Positions 1-64,000 of a stretch of DNA of 64,000 bases are shown here, piece after piece. The stretch is from the NCBI RefSeq assembly GCF_023897015.1, contig NZ_JAMHFY010000007.1, positions 124,001 through 188,000 of the forward strand, written 5' to 3'. Every line of letters begins with the position of its first letter. Position 1 is the first letter of the stretch. This DNA is from Desulfosporosinus nitroreducens. GTDB taxonomy: Bacteria > Bacillota > Desulfitobacteriia > Desulfitobacteriales > Desulfitobacteriaceae. The notes under the pieces are model-generated. The model made no database searches and was not told where the DNA came from. It was given only the letters and a program-made list of their open reading frames with translations. The translations under genes were made by a program, and so were the position numbers.

Positions 1-646
1 CTTCATCAATCATTTCCCCAACATGACTTTCAGAGGGCGTAAATCCAGCTCTTTCTACATTCGTACTGTCTGACAGTAAACATAAAACCCCTTTATCTCC
101 CAGTTCGGAGAATTTATGAATGTCTAGTATCTCACCCGAAACAGGGGTGTGATCTAGTTTAAAGTCTCCCGTTACAACAACTGTTCCTAAAGGAGAATGG
201 ATAGCGATCGAAACTGAATCCGGTATACTGTGATTGACACGAATAAATTCAATGCGAAAAACTCCGAGCTTGATGACATCACGAGGCTGTACAACCGTTG
301 CCTGGATATTATTTAAGTTATTCTCTTTCATCTTGGACTGTATGATTCCTAAAGTCAAACGCGTTCCAAAAACGGGCACATCCACATCTCTCAATAAATA
401 TGGCAAGGCACCGATATGATCTTCATGTCCATGGGTTAGCAATATACCTAGAAGCATTTCTTTGTGTTCAATCAAATATGTGTAGTCTGGTATTACAATA
501 TCAATCCCCAGCATGTCTTCATCCGGAAACGCTAATCCAGCATCAACAAGCACCATCTGGTTATCATAGCGTATTACTGTCATATTCTTTCCAATTTCTC
601 CGAGTCCGCCCAAAGGAATAATTTGCAATTTATGATCTTTTGGCAA
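1..646 (-). CDS. rnj: Ribonuclease J, N-terminal part (runs off the left edge)
   Basis: This is the first 215 residues of a ribonuclease J, a metallo-beta-lactamase/beta-CASP enzyme with 5'-exo- and endonuclease activity in mRNA decay. The zinc motif HGHEDH lies at residues 72-77, and a second conserved stretch TGDFKLDHTP starts near residue 159. The start is a TTG preceded by a strong ggaggtgg ribosome-binding site 6-7 bases upstream; no in-frame ATG fits as well. The gene follows dapA as rnjB does in B. subtilis, so it may be the rnjB copy, but paralogue assignment needs the missing C-terminus. Confidence 0.93.
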   Translation of the reverse strand, partial: MPKDHKLQIIPLGGLGEIGKNMTVIRYDNQMVLVDAGLAFPDEDMLGIDIVIPDYTYLIEHKEMLLGILLTHGHEDHIGALPYLLRDVDVPVFGTRLTLGIIQSKMKENNLNNIQATVVQPRDVIKLGVFRIEFIRVNHSIPDSVSIAIHSPLGTVVVTGDFKLDHTPVSGEILDIHKFSELGDKGVLCLLSDSTNVERAGFTPSESHVGEMIDE

Positions 647-673
647 TCAAATCCACCTCCTATTTTTGTACTA

Positions 674-720
674 GTATAAGGGCAACCGCCTTCGGCTTGG
701 CGCTAACCAAGTTTTCTTTA
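674..720. repeat. Intergenic repeat, family A, copy 1
   Basis: This copy carries the core cttggcgctaaccaag, an imperfect palindrome, preceded by ccttcgg and followed by ttttcttta. A second copy lies 90 bases downstream at 763-823 and a shortened one at 8723-8751. The gene-poor stretch 647-1146 otherwise holds only copy 2 and a candidate promoter near 1043. Function is unknown; a REP-like element or processing signal downstream of a gene is possible. Confidence 0.7.
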
Positions 721-762
721 CACTACCCAGAAAGTATTAACTTAACGTTATATACTTCTGAA

Positions 763-823
763 GCATAAGGGCAACTAGGCGACCGCCTGCACCTTCGGCT
801 TGGCGCTAGCCAAGTTTTCTTTA
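763..823. repeat. Intergenic repeat, family A, copy 2
   Basis: This is a direct repeat of 674-720 with the same order of blocks: ataagggcaac, cgcc, ccttcgg, then the perfect palindrome cttggcgctagccaag and ttttcttta. It has about 10 extra bases between the first blocks. The repeat is outside any supported gene. Confidence 0.7.
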
Positions 824-1042
824 TATCTCATGTGCCTAAAAAGCTAACGGGATCCCCGTGGTTTCTTCGAAGCCCCAAAATAAAGCAACAAAAAGACGCG
901 AAATAACATAACGAACACAATGACGCCCAGTATTCGCCAGTACTTCGATAATCATCTATGAAACTAGCCGCACAATAAAGATAATACATTATAGCGCGAA
1001 AAACGAAGGCTTGCAAGTTAGTTCATTTTCTCTTAAAGCACC

Positions 1043-1071
1043 TTGATCACTCTATTTCTGACATGGATAAT
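1043..1071 (+). promoter_or_regulatory. Candidate sigma-A promoter for the DUF1540 gene
   Basis: TTGATC and GATAAT are separated by 17 bases, which is close to the vegetative consensus. The likely start of transcription would be about 70 bases before the DUF1540 start codon. This is a motif match only. Confidence 0.4.
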
Positions 1072-1146
1072 GTATTAAATACCACAATTCGGGAACTATA
1101 CCTTTAAGTCGTACTTTCTGACTAGTACTAGAAAGGTGGAATAGTC

Positions 1147-1284
1147 ATGACCAATGTTGTTTGCAGCGCAACCAAATGCCATCATAACGAGGATGGCCAC
1201 TGTCAACTTGAAACATTAAGTGTCACCTCCAGCTTAATGGATCGTGAAGCTGAATGTGCTTTTTACGAACCCGGAGATAAATAA
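1147..1284 (+). CDS. Small DUF1540-type cysteine protein (45 residues)
   Basis: The 45-residue product has four cysteines spaced as in DUF1540 proteins: Cys6, Cys11 with the following His-His-Asn, Cys19 and a late Cys39 before Ala-Phe. Such proteins are short, common in clostridia and presumed to bind a metal, but their role is not known. An aaaggtgg ribosome-binding site sits 6-8 bases before the ATG. The gene ends just before a strong terminator, so it is probably transcribed alone. Too short for a confident family call, but coding signs (start, RBS, terminator) agree. Confidence 0.7.
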   Translation: MTNVVCSATKCHHNEDGHCQLETLSVTSSLMDREAECAFYEPGDK

Positions 1285-1324
1285 ATCTTCTACAATCTAT
1301 TAATTCCCTTATTATATCTCTTCT

Positions 1325-1369
1325 ATAAGTCATCACCTTAGTAGGTGGTGACTTATATTATTTTTTACA
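1325..1369 (+). terminator. Rho-independent terminator after the DUF1540 gene
   Basis: A 13-bp stem (ataagtcatcacc pairing with ggtggtgacttat, one G-U pair) with a 6-base loop is followed by attatttttt. It lies about 40 bases after the stop codon. Confidence 0.88.
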
Positions 1370-1459
1370 GGCAGGAATTTAGATAGTGCTAGAGAATACT
1401 ATTTTAAAATAAAGAATATTATAAAAATTTTGTGGCTATTTACAATGAGGAGGTTAAAG

Positions 1460-1978
1460 ATGTTAAAATCTAAAGATGATCTTACCCGAGAGCAAGCACT
1501 AGCCCTGTTAGAAGATTTTGCAGTACGCTGGTTAGCGCATGATGGGCTTTGGTTCCAAGCTATTGAGCAAGTGCGAGGGATTGATGAAGCAGTCGAACTA
1601 GATATTAAGGCTTGGCGAACGTTTACTGTCTTAGAGGCTAAACGCATTATGAAGTTCCTTGGGTTACCTAAAGATGGAGGGCTTGACGCATTGGAAAGAG
1701 CTCTAAAGTTTCGGCTTTATGCCTTCATCAATGTACAAGAATGTTTCAGACCTAACGATCATACCCTTATCTTCCAAATGAAGGATTGCCGTGTTCAATC
1801 TAAACGAAAACAAAAGAATATGCCTGACCATCCTTGTAAGCCGGTGGGAGAAGTCGAGTATTCGTTATTTGCTTCTACAATTGACTCGCGAATCAAGACG
1901 ATTTGCATAGCATGCCCGCCAGACCCTCACCCTGAAGAATTCTATTGCGGTTGGAAGTTTACTCTTGGCGATGAATAG
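1460..1978 (+). CDS. DUF6125-like cytosolic protein
   Basis: The 172-residue protein resembles the DUF6125 group of conserved cytosolic proteins in clostridia and methanogens, to judge from the opening TREQALALLEDFAVRWLAHD and the late Cys-rich part (ECFRPNDHT, DCRVQSKRK, IACPPDPHPEE, FYCGWKF). Four to five conserved cysteines suggest metal or redox binding, but no function is established. I prefer the ATG at 1460, which has an ideal gaggagg site, over an upstream in-frame ATG at 1430 without one. It stands alone, opposite to the flanking rnj and dapA genes. Confidence 0.72.
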   Translation: MLKSKDDLTREQALALLEDFAVRWLAHDGLWFQAIEQVRGIDEAVELDIKAWRTFTVLEAKRIMKFLGLPKDGGLDALERALKFRLYAFINVQECFRPNDHTLIFQMKDCRVQSKRKQKNMPDHPCKPVGEVEYSLFASTIDSRIKTICIACPPDPHPEEFYCGWKFTLGDE

Positions 1979-1987
1979 CTATAAAGA

Positions 1988-2027
1988 AAATGAACCCCTG
2001 CATAGACGTAAGCAGAGGTTCATTTTC
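1988..2027. terminator. Bidirectional terminator between convergent genes
   Basis: The stem tgaacccctgc / gcagaggttca with one mismatch is flanked by A-runs on the left and a T-rich tail on the right. It lies between the end of the DUF6125 gene and the end of dapA, so it can serve both strands. Confidence 0.8.
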
Positions 2028-2092
2028 TTATAAGAATATATAAAGCGCAGAGCATTTTCTTCGGTTATTTCGGGTTTTGCTCGTAAAATCTC

Positions 2093-3049
2093 CTAGACGA
2101 TTGGGTGTCCAGGTTTTTCGGAAGCAACTTTTAATTCTGATATTAGTTGTGCCTGAATTCTATTCTTAGGGGTTGACTTTTTTATAGTTTTCAGAAGATC
2201 TTGTAAAAAGGTTATTTCTTCACTCGTTGCCTCAACTAAAGGCAAGCGAACTCCACCGGCTTTGATACCAATCATATTCATAAGTGCTTTAATCGGAACA
2301 GGGTTTGAGGTTACAAATATCCCTTTAAATACAGGAAACAGTTCAAGATGCCATTTTGTTGCTTGAGCTGTATCCCCTGCAAACCACGCATCTACCATGG
2401 CTTTCATTTCGTCTCCAATGACATGGGCAGCAACGCTGATTATTCCGCTGCATCCTAAGGCCAGCATTGGCAAGGTCATTGAGTCATCTCCGCTGTATAC
2501 CTCAAATTCAGCCGGCAACAGTCTTTTTAGCTCAGTGACCTGATCCAGGGAGCCTGCTGCTTCTTTTAAAGAAACTATGTTAGGAATTTCAGACAATCTC
2601 TTAACTGTTTCTGGCATTAAATTAGCTGACGTTCTGCCAGGTACATTATAAAGCATTAAAGGTAATGATGACGCCTCTGCTATCGCCTTAAAGTGCTGAA
2701 ACATTCCCTCTTGAGAAGGTTTATTATAGTAGGGTACAACTGCCATTAAACCATCTACACCCGTTGTCGCCGCCATGCGGGCCAATGAAACACTGGAATT
2801 TGTGGAATTTGATCCAATCCCTGCAATCACCGTTGCCTTCGTTCCCAAAGCCCCTTTAATCGCCTTAAAGAGCTCAATTTTTTCTTGATCGGTTACAGTC
2901 GGAGATTCTCCTGTGGTACCACACACGACAACCCCATCTGATCCATGGTCTGTCAAATACTTAGCTAAGCGTACGGCTTCTTGATAATCCACTTCCAGCG
3001 CTTCGTTCATGGGAGTTACCATGGCAGTCAAGATTCTACCAAAAGACAT
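2093..3049 (-). CDS. dapA: 4-hydroxy-tetrahydrodipicolinate synthase
   Basis: DapA condenses pyruvate with aspartate semialdehyde, the branch point toward diaminopimelate, lysine and spore dipicolinate. Numbering from the ATG at 3049 (MSFGRIL), GTTGE is at 44-48, YYNKP at 107-111, YNVPGRT at 134-140 and the Schiff-base lysine is Lys162 in SLKEAAG; GCSGIISV follows at 199-206. Two upstream in-frame starts exist (3073, 3058) but lack good spacing from the aaagga site. At 318 residues it is roughly 25 longer than usual because of a polar, basic C-terminal tail after about residue 290. It is the last gene of the dapB-dpaAB-asd-dapG-dapA run. Confidence 0.96.
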   Translation of the reverse strand: MSFGRILTAMVTPMNEALEVDYQEAVRLAKYLTDHGSDGVVVCGTTGESPTVTDQEKIELFKAIKGALGTKATVIAGIGSNSTNSSVSLARMAATTGVDGLMAVVPYYNKPSQEGMFQHFKAIAEASSLPLMLYNVPGRTSANLMPETVKRLSEIPNIVSLKEAAGSLDQVTELKRLLPAEFEVYSGDDSMTLPMLALGCSGIISVAAHVIGDEMKAMVDAWFAGDTAQATKWHLELFPVFKGIFVTSNPVPIKALMNMIGIKAGGVRLPLVEATSEEITFLQDLLKTIKKSTPKNRIQAQLISELKVASEKPGHPIV

Positions 3050-3085
3050 CTTTCTCATCCTTTCTTCCCACATCCATTTTACATA

Positions 3086-4312
3086 CTATATGTCTAGCTC
3101 AAACTTCTTGTGCAACGCTTGTACTGCAGTCACCATGTCCCCCTGATGAACCAGCACCCAAATTGTTGTATGTGAATCAGCCGATTGCAGGATAGTCACA
3201 CCAGCGTCCGAGAGTGCTTCGACCATATCTGCCATAACACCTGGGACGCCTGCAATTCCAGCCCCAACTATGGATACCTTTGCACAACTAGGTAAAACCT
3301 CTGGTTCAAAGTCCATATCCCGTAACATTTGGATTGCTTTTGTGGCAACCTCATCTGAAACAGTATATAACACTGCTTCTGGTTGCACACTTATAAAATC
3401 TACACTTATATCAGCAAGTGCCATTGCTTTAAAAATCCGCTTATCTGTAAGATGTATGTTTGAAGCATCTGCGGTTAATATCCGAAGTTGAGTGACATTA
3501 GGTGTATGGGCGATTCCTGCAATGATGCGGTCAGTGGTGATATCCGTTCCGACTTCCCGATTGGGATGCATATTGGTTACCAATGTCCCTGGGGCTTTAG
3601 AAAAAGTTGATTTTATCCTCAGCGGAATATTTCGTTGCATCGCGATTTCCACGGCGCGTGGATGAATAACTTTTGCTCCTTGATAAGCCATCTGACATAT
3701 TTCGTTATAAGTAACAATATCTAAAATACGAGCATTTTCAACGATTCTAGGATCAGCAGTCATGATCCCTTCAACATCTGTATAGATATCGATAAATTCA
3801 GCAGCAAGGGCAACCCCAAGTGCTGAAGCCGTAGTATCACTTCCTCCTCGACCAAGAGTTGTAACCTGACCACCTTCTGTAACTCCTTGAAATCCGGTCA
3901 CAACTACAACGTATCCTTCTGCCAATTGCTTTAGTATCTCAGCCGGCTCCACTCGAACAATCCGGGCATCCCCAAAATCATTATTAGTAATGATTCCTGC
4001 CTGCCCTCCTGTCAAGAGGACCGCTCTCAACCCCAGGCTATTTAAAGTGCTTACCAAGACAGTCCCTGAAATGACTTCTCCACAACTCATCAATAAATCT
4101 AACTCGCGTTTGGGTAAATCAGGATGTATTCCTTTAACCATATTCAGAAACGTATCCGTTGCATAGGGGTCCCCGGATCGTCCAATAGCCGATACCACGA
4201 CAACTGGAGAATACCCATCCTGAACTGCTTCTGAAACTATAGAAGCCACCTGAGTCCTTCGCTCTTCTGTAGCTAGGGAGGTACCGCCAAATTTCTGTAC
4301 TAGGATATTCAA
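3086..4312 (-). CDS. dapG: Aspartate kinase, monofunctional
   Basis: This enzyme phosphorylates aspartate, the first step of the aspartate-family pathway. The kinase signature KFGGTS is at residues 7-12 and two ACT-type regulatory domains occupy the last 150 residues. The 408-residue size and the place between asd and dapA match B. subtilis dapG, the isozyme that serves diaminopimelate/dipicolinate synthesis and is feedback-regulated by diaminopimelate there; regulation here is inferred. The start is TTG with a gggggatagg site. The upstream spacer carries a TTCG-rich hairpin. Confidence 0.95.
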   Translation of the reverse strand: MNILVQKFGGTSLATEERRTQVASIVSEAVQDGYSPVVVVSAIGRSGDPYATDTFLNMVKGIHPDLPKRELDLLMSCGEVISGTVLVSTLNSLGLRAVLLTGGQAGIITNNDFGDARIVRVEPAEILKQLAEGYVVVVTGFQGVTEGGQVTTLGRGGSDTTASALGVALAAEFIDIYTDVEGIMTADPRIVENARILDIVTYNEICQMAYQGAKVIHPRAVEIAMQRNIPLRIKSTFSKAPGTLVTNMHPNREVGTDITTDRIIAGIAHTPNVTQLRILTADASNIHLTDKRIFKAMALADISVDFISVQPEAVLYTVSDEVATKAIQMLRDMDFEPEVLPSCAKVSIVGAGIAGVPGVMADMVEALSDAGVTILQSADSHTTIWVLVHQGDMVTAVQALHKKFELDI

Positions 4313-4330
4313 TTCCTATCCCCCCTTCTC

Positions 4331-4362
4331 GTGGTTCGATGTTCGTGGTTCAAACCGCGAAC
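4331..4362. repeat. TTCG-rich hairpin repeat (family B)
   Basis: The sequence gttcgtggttc / aaaccgcgaac forms a near-perfect stem immediately upstream of dapG. Related TTCG words occur at 9225-9342, 37484-37510, 41473-41650, 44048-44085 and weakly at 52753-52786, always between genes. Confidence 0.65.
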
Positions 4363-4424
4363 TCCAAATTATATCTTTAACCAATAGAACTTTAGACCAC
4401 TAAATCTCCAACTGCAATCCTCGA

Positions 4425-5414
4425 TTAAAGTAATAGCTCTGCGATTTGAACAGCGTTTGTGGCCGCACCTTTGCGAATTTGATCTCCTACCACCCACATG
4501 TTAAATCCCTGATCGATGGAGTAGTCTTTACGCAAACGTCCAACATAGACTTCATCTTTGTCAGAGCTAAACCATGGCATTGGATAGTGATCCTTACTAG
4601 GGTCGTCTATTACTACGATACCAGGAGCTTTGCTTAAGGCCTCCCGAATTTCTGAAACACTCACCAGTCTGTCTGTTTCAACATTAATAGATTCTGAGTG
4701 ACTCCGAAAAACAGGTACGCGAACTGTTGTCGCGGTAATGGCCATACTAGGTACGCGGAAAATTTTCTGGGTTTCTTTAACCATCTTCCACTCTTCTTTG
4801 GTATAGTCGCCCTCTTGAAATACATCAATGCGCGGAACAAGGTTAAAGGCAATCTGATGAGGGAAAACACTGGAAATAAGTTCTTCCCCTTGAGACCAAG
4901 CTTTCACCTGTGCACCTAATTCTTCAATACCTTCTCGCCCGGCACCTGAAACGGCTTGATAAGTAGATACTACCACGCGACGGATTCCAGCTAAATCATA
5001 AATAGGCTTAAGGGCAACTGCCATAATAATCGTCGAACAATTAGGATTGGCAATTATTCCCTTATGCCATTTTACATCTTCCGGATTAACTTCTGGTACT
5101 ACAAGCGGCACTTCCGGGTCAAGTCTAAAAGCACTGCTGTTATCAATGACCACAGCCCCACTGTCAACCGCAGATCGGGCATATTCCGTACTTGCTGATC
5201 CACCTGCAAAGAGCGCAATATCTATCCCCTTAAAACTCTCGTGGGTTGTCTCCTGAACCTCTAGTTCTTGACCCTGCCATGCAATACGTTTACCAGCAGA
5301 ACGCTTTGATGCTAATAACCTCAGTTCATCAACTGGAAACTTCCGCTCGGCAAGAATTTTAAGGAACTCTTGTCCTACTGCACCTGTGGCTCCAACAATT
5401 GCTACATTTGACAT
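4425..5414 (-). CDS. asd: Aspartate-semialdehyde dehydrogenase
   Basis: Asd reduces aspartyl phosphate to the semialdehyde with NADPH. The nucleotide loop GATGAVGQEF is at residues 8-17, the catalytic cysteine is Cys126 in ANPNCSTI, and the YQAVSGAG and RSHSESIN blocks follow. The 329-residue length is normal. An aaggagg site precedes the ATG. It sits between dpaB and dapG, as in B. subtilis. Confidence 0.97.
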   Translation of the reverse strand: MSNVAIVGATGAVGQEFLKILAERKFPVDELRLLASKRSAGKRIAWQGQELEVQETTHESFKGIDIALFAGGSASTEYARSAVDSGAVVIDNSSAFRLDPEVPLVVPEVNPEDVKWHKGIIANPNCSTIIMAVALKPIYDLAGIRRVVVSTYQAVSGAGREGIEELGAQVKAWSQGEELISSVFPHQIAFNLVPRIDVFQEGDYTKEEWKMVKETQKIFRVPSMAITATTVRVPVFRSHSESINVETDRLVSVSEIREALSKAPGIVVIDDPSKDHYPMPWFSSDKDEVYVGRLRKDYSIDQGFNMWVVGDQIRKGAATNAVQIAELLL

Positions 5415-5460
5415 TAATTATGTGCCTCCTTACTTTATATCTGGAATTAGACCAGTGGGG

Positions 5461-5485
5461 GGTGCCTTACTGCACGCAAGGCACC
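5461..5485. other. Hairpin between dpaB and asd
   Basis: The stem ggtgcctt / aaggcacc with a 9-base loop lies in the 90-base gap between dpaB and asd. On the plus strand it is followed by ttgtttt, but on the transcribed minus strand there is no U-run, so it is more likely an mRNA structure or a weak pause than a true terminator. Confidence 0.4.
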
Positions 5486-5504
5486 TTGTTTTGCCAGACG
5501 ATAA

Positions 5505-6098
5505 TCACTTTACTAAATAATCCACTAATACCGGTTGAATTTGCTTTCCGGCACAAGCCATGAGAATGGTATCCGGAATTTTATCCATATGTGCCACTAA
5601 AGAATTTGCCTTGACTTCTGGATTATCTTGACCAAACGGCACCAAGTAAATATTTTTTGTAATGAGTAAGGTTCCAATATTACGGGCATTTAATCCCAGT
5701 CCGTCATTACTGGAAATTGCTAAAACTAAAGGTCTCTGATTTCGAAGATGGGATTTAGCAGCCATGAGCACCGGGCTGTCAATAATTCCGTTAGCAAGCT
5801 TTGCCAGAGTATTTCCGGTACATGGAGCAATCACTACGCAATCGAACATCTTATTGGGTCCAATCGGCTCCGCATCAGGAATAGTAGAAATCAGCTCCTT
5901 ATGAGTAATCTCTTGAAATCGATGCTTCCAATCCTCTGCTTTGCCAAATCGTGTGTTCATACTATCAACAGAATAAGAGATAATCGGTGTCACCTCTGCA
6001 CCCTCATCAACTAATCGCTTCATTACCTGGGTAACCTCATGTACTGTACAGTGTGATCCTGTTATAGCAAAACCAATTCTCAACCCATCAAACTTCAT
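5505..6098 (-). CDS. dpaB: Dipicolinate synthase subunit B
   Basis: DpaB (SpoVFB) is the flavoprotein-fold subunit that with DpaA converts the DapA product into dipicolinic acid in the mother cell. Family marks are GFAITGSHCT near the start, VIAPCTGNTLAKLANG around residues 90-105 and the ISSNDGLG block. The 197-residue length is typical. A gtggaggtg site precedes the ATG and only 3 bases separate it from dpaA, so the two are translated together. Expression under sigma-K is known in B. subtilis; I see no promoter evidence here. Confidence 0.96.
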   Translation of the reverse strand: MKFDGLRIGFAITGSHCTVHEVTQVMKRLVDEGAEVTPIISYSVDSMNTRFGKAEDWKHRFQEITHKELISTIPDAEPIGPNKMFDCVVIAPCTGNTLAKLANGIIDSPVLMAAKSHLRNQRPLVLAISSNDGLGLNARNIGTLLITKNIYLVPFGQDNPEVKANSLVAHMDKIPDTILMACAGKQIQPVLVDYLVK

Positions 6099-6101
6099 CC
6101 C

Positions 6102-7019
6102 TTACACCTCCACTTTACGAGTAGTGTTCACTGTGGTCAAGTGACGAAGAATAAGTTGCGGGTAAATATGAGCAAGAATTCGTCCGGCTGTTTTAGGAGC
6201 TACGGTGCCGGGGAGGCCGGGAGCTAAGAATGCTTTTATACCTTGATTCTGAGCATATTCGAAATCTGTGCCTCCAGGAGCAGATGCCAAGTCCACGATT
6301 ACCGCATCTCGATCGACCTTTTCTAACACCATGCGACCTAAAACAGGATGAGGTACTGTGTTAAAGATGATTTCAGCGTGACCAATCTCATCTTCAATAT
6401 CTGCGAAATGTACCGCATGAACTCCCATCTCGGTAGCACGTGCTAAATCGGAAGGCTTTCGAGCAACACCAGTTACATGGGCACCAATTCCTTGCAACAT
6501 GCGAGCTAAAGTCCAACCACACCGACCTAAGCCAACGACAAAACTATTGCTGCCATGAATTGTAATCGTCGTGGCCTGCATCGCCATTTGAATAGCACCT
6601 TCTGCCGAAGGTATGGAATTAAGGATAGCAAGTTCATTTAGGCTGGCAGTTTCTACTAATTGAATTCCTAATTCAACTGCGCTTGCTTTCAGATCTGGTC
6701 GTGCAAAACCAATGACCAATGGTACATGCTTCGGAATAGATTCAAGTACCTTCTTGTTTAAGACAATGGGTGAATCTGAGTATTTAGCTTTGACAGCCCC
6801 ACGTTCATCCGTGCCGAACATCGGAAAAAGCAACACATCCACTTGCCCAACAGCATCTTCCAGAGATGGCGCTAGCGTTAATCCCGAAATGGGAGAAGCC
6901 TTTTCGAATCCGACCCCGACTATGTAGGCTCCCTGTTTTTGTAGTTCGGAAATTAAATAGAGTTCCCGATCATCTCCCCCAACTACTGCAAAACGAATTC
7001 CCTTCAAACCCGCACTCAT
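6102..7019 (-). CDS. dpaA: Dipicolinate synthase subunit A
   Basis: DpaA (SpoVFA) is the NAD(P)-binding, catalytic dehydrogenase-like subunit of dipicolinate synthase. The N-terminal part starts with FAVVGGDDRELYL, and a Rossmann loop VVGLGRCGWTLARML lies near residues 160-175; PGGTDFEYA and the PGLPGTVAPKTAGRI block near the C-terminus are characteristic of SpoVFA. Length 305 residues is standard. It lies directly between dapB and dpaB, so dapB and dpaA, which compete for the same substrate, are adjacent. Confidence 0.96.
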   Translation of the reverse strand: MSAGLKGIRFAVVGGDDRELYLISELQKQGAYIVGVGFEKASPISGLTLAPSLEDAVGQVDVLLFPMFGTDERGAVKAKYSDSPIVLNKKVLESIPKHVPLVIGFARPDLKASAVELGIQLVETASLNELAILNSIPSAEGAIQMAMQATTITIHGSNSFVVGLGRCGWTLARMLQGIGAHVTGVARKPSDLARATEMGVHAVHFADIEDEIGHAEIIFNTVPHPVLGRMVLEKVDRDAVIVDLASAPGGTDFEYAQNQGIKAFLAPGLPGTVAPKTAGRILAHIYPQLILRHLTTVNTTRKVEV

Positions 7020-7100
7020 TTTTATGCCCCCTTTGAGACAGTGTCCTATGACTACTATCCATTATATGAGGGTATGCAGGCTGCGGTTACGCCTAAATCA

Positions 7101-7904
7101 TTAATCAAGGAAATTATCGAGCCCTATTACCAGTTCTGTCAGATCAGAAGATTTACGTATACTCAGCATAACCCCAGGCATATAGGTTTCTCTGGAAAAT
7201 GCATCATGCCTAATGGTCAGTGCCTGACCTAATCCCCCGAATATAACTTCTTGGTGAGCAATTAAACCTGGCAAACGTACAGAGTGAATATGAATTCCAG
7301 CAATGTCGGCGCCTCTGGCCCCTTGGATTTTTTCGTATTCATTCGGGTGTCCTTGGACCATAGGTTCACGGACTTCCAAAATTCCTTCCACCGTTTTTAA
7401 GGCTGTACCCGATGGAGCATCTAATTTTTGATCATGGTGCATTTCAATGATATCAACATTAGGGAAATATTTTGCAGATTCCCTAGCAAAACGCATCATC
7501 AAAATTGCCCCAATAGAGAAATTCGGTGCCAAAAACGCACCTGTTTTTTCTTTTTCTACGAGTGTACGAATTTCACCTATCTCAGCTTCATCTAACCCGG
7601 TGGTTCCTATAATCGGAACCACTCCAGCCATTATAGCTGTTTTCGAATTTTTTAAAACTGATTGAGGATTCGTGAAATCAACTAAGACATCGGCTCGCGA
7701 AGAACGCAAATTCTCAATCTCCAGTGGCCCTGTAATATCAATACCAACCCTCGGAGCACCAACAACAAACCCAACATCCATTCCTTGATGTCGCGTATCT
7801 GAAGCCCCTACTAAAAGGAGATCTTCTTCTTTCAAAATCGTACGGATCACTTCTTGACCCATCTTCCCACTTGCTCCAGCCACGTAAACACGAATTTTCT
7901 TCAA
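7101..7904 (-). CDS. dapB: 4-hydroxy-tetrahydrodipicolinate reductase
   Basis: DapB reduces the DapA product to tetrahydrodipicolinate for diaminopimelate and lysine. The dinucleotide loop GASGKMG is at residues 10-16, GTTG at 100-103 and the catalytic HHDQK at 156-160. Length 267 is normal. The start is TTG with a strong aggagggg site 8 bases upstream. In B. subtilis dapB lies elsewhere, so its presence at the head of the dpaAB-asd-dapG-dapA run completes the pathway here. Confidence 0.97.
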   Translation of the reverse strand: MKKIRVYVAGASGKMGQEVIRTILKEEDLLLVGASDTRHQGMDVGFVVGAPRVGIDITGPLEIENLRSSRADVLVDFTNPQSVLKNSKTAIMAGVVPIIGTTGLDEAEIGEIRTLVEKEKTGAFLAPNFSIGAILMMRFARESAKYFPNVDIIEMHHDQKLDAPSGTALKTVEGILEVREPMVQGHPNEYEKIQGARGADIAGIHIHSVRLPGLIAHQEVIFGGLGQALTIRHDAFSRETYMPGVMLSIRKSSDLTELVIGLDNFLD

Positions 7905-7928
7905 CGAAACCCCTCCTGCGATGATAAG

Positions 7929-7963
7929 GTAAAAACCCCGTTGCCAAAACGCAATGCGGGGTT
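7929..7963 (-). terminator. Terminator after ymxH, before dapB
   Basis: Read on the minus strand, aaccccgcattgc and gcaacggggtt pair and are followed by a U-run (tttttacc). It separates the ymxH transcript from dapB, suggesting that dapB starts its own transcript. Confidence 0.82.
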
Positions 7964-8016
7964 AAAGCTATTCCATTCATTTTATTGGGTATCAGGGCCT
8001 CTGTCAAATTGAATTT

Positions 8017-8286
8017 TCAGCGAATTCTTTCCGATCTGTTCTGTAGATCGACGATAATGACCTCAGACCCGACTTTTTTGACCGTTTGCCAAGGTATCAC
8101 AAGCTGTTCACGCTCTCTATCTCCTTTGGAACCCCAAAAACCTGAAAAACCTCCTCGGGAAGTAAGAATGATTGCTTCAACAGATCCATTAAAGGAAATC
8201 TCAAGATCTGCATCTCCCACCAGTCCCAGTTTTGCTCCATCATAGAGATTAATTATTTCTTTCCCTGCCAGATCACTTAAAAGCAT
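8017..8286 (-). CDS. ymxH: YlmC/YmxH family PRC-barrel sporulation protein
   Basis: The 89-residue product has the compact PRC-barrel pattern of YlmC/YmxH proteins: MLLSDLAGKEIINLYDGAKL, a central GDADLEI strand and the LVIPWQTVKKVGSEVIIVD end. These proteins are conserved in sporeformers and their exact role is uncertain. The ATG at 8286 has a ggggagagg site and is preferred over an in-frame ATG at 8322. Its place between the M16 protease and dpaA is the same as in B. subtilis, though here dut and an unidentified membrane gene intervene. Confidence 0.85.
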   Translation of the reverse strand: MLLSDLAGKEIINLYDGAKLGLVGDADLEISFNGSVEAIILTSRGGFSGFWGSKGDREREQLVIPWQTVKKVGSEVIIVDLQNRSERIR

Positions 8287-8300
8287 CTTAATCCTCTCCC

Positions 8301-8609
8301 CTATTTTCTCAATTTTATCCAAGCTTTTAGAACAAATGGTTGTAATATAGCCAGAAATAGAGAAATTACTGCAAGCGGCTCTACAAAGTATATTGAGTTA
8401 TTGCTCCACCAATCTTCCGGTATCTTCAAGAAGGAAAATAAAAGTTCCAGTGACAGATAAATCCCCCCGGCGGTCCCAACTAATTGGCTTAAGGCCGAAG
8501 CAAGCATGTTAGATGGCGGCTCAGATGATCGCCACATCATTTTATATTTTCGTTCACGTACTGAAACAACAATACCGATTGCTAGAAGTATTACCCCAAG
8601 GGCTTGCAT
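8301..8609 (-). CDS. Small membrane protein of unknown function
   Basis: About 102 residues with three hydrophobic segments: residues 1-16, a stretch around 43-62 and one around 73-92. No family recognised. A gggggag site lies 6 bases before the ATG at 8609; a GTG two codons upstream is possible. The end lies 14 bases before the ymxH start, so the two are probably co-transcribed. Confidence 0.6.
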   Translation of the reverse strand: MQALGVILLAIGIVVSVRERKYKMMWRSSEPPSNMLASALSQLVGTAGGIYLSLELLFSFLKIPEDWWSNNSIYFVEPLAVISLFLAILQPFVLKAWIKLRK

Positions 8610-8643
8610 TTTCACTCCCCCTCATGGGGAGTGTATGAATAGA

Positions 8644-8697
8644 CAAACTTCCTTAGAACAAAAAACAGAAGGTTTTTAGATTCCTAAGGAAGTTTGC
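8644..8697. other. Long-armed hairpin downstream of dut
   Basis: The arms caaacttccttag and ctaaggaagtttg (13 bp, perfect) enclose 28 bases rich in A and T. It lies between dut and the membrane-protein gene. It could act as a terminator for dut, but the U-run is inside the loop rather than after the stem, so the role is uncertain. Confidence 0.5.
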
Positions 8698-8722
8698 AAC
8701 GCACTCTATTTTTTTTAGTTAC

Positions 8723-8751
8723 TAAGCTTGGAGCTAGCCAAGCATTTCTTT
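8723..8751. repeat. Intergenic repeat, family A, short copy 3
   Basis: The core gcttggagctagccaagc followed by atttcttta matches the palindrome-plus-tail part of the repeats at 674-720 and 763-823. It begins exactly at the dut stop codon. Confidence 0.6.
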
Positions 8752-9202
8752 ACACACCTGTCGAACCAAAACCGCCCGTTCCTCTGGCGGTTTCTTCCAG
8801 TTCTGCGACTTCTTCAAAGACTGCCCTGAAAATAGGCATAAATATCATTTGAGCTATTCTGTCTCCTGAATTGACCGTAATTGGCTGGTCACCCAAATTA
8901 TGCATCAATACTTGAATTTCCCCACGATAATCTGAATCAATCACTCCAACACCGTTTGTTAAGCCTATTCCGTAACGACTGGCCAAACCGCTGCGTGCAA
9001 AGACAAGTGCAACAACATGCGGTCCTGGAAGTTCAATAGCCAGACCTGTAGGAATCTTAACATTCTCTCCTGGACTTAAGGTCAGGGTGTCTTTCAAATC
9101 GGCACACAGGTCAACTCCAGCTGAAGCCACGGTTGCATAGCTTGGCAGAGCTAAAGAATTTTTACTCACTTTTTTTATTTTTACATTTATAGAGTTAGAC
9201 AC
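8750..9202 (-). CDS. dut: dUTP diphosphatase
   Basis: Dut hydrolyses dUTP to dUMP. The five trimeric-dUTPase motifs are in order: SAGVDLCAD, PTGLAIELP, the GVIDSDYRGEI loop, GDRIAQMIF and the C-terminal RGTGGFGSTG, all in 150 residues. The start is GTG with a gggggag site. It is placed between the M16 protease and the ymxH pair. Confidence 0.97.
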   Translation of the reverse strand: MSNSINVKIKKVSKNSLALPSYATVASAGVDLCADLKDTLTLSPGENVKIPTGLAIELPGPHVVALVFARSGLASRYGIGLTNGVGVIDSDYRGEIQVLMHNLGDQPITVNSGDRIAQMIFMPIFRAVFEEVAELEETARGTGGFGSTGV

Positions 9203-9224
9203 TGAAAAACTCCCCCAAAACGAT

Positions 9225-9342
9225 ATTCAATGTTCGATATTCGTAGTTCGTTATTCCACTTTAAATTACGAATATTGAATTTCAGACCTAGGACGTCGAG
9301 CCCTAGTGCAGATATTCGAACCACGAACCGCGAACTACGATT
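9225..9342. repeat. TTCG-rich inverted repeat block (family B)
   Basis: The left part has gatattcgtagttcg and the right part has the reverse complement cgaactacga, with further ttcgaaccacgaaccgcg between. It fills the gap between dut and the M16 protease. The word pattern is shared with the other family B sites. Confidence 0.65.
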
Positions 9343-10618
9343 ACTCCCATCCTGTTTGCTTCAACATTTCGGGCATAACCACATCATGTCCGGCTGGGCC
9401 CAGGGTCATAATACTTATATTGTCCTTTTGCCAGAGACGTCCAATCACACGTAAAACATCCTCTTGAGTTACCTTCTCGAGTTTCTCTACCACTTCCTCC
9501 GGTGAAAGCACGCGGTTATAGGTTAGTTCCGTCTTCCCTAAGCGGCTCATTCGACTGCTAACCGCTTCCAATCCGAGATATAACCCGCCTTTAATTTGAG
9601 CTTTTGTTCTCACCAATTCTTCGACGCTGATTCCCTTTGTCTTCATCTCCATCAATTCTTCTAGAATACAGGCGATGACTTCTTGAGTATTTTTCGGGCT
9701 TGTTCCCGCATAGACCGCAAATAACCCGGTATCAACGTAAGTTGAGTGATAAGAATAAACAGAGTAAGCCAATCCCCGCTGTTCCCGTATCTCCTGAAAC
9801 AAACGAGAACTTAATCCTCCGCCTAAAATATTATTAAATATGTGCATAGCATAGATATCTTCATCATCTTGACCCAGTCCAGGCACTCCCAAGAGGATAT
9901 GCATTTGCTCTGTATCTTTCTTCTGATAATGTTCTATCGTCAAACCTTTGGGCGTCTCCTCGAGTACTCTTCGCCCGCCTCGGTTAAATGTGCCAAAATG
10001 AGGAGAAAGCTTAGCTACAACATCCTCATGTTTTATTTTACCAGCGACAGAAATCACCACATTATCAGGAGCATAATGTTCAGTAAGAAACTGCATAATT
10101 TTTTCTCTGCTCAGAGATCTTATACTCTCTTCTGTGCCTAATATCGGTTTCCCAAGAGGATGATCATTCCAGACATACTCTGAAAAGACATCATGGATTA
10201 ACTCATCCGGAGAATCTTCGTACATTTTAATCTCTTCAATTACAACATTCTTTTCTTTTTCAATTTCCTTTTCATCAAATAGCGAACTGAAAAACATATC
10301 ACTTAAAACATCAATCGCAAGATCGAGGTCCTCATCAAGTACTTTAGCGTAATAACAAGTGTATTCTTTGGTTGTAAAAGCATTCAGCTGCCCGCCAACC
10401 GCTTCAAGTGATTCTGCTAAAGCGCGAGCACTTCGATGCTCAGTTCCTTTAAAAAACATATGCTCAATAAAGTGGGAAATACCCTCAAACCCTTCACGTT
10501 CATCTCGAGATCCTGCCCCTACCCATATTCCTAAAGCAGCCGAACGAACATGGTCAATTTCTTCTGTAATAATCCTAACTCCGTTAGGCAACAACGTCTT
10601 TTTATACAATAATTTCAC
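9341..10618 (-). CDS. mlpA: M16 family zinc protease (MlpA/YmxG type)
   Basis: The inverted zinc motif HFIEH is at residues 49-53 and the downstream glutamate block NVVIEEIKMYEDSPDE follows about 75 residues later, with the LGGGLSSRLFQEIRE region typical of M16B processing peptidases. Length 425 residues matches YmxG/MlpA. The start is GTG. The neighbours pnp, ylxY upstream and ymxH downstream match the B. subtilis order. The physiological substrate is not established. Confidence 0.93.
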   Translation of the reverse strand: MKLLYKKTLLPNGVRIITEEIDHVRSAALGIWVGAGSRDEREGFEGISHFIEHMFFKGTEHRSARALAESLEAVGGQLNAFTTKEYTCYYAKVLDEDLDLAIDVLSDMFFSSLFDEKEIEKEKNVVIEEIKMYEDSPDELIHDVFSEYVWNDHPLGKPILGTEESIRSLSREKIMQFLTEHYAPDNVVISVAGKIKHEDVVAKLSPHFGTFNRGGRRVLEETPKGLTIEHYQKKDTEQMHILLGVPGLGQDDEDIYAMHIFNNILGGGLSSRLFQEIREQRGLAYSVYSYHSTYVDTGLFAVYAGTSPKNTQEVIACILEELMEMKTKGISVEELVRTKAQIKGGLYLGLEAVSSRMSRLGKTELTYNRVLSPEEVVEKLEKVTQEDVLRVIGRLWQKDNISIMTLGPAGHDVVMPEMLKQTGWE

Positions 10619-10633
10619 TCCCTCGTACTTCCT

Positions 10634-11791
10634 TCAATGATAAGGAATTATCGTTTTAAGGAACGATTTTTCTGCGATTTCATTTTCACTTATCAGATGA
10701 ACGCTATTCAGCCTTTTTTCTCCAAGCCAAACTTCGAAACGACCTACCCGTTCTCCGGCACGAATAGGAAGATTCGTTGCTTTCTCCCACTCGATACGGG
10801 TTAACAGCTTCTCGCGGTCAGCCTTCGGAATGCTAACATCGAGTGGATCAGTCGCTAAGACTTGGACCGGCTTTGTAATATGAGGAAACTCTCCGATAAC
10901 CTGTCCAACATCTGCCAATCGAACAGTCTCAGTGTTTTGAAAGCCCCACTCTAAGAGTTTCTTAGCATCTCCGAATCGATCGGGCGCATTGAGAACGACA
11001 ACTAACAATTGACGTCCTTCCTTCGTGGCAGAAGCCACAAGGCATTTGCCGGCAGCGGTCGTCGTCCCCGTTTTTATACCATCTGCATAAGGATAGTTCC
11101 AGAGCAATTTATTCGTATTTCTTACATCCATAAAAACGTCCGGTTCAATAAAATGAATTTCCGTTTCCTTTTGCCGGGTAATTGATTGAAATTGAGGAAT
11201 TTGCAAACCATATCGTGCCATTACGGCAAGGTCATAGGCTGTGGAATAATGCTCCTTACGGGGTAAGCCATTAGTATTTACGAAATTTGTATCTTGAGCA
11301 CCAAGAGCTAAAGCCTTACGATTCATAAATTTGACGAACTGTTCTTCACTTCCGGCGATATGCTCTGCTATTGCAACGCAAGCATCATTGCCGGAACGGA
11401 CCAATGCCCCCGTTATAAGTTCATAGAGTGTAATCTTTTCTCCCGGGTCAAGAAATATGGTTGATTCTCCTACAGCCGCCGCTTTTTCACTGACCGTAAC
11501 AACTTCATCCGGTCGACCTAACTCAAACCCTAAAATTGCGGTCATGATTTTGGTGGTACTTGCGGGAGGACGACGTTTATGCGCCTGTTTACTAAAGAGA
11601 ATATCCCCAGTTGCCACATCCATCAGCACAGCAGCATCTGCGGTAACCCCTGAGGGACTCTTTGCAACCAAAGGTTTATTTTCGAGCTTATTAGCCGGGG
11701 CACCATATACAGGATTCACCAGTAACAAGCTTAAGACTATAACACAAAGAATAACGCAGTCCCAAGCCTGCGTCCACCTTAGCCTGATCAT
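10634..11791 (-). CDS. dacF: D-alanyl-D-alanine carboxypeptidase (DacF-like)
   Basis: A penicillin-binding-protein family carboxypeptidase that trims peptidoglycan stem peptides. Catalytic motifs are Ser78-Thr-Thr-Lys81, Ser133-Gly-Asn135 and Lys240-Thr-Gly-Thr, and a C-terminal PBP5-type domain follows. An N-terminal hydrophobic stretch (about residues 11-30, ending VYGAPA) is a signal peptide. The ATG has a gaggtgg site. It is one of a run of cell-envelope genes (ylxY, dacF, M16 protease). DacF acts in spore cortex synthesis in B. subtilis; DacA/DacB-like alternatives cannot be excluded. Confidence 0.92.
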   Translation of the reverse strand: MIRLRWTQAWDCVILCVIVLSLLLVNPVYGAPANKLENKPLVAKSPSGVTADAAVLMDVATGDILFSKQAHKRRPPASTTKIMTAILGFELGRPDEVVTVSEKAAAVGESTIFLDPGEKITLYELITGALVRSGNDACVAIAEHIAGSEEQFVKFMNRKALALGAQDTNFVNTNGLPRKEHYSTAYDLAVMARYGLQIPQFQSITRQKETEIHFIEPDVFMDVRNTNKLLWNYPYADGIKTGTTTAAGKCLVASATKEGRQLLVVVLNAPDRFGDAKKLLEWGFQNTETVRLADVGQVIGEFPHITKPVQVLATDPLDVSIPKADREKLLTRIEWEKATNLPIRAGERVGRFEVWLGEKRLNSVHLISENEIAEKSFLKTIIPYH

Positions 11792-11815
11792 TTAACCACC
11801 TCAACTTTTCATTTA

Positions 11816-12571
11816 TCATGAGGTAGTATCTCCGCTCTGGTCATATGTTATTAGCTCATCAAGAGTTTGGAAAATATAACCCTCTAAAGTTAGTTGTTTA
11901 AGAATCACAGGCAAGGCTTTGACCGTATTTGCTTTAGGATGCATTAATACTATGGCTCCAGACTTATTTGGCTTAATTCCGAACCGTATCGCTGGATTAA
12001 TGATTCGTTTAGCAATGATTTCCGGCGTGCTTTCTGGTCTCCAGTCAACCGTATCTAATGTCCAGAGAATGGTCTGATAACCTAGCTCATGGGCAGCTCG
12101 AAGTCCTGGTATACCCTTCTCACCATAAGGAGGGGCATACAAATGTGTCTTTTTCCCTATAATTCCTTCGATAATACTCTCAGTTTTTTTGATTTCTTCT
12201 CGATTGGTCTCCACGGACAGCAGATCTGGATGGGGATGAGAATACCCGTGATTTTCGATCTGGTGGCCTCTGCTATGGATTTGTTGCAGTAATTCTGGAT
12301 TCTTCTTAGCCCAACGTCCTGTAACAAAAAAAGTTACATCTGCTTTGCCATTCTCCAATTCATCCAAGATGGCTGGGATATATTCTTCGCCCCAATCCAC
12401 ATTAATCGTTAAAGCCATGATTTTCTGATCCGTCTTGATCTGCTCAATTGGTTTAGAGACAGGCGTATTTGATGTTGTAACCCAACGCTCTGCTATAATT
12501 CCGGCGAGTAACAGAAAGAAAATCCCGCCAAACGAGAGTATTCGTCGCGAGATTTTTAAGTTAATGAACAT
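11816..12571 (-). CDS. ylxY: YlxY-type polysaccharide deacetylase family protein
   Basis: A NodB-fold protein of 251 residues with an N-terminal membrane anchor (about 11-28). The first metal aspartate region reads NVDWGEEY at 57-64, and the second motif is His108-x3-His112 (NHGYSHPHP). The normal paired aspartates of active deacetylases are reduced to one here, as in other sporeformer YlxY/PdaB-like proteins, so activity is uncertain. The ATG at 12571 has a ggaagggggg site and is preferred over 12616. It follows pnp exactly as ylxY does in B. subtilis. Confidence 0.88.
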   Translation of the reverse strand: MFINLKISRRILSFGGIFFLLLAGIIAERWVTTSNTPVSKPIEQIKTDQKIMALTINVDWGEEYIPAILDELENGKADVTFFVTGRWAKKNPELLQQIHSRGHQIENHGYSHPHPDLLSVETNREEIKKTESIIEGIIGKKTHLYAPPYGEKGIPGLRAAHELGYQTILWTLDTVDWRPESTPEIIAKRIINPAIRFGIKPNKSGAIVLMHPKANTVKALPVILKQLTLEGYIFQTLDELITYDQSGDTTS

Positions 12572-12651
12572 ATGCGTCCCCCCTTCCTTAAAATTTATGC
12601 GGATAGGAGGACTCACAGACTGATCATTTGTTGATTATTTGGTTAAAGTCG

Positions 12652-14799
12652 TTAAGATTTAGGAACCGTTGGATTCTCCTTACGGGGCATCGCCTCTTTG
12701 CGAGATAGATTTAACCTGCCTTGTTTGTCGATAGCAGTTGCTTTAACTGTAATCTCATCCCCAACTTTAACAATATCTTCTACTTTTTCTACACGTTCGT
12801 GAGCCAGTTGAGAAATATGAACGAGGCCTTCCTTACCAGTAAGTCCCAGAACCCCTGGAATGACTTCAACAAAAGCGCCAAAATCCATAACTCTTGTTAC
12901 CTTACCTTGATAGATCTTGCCAACTTCTACTTCCTGAGTCAGGGCCTGAATAATTTTCAAGGCCTTCTCTCCACCGTCGCCACCAACTGAAGATATGAAG
13001 ACACGTCCGTCATCCTCGATATCAATTTTGACATCAGTTTCCTCTACAATCTTCTTAATGGTTTTTCCTCCAGGTCCGATAACATCACGAATCTTATCCG
13101 GATGAATTGTGGCGGTGATAATTCTTGGTGCATAGGAAGAAAGTTGCGGTCGAGGCTTGTCCATCACAGCCAACATCTTATCTAAAATGAAAAGTCGGCC
13201 GGCTTTAGCTTGGGTTAAAGCTTTTAAGAGAATCTCTCTGGATACACCCATGATTTTAATATCCATTTGCAAAGCGGTTACCCCTTTGCTGGTTCCAGCC
13301 ACTTTAAAATCCATATCCCCAAAGTGATCTTCCATGCCTTGAATATCAGTAAGAATGGCAATTTGATCTTCTTCCTTAATAAGGCCCATGGCAATCCCTG
13401 CTACTGGCGATAAAATAGGAACGCCTGCATCCATTAGAGAGAGTGTGCTGCCGCATACGGAAGCCATCGAACTAGATCCATTGGATTCCAAGACCTCAGA
13501 AACCAAGCGAATCGTATAGGGAAACTCGTCTTCGTTTGGTAAAACCGGGATTAAGGCACGTTCTGCTAAAGCACCATGACCTATTTCTCTTCGTCCCGGC
13601 CCACGCATAGGCCTTGTCTCTCCAACACTGTATGGAGGGAAATTATAATGATGTATATAACGTTTCGATCTTTCTAGGCCCAAACCGTCTAAAATCTGTT
13701 CATCCCTTGCAGCACCCAAAGTCGCTACTGTTAAAACCTGAGTCTGCCCGCGTGTAAAGAGGCCCGTCCCATGTGTACGAGGTAAGATCCCTACTTCGAC
13801 ACTTATCGGACGAACTTCATCAACTGCCCGACCATCAGGTCTAATCTGCTCGTGGGTGATCAATTTGCGGACAATCTGATGGACAATGTCCTCTAAAACA
13901 TTTTTAATGACTCTTGAATCATCTGGGAACTCAGCTTCGAAATGAGCCAAAGTTTCAGCTTTAACTTCGTCAATTGCACTCTCCCGGGCTTTTTTCTCCT
14001 CCACGCGGACAGCCTTATCTAACCTGTCGTAAGCATAGGCATTAACCGCTTCTACAATATTAGCCGGATTGCCTGCAATCTTTAATTCAAGTTTATCTTT
14101 TGCTAAGCCCATCTTAGAAGCTTCCTCACGATAGTCTTCAATAAACTTGGTTATTTTCTTGATTTCTTCATGTCCAAACATAATAGCTTCTAGGATTTTA
14201 TCCTCTGGCACTTCATGAGCACTGGCTTCTACCATCATAACAGCATCCTGCGTTCCTGCTACTGTAAGAAGCATTTCGCTTTTTGCTGCTTGTTCAATAG
14301 TAGGATTAATGATGTATTCATCTTCTACAAGTCCTACCGTAACTGCCGCGATAGGACCTTCAAAGGGAATGTTTGATATGCTTAACGCTGCAGAAGCAGC
14401 ATTGATTGCGGTAATATCTGTTGCACAGTCTTGATCAACTGACATTACTGCTGCAACCACTTGAACTTCATTGCGAAATCCTTGTGGAAACAACGGGCGG
14501 ATAGGACGGTCAATTAAACGTGCTGACAGGGTAGCCTTCTCACTCGCTCTTCCTTCACGTTTAATAAATCCGCCTGGAATTTTGCCTGCAGCATACATAC
14601 GTTCTTCAAACTCAACAGTCAAGGGAAAGAAATCAATGCCCTCTCGAGCTACAGTACTGCATGTAGCAAATGCAGTCACCACTGTATCTCCATAGCGGAG
14701 AAATATTGCACCTCCCGCTTGCTTACCAAGTTTCCCGGTTTGGAAAGTCATAGTTCTTCCACCTACCGAGAGTGACTTTTCTAGTATTTCCTGTTTCAC
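12652..14799 (-). CDS. pnp: Polyribonucleotide nucleotidyltransferase (PNPase)
   Basis: PNPase degrades RNA 3' to 5' with phosphate. The 715 residues contain two RNase PH domains (the second with TRGQTQVL and [10 protein letters not shown]), then a KH domain with [12 protein letters not shown] near residue 560 and an S1 domain ([17 protein letters not shown]) near residue 625. The start is GTG with a perfect aaggagg site. It follows rpsO but is separated by two terminator-like hairpins, so a promoter of its own in 14820-14985 is likely although I cannot pick one clearly. Confidence 0.98.
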
Positions 14800-14988
14800 A
14801 ATGGAACCTCCTTAAATCTATTCAAATCCTTTTTAACTTGTTTTCTCTTCGACATATTGTTATTATTTCCTGCAATTTGCAGAAATAAAACTAAGTTAGC
14901 AATAATATCTCTTATACTGCATAAAAACCATCTTTTTACTATCATTTATAGGCATTACAGCCATAGAAAGGCACTTAATCCCCCTAAA

Positions 14989-15014
14989 AAGAAACCTTAC
15001 TCCTTAGGTTTCTC
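14989..15014 (-). terminator. Second hairpin between rpsO and pnp
   Basis: On the minus strand agaaacct / aggtttct forms an 8-bp stem followed by tttttagg. It is 110 bases downstream of the stronger rpsO terminator in a 380-base spacer with no gene. Confidence 0.55.
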
Positions 15015-15126
15015 TTACCGAGCGCAATTATGTAGAATATTCTAAGTGTCCCTAGACATAGTTTTAATTTCAAATCATGCGTCTTGAGAACATCGCCCTC
15101 AGACCTCGACTTCGCTCAGTGTCTTT

Positions 15127-15175
15127 TAAAGGAGAAAGAAGCGGATCTATGTGATCCGCTTCTTTCTCGCCTTTA
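15127..15175 (-). terminator. Strong terminator after rpsO
   Basis: A perfect 16-bp stem (gagaaagaagcggatc with its complement, 5-base loop) starts about 10 bases after the rpsO stop codon on the minus strand. It is followed on that strand by cctttaaaag, a weak U-tract. Confidence 0.85.
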
Positions 15176-15182
15176 AGCTAGA

Positions 15183-15449
15183 TTATTTCCGCAAGCCAAG
15201 TACACCAATAATATTACGATAACGATCAAAATTAACGTTCTTTAGATAAGTTAATAACGCACGCCTGGAACCAACCATTTTCAAAAGTCCACGACGGGAA
15301 TGGTGGTCTTTCTTATGCGTCTTAAAGTGTTCTGTTAAATACGTAATTCGCTCAGTGAGAAGCGCAATTTGCACTTCCGGAGAACCGGTATCCCCTTCGT
15401 GTTGTGCGTGCTTTAAAATAATCTCTTGCTTTCTCTCAGGTGTCATCAT
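15183..15449 (-). CDS. rpsO: 30S ribosomal protein uS15
   Basis: The 88-residue product has the S15 signature: [34 protein letters not shown] spread over residues 30-63, ending in VIGVLGLRK-like [10 protein letters not shown]. Two tandem ATG codons (15449, 15446) share a tggagga site. It is the penultimate gene of the rimP-to-pnp run. The 110-base upstream spacer is structured and may hold an autoregulatory S15 leader, which I could not model reliably. Confidence 0.97.
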
Positions 15450-15559
15450 GATAAAATTCCTCCAATTTTTATAATTCCCGACTGCCCAGGTTAACGTTGG
15501 AGACTTCGTTTAGCCGAGTCAGTGGGTCCTAATAGTTTCTAAAGTAGTATACATGTTAA

Positions 15560-16534
15560 TTATTGATTTGTAAAGTTAGTCTGCGATAGGGCGTTATTGC
15601 TGTCTTGGCGATCTTGGATTTCATCTAATACCCCTTTAGCATTTGAGCAATCTCTTTCTAACTGAGTCAAAAGCTCGTTAACCCCATTAAATTTTCGTTC
15701 GTCACGCAAACGTTCTTCAATACACACTGTGATTTCCTTGCCATACAGATCACCTTCAAAATCAAAGAAATGGACCTCCACCACAGTATCATACACTTCA
15801 TGAAAGGTTGGTTTCATTCCGATGTTCATCATCCCTAATACGCGTTTTTCATCAATAGTACTCCAAACTGCGTAAACCCCTCGCTTCGGAATCAAAAAAT
15901 CGTCTGAAGTTAGAATATTGGCTGTAGGGTAACCAAGCATCCGTCCGCGCTCTTCCCCATGTATAACTGTCCCACGCAGGCAAGGAAGGTGTCCAAGCAG
16001 AGAGCTTGCCAATTGAATATCCCCTAGTTGTAATGCTTTACGAATACTGCTGGAAGAGATCACACGGCCACCCAAAGTCTGAGCCTGAAGCACACTCACT
16101 CCAAAGCCATGCTTTTGCCCTAAGGCTTGAATCAACTCGGAATTACCTTTACCTTGAGCACCAAATGAATAATTAAAACCAACCACAACATGAATTACCC
16201 CAAGAGGTAAAAGAATCTTCTCAACAAACTGTTCTGGAGAAGTATTCGCCATCTCCATTGTAAAGGGCAGATGGTAGACTGTACGAACCCCAATCTCCTC
16301 CATATAAAGTAATCGCTCTTGAGTCGTGGACAATAGTTTTACTCCCCTTTCGGGAAATAATACTTTTAGCGGATGAGGCTCAAAGATCAAAACATCAAGC
16401 CCCACCCCTAAACGCGCGGCTTGTTCAAGCCCATGCTCAAGCAATCGACGATGTCCCAGATGTACCCCATCAAAATTACCTAACGCTAAGACACAAGGTT
16501 CTCTTTCCATAGGCAGACTTGTTCGAACTTGCAC
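15560..16534 (-). CDS. ribF: Bifunctional riboflavin kinase / FAD synthetase
   Basis: The N-terminal adenylyltransferase domain has LALGNFDGVHLGHRRLL at residues 16-32 and the ISSSSIRKAL motif near 160; the C-terminal flavokinase domain starts with GTVIHGEERGRMLGYPTANI near 188-207. Together they make FMN and FAD from riboflavin. The 324-residue length is slightly longer than average because of a polar C-terminal tail. A GTG start has a ggaggtc site 9 bases upstream. It lies between truB and rpsO as in B. subtilis. Confidence 0.96.
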   Translation of the reverse strand: MQVRTSLPMEREPCVLALGNFDGVHLGHRRLLEHGLEQAARLGVGLDVLIFEPHPLKVLFPERGVKLLSTTQERLLYMEEIGVRTVYHLPFTMEMANTSPEQFVEKILLPLGVIHVVVGFNYSFGAQGKGNSELIQALGQKHGFGVSVLQAQTLGGRVISSSSIRKALQLGDIQLASSLLGHLPCLRGTVIHGEERGRMLGYPTANILTSDDFLIPKRGVYAVWSTIDEKRVLGMMNIGMKPTFHEVYDTVVEVHFFDFEGDLYGKEITVCIEERLRDERKFNGVNELLTQLERDCSNAKGVLDEIQDRQDSNNALSQTNFTNQ

Positions 16535-16582
16535 CGATCTGACCTCCTAAATATCAGAACTAGTCAGCGACTTTCTGACTAG

Positions 16583-17467
16583 TCATTTGAAAACTTTATG
16601 TGGGTAAAGAGCTTCCTCACGCCAAACCCCTATTCCGATTAATTCTTCACTCTCCATAACTTGTACGTAAGGCTCTTTTTTATCGTCTAAAATCTTAACT
16701 TGTTCTCTTTTAGTTGGCAACCCATTCCTGAAAGCATTTGAACGCAATCCGGATAAGGAAACCTTAGGCAGATCAATTCCAGCAGTTAACGGCAGTATAA
16801 AGGAAAAATCGCCGTCACATACAGCCTCTTCAATCTCTTCAAGCGTCCAACTTTCTTGGATCTTAAACGGCCCGGAACGAATTCGTACTAAATAGGACAT
16901 ATGTGCTCCACAACCTAAAGTTTGTCCAAGATCATGACAAATTGTCCTTATATAGGTCCCTTTTGAACACTCAATGTCCAAGATAGCTTTTGGAAACTGT
17001 CCATCAAACCATTCTTCAAGGTTCAATTTATAAATAGACACTTCACGTGGATTTATCTCGATCGGTATCCCTTTTCGAGCATATTCATAGAGATGTTTAC
17101 CTTCTTTACGAACTGCGGAATACATCGGAGGAACTTGGGATATCTTACCTGTAAAATTGGGCAAAATTCGTTCTAATTCACTTCGGTTGAGTATTGGTGA
17201 GGTCTCGCGGATTACTTTACCATATGAATCCTGAGTATCTGTCGTAACGCCAAACGTCAATTCGGCAATATATGCCTTCCCTTGCTCTGTTATATACTCT
17301 GCTAAACGGGTTCCCTTGCCCACACAGATCGGTAACACACCAGCAACCCCTGGGTCAAGAGTTCCTGTATGTCCAACTTTTTTTATCTTTAGAATTTTTC
17401 TTATCCAGACAACAACATCCGAAGAAGTCATTCCAGGCGGTTTGAGCACGTTAATAATTCCTTCCAA
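16583..17467 (-). CDS. truB: tRNA pseudouridine(55) synthase
   Basis: TruB makes pseudouridine 55 in the tRNA T-loop. The catalytic aspartate is Asp38 in HTGTLDPGVAGVLP, followed by the YIAELTFGVTTDTQD and YIRTICHDLG blocks. Length 294 is normal. The start is TTG, and its first 17 bases overlap the 3' end of nrnA, which indicates coupled translation. Confidence 0.96.
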   Translation of the reverse strand: MEGIINVLKPPGMTSSDVVVWIRKILKIKKVGHTGTLDPGVAGVLPICVGKGTRLAEYITEQGKAYIAELTFGVTTDTQDSYGKVIRETSPILNRSELERILPNFTGKISQVPPMYSAVRKEGKHLYEYARKGIPIEINPREVSIYKLNLEEWFDGQFPKAILDIECSKGTYIRTICHDLGQTLGCGAHMSYLVRIRSGPFKIQESWTLEEIEEAVCDGDFSFILPLTAGIDLPKVSLSGLRSNAFRNGLPTKREQVKILDDKKEPYVQVMESEELIGIGVWREEALYPHKVFK

Positions 17468-18434
17468 TCCTTAACGCCTCCTCAATCGCACTAACTATGC
17501 TTTGCTTCGCATCCTCTATTGGGACTCTGAAGGTACAACCCGCAGCTCGATTGTGTCCTCCTCCGCCAAACTTAGCTGCAATCGCATTAACATCCAACCA
17601 GAGATTCGAACGCAAACCTGCCTTAATTTCTAAAGGTCCTGCCTCTTTAAGTAACACAGCTGCCTCAACGCCCGCAATACTGCGTGCGTGATTAACCAAA
17701 CCCTCACTTAATTCTTGTTCTGCGCCGCTCTTTTGAAAATCCTCTAAGCTTAAAGTCATAAGGGCCAACTGCCCTTCGGCGTGGATTTCCAATCCATTTA
17801 AGGCATATTGAAGTAGCTTGATTTGGGAAAGTGGCTTTTGATCAAAAATTTTGTGGTGAATACTAACCAAATCTATACCTAGATCCAATAGTTCTGCAGT
17901 CAGACGATGAGTCTGAGCTGTAGTATTACCATACTGAAAACACCCTGAATCCGTCACAATGGCTGTATAGACATTTGTAGCAATTTCACTGTCTATCTCT
18001 GCACCTAAAAGGTTAATGAGAGTCAAGGCAAGCTCTCCAACAGCACTTGCTTGGGCATCAACCCAGTTGATGTGTCCAAAGTGTTGATTCGAGATGTGAT
18101 GATCTAAGTTAAGTATTGTACTTACTTTAGAGATATCTGACGTCAAAAGGTTAACTCGTCCCAGATCTGTACAGTCCACAAATACAAGAGTCTCTGGTTG
18201 AGGATCAGGAAGTTGCTGACTTATACGGGATGAACCCGGCAAAAACATTAAGTTGCTTGGCACCGGATTCGGGTTATAAAACGATACCTCTTTGCCCATT
18301 TTTTCCAATGCCAAACCGATGGCCAACATTGATCCTAAACAGTCGCCATCCGGAGATACATGGGAGAAAAGCGCCACCTTTGGCGCTTTTCTCAGGACTT
18401 CAATGAACTCTTGGACAAGGGTGTTTTCATTCAT
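17451..18434 (-). CDS. nrnA: DHH phosphoesterase, NrnA-type oligoribonuclease / pAp phosphatase
   Basis: DHH-DHHA1 family enzyme, known to degrade nanoRNAs and to dephosphorylate pAp. Motifs: SHVSPDGDCLGSM near residue 24, VDCTDLGRV near 82, LNLDHHISN near 106 and GGGGHNRAAG in the DHHA1 domain near 297. The ATG at 18434 has an aaggaag site and is better than the longer alternative at 18473; it overlaps the end of rbfA by 8 bases. The order rbfA-nrnA-truB is typical of clostridia and differs from B. subtilis, where nrnA is elsewhere. Confidence 0.94.
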   Translation of the reverse strand: MNENTLVQEFIEVLRKAPKVALFSHVSPDGDCLGSMLAIGLALEKMGKEVSFYNPNPVPSNLMFLPGSSRISQQLPDPQPETLVFVDCTDLGRVNLLTSDISKVSTILNLDHHISNQHFGHINWVDAQASAVGELALTLINLLGAEIDSEIATNVYTAIVTDSGCFQYGNTTAQTHRLTAELLDLGIDLVSIHHKIFDQKPLSQIKLLQYALNGLEIHAEGQLALMTLSLEDFQKSGAEQELSEGLVNHARSIAGVEAAVLLKEAGPLEIKAGLRSNLWLDVNAIAAKFGGGGHNRAAGCTFRVPIEDAKQSIVSAIEEALRIGRNY

Positions 18435-18801
18435 GGGATTCTTCCTTACCCGTTTCATCGGACACCTTAACATCTTTTAGTAATTTTGCAATGTGTGCAC
18501 CATGTTGAATGGAAGGATCGTATTTGAAAACGATCGATGGAACATGTCTGAGTCTTACCCGTTTTCCAATTTCAGATCGAACATACCCTGCCGCGCGATT
18601 CAAGGCATCCAATGATGCATTTCCTTCATCCTCAGTGCCCAAAACACTTATATACACTTTTGCGTGTGATAAATCATCTGCAACATCCACACTTGTGAGA
18701 GTAACAAATCCAATACGAGGATCCTTTAACTCCACTCGAATAAGTTGAGAGATTTCCTCTTTAAGTGTTTCCGCTAACCGATTGGGTCGATGTTTTGACA
18801 T
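18427..18801 (-). CDS. rbfA: Ribosome-binding factor A
   Basis: RbfA assists maturation of the 30S subunit, binding near the 16S 5' end. The KH-like protein is 124 residues with the family blocks RLAETLKEEISQLI, LKDPRIGFVTLTSVDV and LRHVPSIVFKYDPS. A ggaggtatt site precedes the ATG. No ylxP gene lies between infB and rbfA, unlike B. subtilis. Confidence 0.95.
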   Translation of the reverse strand: MSKHRPNRLAETLKEEISQLIRVELKDPRIGFVTLTSVDVADDLSHAKVYISVLGTEDEGNASLDALNRAAGYVRSEIGKRVRLRHVPSIVFKYDPSIQHGAHIAKLLKDVKVSDETGKEESHE

Positions 18802-18829
18802 ACCTAATACCTCCAGGGCTGATTTACTG

Positions 18830-21800
18830 CTATAATGTCCGCTTTACTTCTTCCATAACAAATGCCTCAATAGTGTCTCCCTCTTTGACATCATTATACT
18901 TTTCTATGCCAATTCCGCATTCGTAACCCTCAGCAACTTCTTTTGCATCATCTTTAAAGCGCTTAAGAGATTCCATAACGCCTTCATGGATTACTATACT
19001 ATCACGAATAACGCGCACTTTTGCAGAACGTATGATTTTTCCTTCTGTCACCATACAACCAGCGACCGTTCCCGCTTTAGGGACTTTAAAGACCATACGG
19101 ACTTCAGCCTTGCCTACGACAACCTCTTTGAAGGAAGGATCCAGCAAGCCAGTCATAGCAGCTTTAACATCCTCAATGGCATCATAGATGACTCGGTAAA
19201 GTCTCACATCTACGCTATCCAGTTCAGCCGTCGCCTTCGCGTTGGCATCTGGTCGGACATTAAAGCCCAAAATAATTGCATTTGAAGCTGACGCGAGCAT
19301 AATGTCATTTTTATTGATTGCACCGACCCCGCCATGAATTGGATTGACGCGTACCTCACTCGTCGAAAGACGAAGTAAGGACTGCTTTAAGGCTTCGACT
19401 GAACCTTGTACATCTGCCTTAATGATAATGTTTAGGTCTTTGATCTCGCCCTCTTTTATCTTATCAAAAAGGTCTTCTAAGCTCACTTTAACAGCCACGC
19501 TTTGCTTGGACTCTGCTACTTTTCGTACAGCAATACGTGCCGATGTTATTTGACGAGCCAATTTTTCATCTGCTACAACATAGAAAGGTTCCCCAGCTTC
19601 AGGCACTTCGGACAAACCATGCACTTCCACGGGCATGGAGGGACCGGCCTTTTTAACACGTCGGCCTTTTTCATCCAACATGGCCTTAATTCGACCATAG
19701 GCACAGCCGGCAACAGCCACATCTCCAATGTTAAGCGTACCCTTGGAAATAAGAACGGTAGCGACAGGTCCTTTACCCTTATCTAATTCGGCTTCGATGA
19801 CTGTGCCAGCAGCCGGACGATTGGGATTTGCTTTAAAATCACGAACTTCAGCGACTAATAAAATCATCTCAAGAAGTTGTTCGATGTTTAGTTGACTTTT
19901 TGCCGATACAGGAACGGCAATCGTATCTCCGCCCCATTCTTCAACGACAAGACCGTACTCGGTCAGTTCCTGTTTTACTTTTTCAGGAACTGCATTTTCT
20001 TTATCTATCTTATTAATAGCTACAATGATAGGCACGTCAGCTGCTTTAGCATGATTTATAGCCTCAATGGTTTGTGGCATAATTCCATCATCAGCCGCTA
20101 CTACCAATATAGCGATATCAGTTACTTGAGCACCACGAGCACGCATAGAGGTAAAAGCTTCATGCCCAGGTGTATCCAAGAAGGTAATCTTTTGACCATT
20201 AATTTCAACTTGATAAGCCCCGATGTGTTGAGTAATTCCTCCCGCCTCCGAAGCCGTTACATGTGTTGTTCGAATAGCATCAAGAAGGGAAGTTTTTCCG
20301 TGGTCGACATGTCCCATTACGGTAACTACAGGTGGACGGAAAACGAGGTCTTTTGGATCATCTTGGATCTCTTCAATAACAGCCATTGATTTCTCGGCTT
20401 TAACCTCAACCGTAACACCCATTTCACCTGCCAGGATGGTGGCTGTTTCAATGTCCAATTCTTGATTAATTGTAGCCATAACTCCCAGAGTCATAAGCTG
20501 TTTAATCAGTTCCCCAGCCTTACGGCTCATTTTAGAGGCTAAATCTTGGACAGATATTGATCCTTGTATCACAATATGCTTTGGAGTCGTATCCCTAACT
20601 TCTTTTTTTGGATGTTTTTGAAAGCGTCTATGTGGTGACCGGATGGCATTTTCTCTTTCTTTTTCTACTTCACGTTTCCGTTCATAAGCCTTATCCTGGG
20701 CCTTCTTATTTGCAGGCATCTGTCTTTTAGCTTGCTCTACGATGATTGGTGACGGCGGGGCACCTCCACCAGCACGTGGAGCCATTCCTGGACGATTACC
20801 TTGCGATTGACCTTGATATCCTGGACGGGCACCTTGCGGTTGACCCTGATATCCTGGTCGGGGACCTTGCTGCTGACCTTGATATCCTGGTCGCGGGCCT
20901 TGCGGCTGACCCTGATATCCTGGTCGCGGGCCTTGCGGCTGACCTTGATACCCTGGTCGCGGGCCTTGCGGCTGACCTTGATACCCTGGTCGCGGGCCTT
21001 GCGGCTGACCTTGGTACCCTGGTCGCGGGCCTTGCGGCTGACCTTGATACCCTGGTCGCGGACCTTGCGGCTGACCTTGATACCCTGGTCGCGGACCTTG
21101 CGGCTGACCTTGGTACCCTGGACGCGGACCTTGCGGCTGACCTTGGTACCCTGGACGCGGGCCTTGCGGCTGACCTTGGTACCCTGGTCGCGGACCTTGC
21201 GGCTGGCCTTGATATCCTGGTCGCGGACCTTGCGGCTGGCCTTGATATCCTGGTCGCGGACCTTGCGGCTGGCCTTGATATCCTGGACGCGGACCTTGTG
21301 GCTGGCCTTGATATCCTGGTCCCGAGCCTTGCGGCTGACCTTGATACCCTGGTCTAGGGCCTTGCGGCTGACCTTGATACCCTGGTCTAGGGCCTTGCGG
21401 TTGACCTTGATATCCTGGACGCGGACCTTGCGGCTGACCTTGGTACCCTGGACGCGGACCTTGCGGCTGGCCTTGATATCCTGGTCGCGGACCTTGCGGC
21501 TGGCCTTGATATCCTGGTCGCGGACCTTGCGGCTGGCCTTGATATCCTGGTCGAGGGCCTTGCGGACGTCCTTCTAATTCCGAATTAGGATTTTGAGACT
21601 GCCCTTCTGTACCCTGACGAGGACCTTGTGACTGTCGTTCTATTGCCGAACGGGGTTCTTTCAGCTTACCTTCTTGTGCTGATTCAGATACTATTGGCCT
21701 TTTTTCCTCAGTATTTTTGTGTTCAGAATGCTCCAAATTTATCTCCTTTCCTTTCAGTTGGTTCCTTAATCGATCTGCGTCATTTTGATCGACCGTACTT

Positions 21801-21901
21801 AAATGGTTTTTCACATCAGTTCCCATAGCCACGAGTCTTGTCATCACTTCTTTACTGCTAAAATTCAATTCTTTTGCTAATTCATGAACACGAATACTCA
21901 T
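18830..21901 (-). CDS. infB: Translation initiation factor IF-2 with a large 11-residue tandem repeat
   Basis: IF-2 is the GTPase that brings initiator tRNA to the 30S subunit. An N-terminal IF2N domain ([19 protein letters not shown]) is followed by a low-complexity linker, a second IF2N domain, the G domain (GHVDHGKT near residue 528, DTPGHE, NKID) and C-terminal domains. The 1023 residues exceed the usual 700-900 because residues roughly 111-363 contain 23 GYQG-centred copies of the unit [11 protein letters not shown], with degenerate copies at both edges. The repeat is in frame and gene integrity is intact. An ATG with gggggtgg site starts it, 44 bases after ylxQ. Confidence 0.98.
20811..21570. 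repeat. 33-bp tandem repeat array inside infB
   Basis: I count 23 consecutive 33-base units on the DNA, each recognisable by ccttgatatcctgg or its synonymous variants (gataccctgg, ggtaccctgg). Units differ mainly at third codon positions, and blocks of like units recur (for example units with gccttgatatcc at 21207-21338 and 21471-21570), which suggests multi-unit duplications. The unit length is a multiple of three, so copy changes keep the frame. Edge units are degenerate. Confidence 0.95.
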
Positions 21902-21945
21902 TTAACCACCCCCACATAATCGGCTCCCACATTACGCTCCAAGCA

Positions 21946-22242
21946 TCAGCTCCTTGCTAGTAATATAGCCTTAGCAAACCCTTGATCCAAAATAAGCACT
22001 GCTGAACGCGGCGAAAGTCCTATAGAACATCCTAGTTCTAGCTTTGTACCAGTGATATACACTGGTAATTTTATATCATTAGCCCACAGAGTATACTTTT
22101 TTTGTGCTCCGTGAGCATCCTCCGCTATGATAAGAAGAAAGCCTTTTCTTTTTTTAATCATGGCCTCAATTTGAGCATCTCCAGAAGCAATTTTTCCGGC
22201 CCGCCGAGCAATTCCAATTAAAGATTGGGTACGTGTATTCAC
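21946..22242 (-). CDS. ylxQ: YlxQ, L7Ae/L30e-like RNA-binding protein
   Basis: The 98-residue product has the L7Ae fold marks: LIGIARRAGKIASGDAQIE at the start and LLIIAEDAHGAQKKY in the middle, and it lies between ylxR and infB as expected. Members bind kink-turn-type RNA; the exact cellular target is not settled. The start is GTG and overlaps the ylxR stop by 4 bases (GTGA), indicating coupling. Confidence 0.92.
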   Translation of the reverse strand: MNTRTQSLIGIARRAGKIASGDAQIEAMIKKRKGFLLIIAEDAHGAQKKYTLWANDIKLPVYITGTKLELGCSIGLSPRSAVLILDQGFAKAILLARS

Positions 22243-22502
22243 AAAGATATTTTTCCTTCCAAGTGAGTAAAAACTGCTGGATCTACATCCACTCCAAAAG
22301 CTTTCCTGAAGCGACGCTCTTTGACGGCGGTTTGAAAACAGACAGAATTAGAGCAAAGGTATGCGCCACGACCATTCCGTTTTCCAGTGGGATCGAGCTC
22401 TACAATTCCTTCTGGAGTTCTAACGATTCGCAAAAGCTCTTTTTTGGGCTTCATTTCTTGGCACCCTAAGCACATCCGCATCGGGACTTTTCGTGTCTTC
22501 AT
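22239..22502 (-). CDS. rnpM: YlxR/RnpM family RNA-binding protein
   Basis: The 87-residue YlxR family (DUF448) protein has the conserved RMCLGCQEMKPKKELLRIVR start, the GRGAYLC motif around residues 45-51 and the basic helix VKERRFRKAF. YlxR has recently been described as a modulator of RNase P in B. subtilis (RnpM); that role here is by homology. It follows nusA by 4 bases and overlaps ylxQ. Confidence 0.93.
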   Translation of the reverse strand: MKTRKVPMRMCLGCQEMKPKKELLRIVRTPEGIVELDPTGKRNGRGAYLCSNSVCFQTAVKERRFRKAFGVDVDPAVFTHLEGKISL

Positions 22503-22506
22503 ACCA

Positions 22507-23886
22507 TCACCCCTTTCCTTTCTTTTTTTTCTCCTTAGGACGCTCGTTGATGCCAGTTAATAAATCCTCAACTATTTTATCCGGGACTGCTTCAGTAACT
22601 ATCGGATCGACATCATTTTCAAGGGGCTCCAGCTCCTCTGCATATCCGGCATATGTTTCATTCTCATTATTTTCAGCGTTTTCGGTAAGTTTTAGCCCTT
22701 GTGTAACCGTGTCTTCTTGATACTCTTGTTCTTCTTGATACTCTTGATATCCATCGGATTCTGCGTACTCATCATATTCAGAGTATTCCTCATATTCGCC
22801 ATACTCATCATAATTTTCATACTCTTCTTGTCCTTGGGGAATGATATTATGAGCGATGGCCTGAGATTCACTTTTTATATCAATCTTCCAACCCGTAAGT
22901 TTGGCCGCTAATCGTGCGTTTTGTCCCTCTTTTCCAATCGCCAAAGAAAGCTGATAATCCGGAACCACAACAATAGCAACCTTTTCATTGAGTTTAGGAT
23001 ATACTTGTAAGACTTTTGCAGGAGATAGGGAATTAGCCACAAATTCTTGGGGATCGATTGAGAAGTTTACAATATCAATCTTTTCTCCTTTTAATTCTGT
23101 GACAATAGTCTGTACGCGCACTCCTTTAGGGCCAACACATGCTCCTACAGGGTCAACGTTTGGATCACGTGAATAAACTGCGATTTTGGAGCGAGCTCCA
23201 GCTTCACGAGAAACTCCCTTTATTTCTACGATCCCGTCATGTATCTCAGGAACTTCAAGCTCAAATAAACGTTTTATTAAGCCTGGATGTGTTCGGGAAA
23301 GCATAATCTGTGGGCCCTTCGTCGTTTTCTTAACCTCTACGACATAGGTTTTGATACGCTCAAACGATTGATATCCTTCTCCAGGTATTTGTTCCTGTGC
23401 AGGAAGTACAGCTTCTACTTTCCCTAAATCAACAATGACATTCTTCTGTTCATACCGCTGGACAACTCCGGTAACGATATCCCCTTCACGATTGACAAAT
23501 TCGTCATAAATCATGCCGCGTTCTGCTTCTCTAATGCGTTGTACGACAACTTGCTTCGCAGTTTGCGCAGCAATTCGCCCAAACTCACGAGGAGTTACTT
23601 CGTATTCCACAATGTCTTCAAGTTGGTAATTAGGATCCAGATTACGCGCCTCCACCAAGCTAACCTGAGTCCGAGCATCCTCCACGAGATCGACAACGGT
23701 TTTACGGGCATAAACTTTAAACTCACCGGTTAAACGATCAATAAGAACTCGTACATTTTGTAATGATCCGAAATTCTTCTTGTATGCGGAAATCAGTGCA
23801 GCCTCAATCGCCTCAAATAGAATTTCTGCAGAAATTCCCCGTCCTTTTTCTAACTCGTGAAGGGCCTCGATGAACTCCATATTCAT
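22507..23886 (-). CDS. nusA: Transcription factor NusA with an acidic Glu-Tyr tail
   Basis: NusA modulates pausing, termination and antitermination. The N-terminal domain (EFIEALHELEKGRGIS), the S1 domain (GDIVTGVVQRYE near residue 135) and two KH domains (GPKGVRVQTIVTEL, IGKEGQNARLAAKL near residue 320) are normal. After about residue 350 an unusual tail follows: a run of three-residue E-Y units (EEY, DEY, GEY, SEY, with ten tyrosines in about 40 residues), more acidic sequence, and a basic Lys-rich end. B. subtilis NusA ends near residue 370, so the tail is an addition of about 90 residues. It leads the ylxR-ylxQ-infB block. Confidence 0.97.
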   Translation of the reverse strand: MNMEFIEALHELEKGRGISAEILFEAIEAALISAYKKNFGSLQNVRVLIDRLTGEFKVYARKTVVDLVEDARTQVSLVEARNLDPNYQLEDIVEYEVTPREFGRIAAQTAKQVVVQRIREAERGMIYDEFVNREGDIVTGVVQRYEQKNVIVDLGKVEAVLPAQEQIPGEGYQSFERIKTYVVEVKKTTKGPQIMLSRTHPGLIKRLFELEVPEIHDGIVEIKGVSREAGARSKIAVYSRDPNVDPVGACVGPKGVRVQTIVTELKGEKIDIVNFSIDPQEFVANSLSPAKVLQVYPKLNEKVAIVVVPDYQLSLAIGKEGQNARLAAKLTGWKIDIKSESQAIAHNIIPQGQEEYENYDEYGEYEEYSEYDEYAESDGYQEYQEEQEYQEDTVTQGLKLTENAENNENETYAGYAEELEPLENDVDPIVTEAVPDKIVEDLLTGINERPKEKKKKGKG

Positions 23887-23924
23887 TTTTCCTTTTTCCT
23901 CCTTATTCTATTGTAAAAAATAAT

Positions 23925-24383
23925 CTAAAAATCCAGTGCCAAATGAGTTTTCTTTACCAACGTGCGTGGAATGGCGACACGCTCATCATTGTATTCTAAA
24001 ACGATCTCATCGTTGATTAGTCCAACAAGATTTCCGGAAAATTTCTTGTACCCTTGAAACTGGGAACTGGTATGGACATTAACCAAACTTCCCTGAAAAC
24101 GAACAAAGTCCTCTTCCTTTTTAAGAGGACGTTCAAGTCCAGGAGAAGACACTTCCAACATATAGGCTTGCGGAATAGCATTTTTTTGATCAAGCATTTC
24201 ACTTACAATGTGGCTGATAGTTGAACAATCATCCATATCCACGCCACCGTCTTTATCTATGTAAAGGCGCAAATACCAATGCGCACCTTCCTTTAAGTAC
24301 TCTACATTGACTAATTCGAGGCCTTTCTCTCTTACGAGTGGTTCAACCATAGACGCGATTTGTTGTTCTATTGCTTCATTCAT
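23925..24383 (-). CDS. rimP: Ribosome maturation factor RimP
   Basis: RimP acts in 30S assembly. The 152-residue product from the ATG at 24383 (aaaggagcg site) carries VEYLKEGAHWYLRLYIDK, VDMDDCSTISH and EVSSPGLERPLKKEEDF, all family signatures. An upstream in-frame ATG at 24428 is less likely. It is the first gene of the nusA-infB operon. Confidence 0.95.
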   Translation of the reverse strand: MNEAIEQQIASMVEPLVREKGLELVNVEYLKEGAHWYLRLYIDKDGGVDMDDCSTISHIVSEMLDQKNAIPQAYMLEVSSPGLERPLKKEEDFVRFQGSLVNVHTSSQFQGYKKFSGNLVGLINDEIVLEYNDERVAIPRTLVKKTHLALDF

Positions 24384-24480
24384 ATGAATTCGCTCCTTTA
24401 AACGTAACGTAATGGACATTCTCCTCATAGTCTTACGAAGATGTCCTCAAGTTATACTTACGCTACGAATTGGACAAACG

Positions 24481-24506
24481 AAGGAGCGGGCTAGAACCCA
24501 CTCCTT
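24481..24506 (-). promoter_or_regulatory. Leader hairpin before rimP
   Basis: Arms aaggagtggg and cccgctcctt (one mismatch) form a 10-bp stem with a 6-base loop about 25 bases after the predicted start of transcription. On the minus strand it is followed by cgtttgtcc, not a strong U-run, so it may be a leader structure or weak attenuator. Confidence 0.5.
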
Positions 24507-24535
24507 ACCATCAAGACTACAAATTTCCTTATACT

Positions 24536-24564
24536 AATATAGCATATTCGTTAGAACTGTGCAA
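24536..24564 (-). promoter_or_regulatory. Candidate promoter of the rimP-nusA-infB operon
   Basis: On the minus strand TTGCAC and TATATT are spaced by 17 bases, about 150 bases before rimP. The spacing and -35/-10 match is good for sigma-A. The stretch between it and the ArsR gene holds only a small ORF (24658-24759). Confidence 0.6.
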
Positions 24565-24657
24565 CCTGCTACTAACTTTGACCAATTAAATCATGTTATA
24601 ATTTTAAAACACAACGAATCTCTAAAATTGCAAATGAAAAGGTAATACTTGATGTTG

Positions 24658-24759
24658 TTAAATAAGCAAATAGCCAAGATTATTAAAAGTATAACCAATG
24701 ATAATTATTCCAACTGTCACAAGTCCGGCAAAAACAACGAGAAGCTTGGTTTTGACCAC
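24658..24759 (-). CDS. Putative 33-residue membrane peptide downstream of arsR
   Basis: A 33-residue ORF starts at GTG, 23 bases after the arsR-like stop codon, with a ggggatgg site upstream. It has one hydrophobic helix (LLVVFAGLVTVGIIIIGYTF) after a short basic start MVKTK. It could be the remaining N-terminus of a permease gene of the kind often linked to ArsR regulators, or a genuine small membrane protein. There is no long coding region following it, so if a transporter was once here it is gone. Confidence 0.4.
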   Translation of the reverse strand: MVKTKLLVVFAGLVTVGIIIIGYTFNNLGYLLI

Positions 24760-24782
24760 TTTTTAATTCCATCCCCTTATCT

Positions 24783-25085
24783 TCACAGATGACTCGATGT
24801 ATTATCCATGTTTAGACCAATGTTATCAAACAACTGTTTTAATGCTTCAAGGTTCTTTCTATTAATAGAGTATTTCATCCAAACTCCATCACGCCTGCTG
24901 TCTACCAAACCACTTTCGCTTAAGATTTTCATATGGTACGAGAGGGTAGGCTGGGTGATGTTGAATTCCTCTAAAATATCGCAAGCACACAGTTCTCCAT
25001 TGGAAAGCATGTCAAATATTTTAAGCCTGGTTTCATCTGACAGGGCTTTCAAATACATGGCATGTACCCCATAATCCTCTTTCAA
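24783..25085 (-). CDS. ArsR-family metal/metalloid-responsive repressor
   Basis: A winged-helix repressor of 100 residues from a TTG start (25085) with a gaggtgag site. The helix-turn-helix region is DILEEFNITQPTLSYHMKILSESGLV, and the ELCACDI motif before it carries the cysteine pair that forms the alpha3 metal site in ArsR-type proteins (ELCVCDL). The inducer could be arsenite, antimonite or another soft metal; this is inferred. It is preceded by a very clear operator-promoter at 25116-25176 that it probably represses itself. The only gene it could control downstream is the 33-residue ORF. Confidence 0.85.
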   Translation of the reverse strand: MKEDYGVHAMYLKALSDETRLKIFDMLSNGELCACDILEEFNITQPTLSYHMKILSESGLVDSRRDGVWMKYSINRKNLEALKQLFDNIGLNMDNTSSHL

Positions 25086-25115
25086 AATTCTCACCTCGGC
25101 GATTAAAATTGCGCA

Positions 25116-25176
25116 ATACACATTGACACTTCTCTATGTCTATTATACGACGATATAGAGAGATGTCAATGTGTAT
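25116..25176 (-). promoter_or_regulatory. arsR promoter within a 22-base inverted-repeat operator
   Basis: The arms atacacattgacacttctcta-t (25116-25137) and its near-complete complement (25155-25176) flank a 17-base centre. On the minus strand TTGACA (25164-25169) and TATAAT (25142-25147), both perfect consensus, are spaced by 16 bases, so the -35 box lies inside one arm and the -10 box in the centre. This is what is expected of an autoregulated ArsR promoter. Confidence 0.8.
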
Positions 25177-25227
25177 GTTGTTTAAACTTCACTTCTATAA
25201 AACTTTTGATGTCCATACGGCAATAAC

Positions 25228-25287
25228 GTAAATTGGCATATATCCGTTGCCTTAATACTTTGAGGCAACGGATATATGCCAATTTAC
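25228..25287. repeat. Perfect 25-bp inverted repeat with 10-base loop
   Basis: The arm gtaaattggcatatatccgt continues for five more bases and is exactly complementary to 25263-25287. No U-run follows on either strand, and it is about 50 bases outside the arsR operator in a gene-free stretch (25086-25458). It could be a small structured RNA, a mobile-element remnant or a bidirectional terminator. Confidence 0.8.
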
Positions 25288-25458
25288 AATAAAGATTGTT
25301 TTAAATCAAAAAAGATTAGTTGACTAGCATTTAGGACGATTCATCAGTGCGTAATACAGTTTATTATCTTTAAGACCGTGGCATCTAAGGATCTCTCATT
25401 CTTCAATCGGCTTAAGTTAGTATTTCGATGGTTTTTTGAAACCACATTTCGATGGATA

Positions 25459-25944
25459 TTAATATTCTTCTCTTTTACCGAATTCAGCAGATTCTACCCA
25501 TTCTTCTGAGTGATTAATGAGGGTAACTATCTGATCAATTATTGCATAATGATCCTCTTCTTGTTTTATCAAGTATTCAAAAACCTTTTTCGACTCATTA
25601 TCCGTTGCTTCAGATAAGTATTTGCGATATAGGTTTATACTTTCTTTTTCATTTTCTAAAGCTGACCTGTACACATCAAGTTGATTAGGAACTTGTTTAA
25701 GTTCATTTTTAAGAGTCCCCAGGTCATTAAACACGCTTTTAGCTTCAGATAGCGTTTCACTTTGTTTTAAATCGAAGGATAATTTATTAACCTTATTTTC
25801 TAAAATCTTAGCATGTATATTTTCATCTTTCGCTAACAAAAGAAAGACAGTGCTTAAACTATTGTCCTTATTGATTTTAGCTTGCTCGGTGTAATATTTC
25901 TCTCCTTCAAGTTCCATTTTGATTGCAAACTCTAAAATATCCAT
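25459..25944 (-). CDS. Ferritin-like (rubrerythrin-type) four-helix protein
   Basis: The 161-residue protein has two four-helix-bundle carboxylate motifs: MELEGEKYY near residue 10, AKDENIHAKILE near residue 38, ENEKESINLYRKYL near 97 and KQEEDHYAIIDQ near 127. The spacing (E..., ExxH, E..., EExH) is that of diiron ferritin-like proteins, but it lacks a rubredoxin domain. An agggaggtt site starts it. Possible roles are peroxide or iron handling. It is transcribed alone. Confidence 0.75.
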   Translation of the reverse strand: MDILEFAIKMELEGEKYYTEQAKINKDNSLSTVFLLLAKDENIHAKILENKVNKLSFDLKQSETLSEAKSVFNDLGTLKNELKQVPNQLDVYRSALENEKESINLYRKYLSEATDNESKKVFEYLIKQEEDHYAIIDQIVTLINHSEEWVESAEFGKREEY

Positions 25945-26219
25945 AAACTAACCTCCCTAATAAATATTAGTATGCCCTTTTCGACGGGATGTGGAACAAT
26001 CAACTGATTACATTATAGTACTTATTATTTAAAATTACTATGACTTTATACTATTTATTAATAAGATAATTTAGAATTTAATTATATTCTTATTGTTCCT
26101 AAAAAAGACCTCAAAAATACGGGATTTAATACTTTGTTCAACGTTATTGGTCATGCGTTTCAATAACCATATCCTAAGAAAAGGAAGTTCTGAGCTCCAC
26201 AATGGAATGGAAATTCGGC

Positions 26220-27047
26220 CTATCTAACCCATAAATTCATGTCCTCAAAAGAACCTGCAATATGGCAATTATTAATCAGTCGCCCTTGATATCTGTATCC
26301 AAGTTTATAGAATACTCTATTCATCCCAAAAGACTGAGCGCGAGCTAATGTATATAGTATAAATGAACCATGCTTTTGAACTTCATGCTCTAAAATACCT
26401 AGTAAACGTTCGGACAGTGAATGTCCACGGTACTCTTCAATCGTTGCACAATCCGTCATTTCGCAACGATTAAAAAGATAATCAGGGTAAGCAGCTGCTA
26501 CCCCAATCAGTTTCTCTTGTGAAAACGCTCCAGCAAAAATATTTCCATTATGCATTAAAGAACTGATATACTGAGAACTTTCCACCGGGGATGGGTAGCT
26601 TATAAAAACTTGTGTTAATACTTGCGATATTTGTCGGGCAAAGGTTTCATCTAAAATCTTCAATTCCATTCCGATTGGCAAACTTTGTGACTGCTTAATT
26701 GGTTCCGTCCTAACCGTATACACAATATCATTCTCTTTTTGTATCTTATCTGAAAGTCCTCTTGCCTTAAAAACGTAATAGGCAAGGCTAACCGCAAATT
26801 CCTCATAGTCATAACGAAAGATGTTTCCTTCGATATGAAAGCCGCATTTCACAAATTTAGGTACATCTCTGGGCAAGGCCCATAGCCAAATTTTTTCCAA
26901 TTCCTTTGTAACTGCCAGATCAATAAGCTCCCGACTAAATAGAGAAGGCTTAGTTCCTAGTGGGTATCCGTTGACGACTAGGCGTTTATTCCTCTCATCC
27001 ACCGAAATGAGACTTGGGGAACTTACTGCGCCCCTAGTGTTAAACAT
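26220..27047 (-). CDS. ablB: Beta-lysine N6-acetyltransferase
   Basis: AblB acetylates beta-lysine at the epsilon amino group to make N6-acetyl-beta-lysine, a compatible solute. The GNAT domain is in the C-terminal half (IGVAAAYPDYLFNRCEMTDCATIEEYRGH around residues 180-210, then LYTLARAQSFGMNRVFYKLGYRYQGRL). The ATG at 27047 has a ggaggtggag site with good spacing; a GTG three codons upstream is possible. It overlaps the end of ablA by 8 bases, so the two are translated together. Confidence 0.9.
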   Translation of the reverse strand: MFNTRGAVSSPSLISVDERNKRLVVNGYPLGTKPSLFSRELIDLAVTKELEKIWLWALPRDVPKFVKCGFHIEGNIFRYDYEEFAVSLAYYVFKARGLSDKIQKENDIVYTVRTEPIKQSQSLPIGMELKILDETFARQISQVLTQVFISYPSPVESSQYISSLMHNGNIFAGAFSQEKLIGVAAAYPDYLFNRCEMTDCATIEEYRGHSLSERLLGILEHEVQKHGSFILYTLARAQSFGMNRVFYKLGYRYQGRLINNCHIAGSFEDMNLWVR

Positions 27048-28332
27048 TTGCTCCACCTCCGCATCCGCCGGATACTTTTTTTCTCCTCTCCTGCCGCATG
27101 TTTTCTTGGGGTGTCAGACTAATCAGCCCGCCTTTCAGCAATTTAGCAAGACCAATTTTACGAGTTTTGGAACTGCTGCAGGTGTTTGCGCATGTCTTGC
27201 AACGGCTTGTTTTATCTTCTGGTTCCTGATATACGCTGATAACTCCTTCATAATTACGAAGAATTACTTTGTCATTTGATTGGGAAATCAAATAGTTAGG
27301 TTGAAGGGGGATTTTACCTCCACCTCCCGGGGCATCGACAACAAAGACAGGCACAGCAAAGCCAGAGGTATGTCCTCTAAGCATTTCAATGATTTCCAAA
27401 CCAGTACTGACAGAAGTTCGAAAGTGCTCAATGCCACTGGATAAGTCGCATTGGTATAAGTAGTAGGGCCTCACCCGGCATTTTACGAGTTCATGAACCA
27501 GTTTTTTCATAATCACAGGACAATCATTGATTCCTCTAAGCAAAACCGTTTGGTTCCCAAGTGGAATACCCGCATTAGCCAGTTTGTTCAGAGCATTGCG
27601 TGCTTCAATCGTAAGTTCCTTGGGATGATTAAAGTGGGTGTTGATCCAGATTGGATGGTATTTTTGAAAAACTTCAATGAGCTTATCCGTAATTCGCATC
27701 GGCAATACTACTGGGGTTCTTGTCCCAATGCGGATAATCTCAACATTAGGAATCGAACGAAGGTTGGATAAGATATAATCCAGCCGATCATCAGAAAGGG
27801 TCAATGGATCCCCTCCGGAGATCAGGACGTCACGAATCTGTGGGTTGGAACGGATATAGTCCAGGGCGAGCTTAAATTGATTCAATGGTAAAGCCTTGTC
27901 CGTTTGTCCAGCCATTCTCCTTCTGGTGCAATGTCTGCAGTACATTGAGCACTGATCAGTTACCAGGAGTAACACTCGATCTGGATAACGGTGTGTCAAT
28001 CCTGGTACCGGAGAATCAGCTTCTTCATGCAGTGGATCTTCTAAATCACATGAGGATTTGCTCAATTCGTGGATTGAAGGAATTGCCTGTTTTCTAATAG
28101 AGCACTCTGGATTCTGGGGATCCATCAGGGAAAAATAGTATGGAGTGATTGCCATTCGGAAATTTTCCAGGCACTTCTCAATCTGATCAGCTTCCTCGGA
28201 GGGAACAGACATAGCCTGCAGTAATTCCTTGTGGTTTGTAATCCTGTTAGACATTTGCCAGTGCCAATCATTCCATTGCTCATCATTTATATCAGGCCAT
28301 AAGGTTTGTCGTCTTTGTTCATTCACATTCAT
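27040..28332 (-). CDS. ablA: Lysine 2,3-aminomutase
   Basis: Radical-SAM, PLP-dependent enzyme converting L-lysine to L-beta-lysine. The cluster motif is Cys128-Ser-Met-Tyr-Cys132-Arg-His-Cys135 followed by TRRRMAG; the SAM region has ISGGDPLTLSDD; the PLP lysine lies in VVDAPGGGGKIPL near residue 340. Length 430 is typical. The ATG has a perfect gaggagg site. With ablB it forms an osmolyte pair; the divergent ABC transporter at 28740-31043 may supply lysine, but this is inference. Confidence 0.95.
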   Translation of the reverse strand: MNVNEQRRQTLWPDINDEQWNDWHWQMSNRITNHKELLQAMSVPSEEADQIEKCLENFRMAITPYYFSLMDPQNPECSIRKQAIPSIHELSKSSCDLEDPLHEEADSPVPGLTHRYPDRVLLLVTDQCSMYCRHCTRRRMAGQTDKALPLNQFKLALDYIRSNPQIRDVLISGGDPLTLSDDRLDYILSNLRSIPNVEIIRIGTRTPVVLPMRITDKLIEVFQKYHPIWINTHFNHPKELTIEARNALNKLANAGIPLGNQTVLLRGINDCPVIMKKLVHELVKCRVRPYYLYQCDLSSGIEHFRTSVSTGLEIIEMLRGHTSGFAVPVFVVDAPGGGGKIPLQPNYLISQSNDKVILRNYEGVISVYQEPEDKTSRCKTCANTCSSSKTRKIGLAKLLKGGLISLTPQENMRQERRKKVSGGCGGGANV

Positions 28333-28583
28333 TTGTTACCTCCTCGTCAGTTACCCTAATTTTCAGGATAGCCCCGAGCCCCGATCTCTTATCTTTCTTT
28401 AGAAAACCTTGTGAGAAATATCCTAATGCAACTGACAACTTTAATAAACATAATAAGTTGTTGGTGAATATATGTCAACAAAAACTTTTGTAGAAATATG
28501 TATAAATTTTCTATATACGTCTATACAAGTATCAAAACCCTCGAAATGGGAGATTGAACATAATGGCCTTATGTTTAAAAATA

Positions 28584-28592
28584 TGGTATACT
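28584..28592 (+). promoter_or_regulatory. Extended -10 promoter of the amino-acid transporter
   Basis: TGG-TATACT is an extended -10 element; no good -35 box is seen 16-18 bases upstream. Transcription would start close to the palindrome at 28597. The rest of the 28333-28739 spacer is AT-rich and holds no gene I can support. Confidence 0.5.
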
Positions 28593-28596
28593 TTAA

Positions 28597-28635
28597 ATAC
28601 AAACAACTTATTATATATAATAAAGTTGTTTGTAT
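28597..28635. promoter_or_regulatory. 39-base near-perfect palindrome at the start of the transporter transcript
   Basis: Arms atacaaacaactt and aagttgtttgtat pair perfectly around an AT palindrome. It begins at the expected transcription start of the operon at 28740. It is either an operator for a repressor, or an RNA hairpin followed by a T-run (gattttttt), that is, a possible attenuator 100 bases before the first gene. Confidence 0.65.
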
Positions 28636-28739
28636 CACGATTTTTTTCTTTCTCGGGAGGTGGTTCTATGCTTATATAGAAGGAGTTTGAAGTTGTGCTC
28701 TTTCAAATGAAAAAAGGTACATAGGAGGTAGAAGAAAAA

Positions 28740-29528
28740 ATGAAAAAATTTAATGTTCTAATCCTCATTACCCTAATCTTGTTGATAATAAGCGGCTGTG
28801 GTACATCAAAAACCAATTCTGACACGCCAACTAAAACCACCTTGGACCAGATTAAGGTCGACGGAAAATTGACCTATGCCATGAGTGGTCAGTACCCACC
28901 CTTCAACTATTTTAACGAGCAGAACGAGCTTACTGGATTTGATGTCGAAATAGGCCAAGAGATTGCCAAAAGAATTAACGTGAACCCAGCACCGATCGCA
29001 ACTGAATGGGATGGACTCATTGCAGGCTTGACAACCAGCAAATTCGACATGATCTTAGGGAGTATGGCGATAACGGACGAGAGATTGGAAAAAGTAAATT
29101 TCAGTACCCCTTATTACCGTTCAGGAGCCCAAGTTATTGTGCCCTCGGACTCGCAAATCAGAGGAGGGATTGATCTCAAAGGCAAAACAGTCGGGGTTGT
29201 TCTGGGGACGACATTTGAAACGAAAGCTCGAGAATTGGGGGCTGCTGTAAAGACTTATAAAGGTGACCCTGATGCCTTTAATGATATGGCCAACAAAAGA
29301 CTGGATGCCGTTATTACTGATAAGATTGTAGGTTTAAATGCGATTAAAGAGAATAATTACCCCTATAAACTGGTGGGCGATATGTTATATGCAGAGAAGA
29401 TGGGCATTGCGATTCGCAAAGACAGTCCCAAATTACTGGAGGCTGTGAACAGTGCTTTAGCTGAAATGATGGATGACGGAACCTATCAAAAAATTAGCGA
29501 AAAATATTTCAATGCGGATATTCGTTAA
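28740..29528 (+). CDS. Polar amino-acid ABC transporter, substrate-binding lipoprotein
   Basis: A 262-residue periplasmic-binding-type protein with a lipoprotein signal (MKKFNVLILITL...IISGC, Cys20). The SBP family 3 marks are present: LTYAMSGQYPPFNYF, GFDVEIGQEIAK, LEKVNFSTPYYRSGAQ and TVGVVLGTTFE. This family binds polar amino acids or cystine; the substrate here is unknown. An aggaggt site precedes the ATG. The permease and ATPase follow directly. Confidence 0.92.
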   Translation: MKKFNVLILITLILLIISGCGTSKTNSDTPTKTTLDQIKVDGKLTYAMSGQYPPFNYFNEQNELTGFDVEIGQEIAKRINVNPAPIATEWDGLIAGLTTSKFDMILGSMAITDERLEKVNFSTPYYRSGAQVIVPSDSQIRGGIDLKGKTVGVVLGTTFETKARELGAAVKTYKGDPDAFNDMANKRLDAVITDKIVGLNAIKENNYPYKLVGDMLYAEKMGIAIRKDSPKLLEAVNSALAEMMDDGTYQKISEKYFNADIR

Positions 29529-29584
29529 AGCCGAAGGTCAATCAGCAAGGGGTGCCGCTCTGATCAGACTGGAGGTATGTTGCT

Positions 29585-30253
29585 TTGAATCTTGACTTTA
29601 GTATCATCCCTAAATATCTGCCTTTTTTGTTGCAGGGGGCAGGTTTGACCATAGAACTTGCTGTACTGGGAATTGCATTTGGCATCCTTCTAGGTCTCGT
29701 TGCCGCTCTCATGAAGATATCTCACACACCCCTGCGCTATATTGCTCATTTTTACATTTGGCTGATTCGGGGAACCCCTTTGCTTGTTCAGCTCTTTCTC
29801 ATTTATTTCGGTTTACCACAGCTTGGTATTACATTAAGTGCTTTTGCATCTTCTGTAATAGGACTGGGAATCAACAGCGGGGCGTACCTTGCCGAAGTCT
29901 TTCGGGGGGGAATTGAAGCAATCCCGGAAGGGCAAACTGAAGCTTCTCTATCCCTTGGCATGGGCAAATTCTTAACCATGCGCAGGATTATCTTCCCCCA
30001 AGCTTTGCGGATTTCGATACCGTCATTGGGCAATCAGTTTATTATTACTTTAAAAGATTCATCACTATGTTCAGTCATTACGATGTCGGATCTTCTTCAA
30101 ACGTCCCAGCGTTTTGCCAGTAGGACGTTTGCCTCATTGGAATTCTACACCGCCGCCGCCGTACTCTATTTACTGATGACCACAGTGATATCAGCGCTTT
30201 TACGCAGTCTGGAGTGGCGATTATCTAGAGAAAGCCGGACAAGGGGGAATTGA
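29585..30253 (+). CDS. Polar amino-acid ABC transporter, permease
   Basis: A 222-residue membrane protein of the HisM/GlnP type, with the N-terminal [23 protein letters not shown] segment, the [17 protein letters not shown] motif and the EAA loop ([35 protein letters not shown] around residues 118-152). Start is TTG with ggaggt 10 bases upstream; the next gene begins 1 base after its stop. Confidence 0.92.
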
Positions 30254-30254
30254 T

Positions 30255-31043
30255 ATGAATTTGGCATACATACCGAAAAAGTCAAAGGTCGATAATCTTA
30301 GTCTTCCGGAAAAGTCAATGATCAATGTTAAGGGTCTAGTCAAAGATTTCGGCAAGAATCGAGTTATTGATGGTATCGATGCGACAGTATCTGCAGGTGA
30401 GGTTGTGGTCCTGATCGGAGCGAGTGGTTCAGGAAAGAGCACTTTTCTGCGTTGCTTAAATGGACTGGAAACACTTACCGCGGGAGAAATCTTGATAGAC
30501 AGCGTACCTCTGGAAAGCAAATCAAGCAGTCTCAAACTGATTCGCCGTCAGGTGGGAATGGTGTTCCAGCAATTCAATCTCTTCCCTCACCTGACTGTGT
30601 TGGAGAATGTCATCGAAGCTCCCGTTCACGTGCTTAATCAAAAGAAGGACATTGCTGTCAAAGCAGCCCGGGAGCTACTCACGAAGGTTGGCCTTTTGGA
30701 TAAACAAAACTGCTACCCAGGGACGCTGTCTGGGGGACAAGGCCAAAGAGTGGCCATAGCCAGAGCACTGGCTATGCATCCGAAAATTATGCTTTTCGAT
30801 GAGCCAACCTCAGCTCTTGATCCTGAGCTGGTTGGAGAAGTTCTCACCGTAATGAAGCAGTTGGCAGAGGACGGAATGACAATGGTTGTTGTCACTCATG
30901 AAATGGGCTTTGCTAGAGAAGTAGCAGACAGGGTAATCTTCATAGACGAAGGCCGTATTGTTGAAGAGGGCTCACCTATTCAGATTTTTAGTAACCCCCA
31001 AGAAAAACGAACCCAGGCCTTCCTCGGCAGGTTAAGTCATTAA
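30255..31043 (+). CDS. Polar amino-acid ABC transporter, ATP-binding protein
   Basis: GlnQ/HisP-type ATPase of 262 residues. Walker A is GASGSGKST near residue 56, the signature [15 protein letters not shown] near 155 and Walker B IMLFDEP near 177, then [12 protein letters not shown]. The ATG at 30255 has an aaggggga site; a second in-frame ATG at 30318 aligns with the usual family start, so an N-terminal extension of about 21 residues is real or the start is later. The stop codon falls inside the loop of the terminator. Confidence 0.94.
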
Positions 31044-31065
31044 ATGACTTAACCTGCTTATTTTT
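31027..31065 (+). terminator. Terminator of the amino-acid transporter operon
   Basis: A 13-bp stem (caggttaagtcat with its complement) encloses the stop codon TAA in its loop, and gcttattttt follows. The last codons of the ATPase thus form the stem. Confidence 0.85.
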
Positions 31066-31250
31066 CAGAGGACTTCTGGCATCTCGATACTCTCCCTTAG
31101 CTGTAGATCTTCTGTCTATTAGCAACTCTTGGCATATTAATAAACTCAACTTATGCTTATTCTTCGCATAATGCGACATTTACTGCATTATTCATTTACT
31201 ATATATCACAAACAAAAAAAGAAAGTAACAGAATTGCCCCTTTGTTTGAT

Positions 31251-31290
31251 ACAAAAAGACGACCCCTAAATAAAAGAGCCGTCTTTTTGT
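31251..31290 (-). terminator. Terminator after the symporter
   Basis: The arms acaaaaagacg and cgtctttttgt pair, with a G-C rich inner part; a U-rich tail follows on the minus strand. It lies 12 bases after the symporter stop. Confidence 0.8.
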
Positions 31291-31301
31291 GCTGTTAATA
31301 C

Positions 31302-32681
31302 TTACTTTTTGATGGTTGGAATAGGTTCTGTTGAGATGGCATCCAAATTGTCTTCCCAAAGATACTTTCTCGTTTCTGCTACGATAACTCCACTTAAGAG
31401 AAGCAGAGAGATAAGGTTCGGAATGGCCATCAGTGCATTCATAGCATCCGCCATATCCCAAACAAGTTGAAGAGTCATTATGGAGCCAAAGAATACGGCA
31501 AGCACCCAGACTACACGGTACGGAATAATTGCTATTTTTCCAAATAAGTACTCAATAGCTCTCTCCCCATAATAAGACCAACCTAAAATGGTTGAAAATA
31601 CGAAGGTTAAAAGTCCAAAAGTTAGAACAATCGGACCAACTACAGGGATTTGAGCAAAGGCCATTTTTGTTAAAGCGGCACCTTTTAACCCTTCCGCTGC
31701 CGCTGGGTTGCTCAATATACTGCTCACTACGACGATACCGGTCATTGCGCAAACTACCACAGTATCCCAGAAGGTTCCGCTGGCAGAGACTAGGGCCTGA
31801 CGAACAGGGTTTCTGGTTTGAGCTGCCGCTGCCACGATTGGCGCAGATCCCAATCCCGACTCGTTGGAGAATAAACCGCGTGCGATACCATAACGAGCTG
31901 CCATCATGATAGACGCCCCAATGAAGCCACCGCCAGCCGCCTGAGGGGTAAAGGCAGATTCAAAGATTAAGGATATAGCAGGTAATACGTAAGAAGAATT
32001 CAAAACTAAGATAGCGATGCATCCAAGAACGTAGAAAATTGCCATGAACGGTACAAGTTTCTCACACACTCGAGCAATGGATTTCACTCCACCGATAATA
32101 ACAACACCCGTGAGAGCGGCCATAATGAAACCCGTGATATAATGAGGGATGTTAAAGGTCTCATTTACCATTGAAGAAATCGAATTGGCTTGAACAGTGT
32201 TACCAATACCAAAAGCGGCAATCGCAGTAAAGATACAGAATAACACAGCTAACCACTTTTGTCCTAAACCGTTCTCCAGTGCATACATTGGACCTCCGAG
32301 CATTGTACCATTGGAGGTCTTAACCCGATATTTTACGGACAATAAAGCCTCAGAGTACTTTGTTGAGATGCCGAATACTCCCGTTAGCCAGCACCAAAGC
32401 ACTGCACCAGGACCGCCCAGGGCAATAGCCGTAGATACTCCAACGATGTTACCTGTACCAATGGTAGCCGCTAACGCAGTAGTGAGGGCACCAAATTGAC
32501 TTACATCCCCTTCAGCAGTTGGGTCCTTAGTTACAGAAAGTTTGATGGCTTTGAAAATGTGCCTTTGGATAAATCGGGTACGAAAGGTTAGGAATAAGTG
32601 CGTACCAAAAAGCAGAACCAGCATCGGGGGGCCCCAGAGATAATCGTTCAACCAGATAATAGCGTTGTGAAATGATTGCAT
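31302..32681 (-). CDS. Sodium:alanine/glycine symporter (AGCS family)
   Basis: A 459-residue membrane protein of the AGCS family with about ten to eleven hydrophobic helices. Family motifs include GPGAVLWCWLTGVFGISTKYSEALL near residue 90, GGPMYALENGLGQKWLA near 130 and NESGLGSAPIVAAAAQTRNPVRQ near 270. It imports alanine or glycine with sodium. A tandem glycine riboswitch precedes it (32852-33012), so glycine is the likely controlling ligand. The gene stands alone. Confidence 0.94.
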   Translation of the reverse strand: MQSFHNAIIWLNDYLWGPPMLVLLFGTHLFLTFRTRFIQRHIFKAIKLSVTKDPTAEGDVSQFGALTTALAATIGTGNIVGVSTAIALGGPGAVLWCWLTGVFGISTKYSEALLSVKYRVKTSNGTMLGGPMYALENGLGQKWLAVLFCIFTAIAAFGIGNTVQANSISSMVNETFNIPHYITGFIMAALTGVVIIGGVKSIARVCEKLVPFMAIFYVLGCIAILVLNSSYVLPAISLIFESAFTPQAAGGGFIGASIMMAARYGIARGLFSNESGLGSAPIVAAAAQTRNPVRQALVSASGTFWDTVVVCAMTGIVVVSSILSNPAAAEGLKGAALTKMAFAQIPVVGPIVLTFGLLTFVFSTILGWSYYGERAIEYLFGKIAIIPYRVVWVLAVFFGSIMTLQLVWDMADAMNALMAIPNLISLLLLSGVIVAETRKYLWEDNLDAISTEPIPTIKK

Positions 32682-32748
32682 TTTTTGTTCCTCCTTAATT
32701 AATCTTTCTAATGCCCTAGCAACTTAGACAGTTGCAACTTTATATATA

Positions 32749-32777
32749 AAAAGAGCCAAATCTTAGCGATTTGACTC
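32749..32777 (-). terminator. Riboswitch expression-platform terminator
   Basis: On the minus strand agagtcaaatc pairs with gatttggctct and ctttttatata follows. It lies between the glycine aptamers and the symporter, about 70 bases before the start codon, so it is likely the switching element (aptamer bound means read-through, as in other glycine ON switches). Confidence 0.75.
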
Positions 32778-32851
32778 TGGATATTATTAGCATTATTAGT
32801 CTATTTTAGAAGTCACCTGAAAATGCGTCTTTTAAAAATAAACATAAAAAA

Positions 32852-33012
32852 TACTCTGTCCTTTTGCCTGAGAGATTAGCAAAGCGTCATTGCGTTGCCC
32901 CTTCGGCGCCCATCATTTGGGTCTCTCCAGAGTCCTGTCAATTTACGGTCCTGCTTGAATTCAAGCTCCTGAAAGTACAACCTCTTCGGCAGGCTACTTG
33001 CCACTCTCCCGC
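32852..33012 (-). ncRNA. Tandem glycine riboswitch
   Basis: On the minus strand two aptamers are visible in tandem. The first begins gggagagtgg, has gccgaagagg, and ends with gcaggaccg...gacagg. The second begins ctggagagaccc, has gcgccgaaggggcaac, then ctctcaggcaaaaggacaga, which is the classical gcvT-type core. The spacing between the two is short, as in cooperative tandem switches. It controls the AGCS symporter 170 bases downstream. Confidence 0.9.
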
Positions 33013-33048
33013 AAATATCATCCAGCAATATTCAATTTATCAATTCCG

Positions 33049-33078
33049 AGACTCCCACTTCTTCAAGTGGGTGTTCCT
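33049..33078. repeat. Hairpin repeat, family C, copy 1
   Basis: The sequence gagactcccacttc...aagtgggtgttcc forms a 7-bp stem. It is closely related to 33376-33405 (gagacacctgcttc...aagtaggtgtctc), and the two flank the palindrome block and the promoter. Both are outside coding DNA. Confidence 0.65.
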
Positions 33079-33084
33079 TATTCT

Positions 33085-33218
33085 ACTTCGGTGACGATAG
33101 TCTCCAGTGGAGAGTATCGCCAAGCGCCTTTCCCAATAGGAATACTTGGCGCGAAGTATTTGTATGTGGATCTGCGCCTTCGGCGTAAGTCTCCACTGGA
33201 GACTTACGTCACCGAAGT
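33085..33218. repeat. Nested palindrome block in the riboswitch leader
   Basis: A 12-base outer inverted repeat (acttcggtgacg / cgtcaccgaagt) encloses several inner palindromes: gatagtctccagtggagagtatc, cgccaag...cttggcg, gcgccttcggcg and the perfect gtaagtctccactggagacttac. It lies between the candidate promoter and the glycine aptamers, so it should be transcribed as a multi-stem structure. It looks like an inserted repeat element. A further small palindrome (gttcagctttagctgaac) follows. Confidence 0.75.
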
Positions 33219-33264
33219 CTCGATGTTCAGCTTTAGCTGAACGAGTTCACTGGAGTTAATTAAC

Positions 33265-33293
33265 ATTATAGTTTTATATATAACTTTATACAA
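33265..33293 (-). promoter_or_regulatory. Candidate promoter of the riboswitch-symporter transcript
   Basis: On the minus strand TTGTAT and a perfect TATAAT are spaced by 17 bases. Transcription would start about 245 bases before the first glycine aptamer, through the palindrome block. Confidence 0.65.
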
Positions 33294-33375
33294 GATAAAT
33301 TTAAAAGACAAAGATTCTAACGACGCAAATTTGAGTGTTCCAGTTCATATCTCACCCCAAGATTAATCAACGTTC

Positions 33376-33405
33376 GAGACACCTGCTTCTGTAAGTAGGT
33401 GTCTC
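33376..33405. repeat. Hairpin repeat, family C, copy 2
   Basis: The 13-bp stem gagacacctgctt / aagtaggtgtctc (one mismatch) starts about 10 bases after the proS stop on the minus strand. It may end proS transcripts, but there is no U-run on that strand. It resembles copy 1 at 33049-33078. Confidence 0.65.
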
Positions 33406-33414
33406 CCTGTTTTG

Positions 33415-35148
33415 TTAATACAGTAAAGCTTTCTCCACAATTGCCTTCACCTTTTGAGTGAGGTCTTCTACTTTCACCAAATGTGTCTCACCAGATTTAC
33501 GCTCTCTGAGTTCAACCTGACCATTGGCCAAGGTTTTGCTTCCTAAGGTCACCCTTATCGGATATCCAACCAAATCTGCGTCTTTAAATTTCACACCAGC
33601 ACGTTCATCTCGGTCATCGAGAACAACTTCCACTCCAAGACCCTTGAGCTCTTGATAAAGTTTAGCAGCTGTCTCAACGACTAAGGTGTCTTTGGTACTC
33701 GCTGGTACAATGATACATTGGTAAGGAGCAATCGGCATGGGCCAGATAATTCCAAAGTCATCATGATTTTGTTCGATGGAAGCAGCAATCGTTCTGCTTA
33801 CCCCAACTCCGTAACAACCCATCACACAACTTTTCTCCACACCGTTTTCATCTAAAAAGTTTGCTCCTAATGCTTTGCTATACTTGGTTCCCAGTTTGAA
33901 AACTTGGCCTACTTCGATTCCTCTGGCCTCTTTAAGTGGAGCACCGCATCTAAGACAAGCTTCACCCGGCTCAACCATTCGTAAATCAAGCACCTGATCT
34001 ATACGGAAATCTTGACTGGGGACAACATCCACATAGTGATTATCCGCCTTATTCGCTCCGCACACAACCTTTTTCATGAGGGGAACCTCTTCGTCCGCAA
34101 TGACCATAAGCCCATCAGGCACTCCAACAGGGCCTACAGAACCTGGCTCACAACCCAAAATCTTCTCAACTGACTCGGGTGAGGCGAGTTGAAGGGATAC
34201 AAACCCGCCTAAGGCATTATTTACTTTTATTTCATTTAGTGTACGGTCCCCGCGTATCAACACTAAAAACGTCTTCTCATCCCCTTGATAAAGCAACGAC
34301 TTAACTAAGGTGCTCTTCGGTACAGCTAAAAACTTACTGATGTCCTCAATGGTCTTGACTCCCGGTGTTGGCACTAACTTCCGCTGTCCTTCAGGAGATG
34401 CATCCTCGATAATTTGGGGACGGCACTCGGATTTTTCCGTATTGGCGGCATAATCACACCCTGAACAATACACCACCGAATTTTCCCCTGAATCAGCCAA
34501 TACCATGAACTCATGTGATCCACCGGTCCCTCCAATAGCACCTGGGTCCGCTTCGACCGGACGATAGGTTAAACCGCAACGGGAATATATTCGGCAATAA
34601 GCATCGTACATTTTTTGATAACTCTCATGAAGGCCTGCTTCATCACGATCAAACGAATAGAGGTCTTTCATGATGAATTCACGGCCGCGCATTAATCCGA
34701 AGCGAGGGCGTCGCTCATCGCGATATTTGTTTTGAATTTGATAAAGGAGCATTGGCAGTTGCTTATAAGATCGGATTTCACCCCGAACAAGGTCTGTGAT
34801 AATTTCTTCGTGAGTCGGTCCAAGACAAAACTCACGATTGTGACGATCTTTTAGACGAAACAACTCTGCGCCATATACATCCCAGCGTCCGCTCTCTTTC
34901 CATAATTCAGCTGGTTGCATAATTGGCATAAGGACTTCTTGTCCCCCTTTGGCATCCATTTCTTCTCTTATAATAGTTTCAATCTTTCTCAATACTCTTA
35001 ACCCCAAAGGCAAATAGGTGTAAAATCCAGACGCAGACTTGCGAATTAAACCTGCCCTGACCATCAGTTGATGGCTGATGACTTCAGCTTCAGCTGGAAC
35101 CTCGCGGAGTGTAGGATTTAATAGTTGGCTGACGAGCATGTTGTCCAT
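33415..35148 (-). CDS. proS: Prolyl-tRNA synthetase
   Basis: Class II enzyme charging tRNA-Pro. The bacterial-type architecture is seen: motif 1/2 region ([17 protein letters not shown] near residue 41; [17 protein letters not shown] and [22 protein letters not shown] near 135-170), an inserted editing domain around 220-390, and the C-terminal anticodon-binding domain ([13 protein letters not shown] near 470). Length 577 is normal. The ATG at 35148 or that three codons later are both possible starts. No T-box is seen in the 135-base spacer before it; ispG is the upstream neighbour. Confidence 0.97.
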
Positions 35149-35283
35149 TCCTTTCCAAAATCATCTTAGTGTTACTATTTCTCCTGTGATCATACTTACT
35201 TAACGCGACCTTATTTTTTATTAATACCTTTTCAATTTGTCAATTGACGCATCTATAAATTATCAAGTAAAAACCAAATACGA

Positions 35284-36369
35284 CTACTGAAGTTTCTGAT
35301 GACCCCGAACATAATCCTCAATTTCGTGGAGCAGGGCTGCTAGCAATTCGTGTTCCGGCAAACGGGCTATTATCTCTCCTTTGCGAAATAAAAGCCCCAC
35401 ACCTTTACCCCCGGCGATTCCAAAATCAGCTTCACGGGCCTCTCCTGGCCCATTGACTGCGCATCCCATAACTGCAACTTTTAAGGGCCTGTCCAATGGT
35501 GGAAGCAGTAATAACTGTTCCTCGACTTTTTCTGCCAAGGCTGCCAGATCAACCTGTGTCCGACCGCAAGTCGGACAACTGATTAATTCCACGCTGCGCT
35601 GGCGCAGGTTGAGGACACGCAAAATTTCTAAGGCCACTGGAATTTCTCGCACGGGGTCTCCGGTTAGAGACACTCGAATCGTATCTCCTATCCCTTCGGC
35701 AAGCAGTGTCCCAATTCCTATTGCTGATTTCACTACCCCTGAGCGTACAGTTCCTGCTTCGGTGACCCCTAAATGTAAGGGGTAATCAATAACCTCATTT
35801 ATCTTGCGATAAGCTTCAAGCATTAGGGGGACAGAAGAGGCTTTGAGAGAAACCTTTAGTATATTATAACCTTCATCTTCAAGTAACCGAATATGCCCTA
35901 AAGCACTTTCGACCATTCCTGCCGCAGTAGGGCCTCCGTACTTTTCAAGAAGTTCCTTCTCCAGTGATCCAGCGTTAACTCCGATACGGATAGGGATCTG
36001 TTGTTCCCTCACTGCATTCACTACCTCTTGTACCTTCCAGCGGGCACCTATGTTGCCAGGATTTAATCTTAATCCATGAATCCCTTGTTCAACTGCCTGA
36101 ATGGCCAGACGGTAATCGAAGTGTATATCTGCAATTACAGGGAGTGGGCTTGTAGCGGCAATTACTTTTAAGGCCTTCGCCGCATCTGCATCCAAAACAG
36201 CAAGACGCACAATTTCACACCCAGCTTCAGCTAAGGTGTGAATCTGTGCCAAGGTGCTGGAAATATCACGGGTATCCGTATTGGTCATTGATTGTACAAC
36301 AATCGGAGTTCCACCGCCGATTGTTACAGACCCAACCTGTACTGGTTTGGTCATCTTTCTCAGTATCAT
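35284..36369 (-). CDS. ispG: 4-hydroxy-3-methylbut-2-enyl diphosphate synthase (flavodoxin)
   Basis: IspG (GcpE) is the iron-sulfur enzyme of the methylerythritol phosphate isoprenoid pathway. The cluster cysteines lie in SCPTCGRTQVD near residue 267 and GCAVNGPGEAREADFG near 310. Length 361 is normal for the short bacterial form. An aggggga site precedes the ATG. It is in the same run as dxr and uppS, linking isoprenoid and undecaprenyl synthesis. Confidence 0.96.
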   Translation of the reverse strand: MILRKMTKPVQVGSVTIGGGTPIVVQSMTNTDTRDISSTLAQIHTLAEAGCEIVRLAVLDADAAKALKVIAATSPLPVIADIHFDYRLAIQAVEQGIHGLRLNPGNIGARWKVQEVVNAVREQQIPIRIGVNAGSLEKELLEKYGGPTAAGMVESALGHIRLLEDEGYNILKVSLKASSVPLMLEAYRKINEVIDYPLHLGVTEAGTVRSGVVKSAIGIGTLLAEGIGDTIRVSLTGDPVREIPVALEILRVLNLRQRSVELISCPTCGRTQVDLAALAEKVEEQLLLLPPLDRPLKVAVMGCAVNGPGEAREADFGIAGGKGVGLLFRKGEIIARLPEHELLAALLHEIEDYVRGHQKLQ

Positions 36370-36389
36370 GACTCAGTTCCCCCTGTAGA

Positions 36390-37460
36390 TTAGCCGGCTT
36401 TGACAAATAAGCGCAAGACATCTTTGTAAGTTACGGCAAGCATTAATCCCATTAGTAATACAAAGCCCACCAAGTGTATCATATTTTCCTTTTCTGGATT
36501 AAGCGGTTTACCTCTTAATCCTTCAATCAAAAGGAATACAAGCCTGCTTCCATCCAAGGCAGGGATAGGGAATAAGTTAATAAGGCCCAATTGGATGCTT
36601 AAGATTCCCGTCAAACCTAATAAGTTAGAAAAACCTTCTTTAGCTCCTTCTCCAATGACTTGAGCAATCATAACCGGGCCGCCTACGTCTGCTGGAATCT
36701 TCCCTGTGATCATTTGCGTTAAGGTCATGATAATCAGCTTTGTAAAATCCACTGACCGTTCAATCCCCACGCGGGTTGACTCGAGAATTGAAGCGTGAAC
36801 ATAAGTTACCTCCGGCCCAATCCCAATAATCCAGAACCCTGTTTGTGCATCCTTTTCCGTCTTTACAGATATAGTTTGACGTTGCTTATCTGCGCCTCGT
36901 TCTATCGTTAAGCTTAGCACTTGATCCGGCTTAGAATGAATGGCTTCTGTCAAACTAGCCCAATCCTGCGTTAGTTCTTGGTTCACTGCAATAATTCTGT
37001 CACCCGGTTGAATCCCTGAAGCAGCAGCGGGTTTATCTTTAACCAACGTGCCAATCATATTACTGCTATCTGGTGCTGGAATCCCCATATAAGCAAAGAC
37101 ACTTACAAACATGATAATCGCCAGAACAAAATTCATTACAGGTCCGGCCGCAATTACAGCCATACGTTGCCAAACGGGCTTATTCATAAAACTTCTTGCA
37201 TCTTTGTTCGAGGCTATAACCGCTTGACCTTTTTCATCGATTTCTGCATCCATACCATGAAGTTTGACGAACCCCCCCAGAGGAACAACACGCAGAGCGT
37301 AAAGCGTTTCTTTCCCTTGATAACCCACAATTTTCGGACCAAAACCAAAGCTGAACTCAATTACTTTGACTCCAATCCATTTCGCGACAATATAGTGTCC
37401 AAATTCATGAATCATGACCATGCTTCCAAAAACAAAAACGATGGCGAGTGTCGTTAACAC
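36390..37460 (-). CDS. rseP: RseP/RasP site-2 intramembrane metalloprotease
   Basis: Site-2 protease family. The zinc motif HEFGH is at residues 18-22 in the first membrane helix, a PDZ domain (AASGIQPGDRIIAVNQELTQDW) is in the middle, and NLFPIPALDGSRL near residue 305 gives the third metal ligand. Length 356 with four membrane segments is typical. In B. subtilis RasP cleaves anti-sigma W and FtsL; target unknown here. The start is GTG with a ggggg site. Confidence 0.95.
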   Translation of the reverse strand: MLTTLAIVFVFGSMVMIHEFGHYIVAKWIGVKVIEFSFGFGPKIVGYQGKETLYALRVVPLGGFVKLHGMDAEIDEKGQAVIASNKDARSFMNKPVWQRMAVIAAGPVMNFVLAIIMFVSVFAYMGIPAPDSSNMIGTLVKDKPAAASGIQPGDRIIAVNQELTQDWASLTEAIHSKPDQVLSLTIERGADKQRQTISVKTEKDAQTGFWIIGIGPEVTYVHASILESTRVGIERSVDFTKLIIMTLTQMITGKIPADVGGPVMIAQVIGEGAKEGFSNLLGLTGILSIQLGLINLFPIPALDGSRLVFLLIEGLRGKPLNPEKENMIHLVGFVLLMGLMLAVTYKDVLRLFVKAG

Positions 37461-37483
37461 TTTAACCCCCCCCTTTTTCTCCT

Positions 37484-37510
37484 CGATGTTCGCAGTTCGC
37501 GGTTTGAACC
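37484..37510. repeat. TTCG-rich repeat (family B)
   Basis: cgatgttcgcagttcgcggtt lies between dxr and rseP and matches the words at 4331-4362 and 41473-41650. Confidence 0.55.
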
Positions 37511-37578
37511 TCTTTAATACAGATATAAATATTCAAAAATGGCTGTCCATCTCGTGTTTTCGAAAGTCAAACATTAAA

Positions 37579-38721
37579 CTATGAAATAAGTTCTTCTGCC
37601 CGCTGACGAGCCCAAGTGTCTGCATCGAGTATACTTCCCAAATCCATGTTATCTAAAACATGGTGCTCGGAGCATACTTTTTCAACAATTTCTTGAATTC
37701 CCAGATATGAGACCTGCTCATGCAGGAATGCTGAAACAGCAATTTCGTTAGCAGCATTCATAACGGCTGGGAGAGTCCCTCCTCGTCGTCCTACATGGTA
37801 AGCTAAGGCTAAGGCAGGGAATGCATCTAAATCAGGTTCATGGAACGTTAAAGTTTTTCCTCTAAGGTTAAGCCGTTCAAATGGATTCTTCCAACGCGTT
37901 GGATAACTTAAGGCATATTGTATTGGTAAGCGCATATCAGGCCTGCCTAACTGAGCAAGCACTGAGCCGTCATGATATTCCACCATAGAGTGGATTACAC
38001 TCTGGGGATGAATCAGCACCTCTATCCCATCATACTCCATATTAAACAAATAATGCGCCTCGATCACTTCAAGCCCCTTGTTCATCATTGTTGAAGAATC
38101 AATCGTGATCTTAGCCCCCATATCCCAGTTGGGATGGCAGAGCGCTTTCTCCAGAGTGACAGTCGCTAACTTTTCCTTGTTCCAGCCAAAGAAAGGTCCC
38201 CCAGATGCGGTTAAAATAATTTTCTCAATGGTTTCTGGACCTTCCTCTAAACACTGAAAAATGGCAGAATGTTCACTATCCACGGGAAGGATTTTGCAAT
38301 TCACTTTCCGAGCCGAAGACATTACTAAGTCTCCGCCTGCCACCAGGGTTTCTTTATTAGCTAAAGCAATCGTTTTACCAGCTTCAATCGCAGCTAGGGT
38401 AGGTTCCAAACCAACCCTGCCAGACAGAGCCGTAACCACTGTATCGACCTGTTGAGGGATGACAGAGTTGATAATCCCCTCCATTCCCTGATCTACTCTA
38501 ATTGGTAAATCTCTCAACCTTCCACGAAGTTCACGCGCGGCAGTCTCTTCCATCATCACGACCACTTCAGGGCGATATAAACGGGCCTGCTCTTCCATAA
38601 GCTGGACACTTTTTTCAGCCACCAAGGCATGAATCTTAAGGCGTCCTTCGGCATGACTGACGACATCTAGAGTTTGGCGTCCAATTGAACCTGTTGATCC
38701 CAATATAGTCAGCGTTTTCAA
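37579..38721 (-). CDS. dxr: 1-deoxy-D-xylulose-5-phosphate reductoisomerase
   Basis: Dxr makes methylerythritol phosphate. The NADPH loop GSTGSIGRQTLDVV is at residues 8-21, LANKETLVAGG near 122 and the metal-site region LPVDSEHSAIFQCLEG near 146; the later MNKGLEVIEAHYLF and HPQSVIHSMVEY are also conserved. Length 380 is normal. The start is TTG. Confidence 0.97.
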   Translation of the reverse strand: MKTLTILGSTGSIGRQTLDVVSHAEGRLKIHALVAEKSVQLMEEQARLYRPEVVVMMEETAARELRGRLRDLPIRVDQGMEGIINSVIPQQVDTVVTALSGRVGLEPTLAAIEAGKTIALANKETLVAGGDLVMSSARKVNCKILPVDSEHSAIFQCLEEGPETIEKIILTASGGPFFGWNKEKLATVTLEKALCHPNWDMGAKITIDSSTMMNKGLEVIEAHYLFNMEYDGIEVLIHPQSVIHSMVEYHDGSVLAQLGRPDMRLPIQYALSYPTRWKNPFERLNLRGKTLTFHEPDLDAFPALALAYHVGRRGGTLPAVMNAANEIAVSAFLHEQVSYLGIQEIVEKVCSEHHVLDNMDLGSILDADTWARQRAEELIS

Positions 38722-38790
38722 CGCGAATCATCTCTTCCTGCTCAATAATAGCTTATTTTTCATAGTAAAGTCATCCTGGCAACTAATCAT

Positions 38791-39903
38791 CTACACTTTT
38801 GGAGGTCCAAAAACGCTGACTCTCCGCACAGCTTCATAACATATTACGAATGCAGGTCCTACAATAAGACCGAAGCCACCTATTAATTGTAGTCCAACAT
38901 ACATCGAAATAAGCGTTGGAAGCGGGTGAATTCCAATTGCTTTGGATAAAACTTTTGGCTCAAGAAACTGCCGCACAACCATGATAACAATCCACATCAG
39001 CAACAACTTTAGCCCTTCGCCGAAGGATCCCATAATAAAAAGTGCGACAGCCCAAGGCACGAATAACATTCCAGTCCCTACAATCGGGACAATATCCAGC
39101 AAACCAGCCATAACTCCAAGCGTAACTGCATAGCGGTTTCCCATCAACAGTAAACCGCCTATTGTTGCCAGCGAAGTTACAGAAACTAAGATCGCTTGTG
39201 ACCGCAAATACCCTACAACAGCTGCACCCAAATCCTCGCTAATCGCCTGAGCTCTTAAATGCCAACGGCTTGGAAACAAGTTAGAAATAAATCGTTTTAC
39301 ATTTGGATAACTTGAACTTATCAGTAATGTTGCCACAACAGACACGACTAAAATAATGAATACACGCGGCAAAGCGGTCAGAAAAGAAAGTAAGAATGAA
39401 CTTGCCGATTTAGCCCATGCTTGAAGGGTGCTGGCCAGAGTTTGTGTCGCCGTAAACAAGGTGTCTTGGATTTGGGGGTTTACCTCCACAAACCTTTCCG
39501 CAGTCTCTACTTGCTTTGAGACAAGATCCACCAGATACCCATAATTAGGTAAATTAATGGCCAACTCGGATAATTCTGTATAAAGGCGGGCAACAATTAC
39601 AAAAACAAAAAGGCTTAATCCTGCAATCGCTAATAATAAAGAAAGAACTGCTGCATATGCCCGACGAATTCGTATCCCTCGCATTAACCTAACAAGGAGC
39701 GGTTCGAGTAAAAAGGCAATAACGAGAGCAATAATAAACGGCAAAAAAGCGCCAAACAGCTTACTGATAACCTCACCGAAAACTGGCAAAAAGTCTTGGA
39801 AAAAGTATGTAAAAACCTTCAGAATTACAAGGAGACTTGTCACAATTGCCAGCCTGTTGATATTTGCCCAAAGAGGGTGTTTCTGGATACTCAATACCTT
39901 CAC
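38791..39903 (-). CDS. AI-2E family membrane protein (YtvI-like)
   Basis: A 370-residue membrane protein of the AI-2E/PerM family with hydrophobic helices at both ends and a long amphipathic middle (about residues 95-170). The later SQAILVSVTSLATIGGLLLMGNRYAVTLGVMAGLLDIVPIVGTGMLFVPWAV stretch, seen in overview, is the family core. YtvI is a sporulation membrane protein in B. subtilis; whether this is its counterpart is unsure. It is inserted between dxr and cdsA. Confidence 0.8.
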   Translation of the reverse strand: MKVLSIQKHPLWANINRLAIVTSLLVILKVFTYFFQDFLPVFGEVISKLFGAFLPFIIALVIAFLLEPLLVRLMRGIRIRRAYAAVLSLLLAIAGLSLFVFVIVARLYTELSELAINLPNYGYLVDLVSKQVETAERFVEVNPQIQDTLFTATQTLASTLQAWAKSASSFLLSFLTALPRVFIILVVSVVATLLISSSYPNVKRFISNLFPSRWHLRAQAISEDLGAAVVGYLRSQAILVSVTSLATIGGLLLMGNRYAVTLGVMAGLLDIVPIVGTGMLFVPWAVALFIMGSFGEGLKLLLMWIVIMVVRQFLEPKVLSKAIGIHPLPTLISMYVGLQLIGGFGLIVGPAFVICYEAVRRVSVFGPPKV

Positions 39904-39904
39904 C

Positions 39905-40687
39905 TCAAGATAATAGAATTATTCCATAGTATACCAATGGCAGGGCAAATATCAGACTGTCAAAGCGGTCTAAAATCCCGCCATGCCCTGGAATGAGGTT
40001 TCCAGAATCTTTAACTCCTGCGCCGCGTTTCAACGCTGACTCAAATAGATCCCCCACTTGAGCGCTGATTCCGATAATTACTCCCAAAACGACATATATA
40101 ATCAAAGAAGCTCCGCCGATGAGGTGCCATGCTCCAATGGCTACAACGACACTGAACAGCAATCCGCCTGCGGAACCTTCCACAGTTTTCTTTGGACTTA
40201 CGTTAGGTGCCAAAGGACGGCGTCCAAATTGTCTCCCTATAAGATATGCGCCGGTATCCGTTGCCCATACCAAAAAGATTGTAAGAAAAGTCCACTCGAT
40301 TCCTCTCGGAACCTGACGAAGTAAATAAAGATGGGAAAGTAAGACAACTGCGTAAACGACAGCCAATAAATTAAAGTTTGCTTCCGAAAGCGGCGACTTA
40401 GGATATGTCAGAGCAAGACGACCAAGACATATCAAAAACCAGAAGAGAAGGGCCGCCATTATCCATTCTTCCCTGCCAGTGAACAAACTAGTCAACCAAA
40501 CAGCGGTGGCTGCCGTAGTTTGTATATACCAAGGGTTCACACCCATTTGAACCCCAATTTGCAAAAATTCTCGCAAGGCCAGCAAGGTCAATATAGCGAC
40601 CAAGAAAGCTGTATAAGGTCCCCCTAGATAGATTAATGTCAGTAAAATCGGGGCACCGATCATTGCACTCATTGTTCTTATAAACAT
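39905..40687 (-). CDS. cdsA: Phosphatidate cytidylyltransferase
   Basis: CdsA makes CDP-diacylglycerol for phospholipids. A polytopic protein of 260 residues with the family end [34 protein letters not shown] (residues about 213-246) and [12 protein letters not shown] near 165. It lies directly after uppS (9-base gap). Confidence 0.95.
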
Positions 40688-40696
40688 GTGCTATCC

Positions 40697-41464
40697 TCAA
40701 TCTGTATGTATTCCACCAAATCGGCGATCTCGTTTCTGGTACGTTATAATCGCAGCAAGTAAAGTCTTTTCCCCAAAATCAGGCCAGAGTTCTTCAATTA
40801 CTACAATTTCAGTATACGCAAGTTGCCAGAGCAAAAAGTTGCTTAGCCTCATCTCTCCTGAGGTCCGAATCATTAAGTCGGGATCCGGCAACCCTCTTGT
40901 AAAGAGCGCATTACTAAAGCGGTCTTCATCAATATCTTCGATTTGCTGTTTCCCATTCAAAACATCTTTACTTATTTTCTTGACAGCGTCAATAATCTCG
41001 GATCGCCCACCATAATTTAAAGCAAGGTTAAGAATAAGTCCTGTATTATTTCGAGTACGTTTAATCGAATTGTCCAATTCACGCTGAGCTTCCTTAGGCA
41101 GCTCATTAATTCCACCTATCGCACGAATGACTACATTGTTTTCATGAAGTTCTTGAAGTTCTTTTCTCAAGTACTCCGTAAGCAAAGTCATGAGCACACC
41201 CACTTCGTCCTTAGGCCTGCTCCAGTTTTCCGTGGAAAACGCATACACCGTTAAGACCTCAATCCCTAAATTAGAACAGGTCTTAACAACTTTTCGCAGA
41301 GCCTCAACTCCAGCGCGATGTCCCATTGAACGGGGAAGAGCTCGCTTTTTAGCCCATCGCCCATTCCCATCCATGATAATGGCAATATGGCGAGGAAGTC
41401 GTTCCAGCGCAATCTGATCCTTTGAATCCACCTTATTGAGTTTCCAAGCCTTAGGCCACATCAT
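40697..41464 (-). CDS. uppS: Isoprenyl transferase (undecaprenyl diphosphate synthase)
   Basis: UppS makes undecaprenyl diphosphate for cell-wall synthesis. HIAIIMDGNGRWAKKR (catalytic Asp32) and the RTSGEMRLSNFLLWQLAYTE block near residues 205-224 are characteristic. Length 255. A doublet ATG starts it. It lies between the 70-residue gene and cdsA. Confidence 0.97.
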   Translation of the reverse strand: MMWPKAWKLNKVDSKDQIALERLPRHIAIIMDGNGRWAKKRALPRSMGHRAGVEALRKVVKTCSNLGIEVLTVYAFSTENWSRPKDEVGVLMTLLTEYLRKELQELHENNVVIRAIGGINELPKEAQRELDNSIKRTRNNTGLILNLALNYGGRSEIIDAVKKISKDVLNGKQQIEDIDEDRFSNALFTRGLPDPDLMIRTSGEMRLSNFLLWQLAYTEIVVIEELWPDFGEKTLLAAIITYQKRDRRFGGIHTD

Positions 41465-41472
41465 TACACCCC

Positions 41473-41650
41473 CAACTCGATGTTCGATGGTCTATATTCG
41501 TTGTTCGCGGTTCGATTTTTGGTCGTCATACTTTATACTACTGTACTAGTTATCATAATCTTGCTCACTCTAAGGCATACTCGAAATTTGCGTTCGAACT
41601 ACGATCTTCGATTATCGAACCACGACGAGTCGCGAACCTCGAATTACGAC
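41473..41650. repeat. TTCG-rich inverted repeat block (family B)
   Basis: The left half has ttcgttgttcgcggttcga and the right half carries the complement words tcgaaccacgacgagtcgcg, in the 203-base spacer before uppS. It is the largest family B site with 9225-9342. Confidence 0.65.
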
Positions 41651-41667
41651 ATTGACCCCCTTGAAAG

Positions 41668-41880
41668 TTAGGGGGTCAATGTCTGTTTCTGCGAAAAATT
41701 TTCGTGCGCCAATATAATTTCCACACGGTCAGCAAACTCTCTGACGCGAACAACTCGGCAGTTTCCCCACGATTCTATATTACCATGAGGACGTGTGGTT
41801 TGGAAAGCGTAAGGTTTATCCAACCTTTCAATTTCGGGCTTAATCTGATTCCAATCGCGACCGAGCCAAGCCTGAATCAT
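41668..41880 (-). CDS. Conserved small protein coupled to frr (unknown function)
   Basis: A 70-residue, soluble, basic-looking protein ([20 protein letters not shown] start; several Arg and Trp residues; ends in KQTLTP). I do not recognise a characterised family. It starts with an ATGA overlap at the frr stop codon, so it is translationally coupled to the ribosome recycling factor, and it ends about 200 bases before uppS. The coupling and conservation of position in this type of operon support it being real. A link to ribosome recycling is a guess. Confidence 0.65.
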   Translation of the reverse strand: MIQAWLGRDWNQIKPEIERLDKPYAFQTTRPHGNIESWGNCRVVRVREFADRVEIILAHENFSQKQTLTP

Positions 41881-42434
41881 ACTTCTATGATTTCGCTTTC
41901 CTTGGTTTCCATTACACGTTCAATTTCTTTGATTATCTTATCCGTCATTTTCTGTACTTCTTCTTGGGCTCTTTTGACCTCGTCTTCAGAAGCGTCGTGA
42001 TCTTTCTCCAGCTTCTTCAACTGATCATTAACGTCTCGACGCACGTTACGTACCGCAACACGTGCTTCTTCAGCCTTCTTTTTAACCGTCTTTACTAATT
42101 CCGTTCTGCGTTCTGAAGTAAGCTGCGGAATCATGAGACGTATTACATTCCCATCACTTGACGGATTAAGCCCTAGATCTGATTTCATAATTGCCTTTTC
42201 GATAGAAGGAAGAACGGTTCTATCCCATGGCTGAATGAGCAACATTCTAGCCTCAGGAGCAGAAACATTAGCCAATTGATTAATAGGGGTAGGCGATCCA
42301 TAATATTCAACCATGACCTTGTCTAGAACACTCGGATTGGCACGACCCGCGCGAATCGTAGAGTATTCTCTGCGCAATGCATCAACTCCCTTATGCATAC
42401 GCTCATCCGCATCTTTAATCACTTCTGAAATCAT
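41877..42434 (-). CDS. frr: Ribosome recycling factor
   Basis: Frr releases the ribosome from mRNA after termination, together with EF-G. Family regions: [29 protein letters not shown] around residues 30-58 and [16 protein letters not shown] near 72. Length 185 is normal. It overlaps pyrH by 4 bases and the downstream 70-residue gene by 4 bases. Confidence 0.97.
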
Positions 42435-43156
42435 TGATTATCCCTCCCAACATAAGTTCCAATCGATTCTCCCATAAGTACACGCCGAATATTACCCTGT
42501 TTCGTAAGGTCAAAAACTATTACCGGAATATTATTATCCATACAAAGTGAAGTCGCTGTGGAATCCATTACTCCAAGACCTCGACTAAGGACATCCAGAT
42601 AGCTTAAACGCTCAAATCTCTGAGCTGAGGGATTAACAAACGGATCTGAATCGTAAACCCCATCCACCCGTTTAGCCATTAAGATAACTTCCGCTTCGAT
42701 TTCCGCTGCTCTTAAAGCCGCGGTGGTATCCGTAGAGAAGTAAGGGTTACCGGTTCCAGCAGCAAAAATTACAATCCGCCCTTTTTCCATGTGGCGAATG
42801 GCCCGCCGACGAATATAAGGTTCTGCAACTTGTCGCATTTCGATTGCCGACAAGACCCTGGTGTCTGACCCTGCTTTTTCCAAAGCGTCCTGTAAAGCTA
42901 AGGCATTCATCACGGTAGCTAACATGCCCATGTAATCGGCTTGGGAACGATCCATTCCTTGAGCACTACCCGTAATACCACGCCATAAGTTCCCCCCGCC
43001 AACAACCAGGCTAACTTCAACCCCCATATCACGAATTTCAGCCACTTGCTCCGCAACGGAAACCAGCATATCATGTTGAAGGCCAAAACCTTGATTACCT
43101 GCAAGGGCTTCCCCACTTATCTTAAGGACAACTCGTTTATACCGTGGCTTTTTCAT
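42431..43156 (-). CDS. pyrH: UMP kinase
   Basis: PyrH phosphorylates UMP to UDP. An amino-acid kinase fold: [12 protein letters not shown] near residue 9, [10 protein letters not shown] near 51, [19 protein letters not shown] near 131 and [13 protein letters not shown] near 157. Length 241 residues. It sits between tsf and frr, the standard order. Confidence 0.97.
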
Positions 43157-43257
43157 GGATTAACCTCCATCAATCTAATTATATTCGTTTGATAGAAAAC
43201 CTTTCACATTTCAAAAAGAGAACACCTGGGTGTTCTCTAGATTGATTGTCAGGTCAC

Positions 43258-43911
43258 TTATCGATTTAGTTCTTTCATAACCTCTGCAGCGAAATCATCT
43301 TGTCGTTTTTCAATACCAGCACCTAACTCGTAACGAGTGAAACGACGAATGACGATGCGTTCACCAATTTTAGCTACCTTGTCTAGAACAAGCTCACTAA
43401 TGCTCTTATCAGGATCTTTGACAAAAGCTTGTTCTAATAAACATACTTCTTTATAGAATTTTTCAATTCGGCCTTCTACCATCTTCTCGATAATTTTTTC
43501 AGGCTTTCCTTCATTAAGAGCTTGCGCCTTCAAAATATCTCTCTCATGTTGGAGTACGTCGGCAGGAACTTCTTCCTTGTTCAAATATTGTGGATTTGCC
43601 GCTGCAATATGCAGACCAAGATCACGAACCAATGTTTTGAACTCATCTCCTCGTGCGACAAAGTCTGTTTCACAGTTGACTTCAAGCAACACACCGATCC
43701 GTCCGCCACCATGAATATAGGACTCTATCAGCCCTTCTGCGGCAACACGCGCACCTTTTTTCGCAGCGGCGGCCAGTCCTTTCTCACGGAGATAATCACA
43801 AGCCTTCTCCATTTCACAACCGCATTCCGTAAGTGCCTTTTTGCAATCCATCATGCCTGCTCCGGTTCGCTCTCTAAGCTCTTTAACTAGAGCTGCAGTA
43901 ACCTCTGCCAT
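43258..43911 (-). CDS. tsf: Elongation factor Ts
   Basis: EF-Ts exchanges the nucleotide on EF-Tu. The N-terminal UBA-like part ([19 protein letters not shown]) and the interacting TDFV loop ([13 protein letters not shown] near residue 79) are clear. At 217 residues it is the short form common in clostridia and cyanobacteria. It follows rpsB. Confidence 0.97.
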
Positions 43912-44047
43912 GTTAAACCCTCCTATTCGATGTCATAAAAGCGATACGTAATGCGCCGAAGTTCGACGCATAGTATCAATATGTGATGATTAAAAGATAA
44001 CCATAAGTAAATTTGTTATAAGTATTTATTAGTAATAGTAAGATACG

Positions 44048-44085
44048 AAACGTGCGAGGTTCGAAATTCGAACCTCGCGCTTCGC
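44048..44085. repeat. TTCG hairpin (family B) between rpsB and tsf
   Basis: A perfect palindrome gcgaggttcgaa-a-ttcgaacctcgc occupies 44054-44078 and is flanked by more ttcg words. It may act as a weak terminator or processing site between rpsB and tsf. Confidence 0.7.
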
Positions 44086-44100
44086 TTTGTACTTTTTTGC

Positions 44101-44826
44101 TTACGCTTCGACTGCTTCTCCGGCTTCCTCAGCTTCTTCCTCGTTACCTTGTTGGCCTTCGATAATAGCATCAGCCATTTTTGCAGTTAACAACTTGACA
44201 GCACGAATGGCATCGTCATTAGCCGGAATAACAACATCAATCTCATCTGGATCGCAGTTAGTATCTACTATTGCAACAATAGGAATATGCAAACGGCGTG
44301 CTTCTGCAACGGCAATGCGTTCTTTGCGCGGATCTACGATAAATAGAGCATCTGGGAGCTTTTTCATATTCTTAATACCGCCCAAGAAGCGCTCCAGTTT
44401 TTCCATCTCATGACGCAGTGCAGAAACTTCTTTTTTTGTAAGCACTTCAAAAACGCCTTCTGCTTCCATGCGCTCTAAAACACGTAATCGATCAACACGT
44501 TTTTGGATTGTTTGGAAGTTGGTCAGCATTCCTCCGAGCCAACGCTCATTGACAAAGTACATCCCGCATCGTGCAGCTTCATCTTTAACTGATTCTTGCG
44601 CTTGCTTCTTGGTACCCACAAACAGCATGGTACCTCCTTCAGTAGCAAGATTCCGAACAAAGTTATAGGCCTCATCTACTTTTTTCACGGTCTTTTGCAA
44701 ATCAATAATGTAGATTCCATTGCGCTCCGTAAAAATATAGCGCGCCATTTTTGGGTTCCACCGACGTGTTTGATGTCCAAAATGAACACCCGCTTCAAGT
44801 AATTGTTTCATAGAAATAACAGCCAT
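44101..44826 (-). CDS. rpsB: 30S ribosomal protein uS2
   Basis: The 241-residue product has [27 protein letters not shown] near the start and the later [12 protein letters not shown] and MLTNFQTI blocks. It ends in an acidic Glu-Ala tail ([15 protein letters not shown]). The ATG at 44826 is preferred over an upstream in-frame ATG at 44898, which would add a non-conserved basic segment. The spacer upstream may hold an S2 leader, which I did not model. Neighbours match the standard rpsB-tsf-pyrH-frr block. Confidence 0.96.
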
Positions 44827-45004
44827 TGAGATATACCTACTCTCTTTTCGTTTTTTCCACCGCAGGTTCATCTCAAAGTACCCCTTGCCTCCCGACAAGG
44901 AACTGGCACCTTCATCCCACTGCGTGTGTCATTAAATCACACTGTTACTAGATTAGCATATTCTTATTGGCTTTGCAACGAAATTCACCTCAAAAGTACT
45001 ATGC

Positions 45005-45454
45005 TTAATTAGCCAACCTCGTGAGATTTGAACGTATGTCGTACTGTTGAATAAAGATCTCCAAATCACTCATAAGCTCTGGAAAAGGGAAATAGAATTC
45101 ACTTACATAATATAACTCTTGGCTCGTCCGAATCTGGGCGATCTCCTGCCCTTTATCATCGAAATAAAAGGCAACCCGTCGAATATCTTTCGGCTCAAGG
45201 ATGTGTTCGCCCAGCAACGAACTAAAGACAATTTGTCCGCCATTCATAATAATACGTTTGCTCTTTCCAACGACCCACAAGGTGATTATTCCAAGTCCTG
45301 AAATCACATAGATTCCTATGAGTACCCTTAGTTCCAGGCTTGGCAACTTGCTGAAAATATGCACTCCCCCAATAATCAGGGGATATAGAATAAGAAACAC
45401 GAGGCCTGGAATGATAAGGGGTCTCAGTTGGTAAACATAATCATGTTCTTCCAT
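45005..45454 (-). CDS. Membrane protein with a PH-like soluble part (unknown)
   Basis: 149 residues with two hydrophobic helices (about 12-32 and 42-62) followed by a soluble part rich in beta strands (RIIMNGGQIVFSSLLGEHILEPKDIRRVAFYFDD) that looks like a small PH-type domain, but I cannot assign a family. An aggaggtatttcg site precedes the ATG. It occupies the interval between codY and rpsB where B. subtilis has its fla/che cluster. Confidence 0.65.
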   Translation of the reverse strand: MEEHDYVYQLRPLIIPGLVFLILYPLIIGGVHIFSKLPSLELRVLIGIYVISGLGIITLWVVGKSKRIIMNGGQIVFSSLLGEHILEPKDIRRVAFYFDDKGQEIAQIRTSQELYYVSEFYFPFPELMSDLEIFIQQYDIRSNLTRLAN

Positions 45455-45478
45455 CGAAATACCTCCTCTTTAAAAGGC

Positions 45479-46273
45479 CTATTTCATGTGTTTAGTATGC
45501 TTTTCCAGTTCATCAAGCAAATAATCGTTCAGGACTCGGATATAAGTACCTTTCATCCCTAATGACTTTGACTCGATCACTCCAGCAGACTCAAATTTCC
45601 TCAAGGCATTGACGATCACGGAACGAGTAATTCCCACTCGATCGGCAATTTTGCTGGCAACCAAAAGTCCTTCCCCGCCGCCCAACTCGGCAAAGATATG
45701 CTCAACTGCTTCGAGTTCAGAATACGATAGAGTTCCAACCGCAATTTGAACTGCCGCCTTTTTACGAGCTTCTTCTTCTGCACGTTCTGCCTTAACACGC
45801 AAAATTTCCATACCTACAACGGTTGCACCATATTCGGCAAGCACAAGATCGTCCTCATTAAATTCCACATCATACTTAGCGAGCACAAGCGTCCCAACTC
45901 GTTCTCCTCCACCTAAAATAGGTACAGTGGTTGTCAATTTATTGGTGAATCCACAGGGTTCGGTACTATTAAAAATACAACCATTGGCAACTTGTGTCGT
46001 ATTCGTAGTTGTTCCGGTAACTTTCATCAGACCCTCGTTATAACTTTCTGGAAACCGCTCGGTGTGAACAACAATGTCTTCCATAATTCCGCAAGCAAAA
46101 CCCTCCATAAAACTGTACCCAAGGATCTTTCCACGTCGTCCCACAATGTAACAGTTAGCAATTACTGCCTGGCGGAGAACTTTCGCCATCTCCTCAAAAT
46201 CTACAGGATTACCAGCAGCCCGTTGAATCAACTTATTTATGGTTCTCGTTTTTTCTAATAATGTTGTTTCCAT
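45479..46273 (-). CDS. codY: GTP- and branched-chain-amino-acid-sensing repressor CodY
   Basis: CodY is a global nutritional regulator of Firmicutes. The N-terminal GAF-like domain binds isoleucine/valine and GTP is sensed as well; the C-terminal winged helix has the clear [29 protein letters not shown] region around residues 205-233. Length 264 is normal. An aggaggatat site precedes the ATG. It lies after hslU, as codY follows clpY in B. subtilis. Confidence 0.96.
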
Positions 46274-46321
46274 AAGTTTATATCCTCCTTTAATTTACCT
46301 CTTAGTTTTATTTACATGTTT

Positions 46322-47707
46322 CTACAAAATATAGCGTGCTAAGTCTTGATTTCTAACCACATTGCCTAAGCGGTGTTCAACATACTCCTTGTTAATGGTC
46401 ACCGTATAGTCTTCCGGCAGTTCTGAAGCTTCAAACGATAATTCTTCAAGCACTTTTTCAACAATTGTATGAAGTCGGCGAGCTCCAATGTTTTCCGTTG
46501 TAGAATTAACTTTATAAGCCACTTCTGCCAATTCATCAATAGCATTCTCTGTAAAATCTACGTTTATCCCTTCAGTTCCTAATAAAGCGCTGTATTGTTT
46601 AATAAGCGAGGATTGAGGTTCTGTAAGAATGCGTTTGAAATCAGCGACGCTTAACGACTCGAGTTCTACACGAATCGGGAACCTTCCTTGAAGTTCTGGG
46701 ATAAGATCCGATGGCTTACTAACATGGAAGGCTCCCGCAGCAATAAATAAGATGTGGTCAGTTTTAACCGGACCATACTTCGTTACAACGGTTGATCCTT
46801 CAACAATCGGCAGAATGTCACGTTGGACTCCCCCTCTGGAAACATCCGCACCGCTTGTACCTTCACGTCCAGCAATTTTATCGATCTCATCTAAGAATAC
46901 AATTCCTTCTTGTTCAGTTCTCCGAATTGCTTCCTGCACAGCTTCGTCATGATCTATCAAGTTTTGAGCTTCTTCCTGGATCAAGATCTTTCGAGCTTCG
47001 CGTACTGTGACTTTTCTCTTCTTATGACGTTTTGGGAGCATACCAGACATCATATCCTGAATATTCAAACCCATCTCCATCATGTTATTGTTGCCCAGCA
47101 TATCGGAAAGAGGCATACTTTCTTCAACTGAAATATCAATAACCTTCTCTTCAAGCTCTCCACGTTGCAAGTGTTCTCTTACAACTTTACGCTCTTTTTC
47201 GATTTCAGGATTTACATCAGGTTCTTTTTCTTGATTTGATGACTGTCCGAATAACATTTGAAAGGGGTTGTTTGATGAACTCTCTGTGCGTTTTTCTGGA
47301 ACGAGCAATTCAAGTAAACGTTTTTCGGCATTGACCGCAGCCTGAGCCTGAACTTGGTCCATACGCTCTGCCTTCACCATGCGCAAGGATATTTCAATTA
47401 AATCGCGAATAATAGATTCCACATCCCGGCCTACATAACCAACTTCAGTAAACTTTGTTGCTTCGATCTTAATAAAGGGGGCTCGTACGAGCTTTGCCAG
47501 CCGCCGTGCTATCTCTGTTTTACCTACGCCTGTTGGACCTATCATCAAAATGTTTTTAGGTATAACCTCTTCTTGCAACTGTTCCGGTAAACAAGAACGT
47601 CGATAACGATTGCGTAAGGCAACCGCAACAGCCCGCTTTGCTGTATTTTGTCCGATAATGTACTGGTCCAATTCTAGGACAATTTGACGCGGAGTCAAGT
47701 GATCCAT
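46322..47707 (-). CDS. hslU: ATP-dependent protease ATPase subunit HslU
   Basis: AAA+ unfoldase partner of HslV. Walker [10 protein letters not shown] near residue 58, the MARYIF-like ring loops, Walker [14 protein letters not shown] near 267 and an I-domain between about 110 and 240. 461 residues from the ATG at 47707 (better site than the GTG two codons earlier). It follows hslV by 11 bases. Confidence 0.96.
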
Positions 47708-47718
47708 AATCACACCCC

Positions 47719-48249
47719 CTATAACTCTTCGACGATAATTTGCTCATTTGTATAGACACATATTGAGGCAGCTACCAGCATTGCTTCCCGTACAATCTCT
47801 GATGTTGATAGATCCGAGTGCTTTGTTAAGGCACGCGCCGCTGCTAAAGCATAGTTTCCACCGGATCCAATGGCCGCGATTCCATCATCTGGTTCAATCA
47901 CTTCACCCGAACCAGACACAATCAAAAGGTTTTGCGTGTCGGCAACTATAAGCAAGGCTTCGAGATTCCTCAGCATTTTGTCTGTTCGCCATTCCTTCGC
48001 CAACTCTACAGCTGAACGTTGAAGATTTCCATGATATTCTTCAAGTTTTTGTTCAAACTTATCAAAAAGAGTAAACGCATCCGCAACGGATCCGGCAAAC
48101 CCTGCAATGACTTTTCCATGAAATAAGCGACGAACTTTGCGGGCAGTATGTTTCATAATGGTCGCCTGCCCCATAGTTACTTGACCGTCACCCGCTATAG
48201 CTATGTGTTCCCCTTTCTTCACAGCGACAATAGTTGTTGCATGAAACAT
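47719..48249 (-). CDS. hslV: ATP-dependent protease peptidase subunit HslV
   Basis: Proteasome-like threonine peptidase. [13 protein letters not shown] at the start leaves Thr5 as the probable processed N-terminus; the B. subtilis counterpart (CodW) uses an N-terminal serine instead, so the catalytic residue here is presumably threonine. [31 protein letters not shown] and [15 protein letters not shown] follow. Length 176 is normal. Confidence 0.96.
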
Positions 48250-48335
48250 AATAAACCCCCTTTATATAAAGTTTACTAGGGCTATTTCAGCATGTCAAGT
48301 TGAATTGTAGTTAATTTACATTTTTTTGAGAAAAC

Positions 48336-49250
48336 TTATGTTTTTTTATCTTTATTCGGTACTTTTGCACGGGGATGAGCTTGACTAAAAACTTCTTTGA
48401 GTCGTTCACGGGTTAAATGAGTGTAAATTTGAGTAGATGAGAGTTTCTTGTGTCCGAGTAACTCTTGAACACTTCTTAGATCGGCCCCGCCATCTAAGAG
48501 ATGGGTAGCAAAGGAATGACGCAGCATATGAGGGTGTACGTGTTGTTCCAAACTGATCTTAGCGACCAGTTTATCCAAGATCCTGCGAACAGACCTCTCA
48601 GTTAAGCGCGCTCCTTGGTAATTGAGCAAAAGCGCTTGATTTTGATCTGCGCGCATTCCCAAATAGGCTTTGATGGCCGCAATAGAGTAGTTAGTTACCG
48701 GAACCACTCTCTCCTTGCTTCCTTTCCCGAGAACCCGGATCAACCCGCTGTCCAGGTCAAGATTATTTCGATCCAAACCAACCAGTTCACTTACTCTCAG
48801 TCCCGAACCGTAGAGAAGCTCAAGAATTACTTTGTCCCGACAACCCAATAAATCTGTCCCATCCGGAGCACCGAGGAGCCCCTCTACCTGATCCAGATAT
48901 AGAAAATGCGGGAGTTTGCGTCCTAATTTCGGACTCGCCACCCGCTGTACCGGATTATTTTGTAGTATTTCCTTATAGCATAAGAACTTAAAAAATGAGC
49001 GCAACGCAGCGAGCTTGCGAGCCATGCTTTTTCTAGCCAATCCATGTTCCGACAAAGCACCAAGAAAACTGCGAACAATATAGATATCGACTAGGTCCAC
49101 AGTAAGGGTTTCGGGCTCTTGACCCAGTTCAAGTGCTGCAAATTTAAAGAACTGGTTCAGATCCGTTTGATAAGCAACAACGGTATACTCCGATCGATTT
49201 TGCGAATATTGATGGCCTACAAATAAACTTAAAGCTTCATCGACGAGCAT
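48336..49250 (-). CDS. xerC: Tyrosine recombinase XerC
   Basis: Site-specific recombinase resolving chromosome dimers (CodV-like in B. subtilis). The N-terminal SAM-like domain is followed by the catalytic residues: Arg in [27 protein letters not shown] (His-x-x-Arg), and [16 protein letters not shown] (His, then Tyr). The ATG at 49250 with a ggggagg site is preferred over 49280; 304 residues. It overlaps the end of trmFO by 22 bases. Confidence 0.95.
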
Positions 49251-50572
49251 ACTTGCCTCCCCATATCCTCTCGAGCACAAAATTCATCCAAAGCCTCCAA
49301 AGCCCGTTCGGAAATCTTGGTATTCTTTTCACGCTTGTCCCTTATCCGTTCACCTAAAGGAGGTAATAGACCAAAGTTAATATTCATTGGCTGAAAACTT
49401 TGACTTGGGGAGCCCTCTAGATGACGTGCTAAGCCCCCTAAAGTCGTTTCAGGCGGAAATACCAGGGTATTCATCTGACTAAGCCTTCGCCAAGCATTAA
49501 GGCCTGCCAGAAACCCGCTGGCAGCAGATTCTACATATCCTTCGACCCCAGTCATTTGACCGGCAAAGAAAAGATCCGGTTTAAGACGCAGACTAAAGTC
49601 TGCCTTAAGAACTTTTGGAGCATTGAGGAACGTATTGCGATGCATCACACCATAACGCACAAACTCGGCCTTCTCTAAACCGGGAATTAAAGAAAATACG
49701 CGCTTCTGTTCTCCCCATTTTAGATGAGTTTGAAACCCAACCAAATTAAACAGGGTTCCCGCTTGGTTTTCTTTGCGCAACTGGACGACGGCATAAGACC
49801 TTTTTCCAGTTCTCGGATCCACCAACCCCACAGGTTTTAAGGGGCCAAACGTCAGCGTCTGGGGACCGCGCTTAGCCATTACTTCTACCGGTAGACAACC
49901 TTCGAAGACCTTACCTTGTTCAAATCCTTGAACCTCAGCCATCTCTGCCTCTATTAACGCTTTATAAAAGGAATCATACTCTTCTCTGGTCATGGGACAA
50001 TTTAGGTAGTCCGCTTCTCCTTTATCATAACGCGAAGCCCAAAAAGCCTTGTCCAAATCAATGGATTCGAGGGTAACGATTGGAGCAGCAGCATCGTAAA
50101 AGGCTAAGGCTTGCTCGCCTGTCAGCCTTAGGATATCTTCTGCTAAGTCATCTGAGGTCAATGGGCCGCTAGCTACTACTGTAATTCCAGTTTGCGGAAT
50201 CGTACGCACTTCCTCACGATGAATACTTACATTGGGATGTTGTTCCAATCGTTTAGTAATTTCATTCGAAAACAGTTCCCGATCGACAGCCAAAGCGCCG
50301 CCAGCGGGAACCGCGTTATGATCCGCCGAACTCATGGTCAAGGACCCTAAACGGCGCATTTCTTCTTTTAATAACCCTACCGCATTCTCGATTGCAGCCC
50401 CTCGAAGCGAATTACTGCAGACAAGTTCCGCAAATTGATCCGTTTGATGAGCGGGAGTCATTTTGGTCGGACGCATTTCAAATAGATCAACCCTAACCCC
50501 TCGTTCGGCAAGTTGCCAGGCAGCCTCCGAACCTGCAAGACCTGCTCCGATGATAGTTATAGACTTATGCAT
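49229..50572 (-). CDS. trmFO: Methylene-tetrahydrofolate-dependent tRNA (uracil-5-)-methyltransferase
   Basis: TrmFO makes ribothymidine at position 54 with FAD and folate. The dinucleotide motif [17 protein letters not shown] is at residues 8-24, and CSNSLRG near 54 and [12 protein letters not shown] near 345 are typical. Length 447. It lies between topA and xerC, the standard place. Confidence 0.96.
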
Positions 50573-50611
50573 GTAGTTATTCGCTCCTATACGTTTTTAA
50601 ACATTCATATA

Positions 50612-52702
50612 CTAGCTTTCTTCAAGCACTATTGTATGGCGACATTCCGGATTGGTGCATACGTGCTTCTTTTGGCGTTTTGATGATTTGATCACCATCA
50701 ATTGCTGACACTCCGGACAAGGGTCGGGAGCCGGCATTTCCCAAGAAACAAAATCGCACTCTGGATAGCCAAGGCAACCGTAGAACTTACGCCCTTTCTT
50801 TGAGCGGCGAACTACCAGGGGTTTAGCACAGGTTGGGCAATTAGCGCCCACTTCTTCAAAAAGAGGTTTAGTATTCCGGCACTCTGGAAAACCAGGACAT
50901 GCTAAGAATTTGCCGTAACGCCCCATCTTGATCACCATATTTCGACCACAATTCTCACAAATCTCATCTGAGACCTGATCCTCAATCTTCACCTTGCCGA
51001 TCTTCTCTTCAGCCTCAGCCAAGGTCACGGAAAACGGGATGTAATAGTCTTTAACCACAGCTTTCCAAGGAGCTTTTCCTTCTTCGATAAGGTCGAGCTT
51101 TTCTTCTAAGTTGGCCGTAAACTCCAAATTTAAGATATCCGGGAAATGTTCCTTTAATAAGGTTATCACGATGTCCCCAAGTTCCGTGGGAAGGAGCTGT
51201 TTTTCCTCTTTAACAACATAGCCTCGTGTCTGAATAGTTTCAATGGTCGGCGCATAAGTACTCGGTCTTCCTATACCTTCCTCCTCCATCTTACGCACGA
51301 GAGAGGCTTCGGTGTAACGCGGCGGCGGTTCTGTAAAATGCTGCTTTTCCTGAAGTTTAATCAGTTTTAGTTTTTCTCCCGGAGAAACAGAAAGTGTCAA
51401 AGAGTTTTGCTCTTCATCCATTGTCTCGTCTTCATCTTTGCCTTCTTCATAGATCGCTAGAAATCCGGGAAAACGAACGGTTGATGCATTAGCACGAAAT
51501 AAGTATTCATCCACAAGGGATTCGACAGTCAATGTATCCACAATGGCCACACTCATCTGACTTGCCATAAAACGTTCCCAGATCAAGCGGTACAGACGCA
51601 ATTGATCTCTTGATAAAATCCCCTTCAACAAATCTGGAGTACGCAAAGGCAAAGTGGGACGGACTGCTTCATGTGCTTCTTGAGCCCGCCCCTTATTGGC
51701 GAACTGACGCGGTTCCGGAGGATAATACTCGTTTCCATAGTTAGTCAGAATCCATTCTTTTGCCTCTTCTTGAGCTACTTCAGCAATTTTGACAGAGTCT
51801 GTACGCATGTATGTAATCAAACCAACGGTACCTTCTTTGCCCAAGTCAAGACCTTCATACAATTGCTGTGCCAACATCATCGTACGCTTTGGTGAAAAGC
51901 CCAATTTACGGTGAGCTTCCTGTTGCAAGCTGCTCGTAATAAAAGGTGGCGCAGGAAGCCTTTTCTTTTCTTTCGTACGGACATCGGAAACTTGAAACTC
52001 TTTCTTCGCTAAATCAGCTAAAATTGCCTCCATTTCAGCTTTGCTGGAAATGGAGATTTTTTTTCCCGACTTCTTCAATAGCTTAGCTAAAAATTTCCCA
52101 CCGGAAGATTGAAGATTTGCCATTAAACTCCAGTACTCTTCCGATACAAATGCCCGTATTTCCTCTTCCCGCTCATCAACTAAACGGACCGCCACCGATT
52201 GGACCCGACCGGCGCTTAACCCTTTCTTGATTTTCCGCCAAAGCAGAGGGCTTAATTGATAGCCTACTAAGCGATCCAATACCCGGCGGGCTTGCTGGGC
52301 ATCCACCCGATCTTGGTCGATCTGACGAGAATGTTTAATTGCAGACTGTATAGCTTGTTTAGTAATCTCATGAAACTCAATCCGGTTTTTGTCACTTTGG
52401 TTAAGTCCCAACAAATGAGAAAGATGCCAAGCAATCGCTTCCCCCTCGCGATCAGGGTCAGAAGCTAAGAAGACTTTATCTGCCCCTTTAGCCGCAGCAC
52501 GCAGATCTTTAATCAAATCGCCTCGTCCGCGTATGGCAATATATTTTGGTTCAAAGTCATTTTCTAAATCCACACCCAATTGACTTTTCGGTAAATCACG
52601 CAAATGCCCCATTGAGGCTTTGACCGTATAACGGCTTCCTAAAAATTTGCTGATTGACTTTGCCTTAGCGGGGGACTCAACAATTACAAGCGTTTTTGAC
52701 AT
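50612..52702 (-). CDS. topA: DNA topoisomerase I
   Basis: Type IA topoisomerase relaxing negative supercoils. The TOPRIM domain (IVESPAKAKSISKFLG near residue 6 and the DPDREGEAIAWHL block near 110), the catalytic tyrosine in GLITYMRTDSV near residue 297, and three C-terminal four-cysteine zinc fingers (around residues 575-605, 612-640 and 655-685) are visible. Length 696 is normal. It follows dprA on the minus strand. Confidence 0.97.
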   Translation of the reverse strand: MSKTLVIVESPAKAKSISKFLGSRYTVKASMGHLRDLPKSQLGVDLENDFEPKYIAIRGRGDLIKDLRAAAKGADKVFLASDPDREGEAIAWHLSHLLGLNQSDKNRIEFHEITKQAIQSAIKHSRQIDQDRVDAQQARRVLDRLVGYQLSPLLWRKIKKGLSAGRVQSVAVRLVDEREEEIRAFVSEEYWSLMANLQSSGGKFLAKLLKKSGKKISISSKAEMEAILADLAKKEFQVSDVRTKEKKRLPAPPFITSSLQQEAHRKLGFSPKRTMMLAQQLYEGLDLGKEGTVGLITYMRTDSVKIAEVAQEEAKEWILTNYGNEYYPPEPRQFANKGRAQEAHEAVRPTLPLRTPDLLKGILSRDQLRLYRLIWERFMASQMSVAIVDTLTVESLVDEYLFRANASTVRFPGFLAIYEEGKDEDETMDEEQNSLTLSVSPGEKLKLIKLQEKQHFTEPPPRYTEASLVRKMEEEGIGRPSTYAPTIETIQTRGYVVKEEKQLLPTELGDIVITLLKEHFPDILNLEFTANLEEKLDLIEEGKAPWKAVVKDYYIPFSVTLAEAEEKIGKVKIEDQVSDEICENCGRNMVIKMGRYGKFLACPGFPECRNTKPLFEEVGANCPTCAKPLVVRRSKKGRKFYGCLGYPECDFVSWEMPAPDPCPECQQLMVIKSSKRQKKHVCTNPECRHTIVLEES

Positions 52703-52931
52703 TATTTCACCTCAAATAAACTTTAGAAAACTCTTAATTATCATTTCCTCAAGATTCGAAACACGCTGCGGAAGTTCGAACTTGAATTGTTTTCTTAAAT
52801 AATAACTCTAGAATTAGGACCATTTAAATTATTCTTATACTTCACTTATATCCAGATCGGATTATTCTCAGTACTTTCGGTTAACATTTGGTAAAACTAA
52901 GCCCTATCTTAACGCCTTTTTAGTAGTATGT

Positions 52932-54062
52932 CTAGCGTTCTCTGGCTAATACATAGTGTTGACCCGGCAATTGTGTGACTTTTCCAGCTAATTGAAGCTC
53001 TAATAAGGCCAGTGAAATGGCCGAAACCGACAGCGCAGAGTTCATTGTAATTTGGTCAATATGAAGGGGCACATCACATAACTGCCTCAAGATTGTCTCA
53101 TGTTCCGAAACGCTTTCCACGGCGTCAGAACTTTCAACTCCCTGAGGCAAAGCTCCTTTGAACAACGTAATTTGACCCGCATAGTTTGACCATGCAGGCA
53201 GCTCATTACAAATATCTTCGATACCTTCAACAATCTTTGCTCCTTGCCGAATTAGGTGATGAGTCCCCCGACTCACCTCGCTAAAAATCGGTCCTGGAAC
53301 TGCAAATACTTCTCTTCCTTGTTCCAACGCGAAATCAACCGTAATCAGGGCCCCGCTTCTTTCCGCTGCTTCCACGACCACAACCCCTTGAGAACATCCG
53401 CTGATTAAGCGATTACGAGCCGGAAAATGAGCTGCAATCGGTGGAGAGCCAGGTGCAAATTCACTTATTAATGCACCCTTTATTAATATTTCTTCCGCTA
53501 GTCTCTTATTTTCTTGCGGATATATTCGGTCAAGACCGCATCCAAGAAAGGCCCAAGTTATCCCTTCTGCTTCTAGGGTCCCTTGATGCGCAGCAGTATC
53601 AATTCCCCGAGCCAGTCCGCTGGCAATGACAATACCTTTAGAAGCAGCATCCCGGGCAAACATCTTAGCAACTGCTTTACCATACGCAGTTGCTTTTCGA
53701 GATCCTACAATCGCGAGTCCTTCCATATTTCCTCTTAGTTGCCCACGGTAATAAAGAAGTGGCGGAGCATCAGACAACTCCGCTAGTAAGCATGGATATT
53801 CAGGCTCATTTGGGGTAATAATCAAAATCCCCTGTTTTAGCAGTGTTTCTCCAATCCTCTGAGGATCGATTGACTGCCTTGCCTTCAATACTTCTTTAAT
53901 CCATTTTTCCTGATTAGGCAATTGAAGATATTTACTCGTGGAAGCCTCCCAAGCCTTAACCGCACTGCCAAAGCAGGCTATAAGCTGCCTCAATCGCTGG
54001 CTTCCAACGCCGGTAATTGAACGAAATGCTGCTCTAACTGTTTTTTCCTGCTCTATCCCCAT
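52932..54062 (-). CDS. dprA: DNA-processing protein DprA
   Basis: DprA loads RecA on incoming single-stranded DNA in transformation. The Rossmann-like core has GSRKATAYGKAVAK near residue 125, ASGLARGIDTAAHQGTLEA near 155 and the LIRQGAKIVEG end of the core; a C-terminal winged-helix-like region follows. The ATG at 54062 has a gggagg site; the longer start at 54134 is less likely. 376 residues. It precedes topA as smf does in B. subtilis. Confidence 0.95.
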   Translation of the reverse strand: MGIEQEKTVRAAFRSITGVGSQRLRQLIACFGSAVKAWEASTSKYLQLPNQEKWIKEVLKARQSIDPQRIGETLLKQGILIITPNEPEYPCLLAELSDAPPLLYYRGQLRGNMEGLAIVGSRKATAYGKAVAKMFARDAASKGIVIASGLARGIDTAAHQGTLEAEGITWAFLGCGLDRIYPQENKRLAEEILIKGALISEFAPGSPPIAAHFPARNRLISGCSQGVVVVEAAERSGALITVDFALEQGREVFAVPGPIFSEVSRGTHHLIRQGAKIVEGIEDICNELPAWSNYAGQITLFKGALPQGVESSDAVESVSEHETILRQLCDVPLHIDQITMNSALSVSAISLALLELQLAGKVTQLPGQHYVLARER

Positions 54063-54143
54063 GGTACGTGTATCCTCCCTTAGCCTCCTTTTCGGGACAA
54101 AGGGATACTTCTCCTGCGGAGAATATTGTCGCATCTTCCTTCT

Positions 54144-55064
54144 TTATGCAAAATAATGCAAGATTGAAGAAAACTCATTAGTCTTAGCCATCACCGTGCT
54201 TAAATCTCCTACTTTTTCTAGTCGTTTCTGAAAGGTGCGCACGTTGAAATCATCGGGGTTGACTCCTTGAACCACCTCTTCCCACAGAAGAGGAGTAGAA
54301 ACAGTCCCTAATCTTGTAGGTCGAACACTGTAGATACCTGCCATAGTTCTCCCTCTTCCATTTTGAAGATAGTCGAGATAAACTTTACCCTTGCGATTCT
54401 TAACGCTTCGCTCCATAGTACAGTATTCTGGACGCTCTCTTGTTAGAAAACGACAGATTCCTTCAATCCCTCTCTGAACTTCGGCGTAAGTATACAGATC
54501 GTGTAACGGCAACAAAATATGTACCCCCGTTGCCCCAGAGGTCTTAACAAGGAAATTCATCTTAATTTCTTTTAAAATCTTTCCCGACCATAATGCTACT
54601 TTTAGTGTCTCCTGAAATCCCGAGGGAGGATCTGGATCGAGATCAAAAATCGCCCATCTCGGGTAATTGGGTTTTATAACACTTGAGGCCCAAGAATGAA
54701 TTTCAATACACCCCAGATTAATTAAGTAAACGAGCGTAGCGAGTTGATCACAAACTACATAAGTTAATTTGTGTTTCGAACGGGAATCCGTATAACGAGT
54801 CACCCACTTTGGAGCTTGGGGAGGGCACTCTTTTTGGTAAAAAAAATCTCTCTCTATTCCTTCTGGATAACGAACCATTACAAAAGGACTCTGCTTCAAA
54901 TGAGGTAAAATGAGCGGAGCAGTCTCCGTATAATAATGGATCAATTCTCCTTTGGTGATTTCCTGCTCAGGAAAATAAACTTTAGCCAAATTGCTTAAAG
55001 AGAGTGTTTTTCCCTCAACTGTAACCGAGACCGATTTACTCCTCTTATTCAATAATTCGGGCAT
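54144..55064 (-). CDS. Stand-alone LigD polymerase/primase domain (NHEJ)
   Basis: A 306-residue protein of the LigD polymerase-domain family, an archaeo-eukaryotic primase fold used in non-homologous end joining. Visible motifs are FDLDPDPP near residue 165 (metal aspartates), SGATGVHILLPL near 200 and DYLQNGRGRTMAGIYSVR near 245. There is no ligase or nuclease domain in the same ORF. The ATG at 55064 is preferred with an aaggga site. It is adjacent to the Ku gene. The ligase partner is not in this window. Confidence 0.9.
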   Translation of the reverse strand: MPELLNKRSKSVSVTVEGKTLSLSNLAKVYFPEQEITKGELIHYYTETAPLILPHLKQSPFVMVRYPEGIERDFFYQKECPPQAPKWVTRYTDSRSKHKLTYVVCDQLATLVYLINLGCIEIHSWASSVIKPNYPRWAIFDLDPDPPSGFQETLKVALWSGKILKEIKMNFLVKTSGATGVHILLPLHDLYTYAEVQRGIEGICRFLTRERPEYCTMERSVKNRKGKVYLDYLQNGRGRTMAGIYSVRPTRLGTVSTPLLWEEVVQGVNPDDFNVRTFQKRLEKVGDLSTVMAKTNEFSSILHYFA

Positions 55065-55280
55065 GTCGCAATTTCCCTTCATCGGTCCATTCTAAAACTA
55101 CGTTATAAGAAGCAGGGTGGGCTCAACCCAACGAATTGTTTCATCTCGGCTAGGGAAAGGACCAAGCCCATGTTTAAACGGGCTAGATGCCCTTTCTTGC
55201 AGCGATTCCGCAACCTCACTGCGCAGTATGCAGCTTACCCCGCCCGAAACCGTGCCTACATAACGCAATTCATCCCATAT

Positions 55281-56282
55281 CTATGCTTCCTTCGCACGTC
55301 GAGTTGTCCTTTTTCGCGGAGTCAACGTAGATTTCGGTTTTTCTGTGGATTTACCTTGATCTGTTAGTTTTTCACCGTCTGATTCTTCATCTTTTTCAAC
55401 GCGTGCAAATAACTCTTTGGATTCAACTGCTTTTATTGGCTTTTCAGCCTGAACTCGCTTTATAGACTTAAGGGGTTTAATAGGCCCTTCATCGTTGTCT
55501 GAGGCCTTTAATTGACCCTTTTCATTTTCTGTCAGGGCAATACTTGCTCGCAAAGCCTCCATAAGATCGACAACTTTTCCACCCTTGGCAGGCGTATCTA
55601 CTTGATAGCTTTCTCCCGCTATTTTGCTTTCAATTAGCCCAACCATTTGTTCATGTAATTCATCATGATATTTCTCAGGTTCAAACGGACGCGCCAGGTT
55701 TTCGATTAATTGTCTTGCCATGGTCAATTCTGCTTCTGTCGGGACCACACTGTCCCAAACAACGTCCATATGACGAATTTCTTTCGGGTAATGCATTGTT
55801 TCCATAACAAGACCTTTTTCAAAAACCCGCAGACAGGCTAAATGTTGTTTGGAACGCATAGTTACTCGAGCTAAAGCGACCTTCCCGCTTTCCTCCATTG
55901 ATTGACACAGTAATTTATAGGCTTTCATGGCAGTCTCTTCTGGTGAAAGATAATACGATTTTTGATAATAAATCGGATCAATCTCCGGAAGATTGATAAA
56001 ATCTAGAATATCGATCGAACGACTCATAGGTTGTTCCAACGATGCCAGGTCATCCTCACTTAAAACAACATACCGATCCTTTTCATATTCAAATCCTTTT
56101 ACCAAATCGTCTGTACCAACCTCTATATCACAGGCAGGGCATTTTTTGATCGAGCGTATGCGATTCTTACAGTCTTCATGCAGATAATTAAACTTAAACT
56201 CTTGTGATTCTGTAGCTGCATGCATTTTTACAGGAACATTAACTAAACCGAAACTAATGGATCCTTTCCATAACGTATGCAT
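55281..56282 (-). CDS. ku: Ku protein (non-homologous end joining)
   Basis: Bacterial Ku binds double-strand ends and recruits the ligase/polymerase. The core begins MHTLWKGSISFGLVNVPVKMH, contains the KFNYLH... region and the TYLPEKYHDELHE part near residue 210, and is followed by a polar extension (residues about 255-333) ending in a basic PRKRTTRRAKEA, the kind of C-terminus used for DNA binding. 333 residues. A gggaggaat site precedes the ATG. It is separated by 216 bases from the ligD-like gene downstream. Confidence 0.95.
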   Translation of the reverse strand: MHTLWKGSISFGLVNVPVKMHAATESQEFKFNYLHEDCKNRIRSIKKCPACDIEVGTDDLVKGFEYEKDRYVVLSEDDLASLEQPMSRSIDILDFINLPEIDPIYYQKSYYLSPEETAMKAYKLLCQSMEESGKVALARVTMRSKQHLACLRVFEKGLVMETMHYPKEIRHMDVVWDSVVPTEAELTMARQLIENLARPFEPEKYHDELHEQMVGLIESKIAGESYQVDTPAKGGKVVDLMEALRASIALTENEKGQLKASDNDEGPIKPLKSIKRVQAEKPIKAVESKELFARVEKDEESDGEKLTDQGKSTEKPKSTLTPRKRTTRRAKEA

Positions 56283-56415
56283 ATAACATTCCTCCCTGAC
56301 TTAGTGTGAACAGCTAAGGAAGTATTAATGCAACCACTGTATTAAAAAGATTGCCCTATTTTAACTAAAAGAAAGCGAAAAACTCTTTCTTGAAAAATTG
56401 ATTATTAAAACAAAA

Positions 56416-56440
56416 AACTTTGTCTTTTATAGACAAAGTT
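56416..56440 (-). terminator. Hairpin with U-run upstream of ku
   Basis: On the minus strand aactttgtct pairs with agacaaagtt and a tttttgtttt tail follows. It lies 130 bases before the ku start in the gene-free stretch 56283-56655, which also has no other feature I can support. It may end a short transcript or shield ku. Confidence 0.6.
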
Positions 56441-56655
56441 CAAAATCAAACTTAGTTTTTCTTTACTGTTTCACTCCTCGCGAAACTTTCTCGAAGAGTT
56501 CTATTCGTCAAGATCGTTCCATTTTCCTTCATTTGTAAGGTTAGGATAATTATCATACTATTAGCCCTGCTGTCATTACACAGACTTAGATTTATTGACG
56601 TATTAGGTGGATACTGGTAATATTAAGGCAATTTAATATTAGGAGGAATATGTAT

Positions 56656-57159
56656 ATGTTTACTTCTTTAGCCACTTTTTTGCTTAGTTGGGAAAAGGAA
56701 TCGGAATCAACCGAAAAAATTCTAGATAGTTTAACCGACGACTCCCTTAATCAATCCGTTACCATAGATGATCGCACATTAGGACGCATCGCTTGGCATA
56801 TTGTGACAACAATCCCTGAGATGCTCGAGAAAACTGGTCTATTATTTGGTGGTATTAAAGAGAATGCCCCAGTACCGAATACAGCAAAAACAATTGCCGA
56901 TTCGTACAGAGAAGTCAATAAGGCCATGCTTACGGAAATTAAAAAGCATTGGAATGATCAGGCTCTTTTACAAGAACGGGATATGTATGGAGAATCATGG
57001 ACTATCGGAACTACATTAAATGTACTTATTAATCATCAAATCCACCATCGAGGGCAAATGACTGTCCTAATGAGACAGGCAGGCCTTAAGGTACCTGGGA
57101 TTATGGGACCATCTCGAGAAGATTGGGGTCAATTTGGCATGGAAGCTCCTACAGTGTAA
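56656..57159 (+). CDS. DinB-like protein (DUF664 type)
   Basis: A 167-residue DinB-fold protein. Metal-binding histidines are suggested by His in RIAWHIVTTI near residue 39 and the NHQIHHRGQMTVLMRQAGL motif near 122-140. DinB proteins use metal for thiol transfer or nitrogen-metal chemistry; the role here is unknown. The ATG at 56656 is 9 bases after aggagg and is preferred to that at 56650. The 3' end overlaps the truncated methyltransferase ORF on the other strand. Confidence 0.85.
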   Translation: MFTSLATFLLSWEKESESTEKILDSLTDDSLNQSVTIDDRTLGRIAWHIVTTIPEMLEKTGLLFGGIKENAPVPNTAKTIADSYREVNKAMLTEIKKHWNDQALLQERDMYGESWTIGTTLNVLINHQIHHRGQMTVLMRQAGLKVPGIMGPSREDWGQFGMEAPTV

Positions 57160-57513
57160 AGTGAATTGCGACCTGAAGTTAAACCGATTTAATATGTCAT
57201 ACCAGTCCACATCACCGTTCCCGATTCTGTCATACCTACTGTCCAGACCACAACCTAAATGCAGGGCTACACTTTCGAAATTCCCTTTGAGAAACTTCTT
57301 GACATAGTTATCAATAAGTTTAGCTCTTAGACACATTATCATGTTCGTCTCTTTAGGAATTTTCAATGAACTAAAGTTATAATCAATTTGGCTAATGATT
57401 TCAGCGGCTTTTCTATCGATAAGTATCGGAGAATCATTCTGATTTTCCTTAGCCTTACCGAACAGTGGAGTAAATAATGTTTCTTTGACTTCGTCCAAAA
57501 CAATCTTATCCAT
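57067..57513 (-). pseudogene. Truncated class I SAM-dependent methyltransferase
   Basis: The N-terminal two thirds look like an LCM/O-methyltransferase-type protein (DEVKETLFTPLFGKAKE, DRKAAEII, MIMCLRAKLIDNYV, SAM motif LHLGCGLDSRYDRIGNGDVDWYD). After about residue 106 (near 57195) the sequence no longer matches the family and runs antisense into the dinB-like gene. A good ggagggctg site precedes the ATG at 57513. It is most likely a gene whose 3' end was lost in a rearrangement next to dinB. Confidence 0.7.
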
Positions 57514-57561
57514 GACAGCCCTCCGAATTTCGATAGAGTATAGTTTTAACAACCTTGGAGA

Positions 57562-57598
57562 AAATCCCCTAAAATCTTGCTCAGATTTTAGGGGATTT
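57562..57598 (-). terminator. Terminator after the DUF3786 gene
   Basis: A perfect 16-bp stem (aaatcccctaaaatct with its complement) with a 5-base loop; on the minus strand a U-rich stretch follows. It separates the DUF3786 gene from the methyltransferase remnant. Confidence 0.85.
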
Positions 57599-57673
57599 CT
57601 GAGTTTCTGCAGCAACTGATTTTGCAATAAGTTTAAATAATCGTTGGGTAGAAGTGTCTTAGGTTATGCTCTC

Positions 57674-58279
57674 CTATAACGTCGCTTTAATCCTCTTCAG
57701 TCCAAAAACAACCATACTGGCTAAGACTGCAAAATCCTCAGTTGGCAGGATTGAAGGGGCAGAGGCATCGAACAAAATATTGCCAGACGCCGGAAATTCA
57801 TCATCAGCTCTCCAGAGCATCAAGGCTAAAGGAATGCGCGGGAACACCCGATATGTGACCCCTACATCACCAAGCCCATTGGATTGCCCACCTAAATGTG
57901 TCACTACTTTAAGCAGGCTATCCGGATCAGAACCAAAAGTTCGGACCAGCGGATCAATGGCCCGACCGTTAAACGGTTTTATATAAATGGCTCCACCCGG
58001 TAATTCTTTGTAAGAAATGAGTGTCCCCACTTCGAAGGGCTCACTGAGATTTGTAATGTAATGAAGAATCAATATTTGAGCAGCAATCGGCAATTCTCCG
58101 TCTGAAGCTTGAATAGGCACAAAATTCCCACTGGGATAGTCTATCTTAAAATGCTGGCCCAAAAATTCAATAATCAGGGCATTATCCTCAATAGAATAGC
58201 CAGAGCAACGTGCCATATCTTCTAAGGAACAAGCACGAAACTTTTCAAGCGCCACCTCATGAGCTGCAGAATAATTCAT
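57674..58279 (-). CDS. DUF3786-type protein
   Basis: The 201-residue protein resembles DUF3786 proteins of anaerobes (LILHYITN..., ISYKELPGGAIYIKPFNGRAIDPLVRTFG, and the GDVGVTYRVFPRIPLALMLWRADDEFPASGNILFD block). The function of the family is not known; links to corrinoid or cofactor metabolism have been suggested by genome context elsewhere. It has a gaggagatagg site and stands alone. Confidence 0.8.
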   Translation of the reverse strand: MNYSAAHEVALEKFRACSLEDMARCSGYSIEDNALIIEFLGQHFKIDYPSGNFVPIQASDGELPIAAQILILHYITNLSEPFEVGTLISYKELPGGAIYIKPFNGRAIDPLVRTFGSDPDSLLKVVTHLGGQSNGLGDVGVTYRVFPRIPLALMLWRADDEFPASGNILFDASAPSILPTEDFAVLASMVVFGLKRIKATL

Positions 58280-58418
58280 CCTATCTCCTCCTACTCCTTT
58301 ACACCTAACCCCTGCTATGGGGTTTTATTTTCTCATTCTATCTAACAATTCTATCAACCATTTGAAGTCACTAACTACAGCAAAAGACCCTTACTTTGAC
58401 TAGCAGAACTATGCTATT

Positions 58419-59249
58419 CTACCCGAGTGCCCGATAGGTCTGCTGTAAGAGCAATGCATCTTCTTCCAAATTCGGGCTTTCGCAAATTGCTAATCCTTCC
58501 ACCCCAAAACTATGACATGCTTTCATCAATTCTTCAAAGCACAAATCAGATTCCTTTAAAACAAGGTGGCGTTTCTCACCCTTGAGTCCATATTCGATCC
58601 CAGATATATGAAAATGAACGTTTTTTACCCATCGATCCCCTAGACTCTCAGCAGTTACATCTAATATCTCACAAAACTCATCATAGGAATTGTACCTTCC
58701 ATTAGTTCGCGCATGAAGATGGCTAAAGTCGATACAGGGCAATACCCCTGAAACTTCTTTAGCAATTTTGATAGTTTCGGTAAGATCCCCGAATTGAGTT
58801 CCTTTACCTGTTGTTTCTGGACGAAGAACAACATCGATCCCCTCTGCGTCAAGGGCTTCCCGTACAAGGGACAGTTCTCTGACCACCCGTTCTAAGACCA
58901 CCTCGGACGGATTATCATGATTAAAGGCTGGATGAAAAATTACGCTCCGAACACCAAGAATCTGTGAAATACGTGCGGTATGTATTATTCGATCCCTGCT
59001 TGCCGTAATTTTCTCTGGCTCACGGGAGTTGAGATTTATATAGTAAGGGGCGTGACAACTTAAAGCGATATTGTCCTCTTTGGCAACTATGCCAACCTTT
59101 CTTGCTTTCTCTTCACCCATTCGAACTCCTTGGACAAACTCTATTTCTAAGGCACCGAGATCTAACTCCCGTATACGGCGTACCCCTCCTTCACTGGAAC
59201 GATCCTTTGAGGAAAGCGGGACACCAGCGGTTCCAAACAATAGTGGCAA
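58419..59249 (-). CDS. Endonuclease IV / sugar-isomerase-type TIM-barrel protein
   Basis: A 276-residue TIM-barrel protein of the AP-endonuclease-2 family. Metal-site candidates are SCHAPYYINL near residue 64, VIFHPAFNHD near 105, ETTGKGTQFGDL near 145, CIDFSHLHARTNG near 172 and NVHFHISGIEYG near 212. These are the endonuclease IV positions, but overall divergence leaves room for an isomerase-like or other TIM-barrel role. The start is TTG with a ggagtga site. Confidence 0.8.
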   Translation of the reverse strand: MPLLFGTAGVPLSSKDRSSEGGVRRIRELDLGALEIEFVQGVRMGEEKARKVGIVAKEDNIALSCHAPYYINLNSREPEKITASRDRIIHTARISQILGVRSVIFHPAFNHDNPSEVVLERVVRELSLVREALDAEGIDVVLRPETTGKGTQFGDLTETIKIAKEVSGVLPCIDFSHLHARTNGRYNSYDEFCEILDVTAESLGDRWVKNVHFHISGIEYGLKGEKRHLVLKESDLCFEELMKACHSFGVEGLAICESPNLEEDALLLQQTYRALG

Positions 59250-59465
59250 TAAGGTTCACTCCATTGCTATTTTTTCTCACATTATATCCTTTTTCTACTA
59301 AAAAGCCAATGAACTCAAAAGAAGCAAAATGCAAATTCATTCCTGAATTTCCAATAAAATTTAAGATTCAATTACATACTGTCTTGAAAAAAAGCTATAC
59401 TAATAACACTTTCATCATATCGTTGTTGAAAGAAACTGACCCCAATTTGAAAGGAGGTTTCCTTT

Positions 59466-59651
59466 ATGTCAAGACGACGTAGCAGCATCATGTCTGACGC
59501 ATTGAAAGAACAAATTTCACAAGAGTTAGGTTTTGCGGGAACCCTTCACCAAGAAGGATTTGGAGGAGTTTCTTCAAGGAATTGTGGCAATATGGTGAAA
59601 ATGGCTATTGAAATGGCCGAACGTAATCTGCCCGGGAAAAACATGACTTAA
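59466..59651 (+). CDS. Alpha/beta-type small acid-soluble spore protein
   Basis: A 61-residue SASP: LKEQISQELGF and the GFGGVSSRNCGNMVKMAIEMAE block are the SASP signature that coats spore DNA. An aaaggaggt site precedes the ATG. Expression in the forespore under sigma-G is known for the family; I see only a loose CATACT/TATACTA pattern upstream. Confidence 0.92.
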   Translation: MSRRRSSIMSDALKEQISQELGFAGTLHQEGFGGVSSRNCGNMVKMAIEMAERNLPGKNMT

Positions 59652-59699
59652 TAATTGGAAACTCAATTCTTTTGTTAGTTCAAAATTAGTTATACCCGG

Positions 59700-59733
59700 A
59701 GCCGAGCCATTGAATGCTCGGCTCTACTTTTAT
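59700..59733 (+). terminator. Terminator after the spore protein gene
   Basis: gagccgagc / gctcggctc (9-bp stem, 8-base loop) is followed by tacttttat, about 45 bases after the SASP stop. Confidence 0.85.
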
Positions 59734-59782
59734 AAACTAGAGTCTTTATTTAAAGATAAATAACCCCTTATTCTAGAAACGA

Positions 59783-60214
59783 TTAGTGAAAATCAACTTC
59801 TATACGACGTGCCGCTGGATGAGCGTCTTTTAAAAAGCTTAGTTTTAACAGACCATTCCGGTAACTTGCGTGAGCTCCATCAGTTTTAACCAAAGCAGGC
59901 AGTGTCAGCACTCTGGAGAATTTTCCGAAATACCTTTCTGAATGACGCGAGACGCTTTCATCATCTTCTTCGTGTATTATTTTTCGAATTTCGCCCTGAA
60001 TCATCAGTTGATTTTCATTTAAGGTAATTCTGAGATCTTCAGGTTTTTCGATGCCCGGAATTTCTGCAGTCACGATAACTTTTTTCTGGGTTTCTTCTAC
60101 ATCTATACGATACAACCCATCTGTAAAGCTTTCTTTTCCACGCCTTAAAACCCGATCCATCTCATTCCAAAAAGGATCTAACATACGGTATGGCTCATTA
60201 GGGATTAATGACAT
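59783..60214 (-). CDS. Small heat-shock protein Hsp20
   Basis: A 143-residue alpha-crystallin-domain chaperone. The core begins YRIDVEETQKKVIVTAEIPGIEKPEDLRITL around residue 38 and ends in the strand-rich region with ASYRNGLLKLSF near 120, matching the conserved GVL/GLL motif. The ATG at 60214 has a gaggtga site; a GTG three codons upstream is possible. It stands alone. Confidence 0.94.
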   Translation of the reverse strand: MSLIPNEPYRMLDPFWNEMDRVLRRGKESFTDGLYRIDVEETQKKVIVTAEIPGIEKPEDLRITLNENQLMIQGEIRKIIHEEDDESVSRHSERYFGKFSRVLTLPALVKTDGAHASYRNGLLKLSFLKDAHPAARRIEVDFH

Positions 60215-60385
60215 TTCTATCACCTCTTCGTTTGTTTACTGCTTAGGATACGCTGTTCGATTATGGATTATCCCTGCTATTCTGAAGTAAGGTTGATCCA
60301 TCCTGCATACAAAAGTTTTAATACTAAAAGGCTAAATCCCTTTTATATCCTATATTTTGAATGGTTTTTGGTATTTAAGTACTTA

Positions 60386-60417
60386 AAAGAAGCAAGGGAC
60401 GATCCCCTTGCTTCTTT
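60386..60417 (-). terminator. Terminator after the 141-residue protein gene
   Basis: aagaagcaaggg / ccccttgcttctt (about 12-bp stem, 4-base loop) is followed on the minus strand by a U-rich stretch, 3-10 bases after the stop codon. Confidence 0.8.
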
Positions 60418-60420
60418 GGG

Positions 60421-60846
60421 TTAACTGATAACCTTACCAGAAATGTTAGCCGGACCAATGATTGTTATAGTTCCTTGAGCAGTCTGAAGATTACGAGCAA
60501 ATAATTGATAAACGTGATGACCAGCAGGTACATTGGTTAGGACAGCTTGGAACGTAGTTAAATTTTCTAAAGGTGTATCTGCCCCATCTTCAATCGACTC
60601 TTGGTTAATTGATGCTACTACTACATTATCTTGTTGAATCGTAAGCTCAATGATTGGTTGATCCGGTTCCAAAGGACTGGTGCCCGTCACAATCCAACCC
60701 ATCGTTGTTAACAATTCGATAAAGTTTTGCGCTTGAGATACAAACAGACCAAATTCTAGAATTAGTTGATCAGTACCAGTGAGCACAATAGCGGAAGTGT
60801 ATGCTTCATTTGTTAAAATACTTCTGTTGTAGTTTAAGAGAGCCAT
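60421..60846 (-). CDS. Unidentified beta-rich 141-residue protein
   Basis: MALLNYNRS start; no signal peptide and no cysteines. The sequence alternates short hydrophobic strands (IVLTGTDQLILEFGLFV, IIELTIQQDNVVVASI, FQAVLTNVPAGHHVYQLFARNL, GTITIIGPANISGKVI), which suggests a beta-sandwich. The later half resembles C-terminal domains of spore-surface or phage-tail proteins, but I cannot assign a family. An aaaggagg site precedes the ATG. Confidence 0.6.
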   Translation of the reverse strand: MALLNYNRSILTNEAYTSAIVLTGTDQLILEFGLFVSQAQNFIELLTTMGWIVTGTSPLEPDQPIIELTIQQDNVVVASINQESIEDGADTPLENLTTFQAVLTNVPAGHHVYQLFARNLQTAQGTITIIGPANISGKVIS

Positions 60847-61049
60847 TTTTATCCTCCTTTAAATTAAGTTAGAGTGGAGTTACAAAAATTTACTTCTTCA
60901 CTCTAGTTACTCTAATATATGAAACGACAACAGATTCGGACATGTTTTTATCCTATATATGGAAAAAAATTTATACTTTCCTACTTTTAGTTATAGAACC
61001 CATGGAAGACCCCTTGTCCATTTCCATAAAGCAACATAATAGCAAATAG

Positions 61050-61095
61050 AAGAGGTAGCTATCCAAGAAACAAAGTAGTTGGATAGCCACCTCTT
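61050..61095 (-). terminator. Terminator after the PocR-GGDEF-HD-GYP gene
   Basis: The stem aagaggtagctatcca / tggatagccacctctt has one mismatch and a 14-base loop; on the minus strand a U-rich tail follows. It lies about 10 bases after the stop codon. Confidence 0.82.
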
Positions 61096-61104
61096 TATTT
61101 AACT

Positions 61105-63720
61105 TCATCGTTTCTCTAATAGCTTTTCTGCAAAAACTCTTGCAATTTCAGGATCGAATTGTGTACCGGAGTTTTTTAGTATCTCTTGTAAAGCTTGTTC
61201 ATCACTTAAAGCAATTCGGTAAGGCCGCTCACTTATCATTGCATCATAGCTGTCAGCCAGTGCAATGATTCTTGAAACCCTTGGAATAGCTTCCCCTTTC
61301 AACCCTTTTGGATAACCCTTACCATCCCACCGTTCATGATGTGCCAATATACAGTCTGCCAATTCTAACATTTCATAAGATGAGCTTAAAATTCTATAGC
61401 CAATATCGGGATGCCGCTTTATCTGGTCCCACTCATTTTTCGTCAGTTTCCCAGGTTTATTGAGTATATGTTCTTCAATTGCAATTTTCCCTATATCATG
61501 TAGCAAACCTACAACCTTAAGTCTGCTTACTTCGATTTCGGATAAACCTATCGCACTTCCTATGTCCTGACATATTTGACTAACTCTCTTTGAGTGTTGT
61601 TCTTCCCTCGGATTTTTTTCGTGCAAGGTATTAATGATGGTATTAATAGTATTACCCCTCATACCTTCGTTCTCAATTATTTTATGTTTATACATAGCAT
61701 CTTCAGCACTTTTGAGAACTTTTATTATGTCCTCATCTGTTTTTGTTTTTGTCTCCCACCCAAATGATATGCTGACGCCAATAGCATTTACTAAAATATT
61801 GGAATATTGTTCTCTAATTCTTTTTACAATTCCTTCAGCGTCTTCCTTGTTAGTCTTTGGCAGAAGGATGACAAATTCATCTCCACCCCAGCGGGCGACA
61901 ATATCATCTGTTCTGCACGCACTTTGAATAGCCCTTGCCGCTTTTTTTAAAAGCTCATCCCCTTTATTGTGTCCAAAGGCATCATTTAGAAGCTTCAACC
62001 CGTTGACATCCCCAATTATTATAGAAATAGGGATATTTCTATTAGTATCTAAACGTTTAATTTCTTCTTCATAGAACCTTCGATTATAAAGTCCTGTTAA
62101 AGCATCGTGATAGCTTAAATAGCGATTTTCGTATTCCTTTTTTTTGCGATCCGTAATATCTCTCACAATACTGAGAAGAACTCTTTTATTACCTAAATAA
62201 GTTCCTTGCGAACTAACTTCAACATTAATCGGGGTACCATTTTTAAGATAATGAACTGTGTCAAAAATAATTCCAACTTTATCGGCTAGCTCCATTTGCT
62301 CAATTATGTTAGTTGATGTGCTAATATTCCTTAAGTCAAAGATTGTCATAGACAAAAGTTCAGTATATGTATATCCATAGATCCTTACCGCAGCATCATT
62401 GGCTTCGAGAATATTCCCTTCTTTACCTATGAATAGCATTGCATCGTTGGCCTTTTCAGCCAGAACCTGATATTTTTGGAGCCTTTCATGTAACAGTTTC
62501 CACTCAGTGTTGTCAATTCCTATTCCCGCAAAATAATGTCTGTCATCAATAATTACCGAACTGGCAGAAAAAACCATAGGTATTTTTGTACCGTCTTTTT
62601 TTTGTAAATTAGCCTCGGCGTTCCCAAAGCCATTCTGGGTAATCATTTCGATTCCTTCCAGTACAGACTTTTGACTCTTTTCATCTCCCTCATACCAATC
62701 TAATATATTTTTTTGAGCCAGCTCTTCTGAGGTATACCCAGTCATTTCCTCATGTTTCTTGTTCCATCTCACCAACCTGCCATTATCATCATAGAGATAA
62801 ATCATCCCAGGAGCACTATCAAATAAGGCATCGGTAAATACTCTTTCTTTGTTTAACTCATTTTCTGCCCGTATTTTCTCAATAATCTCCTCTTCCAACA
62901 TAGAATTCATATCCTGCAGCTGGTTTGTTCGCTCTATAACCTTGTTTTCTAATTCTTCATTTAGGATCTTGATTTCTTGCTCAGCCTTTTGACGTTTATT
63001 AATTTCTTCTTCAAGCATAGCATTGATTTCTTCTAATTCTGCATTGGTCTCTCGCACTTCCACATTGATCTTTTCAAGCTGGACGGTTCTTTGCTTTATC
63101 CGCAGCTCAAGTTCTCTGTTTAAATTTTTAATTTCTAATTCATTATGAATTCTTCTATTAACTTCATGTTCCAAAGCAATATTTTTAAGAGCGTATTTTG
63201 AAATCAGCTGTACATTCAGGAAAAGGAAATTACATATATTTTCAAATTGCAATCTAGACATACGTTTAACTTTCATCAATTCGCTTTTATAAACATCGTG
63301 CCGTATTCCAATTACGTCCGCGTATTGTAATTGATTCATTTCATAATCTTCATCCAGAACTTGACCGATGAGCCAGTTAGCCACATGCTTCCCTGCAACA
63401 ATGATACTTGCTCCTCCGTCAAGAAGTCCGCCACTTAAACATCTTTGAATTGCAGGGCCTTCCTTTTTGGGACTTCCAATGATTGAATCTGATATAAGAC
63501 AATTTCTAAGGCCTATTTCAGTTTTTCTTATTTCATTACAAAAACTGCAAAAACCACTTGGTTCAGTGATTGGTGTTCCATCGGTTTCTGTTATGATTGA
63601 AGCCACACCCGTTGCGTCAGAAAATAAATCTTGAAGTCTTTGCATTTCAGTCAAATCAAAGAACTCAGAAAAACTGGACTCTTTAATACATGCATAATTT
63701 TCATTGGTAAATTGCTCCAT
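61105..63720 (-). CDS. PocR-PAS-PAS-GGDEF-HD-GYP signalling protein
   Basis: A large sensor of 871 residues from the ATG at 63720 (aaggtgg site). The order is a PocR-type sensory domain (about residues 30-190), a coiled-coil region (about 190-290), two PAS domains (about 300-520), a GGDEF domain with intact GGDEF and an RTDD inhibitory site five residues before it (near residue 605), and an HD-GYP phosphodiesterase domain with HDIGKIAI and HHERWDGKGYPKG. It can therefore both make and break cyclic di-GMP. The PocR domain probably senses a small molecule; the ligand is unknown. Confidence 0.93.
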   Translation of the reverse strand: MEQFTNENYACIKESSFSEFFDLTEMQRLQDLFSDATGVASIITETDGTPITEPSGFCSFCNEIRKTEIGLRNCLISDSIIGSPKKEGPAIQRCLSGGLLDGGASIIVAGKHVANWLIGQVLDEDYEMNQLQYADVIGIRHDVYKSELMKVKRMSRLQFENICNFLFLNVQLISKYALKNIALEHEVNRRIHNELEIKNLNRELELRIKQRTVQLEKINVEVRETNAELEEINAMLEEEINKRQKAEQEIKILNEELENKVIERTNQLQDMNSMLEEEIIEKIRAENELNKERVFTDALFDSAPGMIYLYDDNGRLVRWNKKHEEMTGYTSEELAQKNILDWYEGDEKSQKSVLEGIEMITQNGFGNAEANLQKKDGTKIPMVFSASSVIIDDRHYFAGIGIDNTEWKLLHERLQKYQVLAEKANDAMLFIGKEGNILEANDAAVRIYGYTYTELLSMTIFDLRNISTSTNIIEQMELADKVGIIFDTVHYLKNGTPINVEVSSQGTYLGNKRVLLSIVRDITDRKKKEYENRYLSYHDALTGLYNRRFYEEEIKRLDTNRNIPISIIIGDVNGLKLLNDAFGHNKGDELLKKAARAIQSACRTDDIVARWGGDEFVILLPKTNKEDAEGIVKRIREQYSNILVNAIGVSISFGWETKTKTDEDIIKVLKSAEDAMYKHKIIENEGMRGNTINTIINTLHEKNPREEQHSKRVSQICQDIGSAIGLSEIEVSRLKVVGLLHDIGKIAIEEHILNKPGKLTKNEWDQIKRHPDIGYRILSSSYEMLELADCILAHHERWDGKGYPKGLKGEAIPRVSRIIALADSYDAMISERPYRIALSDEQALQEILKNSGTQFDPEIARVFAEKLLEKR

Positions 63721-64000
63721 CTCATCCACCTTACCCTTAAATGATTTATATATTAAATTCTCTTCAAGTGGATTATAGGGTTTTATCTTATAAAACGAAA
63801 GTGTAAAATCTTGATGAAACTTAACAATATATCTCAAATTTAAAAAGAGCTTACTCCAACTGGAAAATAATATCCATTCCTCCTTATGGTAAGTTTGGAA
63901 GGTTATTCCATTGTCATAAGCTTCTTGCATTTGTATGTTGACTGAATCCCTTGTTTCTTCAGCTAAAATTCTTACTTTTATCCCCCAAAAAAATACTACT

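Follow-up and report, generated by a model that had tools for sequence, protein, structure and literature searches.

A probable PATE-like, non-autonomous transposable element in the glycine riboswitch leader of Desulfosporosinus nitroreducens

Introduction

The palindrome-associated transposable elements (PATEs), relatives of IS200/IS605, lack terminal inverted repeats (ITRs) in Haloquadratum walsbyi, in the sections of their description drawn on here; they carry palindromes near their ends, leave the target unduplicated and are too small to encode a transposase (PMC3119063). IS200/IS605 elements go in on the 3' side of a tetra- or pentanucleotide, likewise without duplication, according to the available part of PMC7290912, and mobility of the IS200/IS605 type relies, in the excerpts of PMC8266576 and PMC6006769 used here, on a guide sequence that lies 5' to the foot of the hairpin and pairs with the cleavage site. 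REP sequences are short single palindromes whose foot bears a tag of the GTAG/CGTC type, their size being given as 20-40 bp in the portion of PMC3733652 consulted and as 21-65 nt in that of PMC6006769.

The window analysed here is a 64,000-nucleotide stretch of Desulfosporosinus nitroreducens (GCF_023897015.1, contig NZ_JAMHFY010000007.1, positions 124,001 to 188,000), in which a block of nested palindromes lies in the leader of the amino acid carrier gene agcS, between a promoter-like site and a glycine riboswitch. We conclude, with a probability of about 0.8, that positions 33041-33250 hold a copy of a PATE-like transposable element that is non-autonomous and of the single-strand type. No earlier description of this family in Desulfosporosinus or its relatives was found in the accessible portions of the published open-access literature searched.

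Results

The orthologous locus of D. lacus lacks the insert and presents an empty site, TTTAT/TGGAG (the slash marks the junction), that is exact to the base and has no target duplication. It reads ...CAATATTCAGTTTAT / TGGAGTTAATTAACATTATAG, and the window reads ...CAATATTCAATTTAT, then the element (CAATTCCGAGAC...GAGTTCAC), then TGGAGTTAATTAAC...; deleting 33041-33250 recreates the D. lacus empty site save for one upstream substitution, and shifting the boundary by a single base fails to do so. A sequence-only reading of the window had proposed a miniature inserted element between the promoter and the glycine aptamers and had suggested comparing the riboswitch locus of close relatives, and the empty site of D. 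lacus bears this proposal out. The target-site duplications that it also suggested looking for are absent, here and at the aligned junctions described below. An element also occupies this site in a second relative (G018), with a different core. Because the informative sites at the locus are mixed (46 shared by D. lacus and G018, 27 by D. nitroreducens and D. lacus, 7 by D. nitroreducens and G018), two histories that may apply, precise loss in D. lacus or two independent insertions, are both compatible with them and are not told apart.

Table 1. Features of the element and of the surrounding agcS-proS region; positions are those of the window.
Feature	Position	Strand	Evidence
agcS, amino acid carrier protein	31302-32681	-	NCBIfam TIGR00835, 481 bits
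Hairpin resembling a terminator in the agcS leader, probably the expression platform (putative role)	32752-32778	-	Sequence scan
Glycine riboswitch aptamer (Rfam RF00504)	32846-32940	-	Rfam match
Second glycine aptamer	about 32941-33020	-	Read by eye
Pentanucleotide TTTAT, the target, on the 5' side of the insertion; T at 33251 follows the element	33036-33040	+	Flanks, empty sites
Complete mobile element CAATTCCGAGAC...GAGTTCAC	33041-33250 (210 bp)	+	Exact D. lacus empty site; other copies in own genome
Left-end (LE) subterminal hairpin GAGACTCCCACTTCTTCAAGTGGGTGTTCC	33048-33077	+	Covariation of this hairpin in 21 short copies
Core of nested palindromes; outer arms perfect over 12 nt, arms of 37 nt with 86% complementarity	33085-33218	+	Sequence
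Right-end (RE) hairpin GTTCAGCTTTAGCTGAAC, with hardly any variation between genera	33225-33242	+	Sequence, covariation alignment
Octamer GAGTTCAC at the right end, presumably where the right-hand cut falls	33243-33250	+	Boundary from empty site; putative cleavage role
Native agcS promoter-like site	33265-33293	-	Sequence; present at empty site
LE-like hairpin at proS 3' end	33376-33405		Sequence; also in D. lacus locus
proS, proline--tRNA ligase	33415-35148	-	NCBIfam NF006625, 812 bits

The core of the element corresponds to a 134-base block with 12-base outer arms and inner palindromes that the sequence-only reading had picked out, and a check of the sequence confirmed it: the arms ACTTCGGTGACG (33085-33096) and CGTCACCGAAGT (33207-33218) are perfectly complementary, and a further perfect pair lies inside (33184-33195/33197-33208). 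The whole element folds to -105.9 kcal/mol, whereas 200 dinucleotide-shuffled sequences give -56.4 +/- 4.5 kcal/mol and at best -69.7 kcal/mol (z -11.1), so that the block is not a product of chance. The start of the window copy agrees with its reverse-complemented end at 4 of 20 bases, that is, terminal inverted repeats are absent. With 33040-33300 as query, the first 117 bases are 97% identical to a copy on contig C25 of the same genome, and a right-hand stretch of 59 bp is identical to a copy on contig C22.

The same search of the D. nitroreducens genome (5.46 Mb, 95 contigs) returned 126 matches, which were merged by eye into 40 places, the window included, with many partial copies among them; further copies in the genome, another of the suggested checks, are therefore plentiful. 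Matches were present in 36 of 60 genomes of a sample of relatives (D. nitroreducens included), and the short form described below, searched as a 104-nt consensus, matched 39 of 82 genomes of the class at E <= 1e-6, mostly with at least about 10 matches per genome; one genome gave as many as 353 loose candidates at first look. Among the matches listed (80 of at least 110 stretches), the exact 29-nt right end occurs in Desulfosporosinus, Acididesulfobacillus, Desulfotruncus, Tepidibacillus, a Dethiobacter MAG and others. It is absent from the viral contigs searched, and the window element had zero blastn matches in plasmid and phage records. Near-whole matches to the window element lie at G018:C35:25235-25443 (L013; 81% identity) and, in the D. 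nitroreducens genome, at G000:C33:202882-203100 (75%).

From 195 right-end hits across the collected loci, a search span of up to 420 bp yielded 115 distinct copies with both ends: 77 from the exact right-end search (among the matches listed), 17 from the D. nitroreducens genome and 21 others. They measure 68-306 bp, with 61 at 100-119 bp and 23 at 170-189 bp, and are too short to code for a transposase. The short form (100-119 bp) consists of three hairpins: LE, middle and RE. In 21 distinct copies of 108-116 bp, chosen from 60 of that size to have mutual alignment scores below 93%, 95.0% of the cells in the three helices pair and nine pairs show changes on both sides; pairing was as high in 0 of 500 shuffles, a contrast that related sequences can inflate, and slid controls reached 36.8-49.1%. 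The covariation comes mostly from two of the hairpins, LE and middle, and the one at RE scarcely varies (one pair with a double change). Longer copies carry extra hairpins within the middle hairpin, and added or tandem hairpins take the core to about 300 bp. At one locus of the D. nitroreducens genome (L049, G000:C44:86800-91200), the cores at 606-771 and 3318-3755 have expanded into arrays of 52/53-bp and 15-bp hairpin units, the larger array holding 6.4 copies of the 53-bp unit and 6.5 of the 15-bp unit; tandem duplication of hairpin units is thus one route by which the nested palindromes grow.

Insertion without duplication is repeated elsewhere. The joined flanks (70 + 70 bp) of 21 copies of the D. 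nitroreducens genome, a set that leaves aside eight further right ends with no recognisable left end, were searched in D. lacus and G018 and gave 14 junction-crossing matches on 10 insertions, all of which were aligned; the other 11 of the 21 sites gave none. Clean empty sites appeared in 11 of the 14 alignments (nine insertions), where clean tolerates substitutions in the target, small indels farther out and, for L053, a left end placed one C earlier, and a duplication appeared in 0 of 14. One alignment (L342) is ambiguous because its left flank has diverged. The remaining two concern one insertion (L050), at which both relatives, D. lacus and G018 (loci L318 and L319), carry four extra bases that could be an old excision scar or could reflect a deletion in the filled site. 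These bases, at an otherwise empty junction, are TCAC-like in D. lacus.

The target is equally regular. A T stands at +1, just after the element, in 111 of the 115 copies, and TTNAT precedes the element in 93 of 106 copies re-registered on AT, a count in which the search pattern favoured AT and favoured neither the TT at -5/-4 nor the T at +1. Insertion is 3' of TTNAT and before T. An open frame of at least 80 codons runs across the junction, within 450 bp on each side, in only two of the 21 joined-flank copies (L026 and L029), and the copies therefore look mostly extragenic. The left flanks had looked rich in terminators by eye, and a preference for transcription terminators was rejected on control sites: a strong hairpin (<= -8 kcal/mol) precedes 12.2% of the 115 insertions versus 10.6% of 3000 controls taken from 6802 TTNAT/T sites.

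At the agcS locus, the sequence-only reading had called the site at 33265-33293 a good promoter and had placed it inside the inserted element, with two related hairpins, one on either side, as the edges. The promoter is plausible, with a perfect TATAAT -10 (33265-33270) and a 17-nt spacer, but not strong, as its -35, TTGTAT (33288-33293), matches TTGACA at 3/6 positions and a promoter scan did not list the site; the relatives read retain its ATTATA stretch. The two hairpins (33048-33077 and 33376-33405) are indeed alike, with 7 of 30 positions differing from the LE consensus, and about 0.0005 such matches would be expected in the window with uniform independent bases, a model that overstates significance for hairpins. 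Only the first belongs to the insert, however, which ends at 33250, before the promoter. The second hairpin, the promoter and the aptamers are all present in the insert-free D. lacus locus, so neither that hairpin nor the promoter is part of the insert or its edge; the hairpin is perhaps a relic of an old solo LE.

Transcription is predicted to start at about 33258, seven bases past the -10, and the insert lies between this point and the first aptamer. Its RE is the end closer to the promoter, and the transcript would therefore carry the complement of the + strand used in this description. Given this position, only a few bases after the start, the insert would become an extra leader of about 210 nt, probably transcribed as a self-folding 5' structure ahead of the riboswitch. 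In a fold model, bases of the aptamer region pair with the upstream part at a mean probability of 0.003 with the insert and 0.054 without it, which fits a self-contained passenger; probabilities of pairing inside the aptamer region nevertheless correlate at only 0.83 between the two forms of the leader, and the minimum-free-energy folds differ there, which speaks against assuming that the switch is unaffected. Regulation co-opted by the window copy is conceivable. The insertion junction also forms a promoter-like match, TTGATA-18-GATATT (33014-33043, - strand, 9/12), which is at chance level (2 found in the scan, 1.6 expected).

The position between promoter and aptamers, together with the very stable fold, would also suit a dedicated structured RNA domain of the glycine riboswitch leader. 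Among 27 proS loci scanned, eight bear the riboswitch signature, and an element is present in two of these (D. nitroreducens and G018) and missing from six. The genome has whole or partial copies at 40 places, and G018 has a different core at the very same site. What the sequence-only reading had named as refuting an inserted element, the lack of any other copy together with conservation in distant relatives, is thus not what is seen, and the dedicated domain is refuted, with next to no probability left to it. A reading of the element as an IscB/HEARO guide RNA was set aside too, its best Rfam match having an E of only 0.81. The only significant match in an Rfam search of seven copy-bearing loci was a separate HEARO RNA (131 bits) in a Desulfosporosinus MAG (L154), where positions 3468-5354 hold this RNA followed by a gene that we take to be IscB-like and by a tnpA-like gene, about 2.2 kb from a copy of the element.

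A transposase sharing the ends of the element was sought in several ways. The D. nitroreducens genome has three Y1 matches, namely two IS605 copies with other ends and one RAYT-like protein of 258 aa. Motif scans found no LE/RE pair around a transposase gene in 83 Y1 loci, which represent part of the matches listed, include some places twice and are in several cases cut by contig ends, nor around a gene in 20 loci from a TnpB search, four of them below the family cut-off. A tblastn search with the TnpA, RAYT and TnpB proteins of D. nitroreducens matched two of the listed right-end loci, neither with these ends around the gene. The collected loci hold one LE...RE span of 330-5000 bp (L125, 1686 bp), which is of doubtful kind, its left part looking like an oppositely oriented copy.

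Two sets of insertion sequences were considered as partner and ruled out. A complete IS605 (tnpA and tnpB) starts 12 bp past the right end of one copy in the D. nitroreducens genome (L022, G000:C25:42200-45500; 1216 to about 2940), and it has different ends of its own. In another genome (L249) an IS605-type end lies 4 bp past an element right end; a preference for the flank of the element, or chance, is a possible explanation of this proximity. The IS200-type elements of G014, G016, G018 and others, with apparent targets TTTAA/TTTAT and several hairpins at the 3' end, differ in both LE and RE. Apparent targets TTTAA/TTTAT, with long 3' arrays of different short hairpins, are seen at the IS200-type tnpA loci L280, L285, L203, L205 and L224.

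Across the 82 genomes, 35 have both the element and a Y1_Tnp match, four the element only, 17 Y1 only and 26 neither (one-sided Fisher p 1.7e-6, uncorrected for kinship and completeness); within the genus, with at least eight matches taken as presence, the corresponding numbers are 21, 1, 3 and 4 (p 0.0067, likewise uncorrected for kinship and completeness). A Y1 transposase is the putative partner of the element. One element-rich genome (G022, 85% complete) has no Y1 match, and the same is true of a Tepidibacillus genome (L107) with a right end and a decayed left end.

A non-Y1 enzyme that leaves the target unduplicated, such as a rolling-circle Y2, IS110-type or other recombinase, could move the element in place of a Y1 protein. 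The Tepidibacillus copy would suit this explanation, as would the failure to find a Y1 partner with the same ends among the loci examined; the fixed 5' pentanucleotide and the hairpins just inside both ends fit IS200/IS605, the element associates with Y1, and a non-Y1 enzyme is accordingly considered very unlikely.

It is less improbable, although still unlikely, that the copies are REP/BIME-like repeats and owe their mobility to Y1 proteins of the domesticated kind (RAYT, TnpA-REP), not to an IS200-type TnpA. Five element-rich genomes (G002, G006, G007, G008 and G011) have RAYT-like Y1 matches only (open frames of 185-322 aa), a 210-aa RAYT-like match is found in G038 among the matches listed (1 of 2), and the RAYT-like protein of D. 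nitroreducens points the same way. The copies, on the other hand, have two unlike ends and the lengths given above, and are not single short palindromes; the copies read carry neither GTAG nor CGTC at the feet of their hairpins, and LE and RE are absent at the RAYT-type loci examined.

Discussion

Insertion without duplication, a 5' pentanucleotide, unlike ends with subterminal hairpins and the lack of inverted repeats point, by analogy, to transposition of the IS200/IS605 or PATE type for the element. An HUH (Y1) transposase supplied in trans would bind single-stranded DNA at the hairpins of LE and RE and would cut after TTNAT at the left and after GAGTTCAC at the right, and the element, excised as a circle, would then be pasted behind another TTNAT. 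At agcS, such an insertion just past the predicted start would have added a self-paired leader, as a passenger that spares the promoter, aptamer and terminator sequences.

A bolder extension, which we regard as unlikely, is that the family represents an orphan class of single-strand elements that outlived or never had an insertion sequence of their own, are moved in trans by any host Y1 protein, RAYTs included, make new core palindromes by tandem duplication and seed structured leaders and trailers across sulfate-reducing and related Firmicutes.

The family accounts for a striking class of repeats in these bacteria, and its exact boundaries and target open the way to annotating it and to assaying its transposition. 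The agcS leader also amounts to a natural experiment, in which about 210 nt of hairpin separate promoter from aptamer in one species but not in a close relative. The persistence of a family for which no matching transposase is seen becomes a question in its own right.

Compared with IS200/IS605 elements, as covered by the available part of PMC7290912, the element shares insertion 3' of a short fixed sequence, the lack of duplication and hairpins inside both ends, but it has neither tnpA nor tnpB. The two IS605 copies of the D. nitroreducens genome differ from it in their ends and, from comparison of the copies, in their apparent targets, TTAC and TTAAC. With REP sequences and their RAYT/TnpA-REP proteins, in the sections of PMC8266576 and PMC6006769 used, it has in common high-copy palindromic repeats, here mostly extragenic, in Y1-bearing genomes; set against the REPs of those sections and of the corresponding part of PMC3733652, it is longer, has two unlike hairpin ends, lacks the GTAG tag and was not seen around the RAYT genes examined. 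The addition of palindromic DNA within a palindromic element recalls the SMR-A elements inserted in PATE palindromes, as covered by the excerpts of PMC3119063, although core growth here includes tandem 15- and 53-bp units.

The closest likeness is to the PATEs themselves, with which the element shares, on the portions of PMC3119063 available, the absence of ITRs, palindromes near both ends, an unduplicated target, small size and strain-specific insertions. PATE palindromes match IS605-type elements of the same genome, a match that was not found for the Desulfosporosinus element among the loci examined, and, unlike PATEs as described in those portions, the latter has a bacterial host and a central hairpin that elaborates into nested and tandem hairpins. 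The unusual points of the family are its expandable palindromic core and the lack of a matching transposase among the loci examined; in its overall design, the element is a new family of a known, PATE-like kind.
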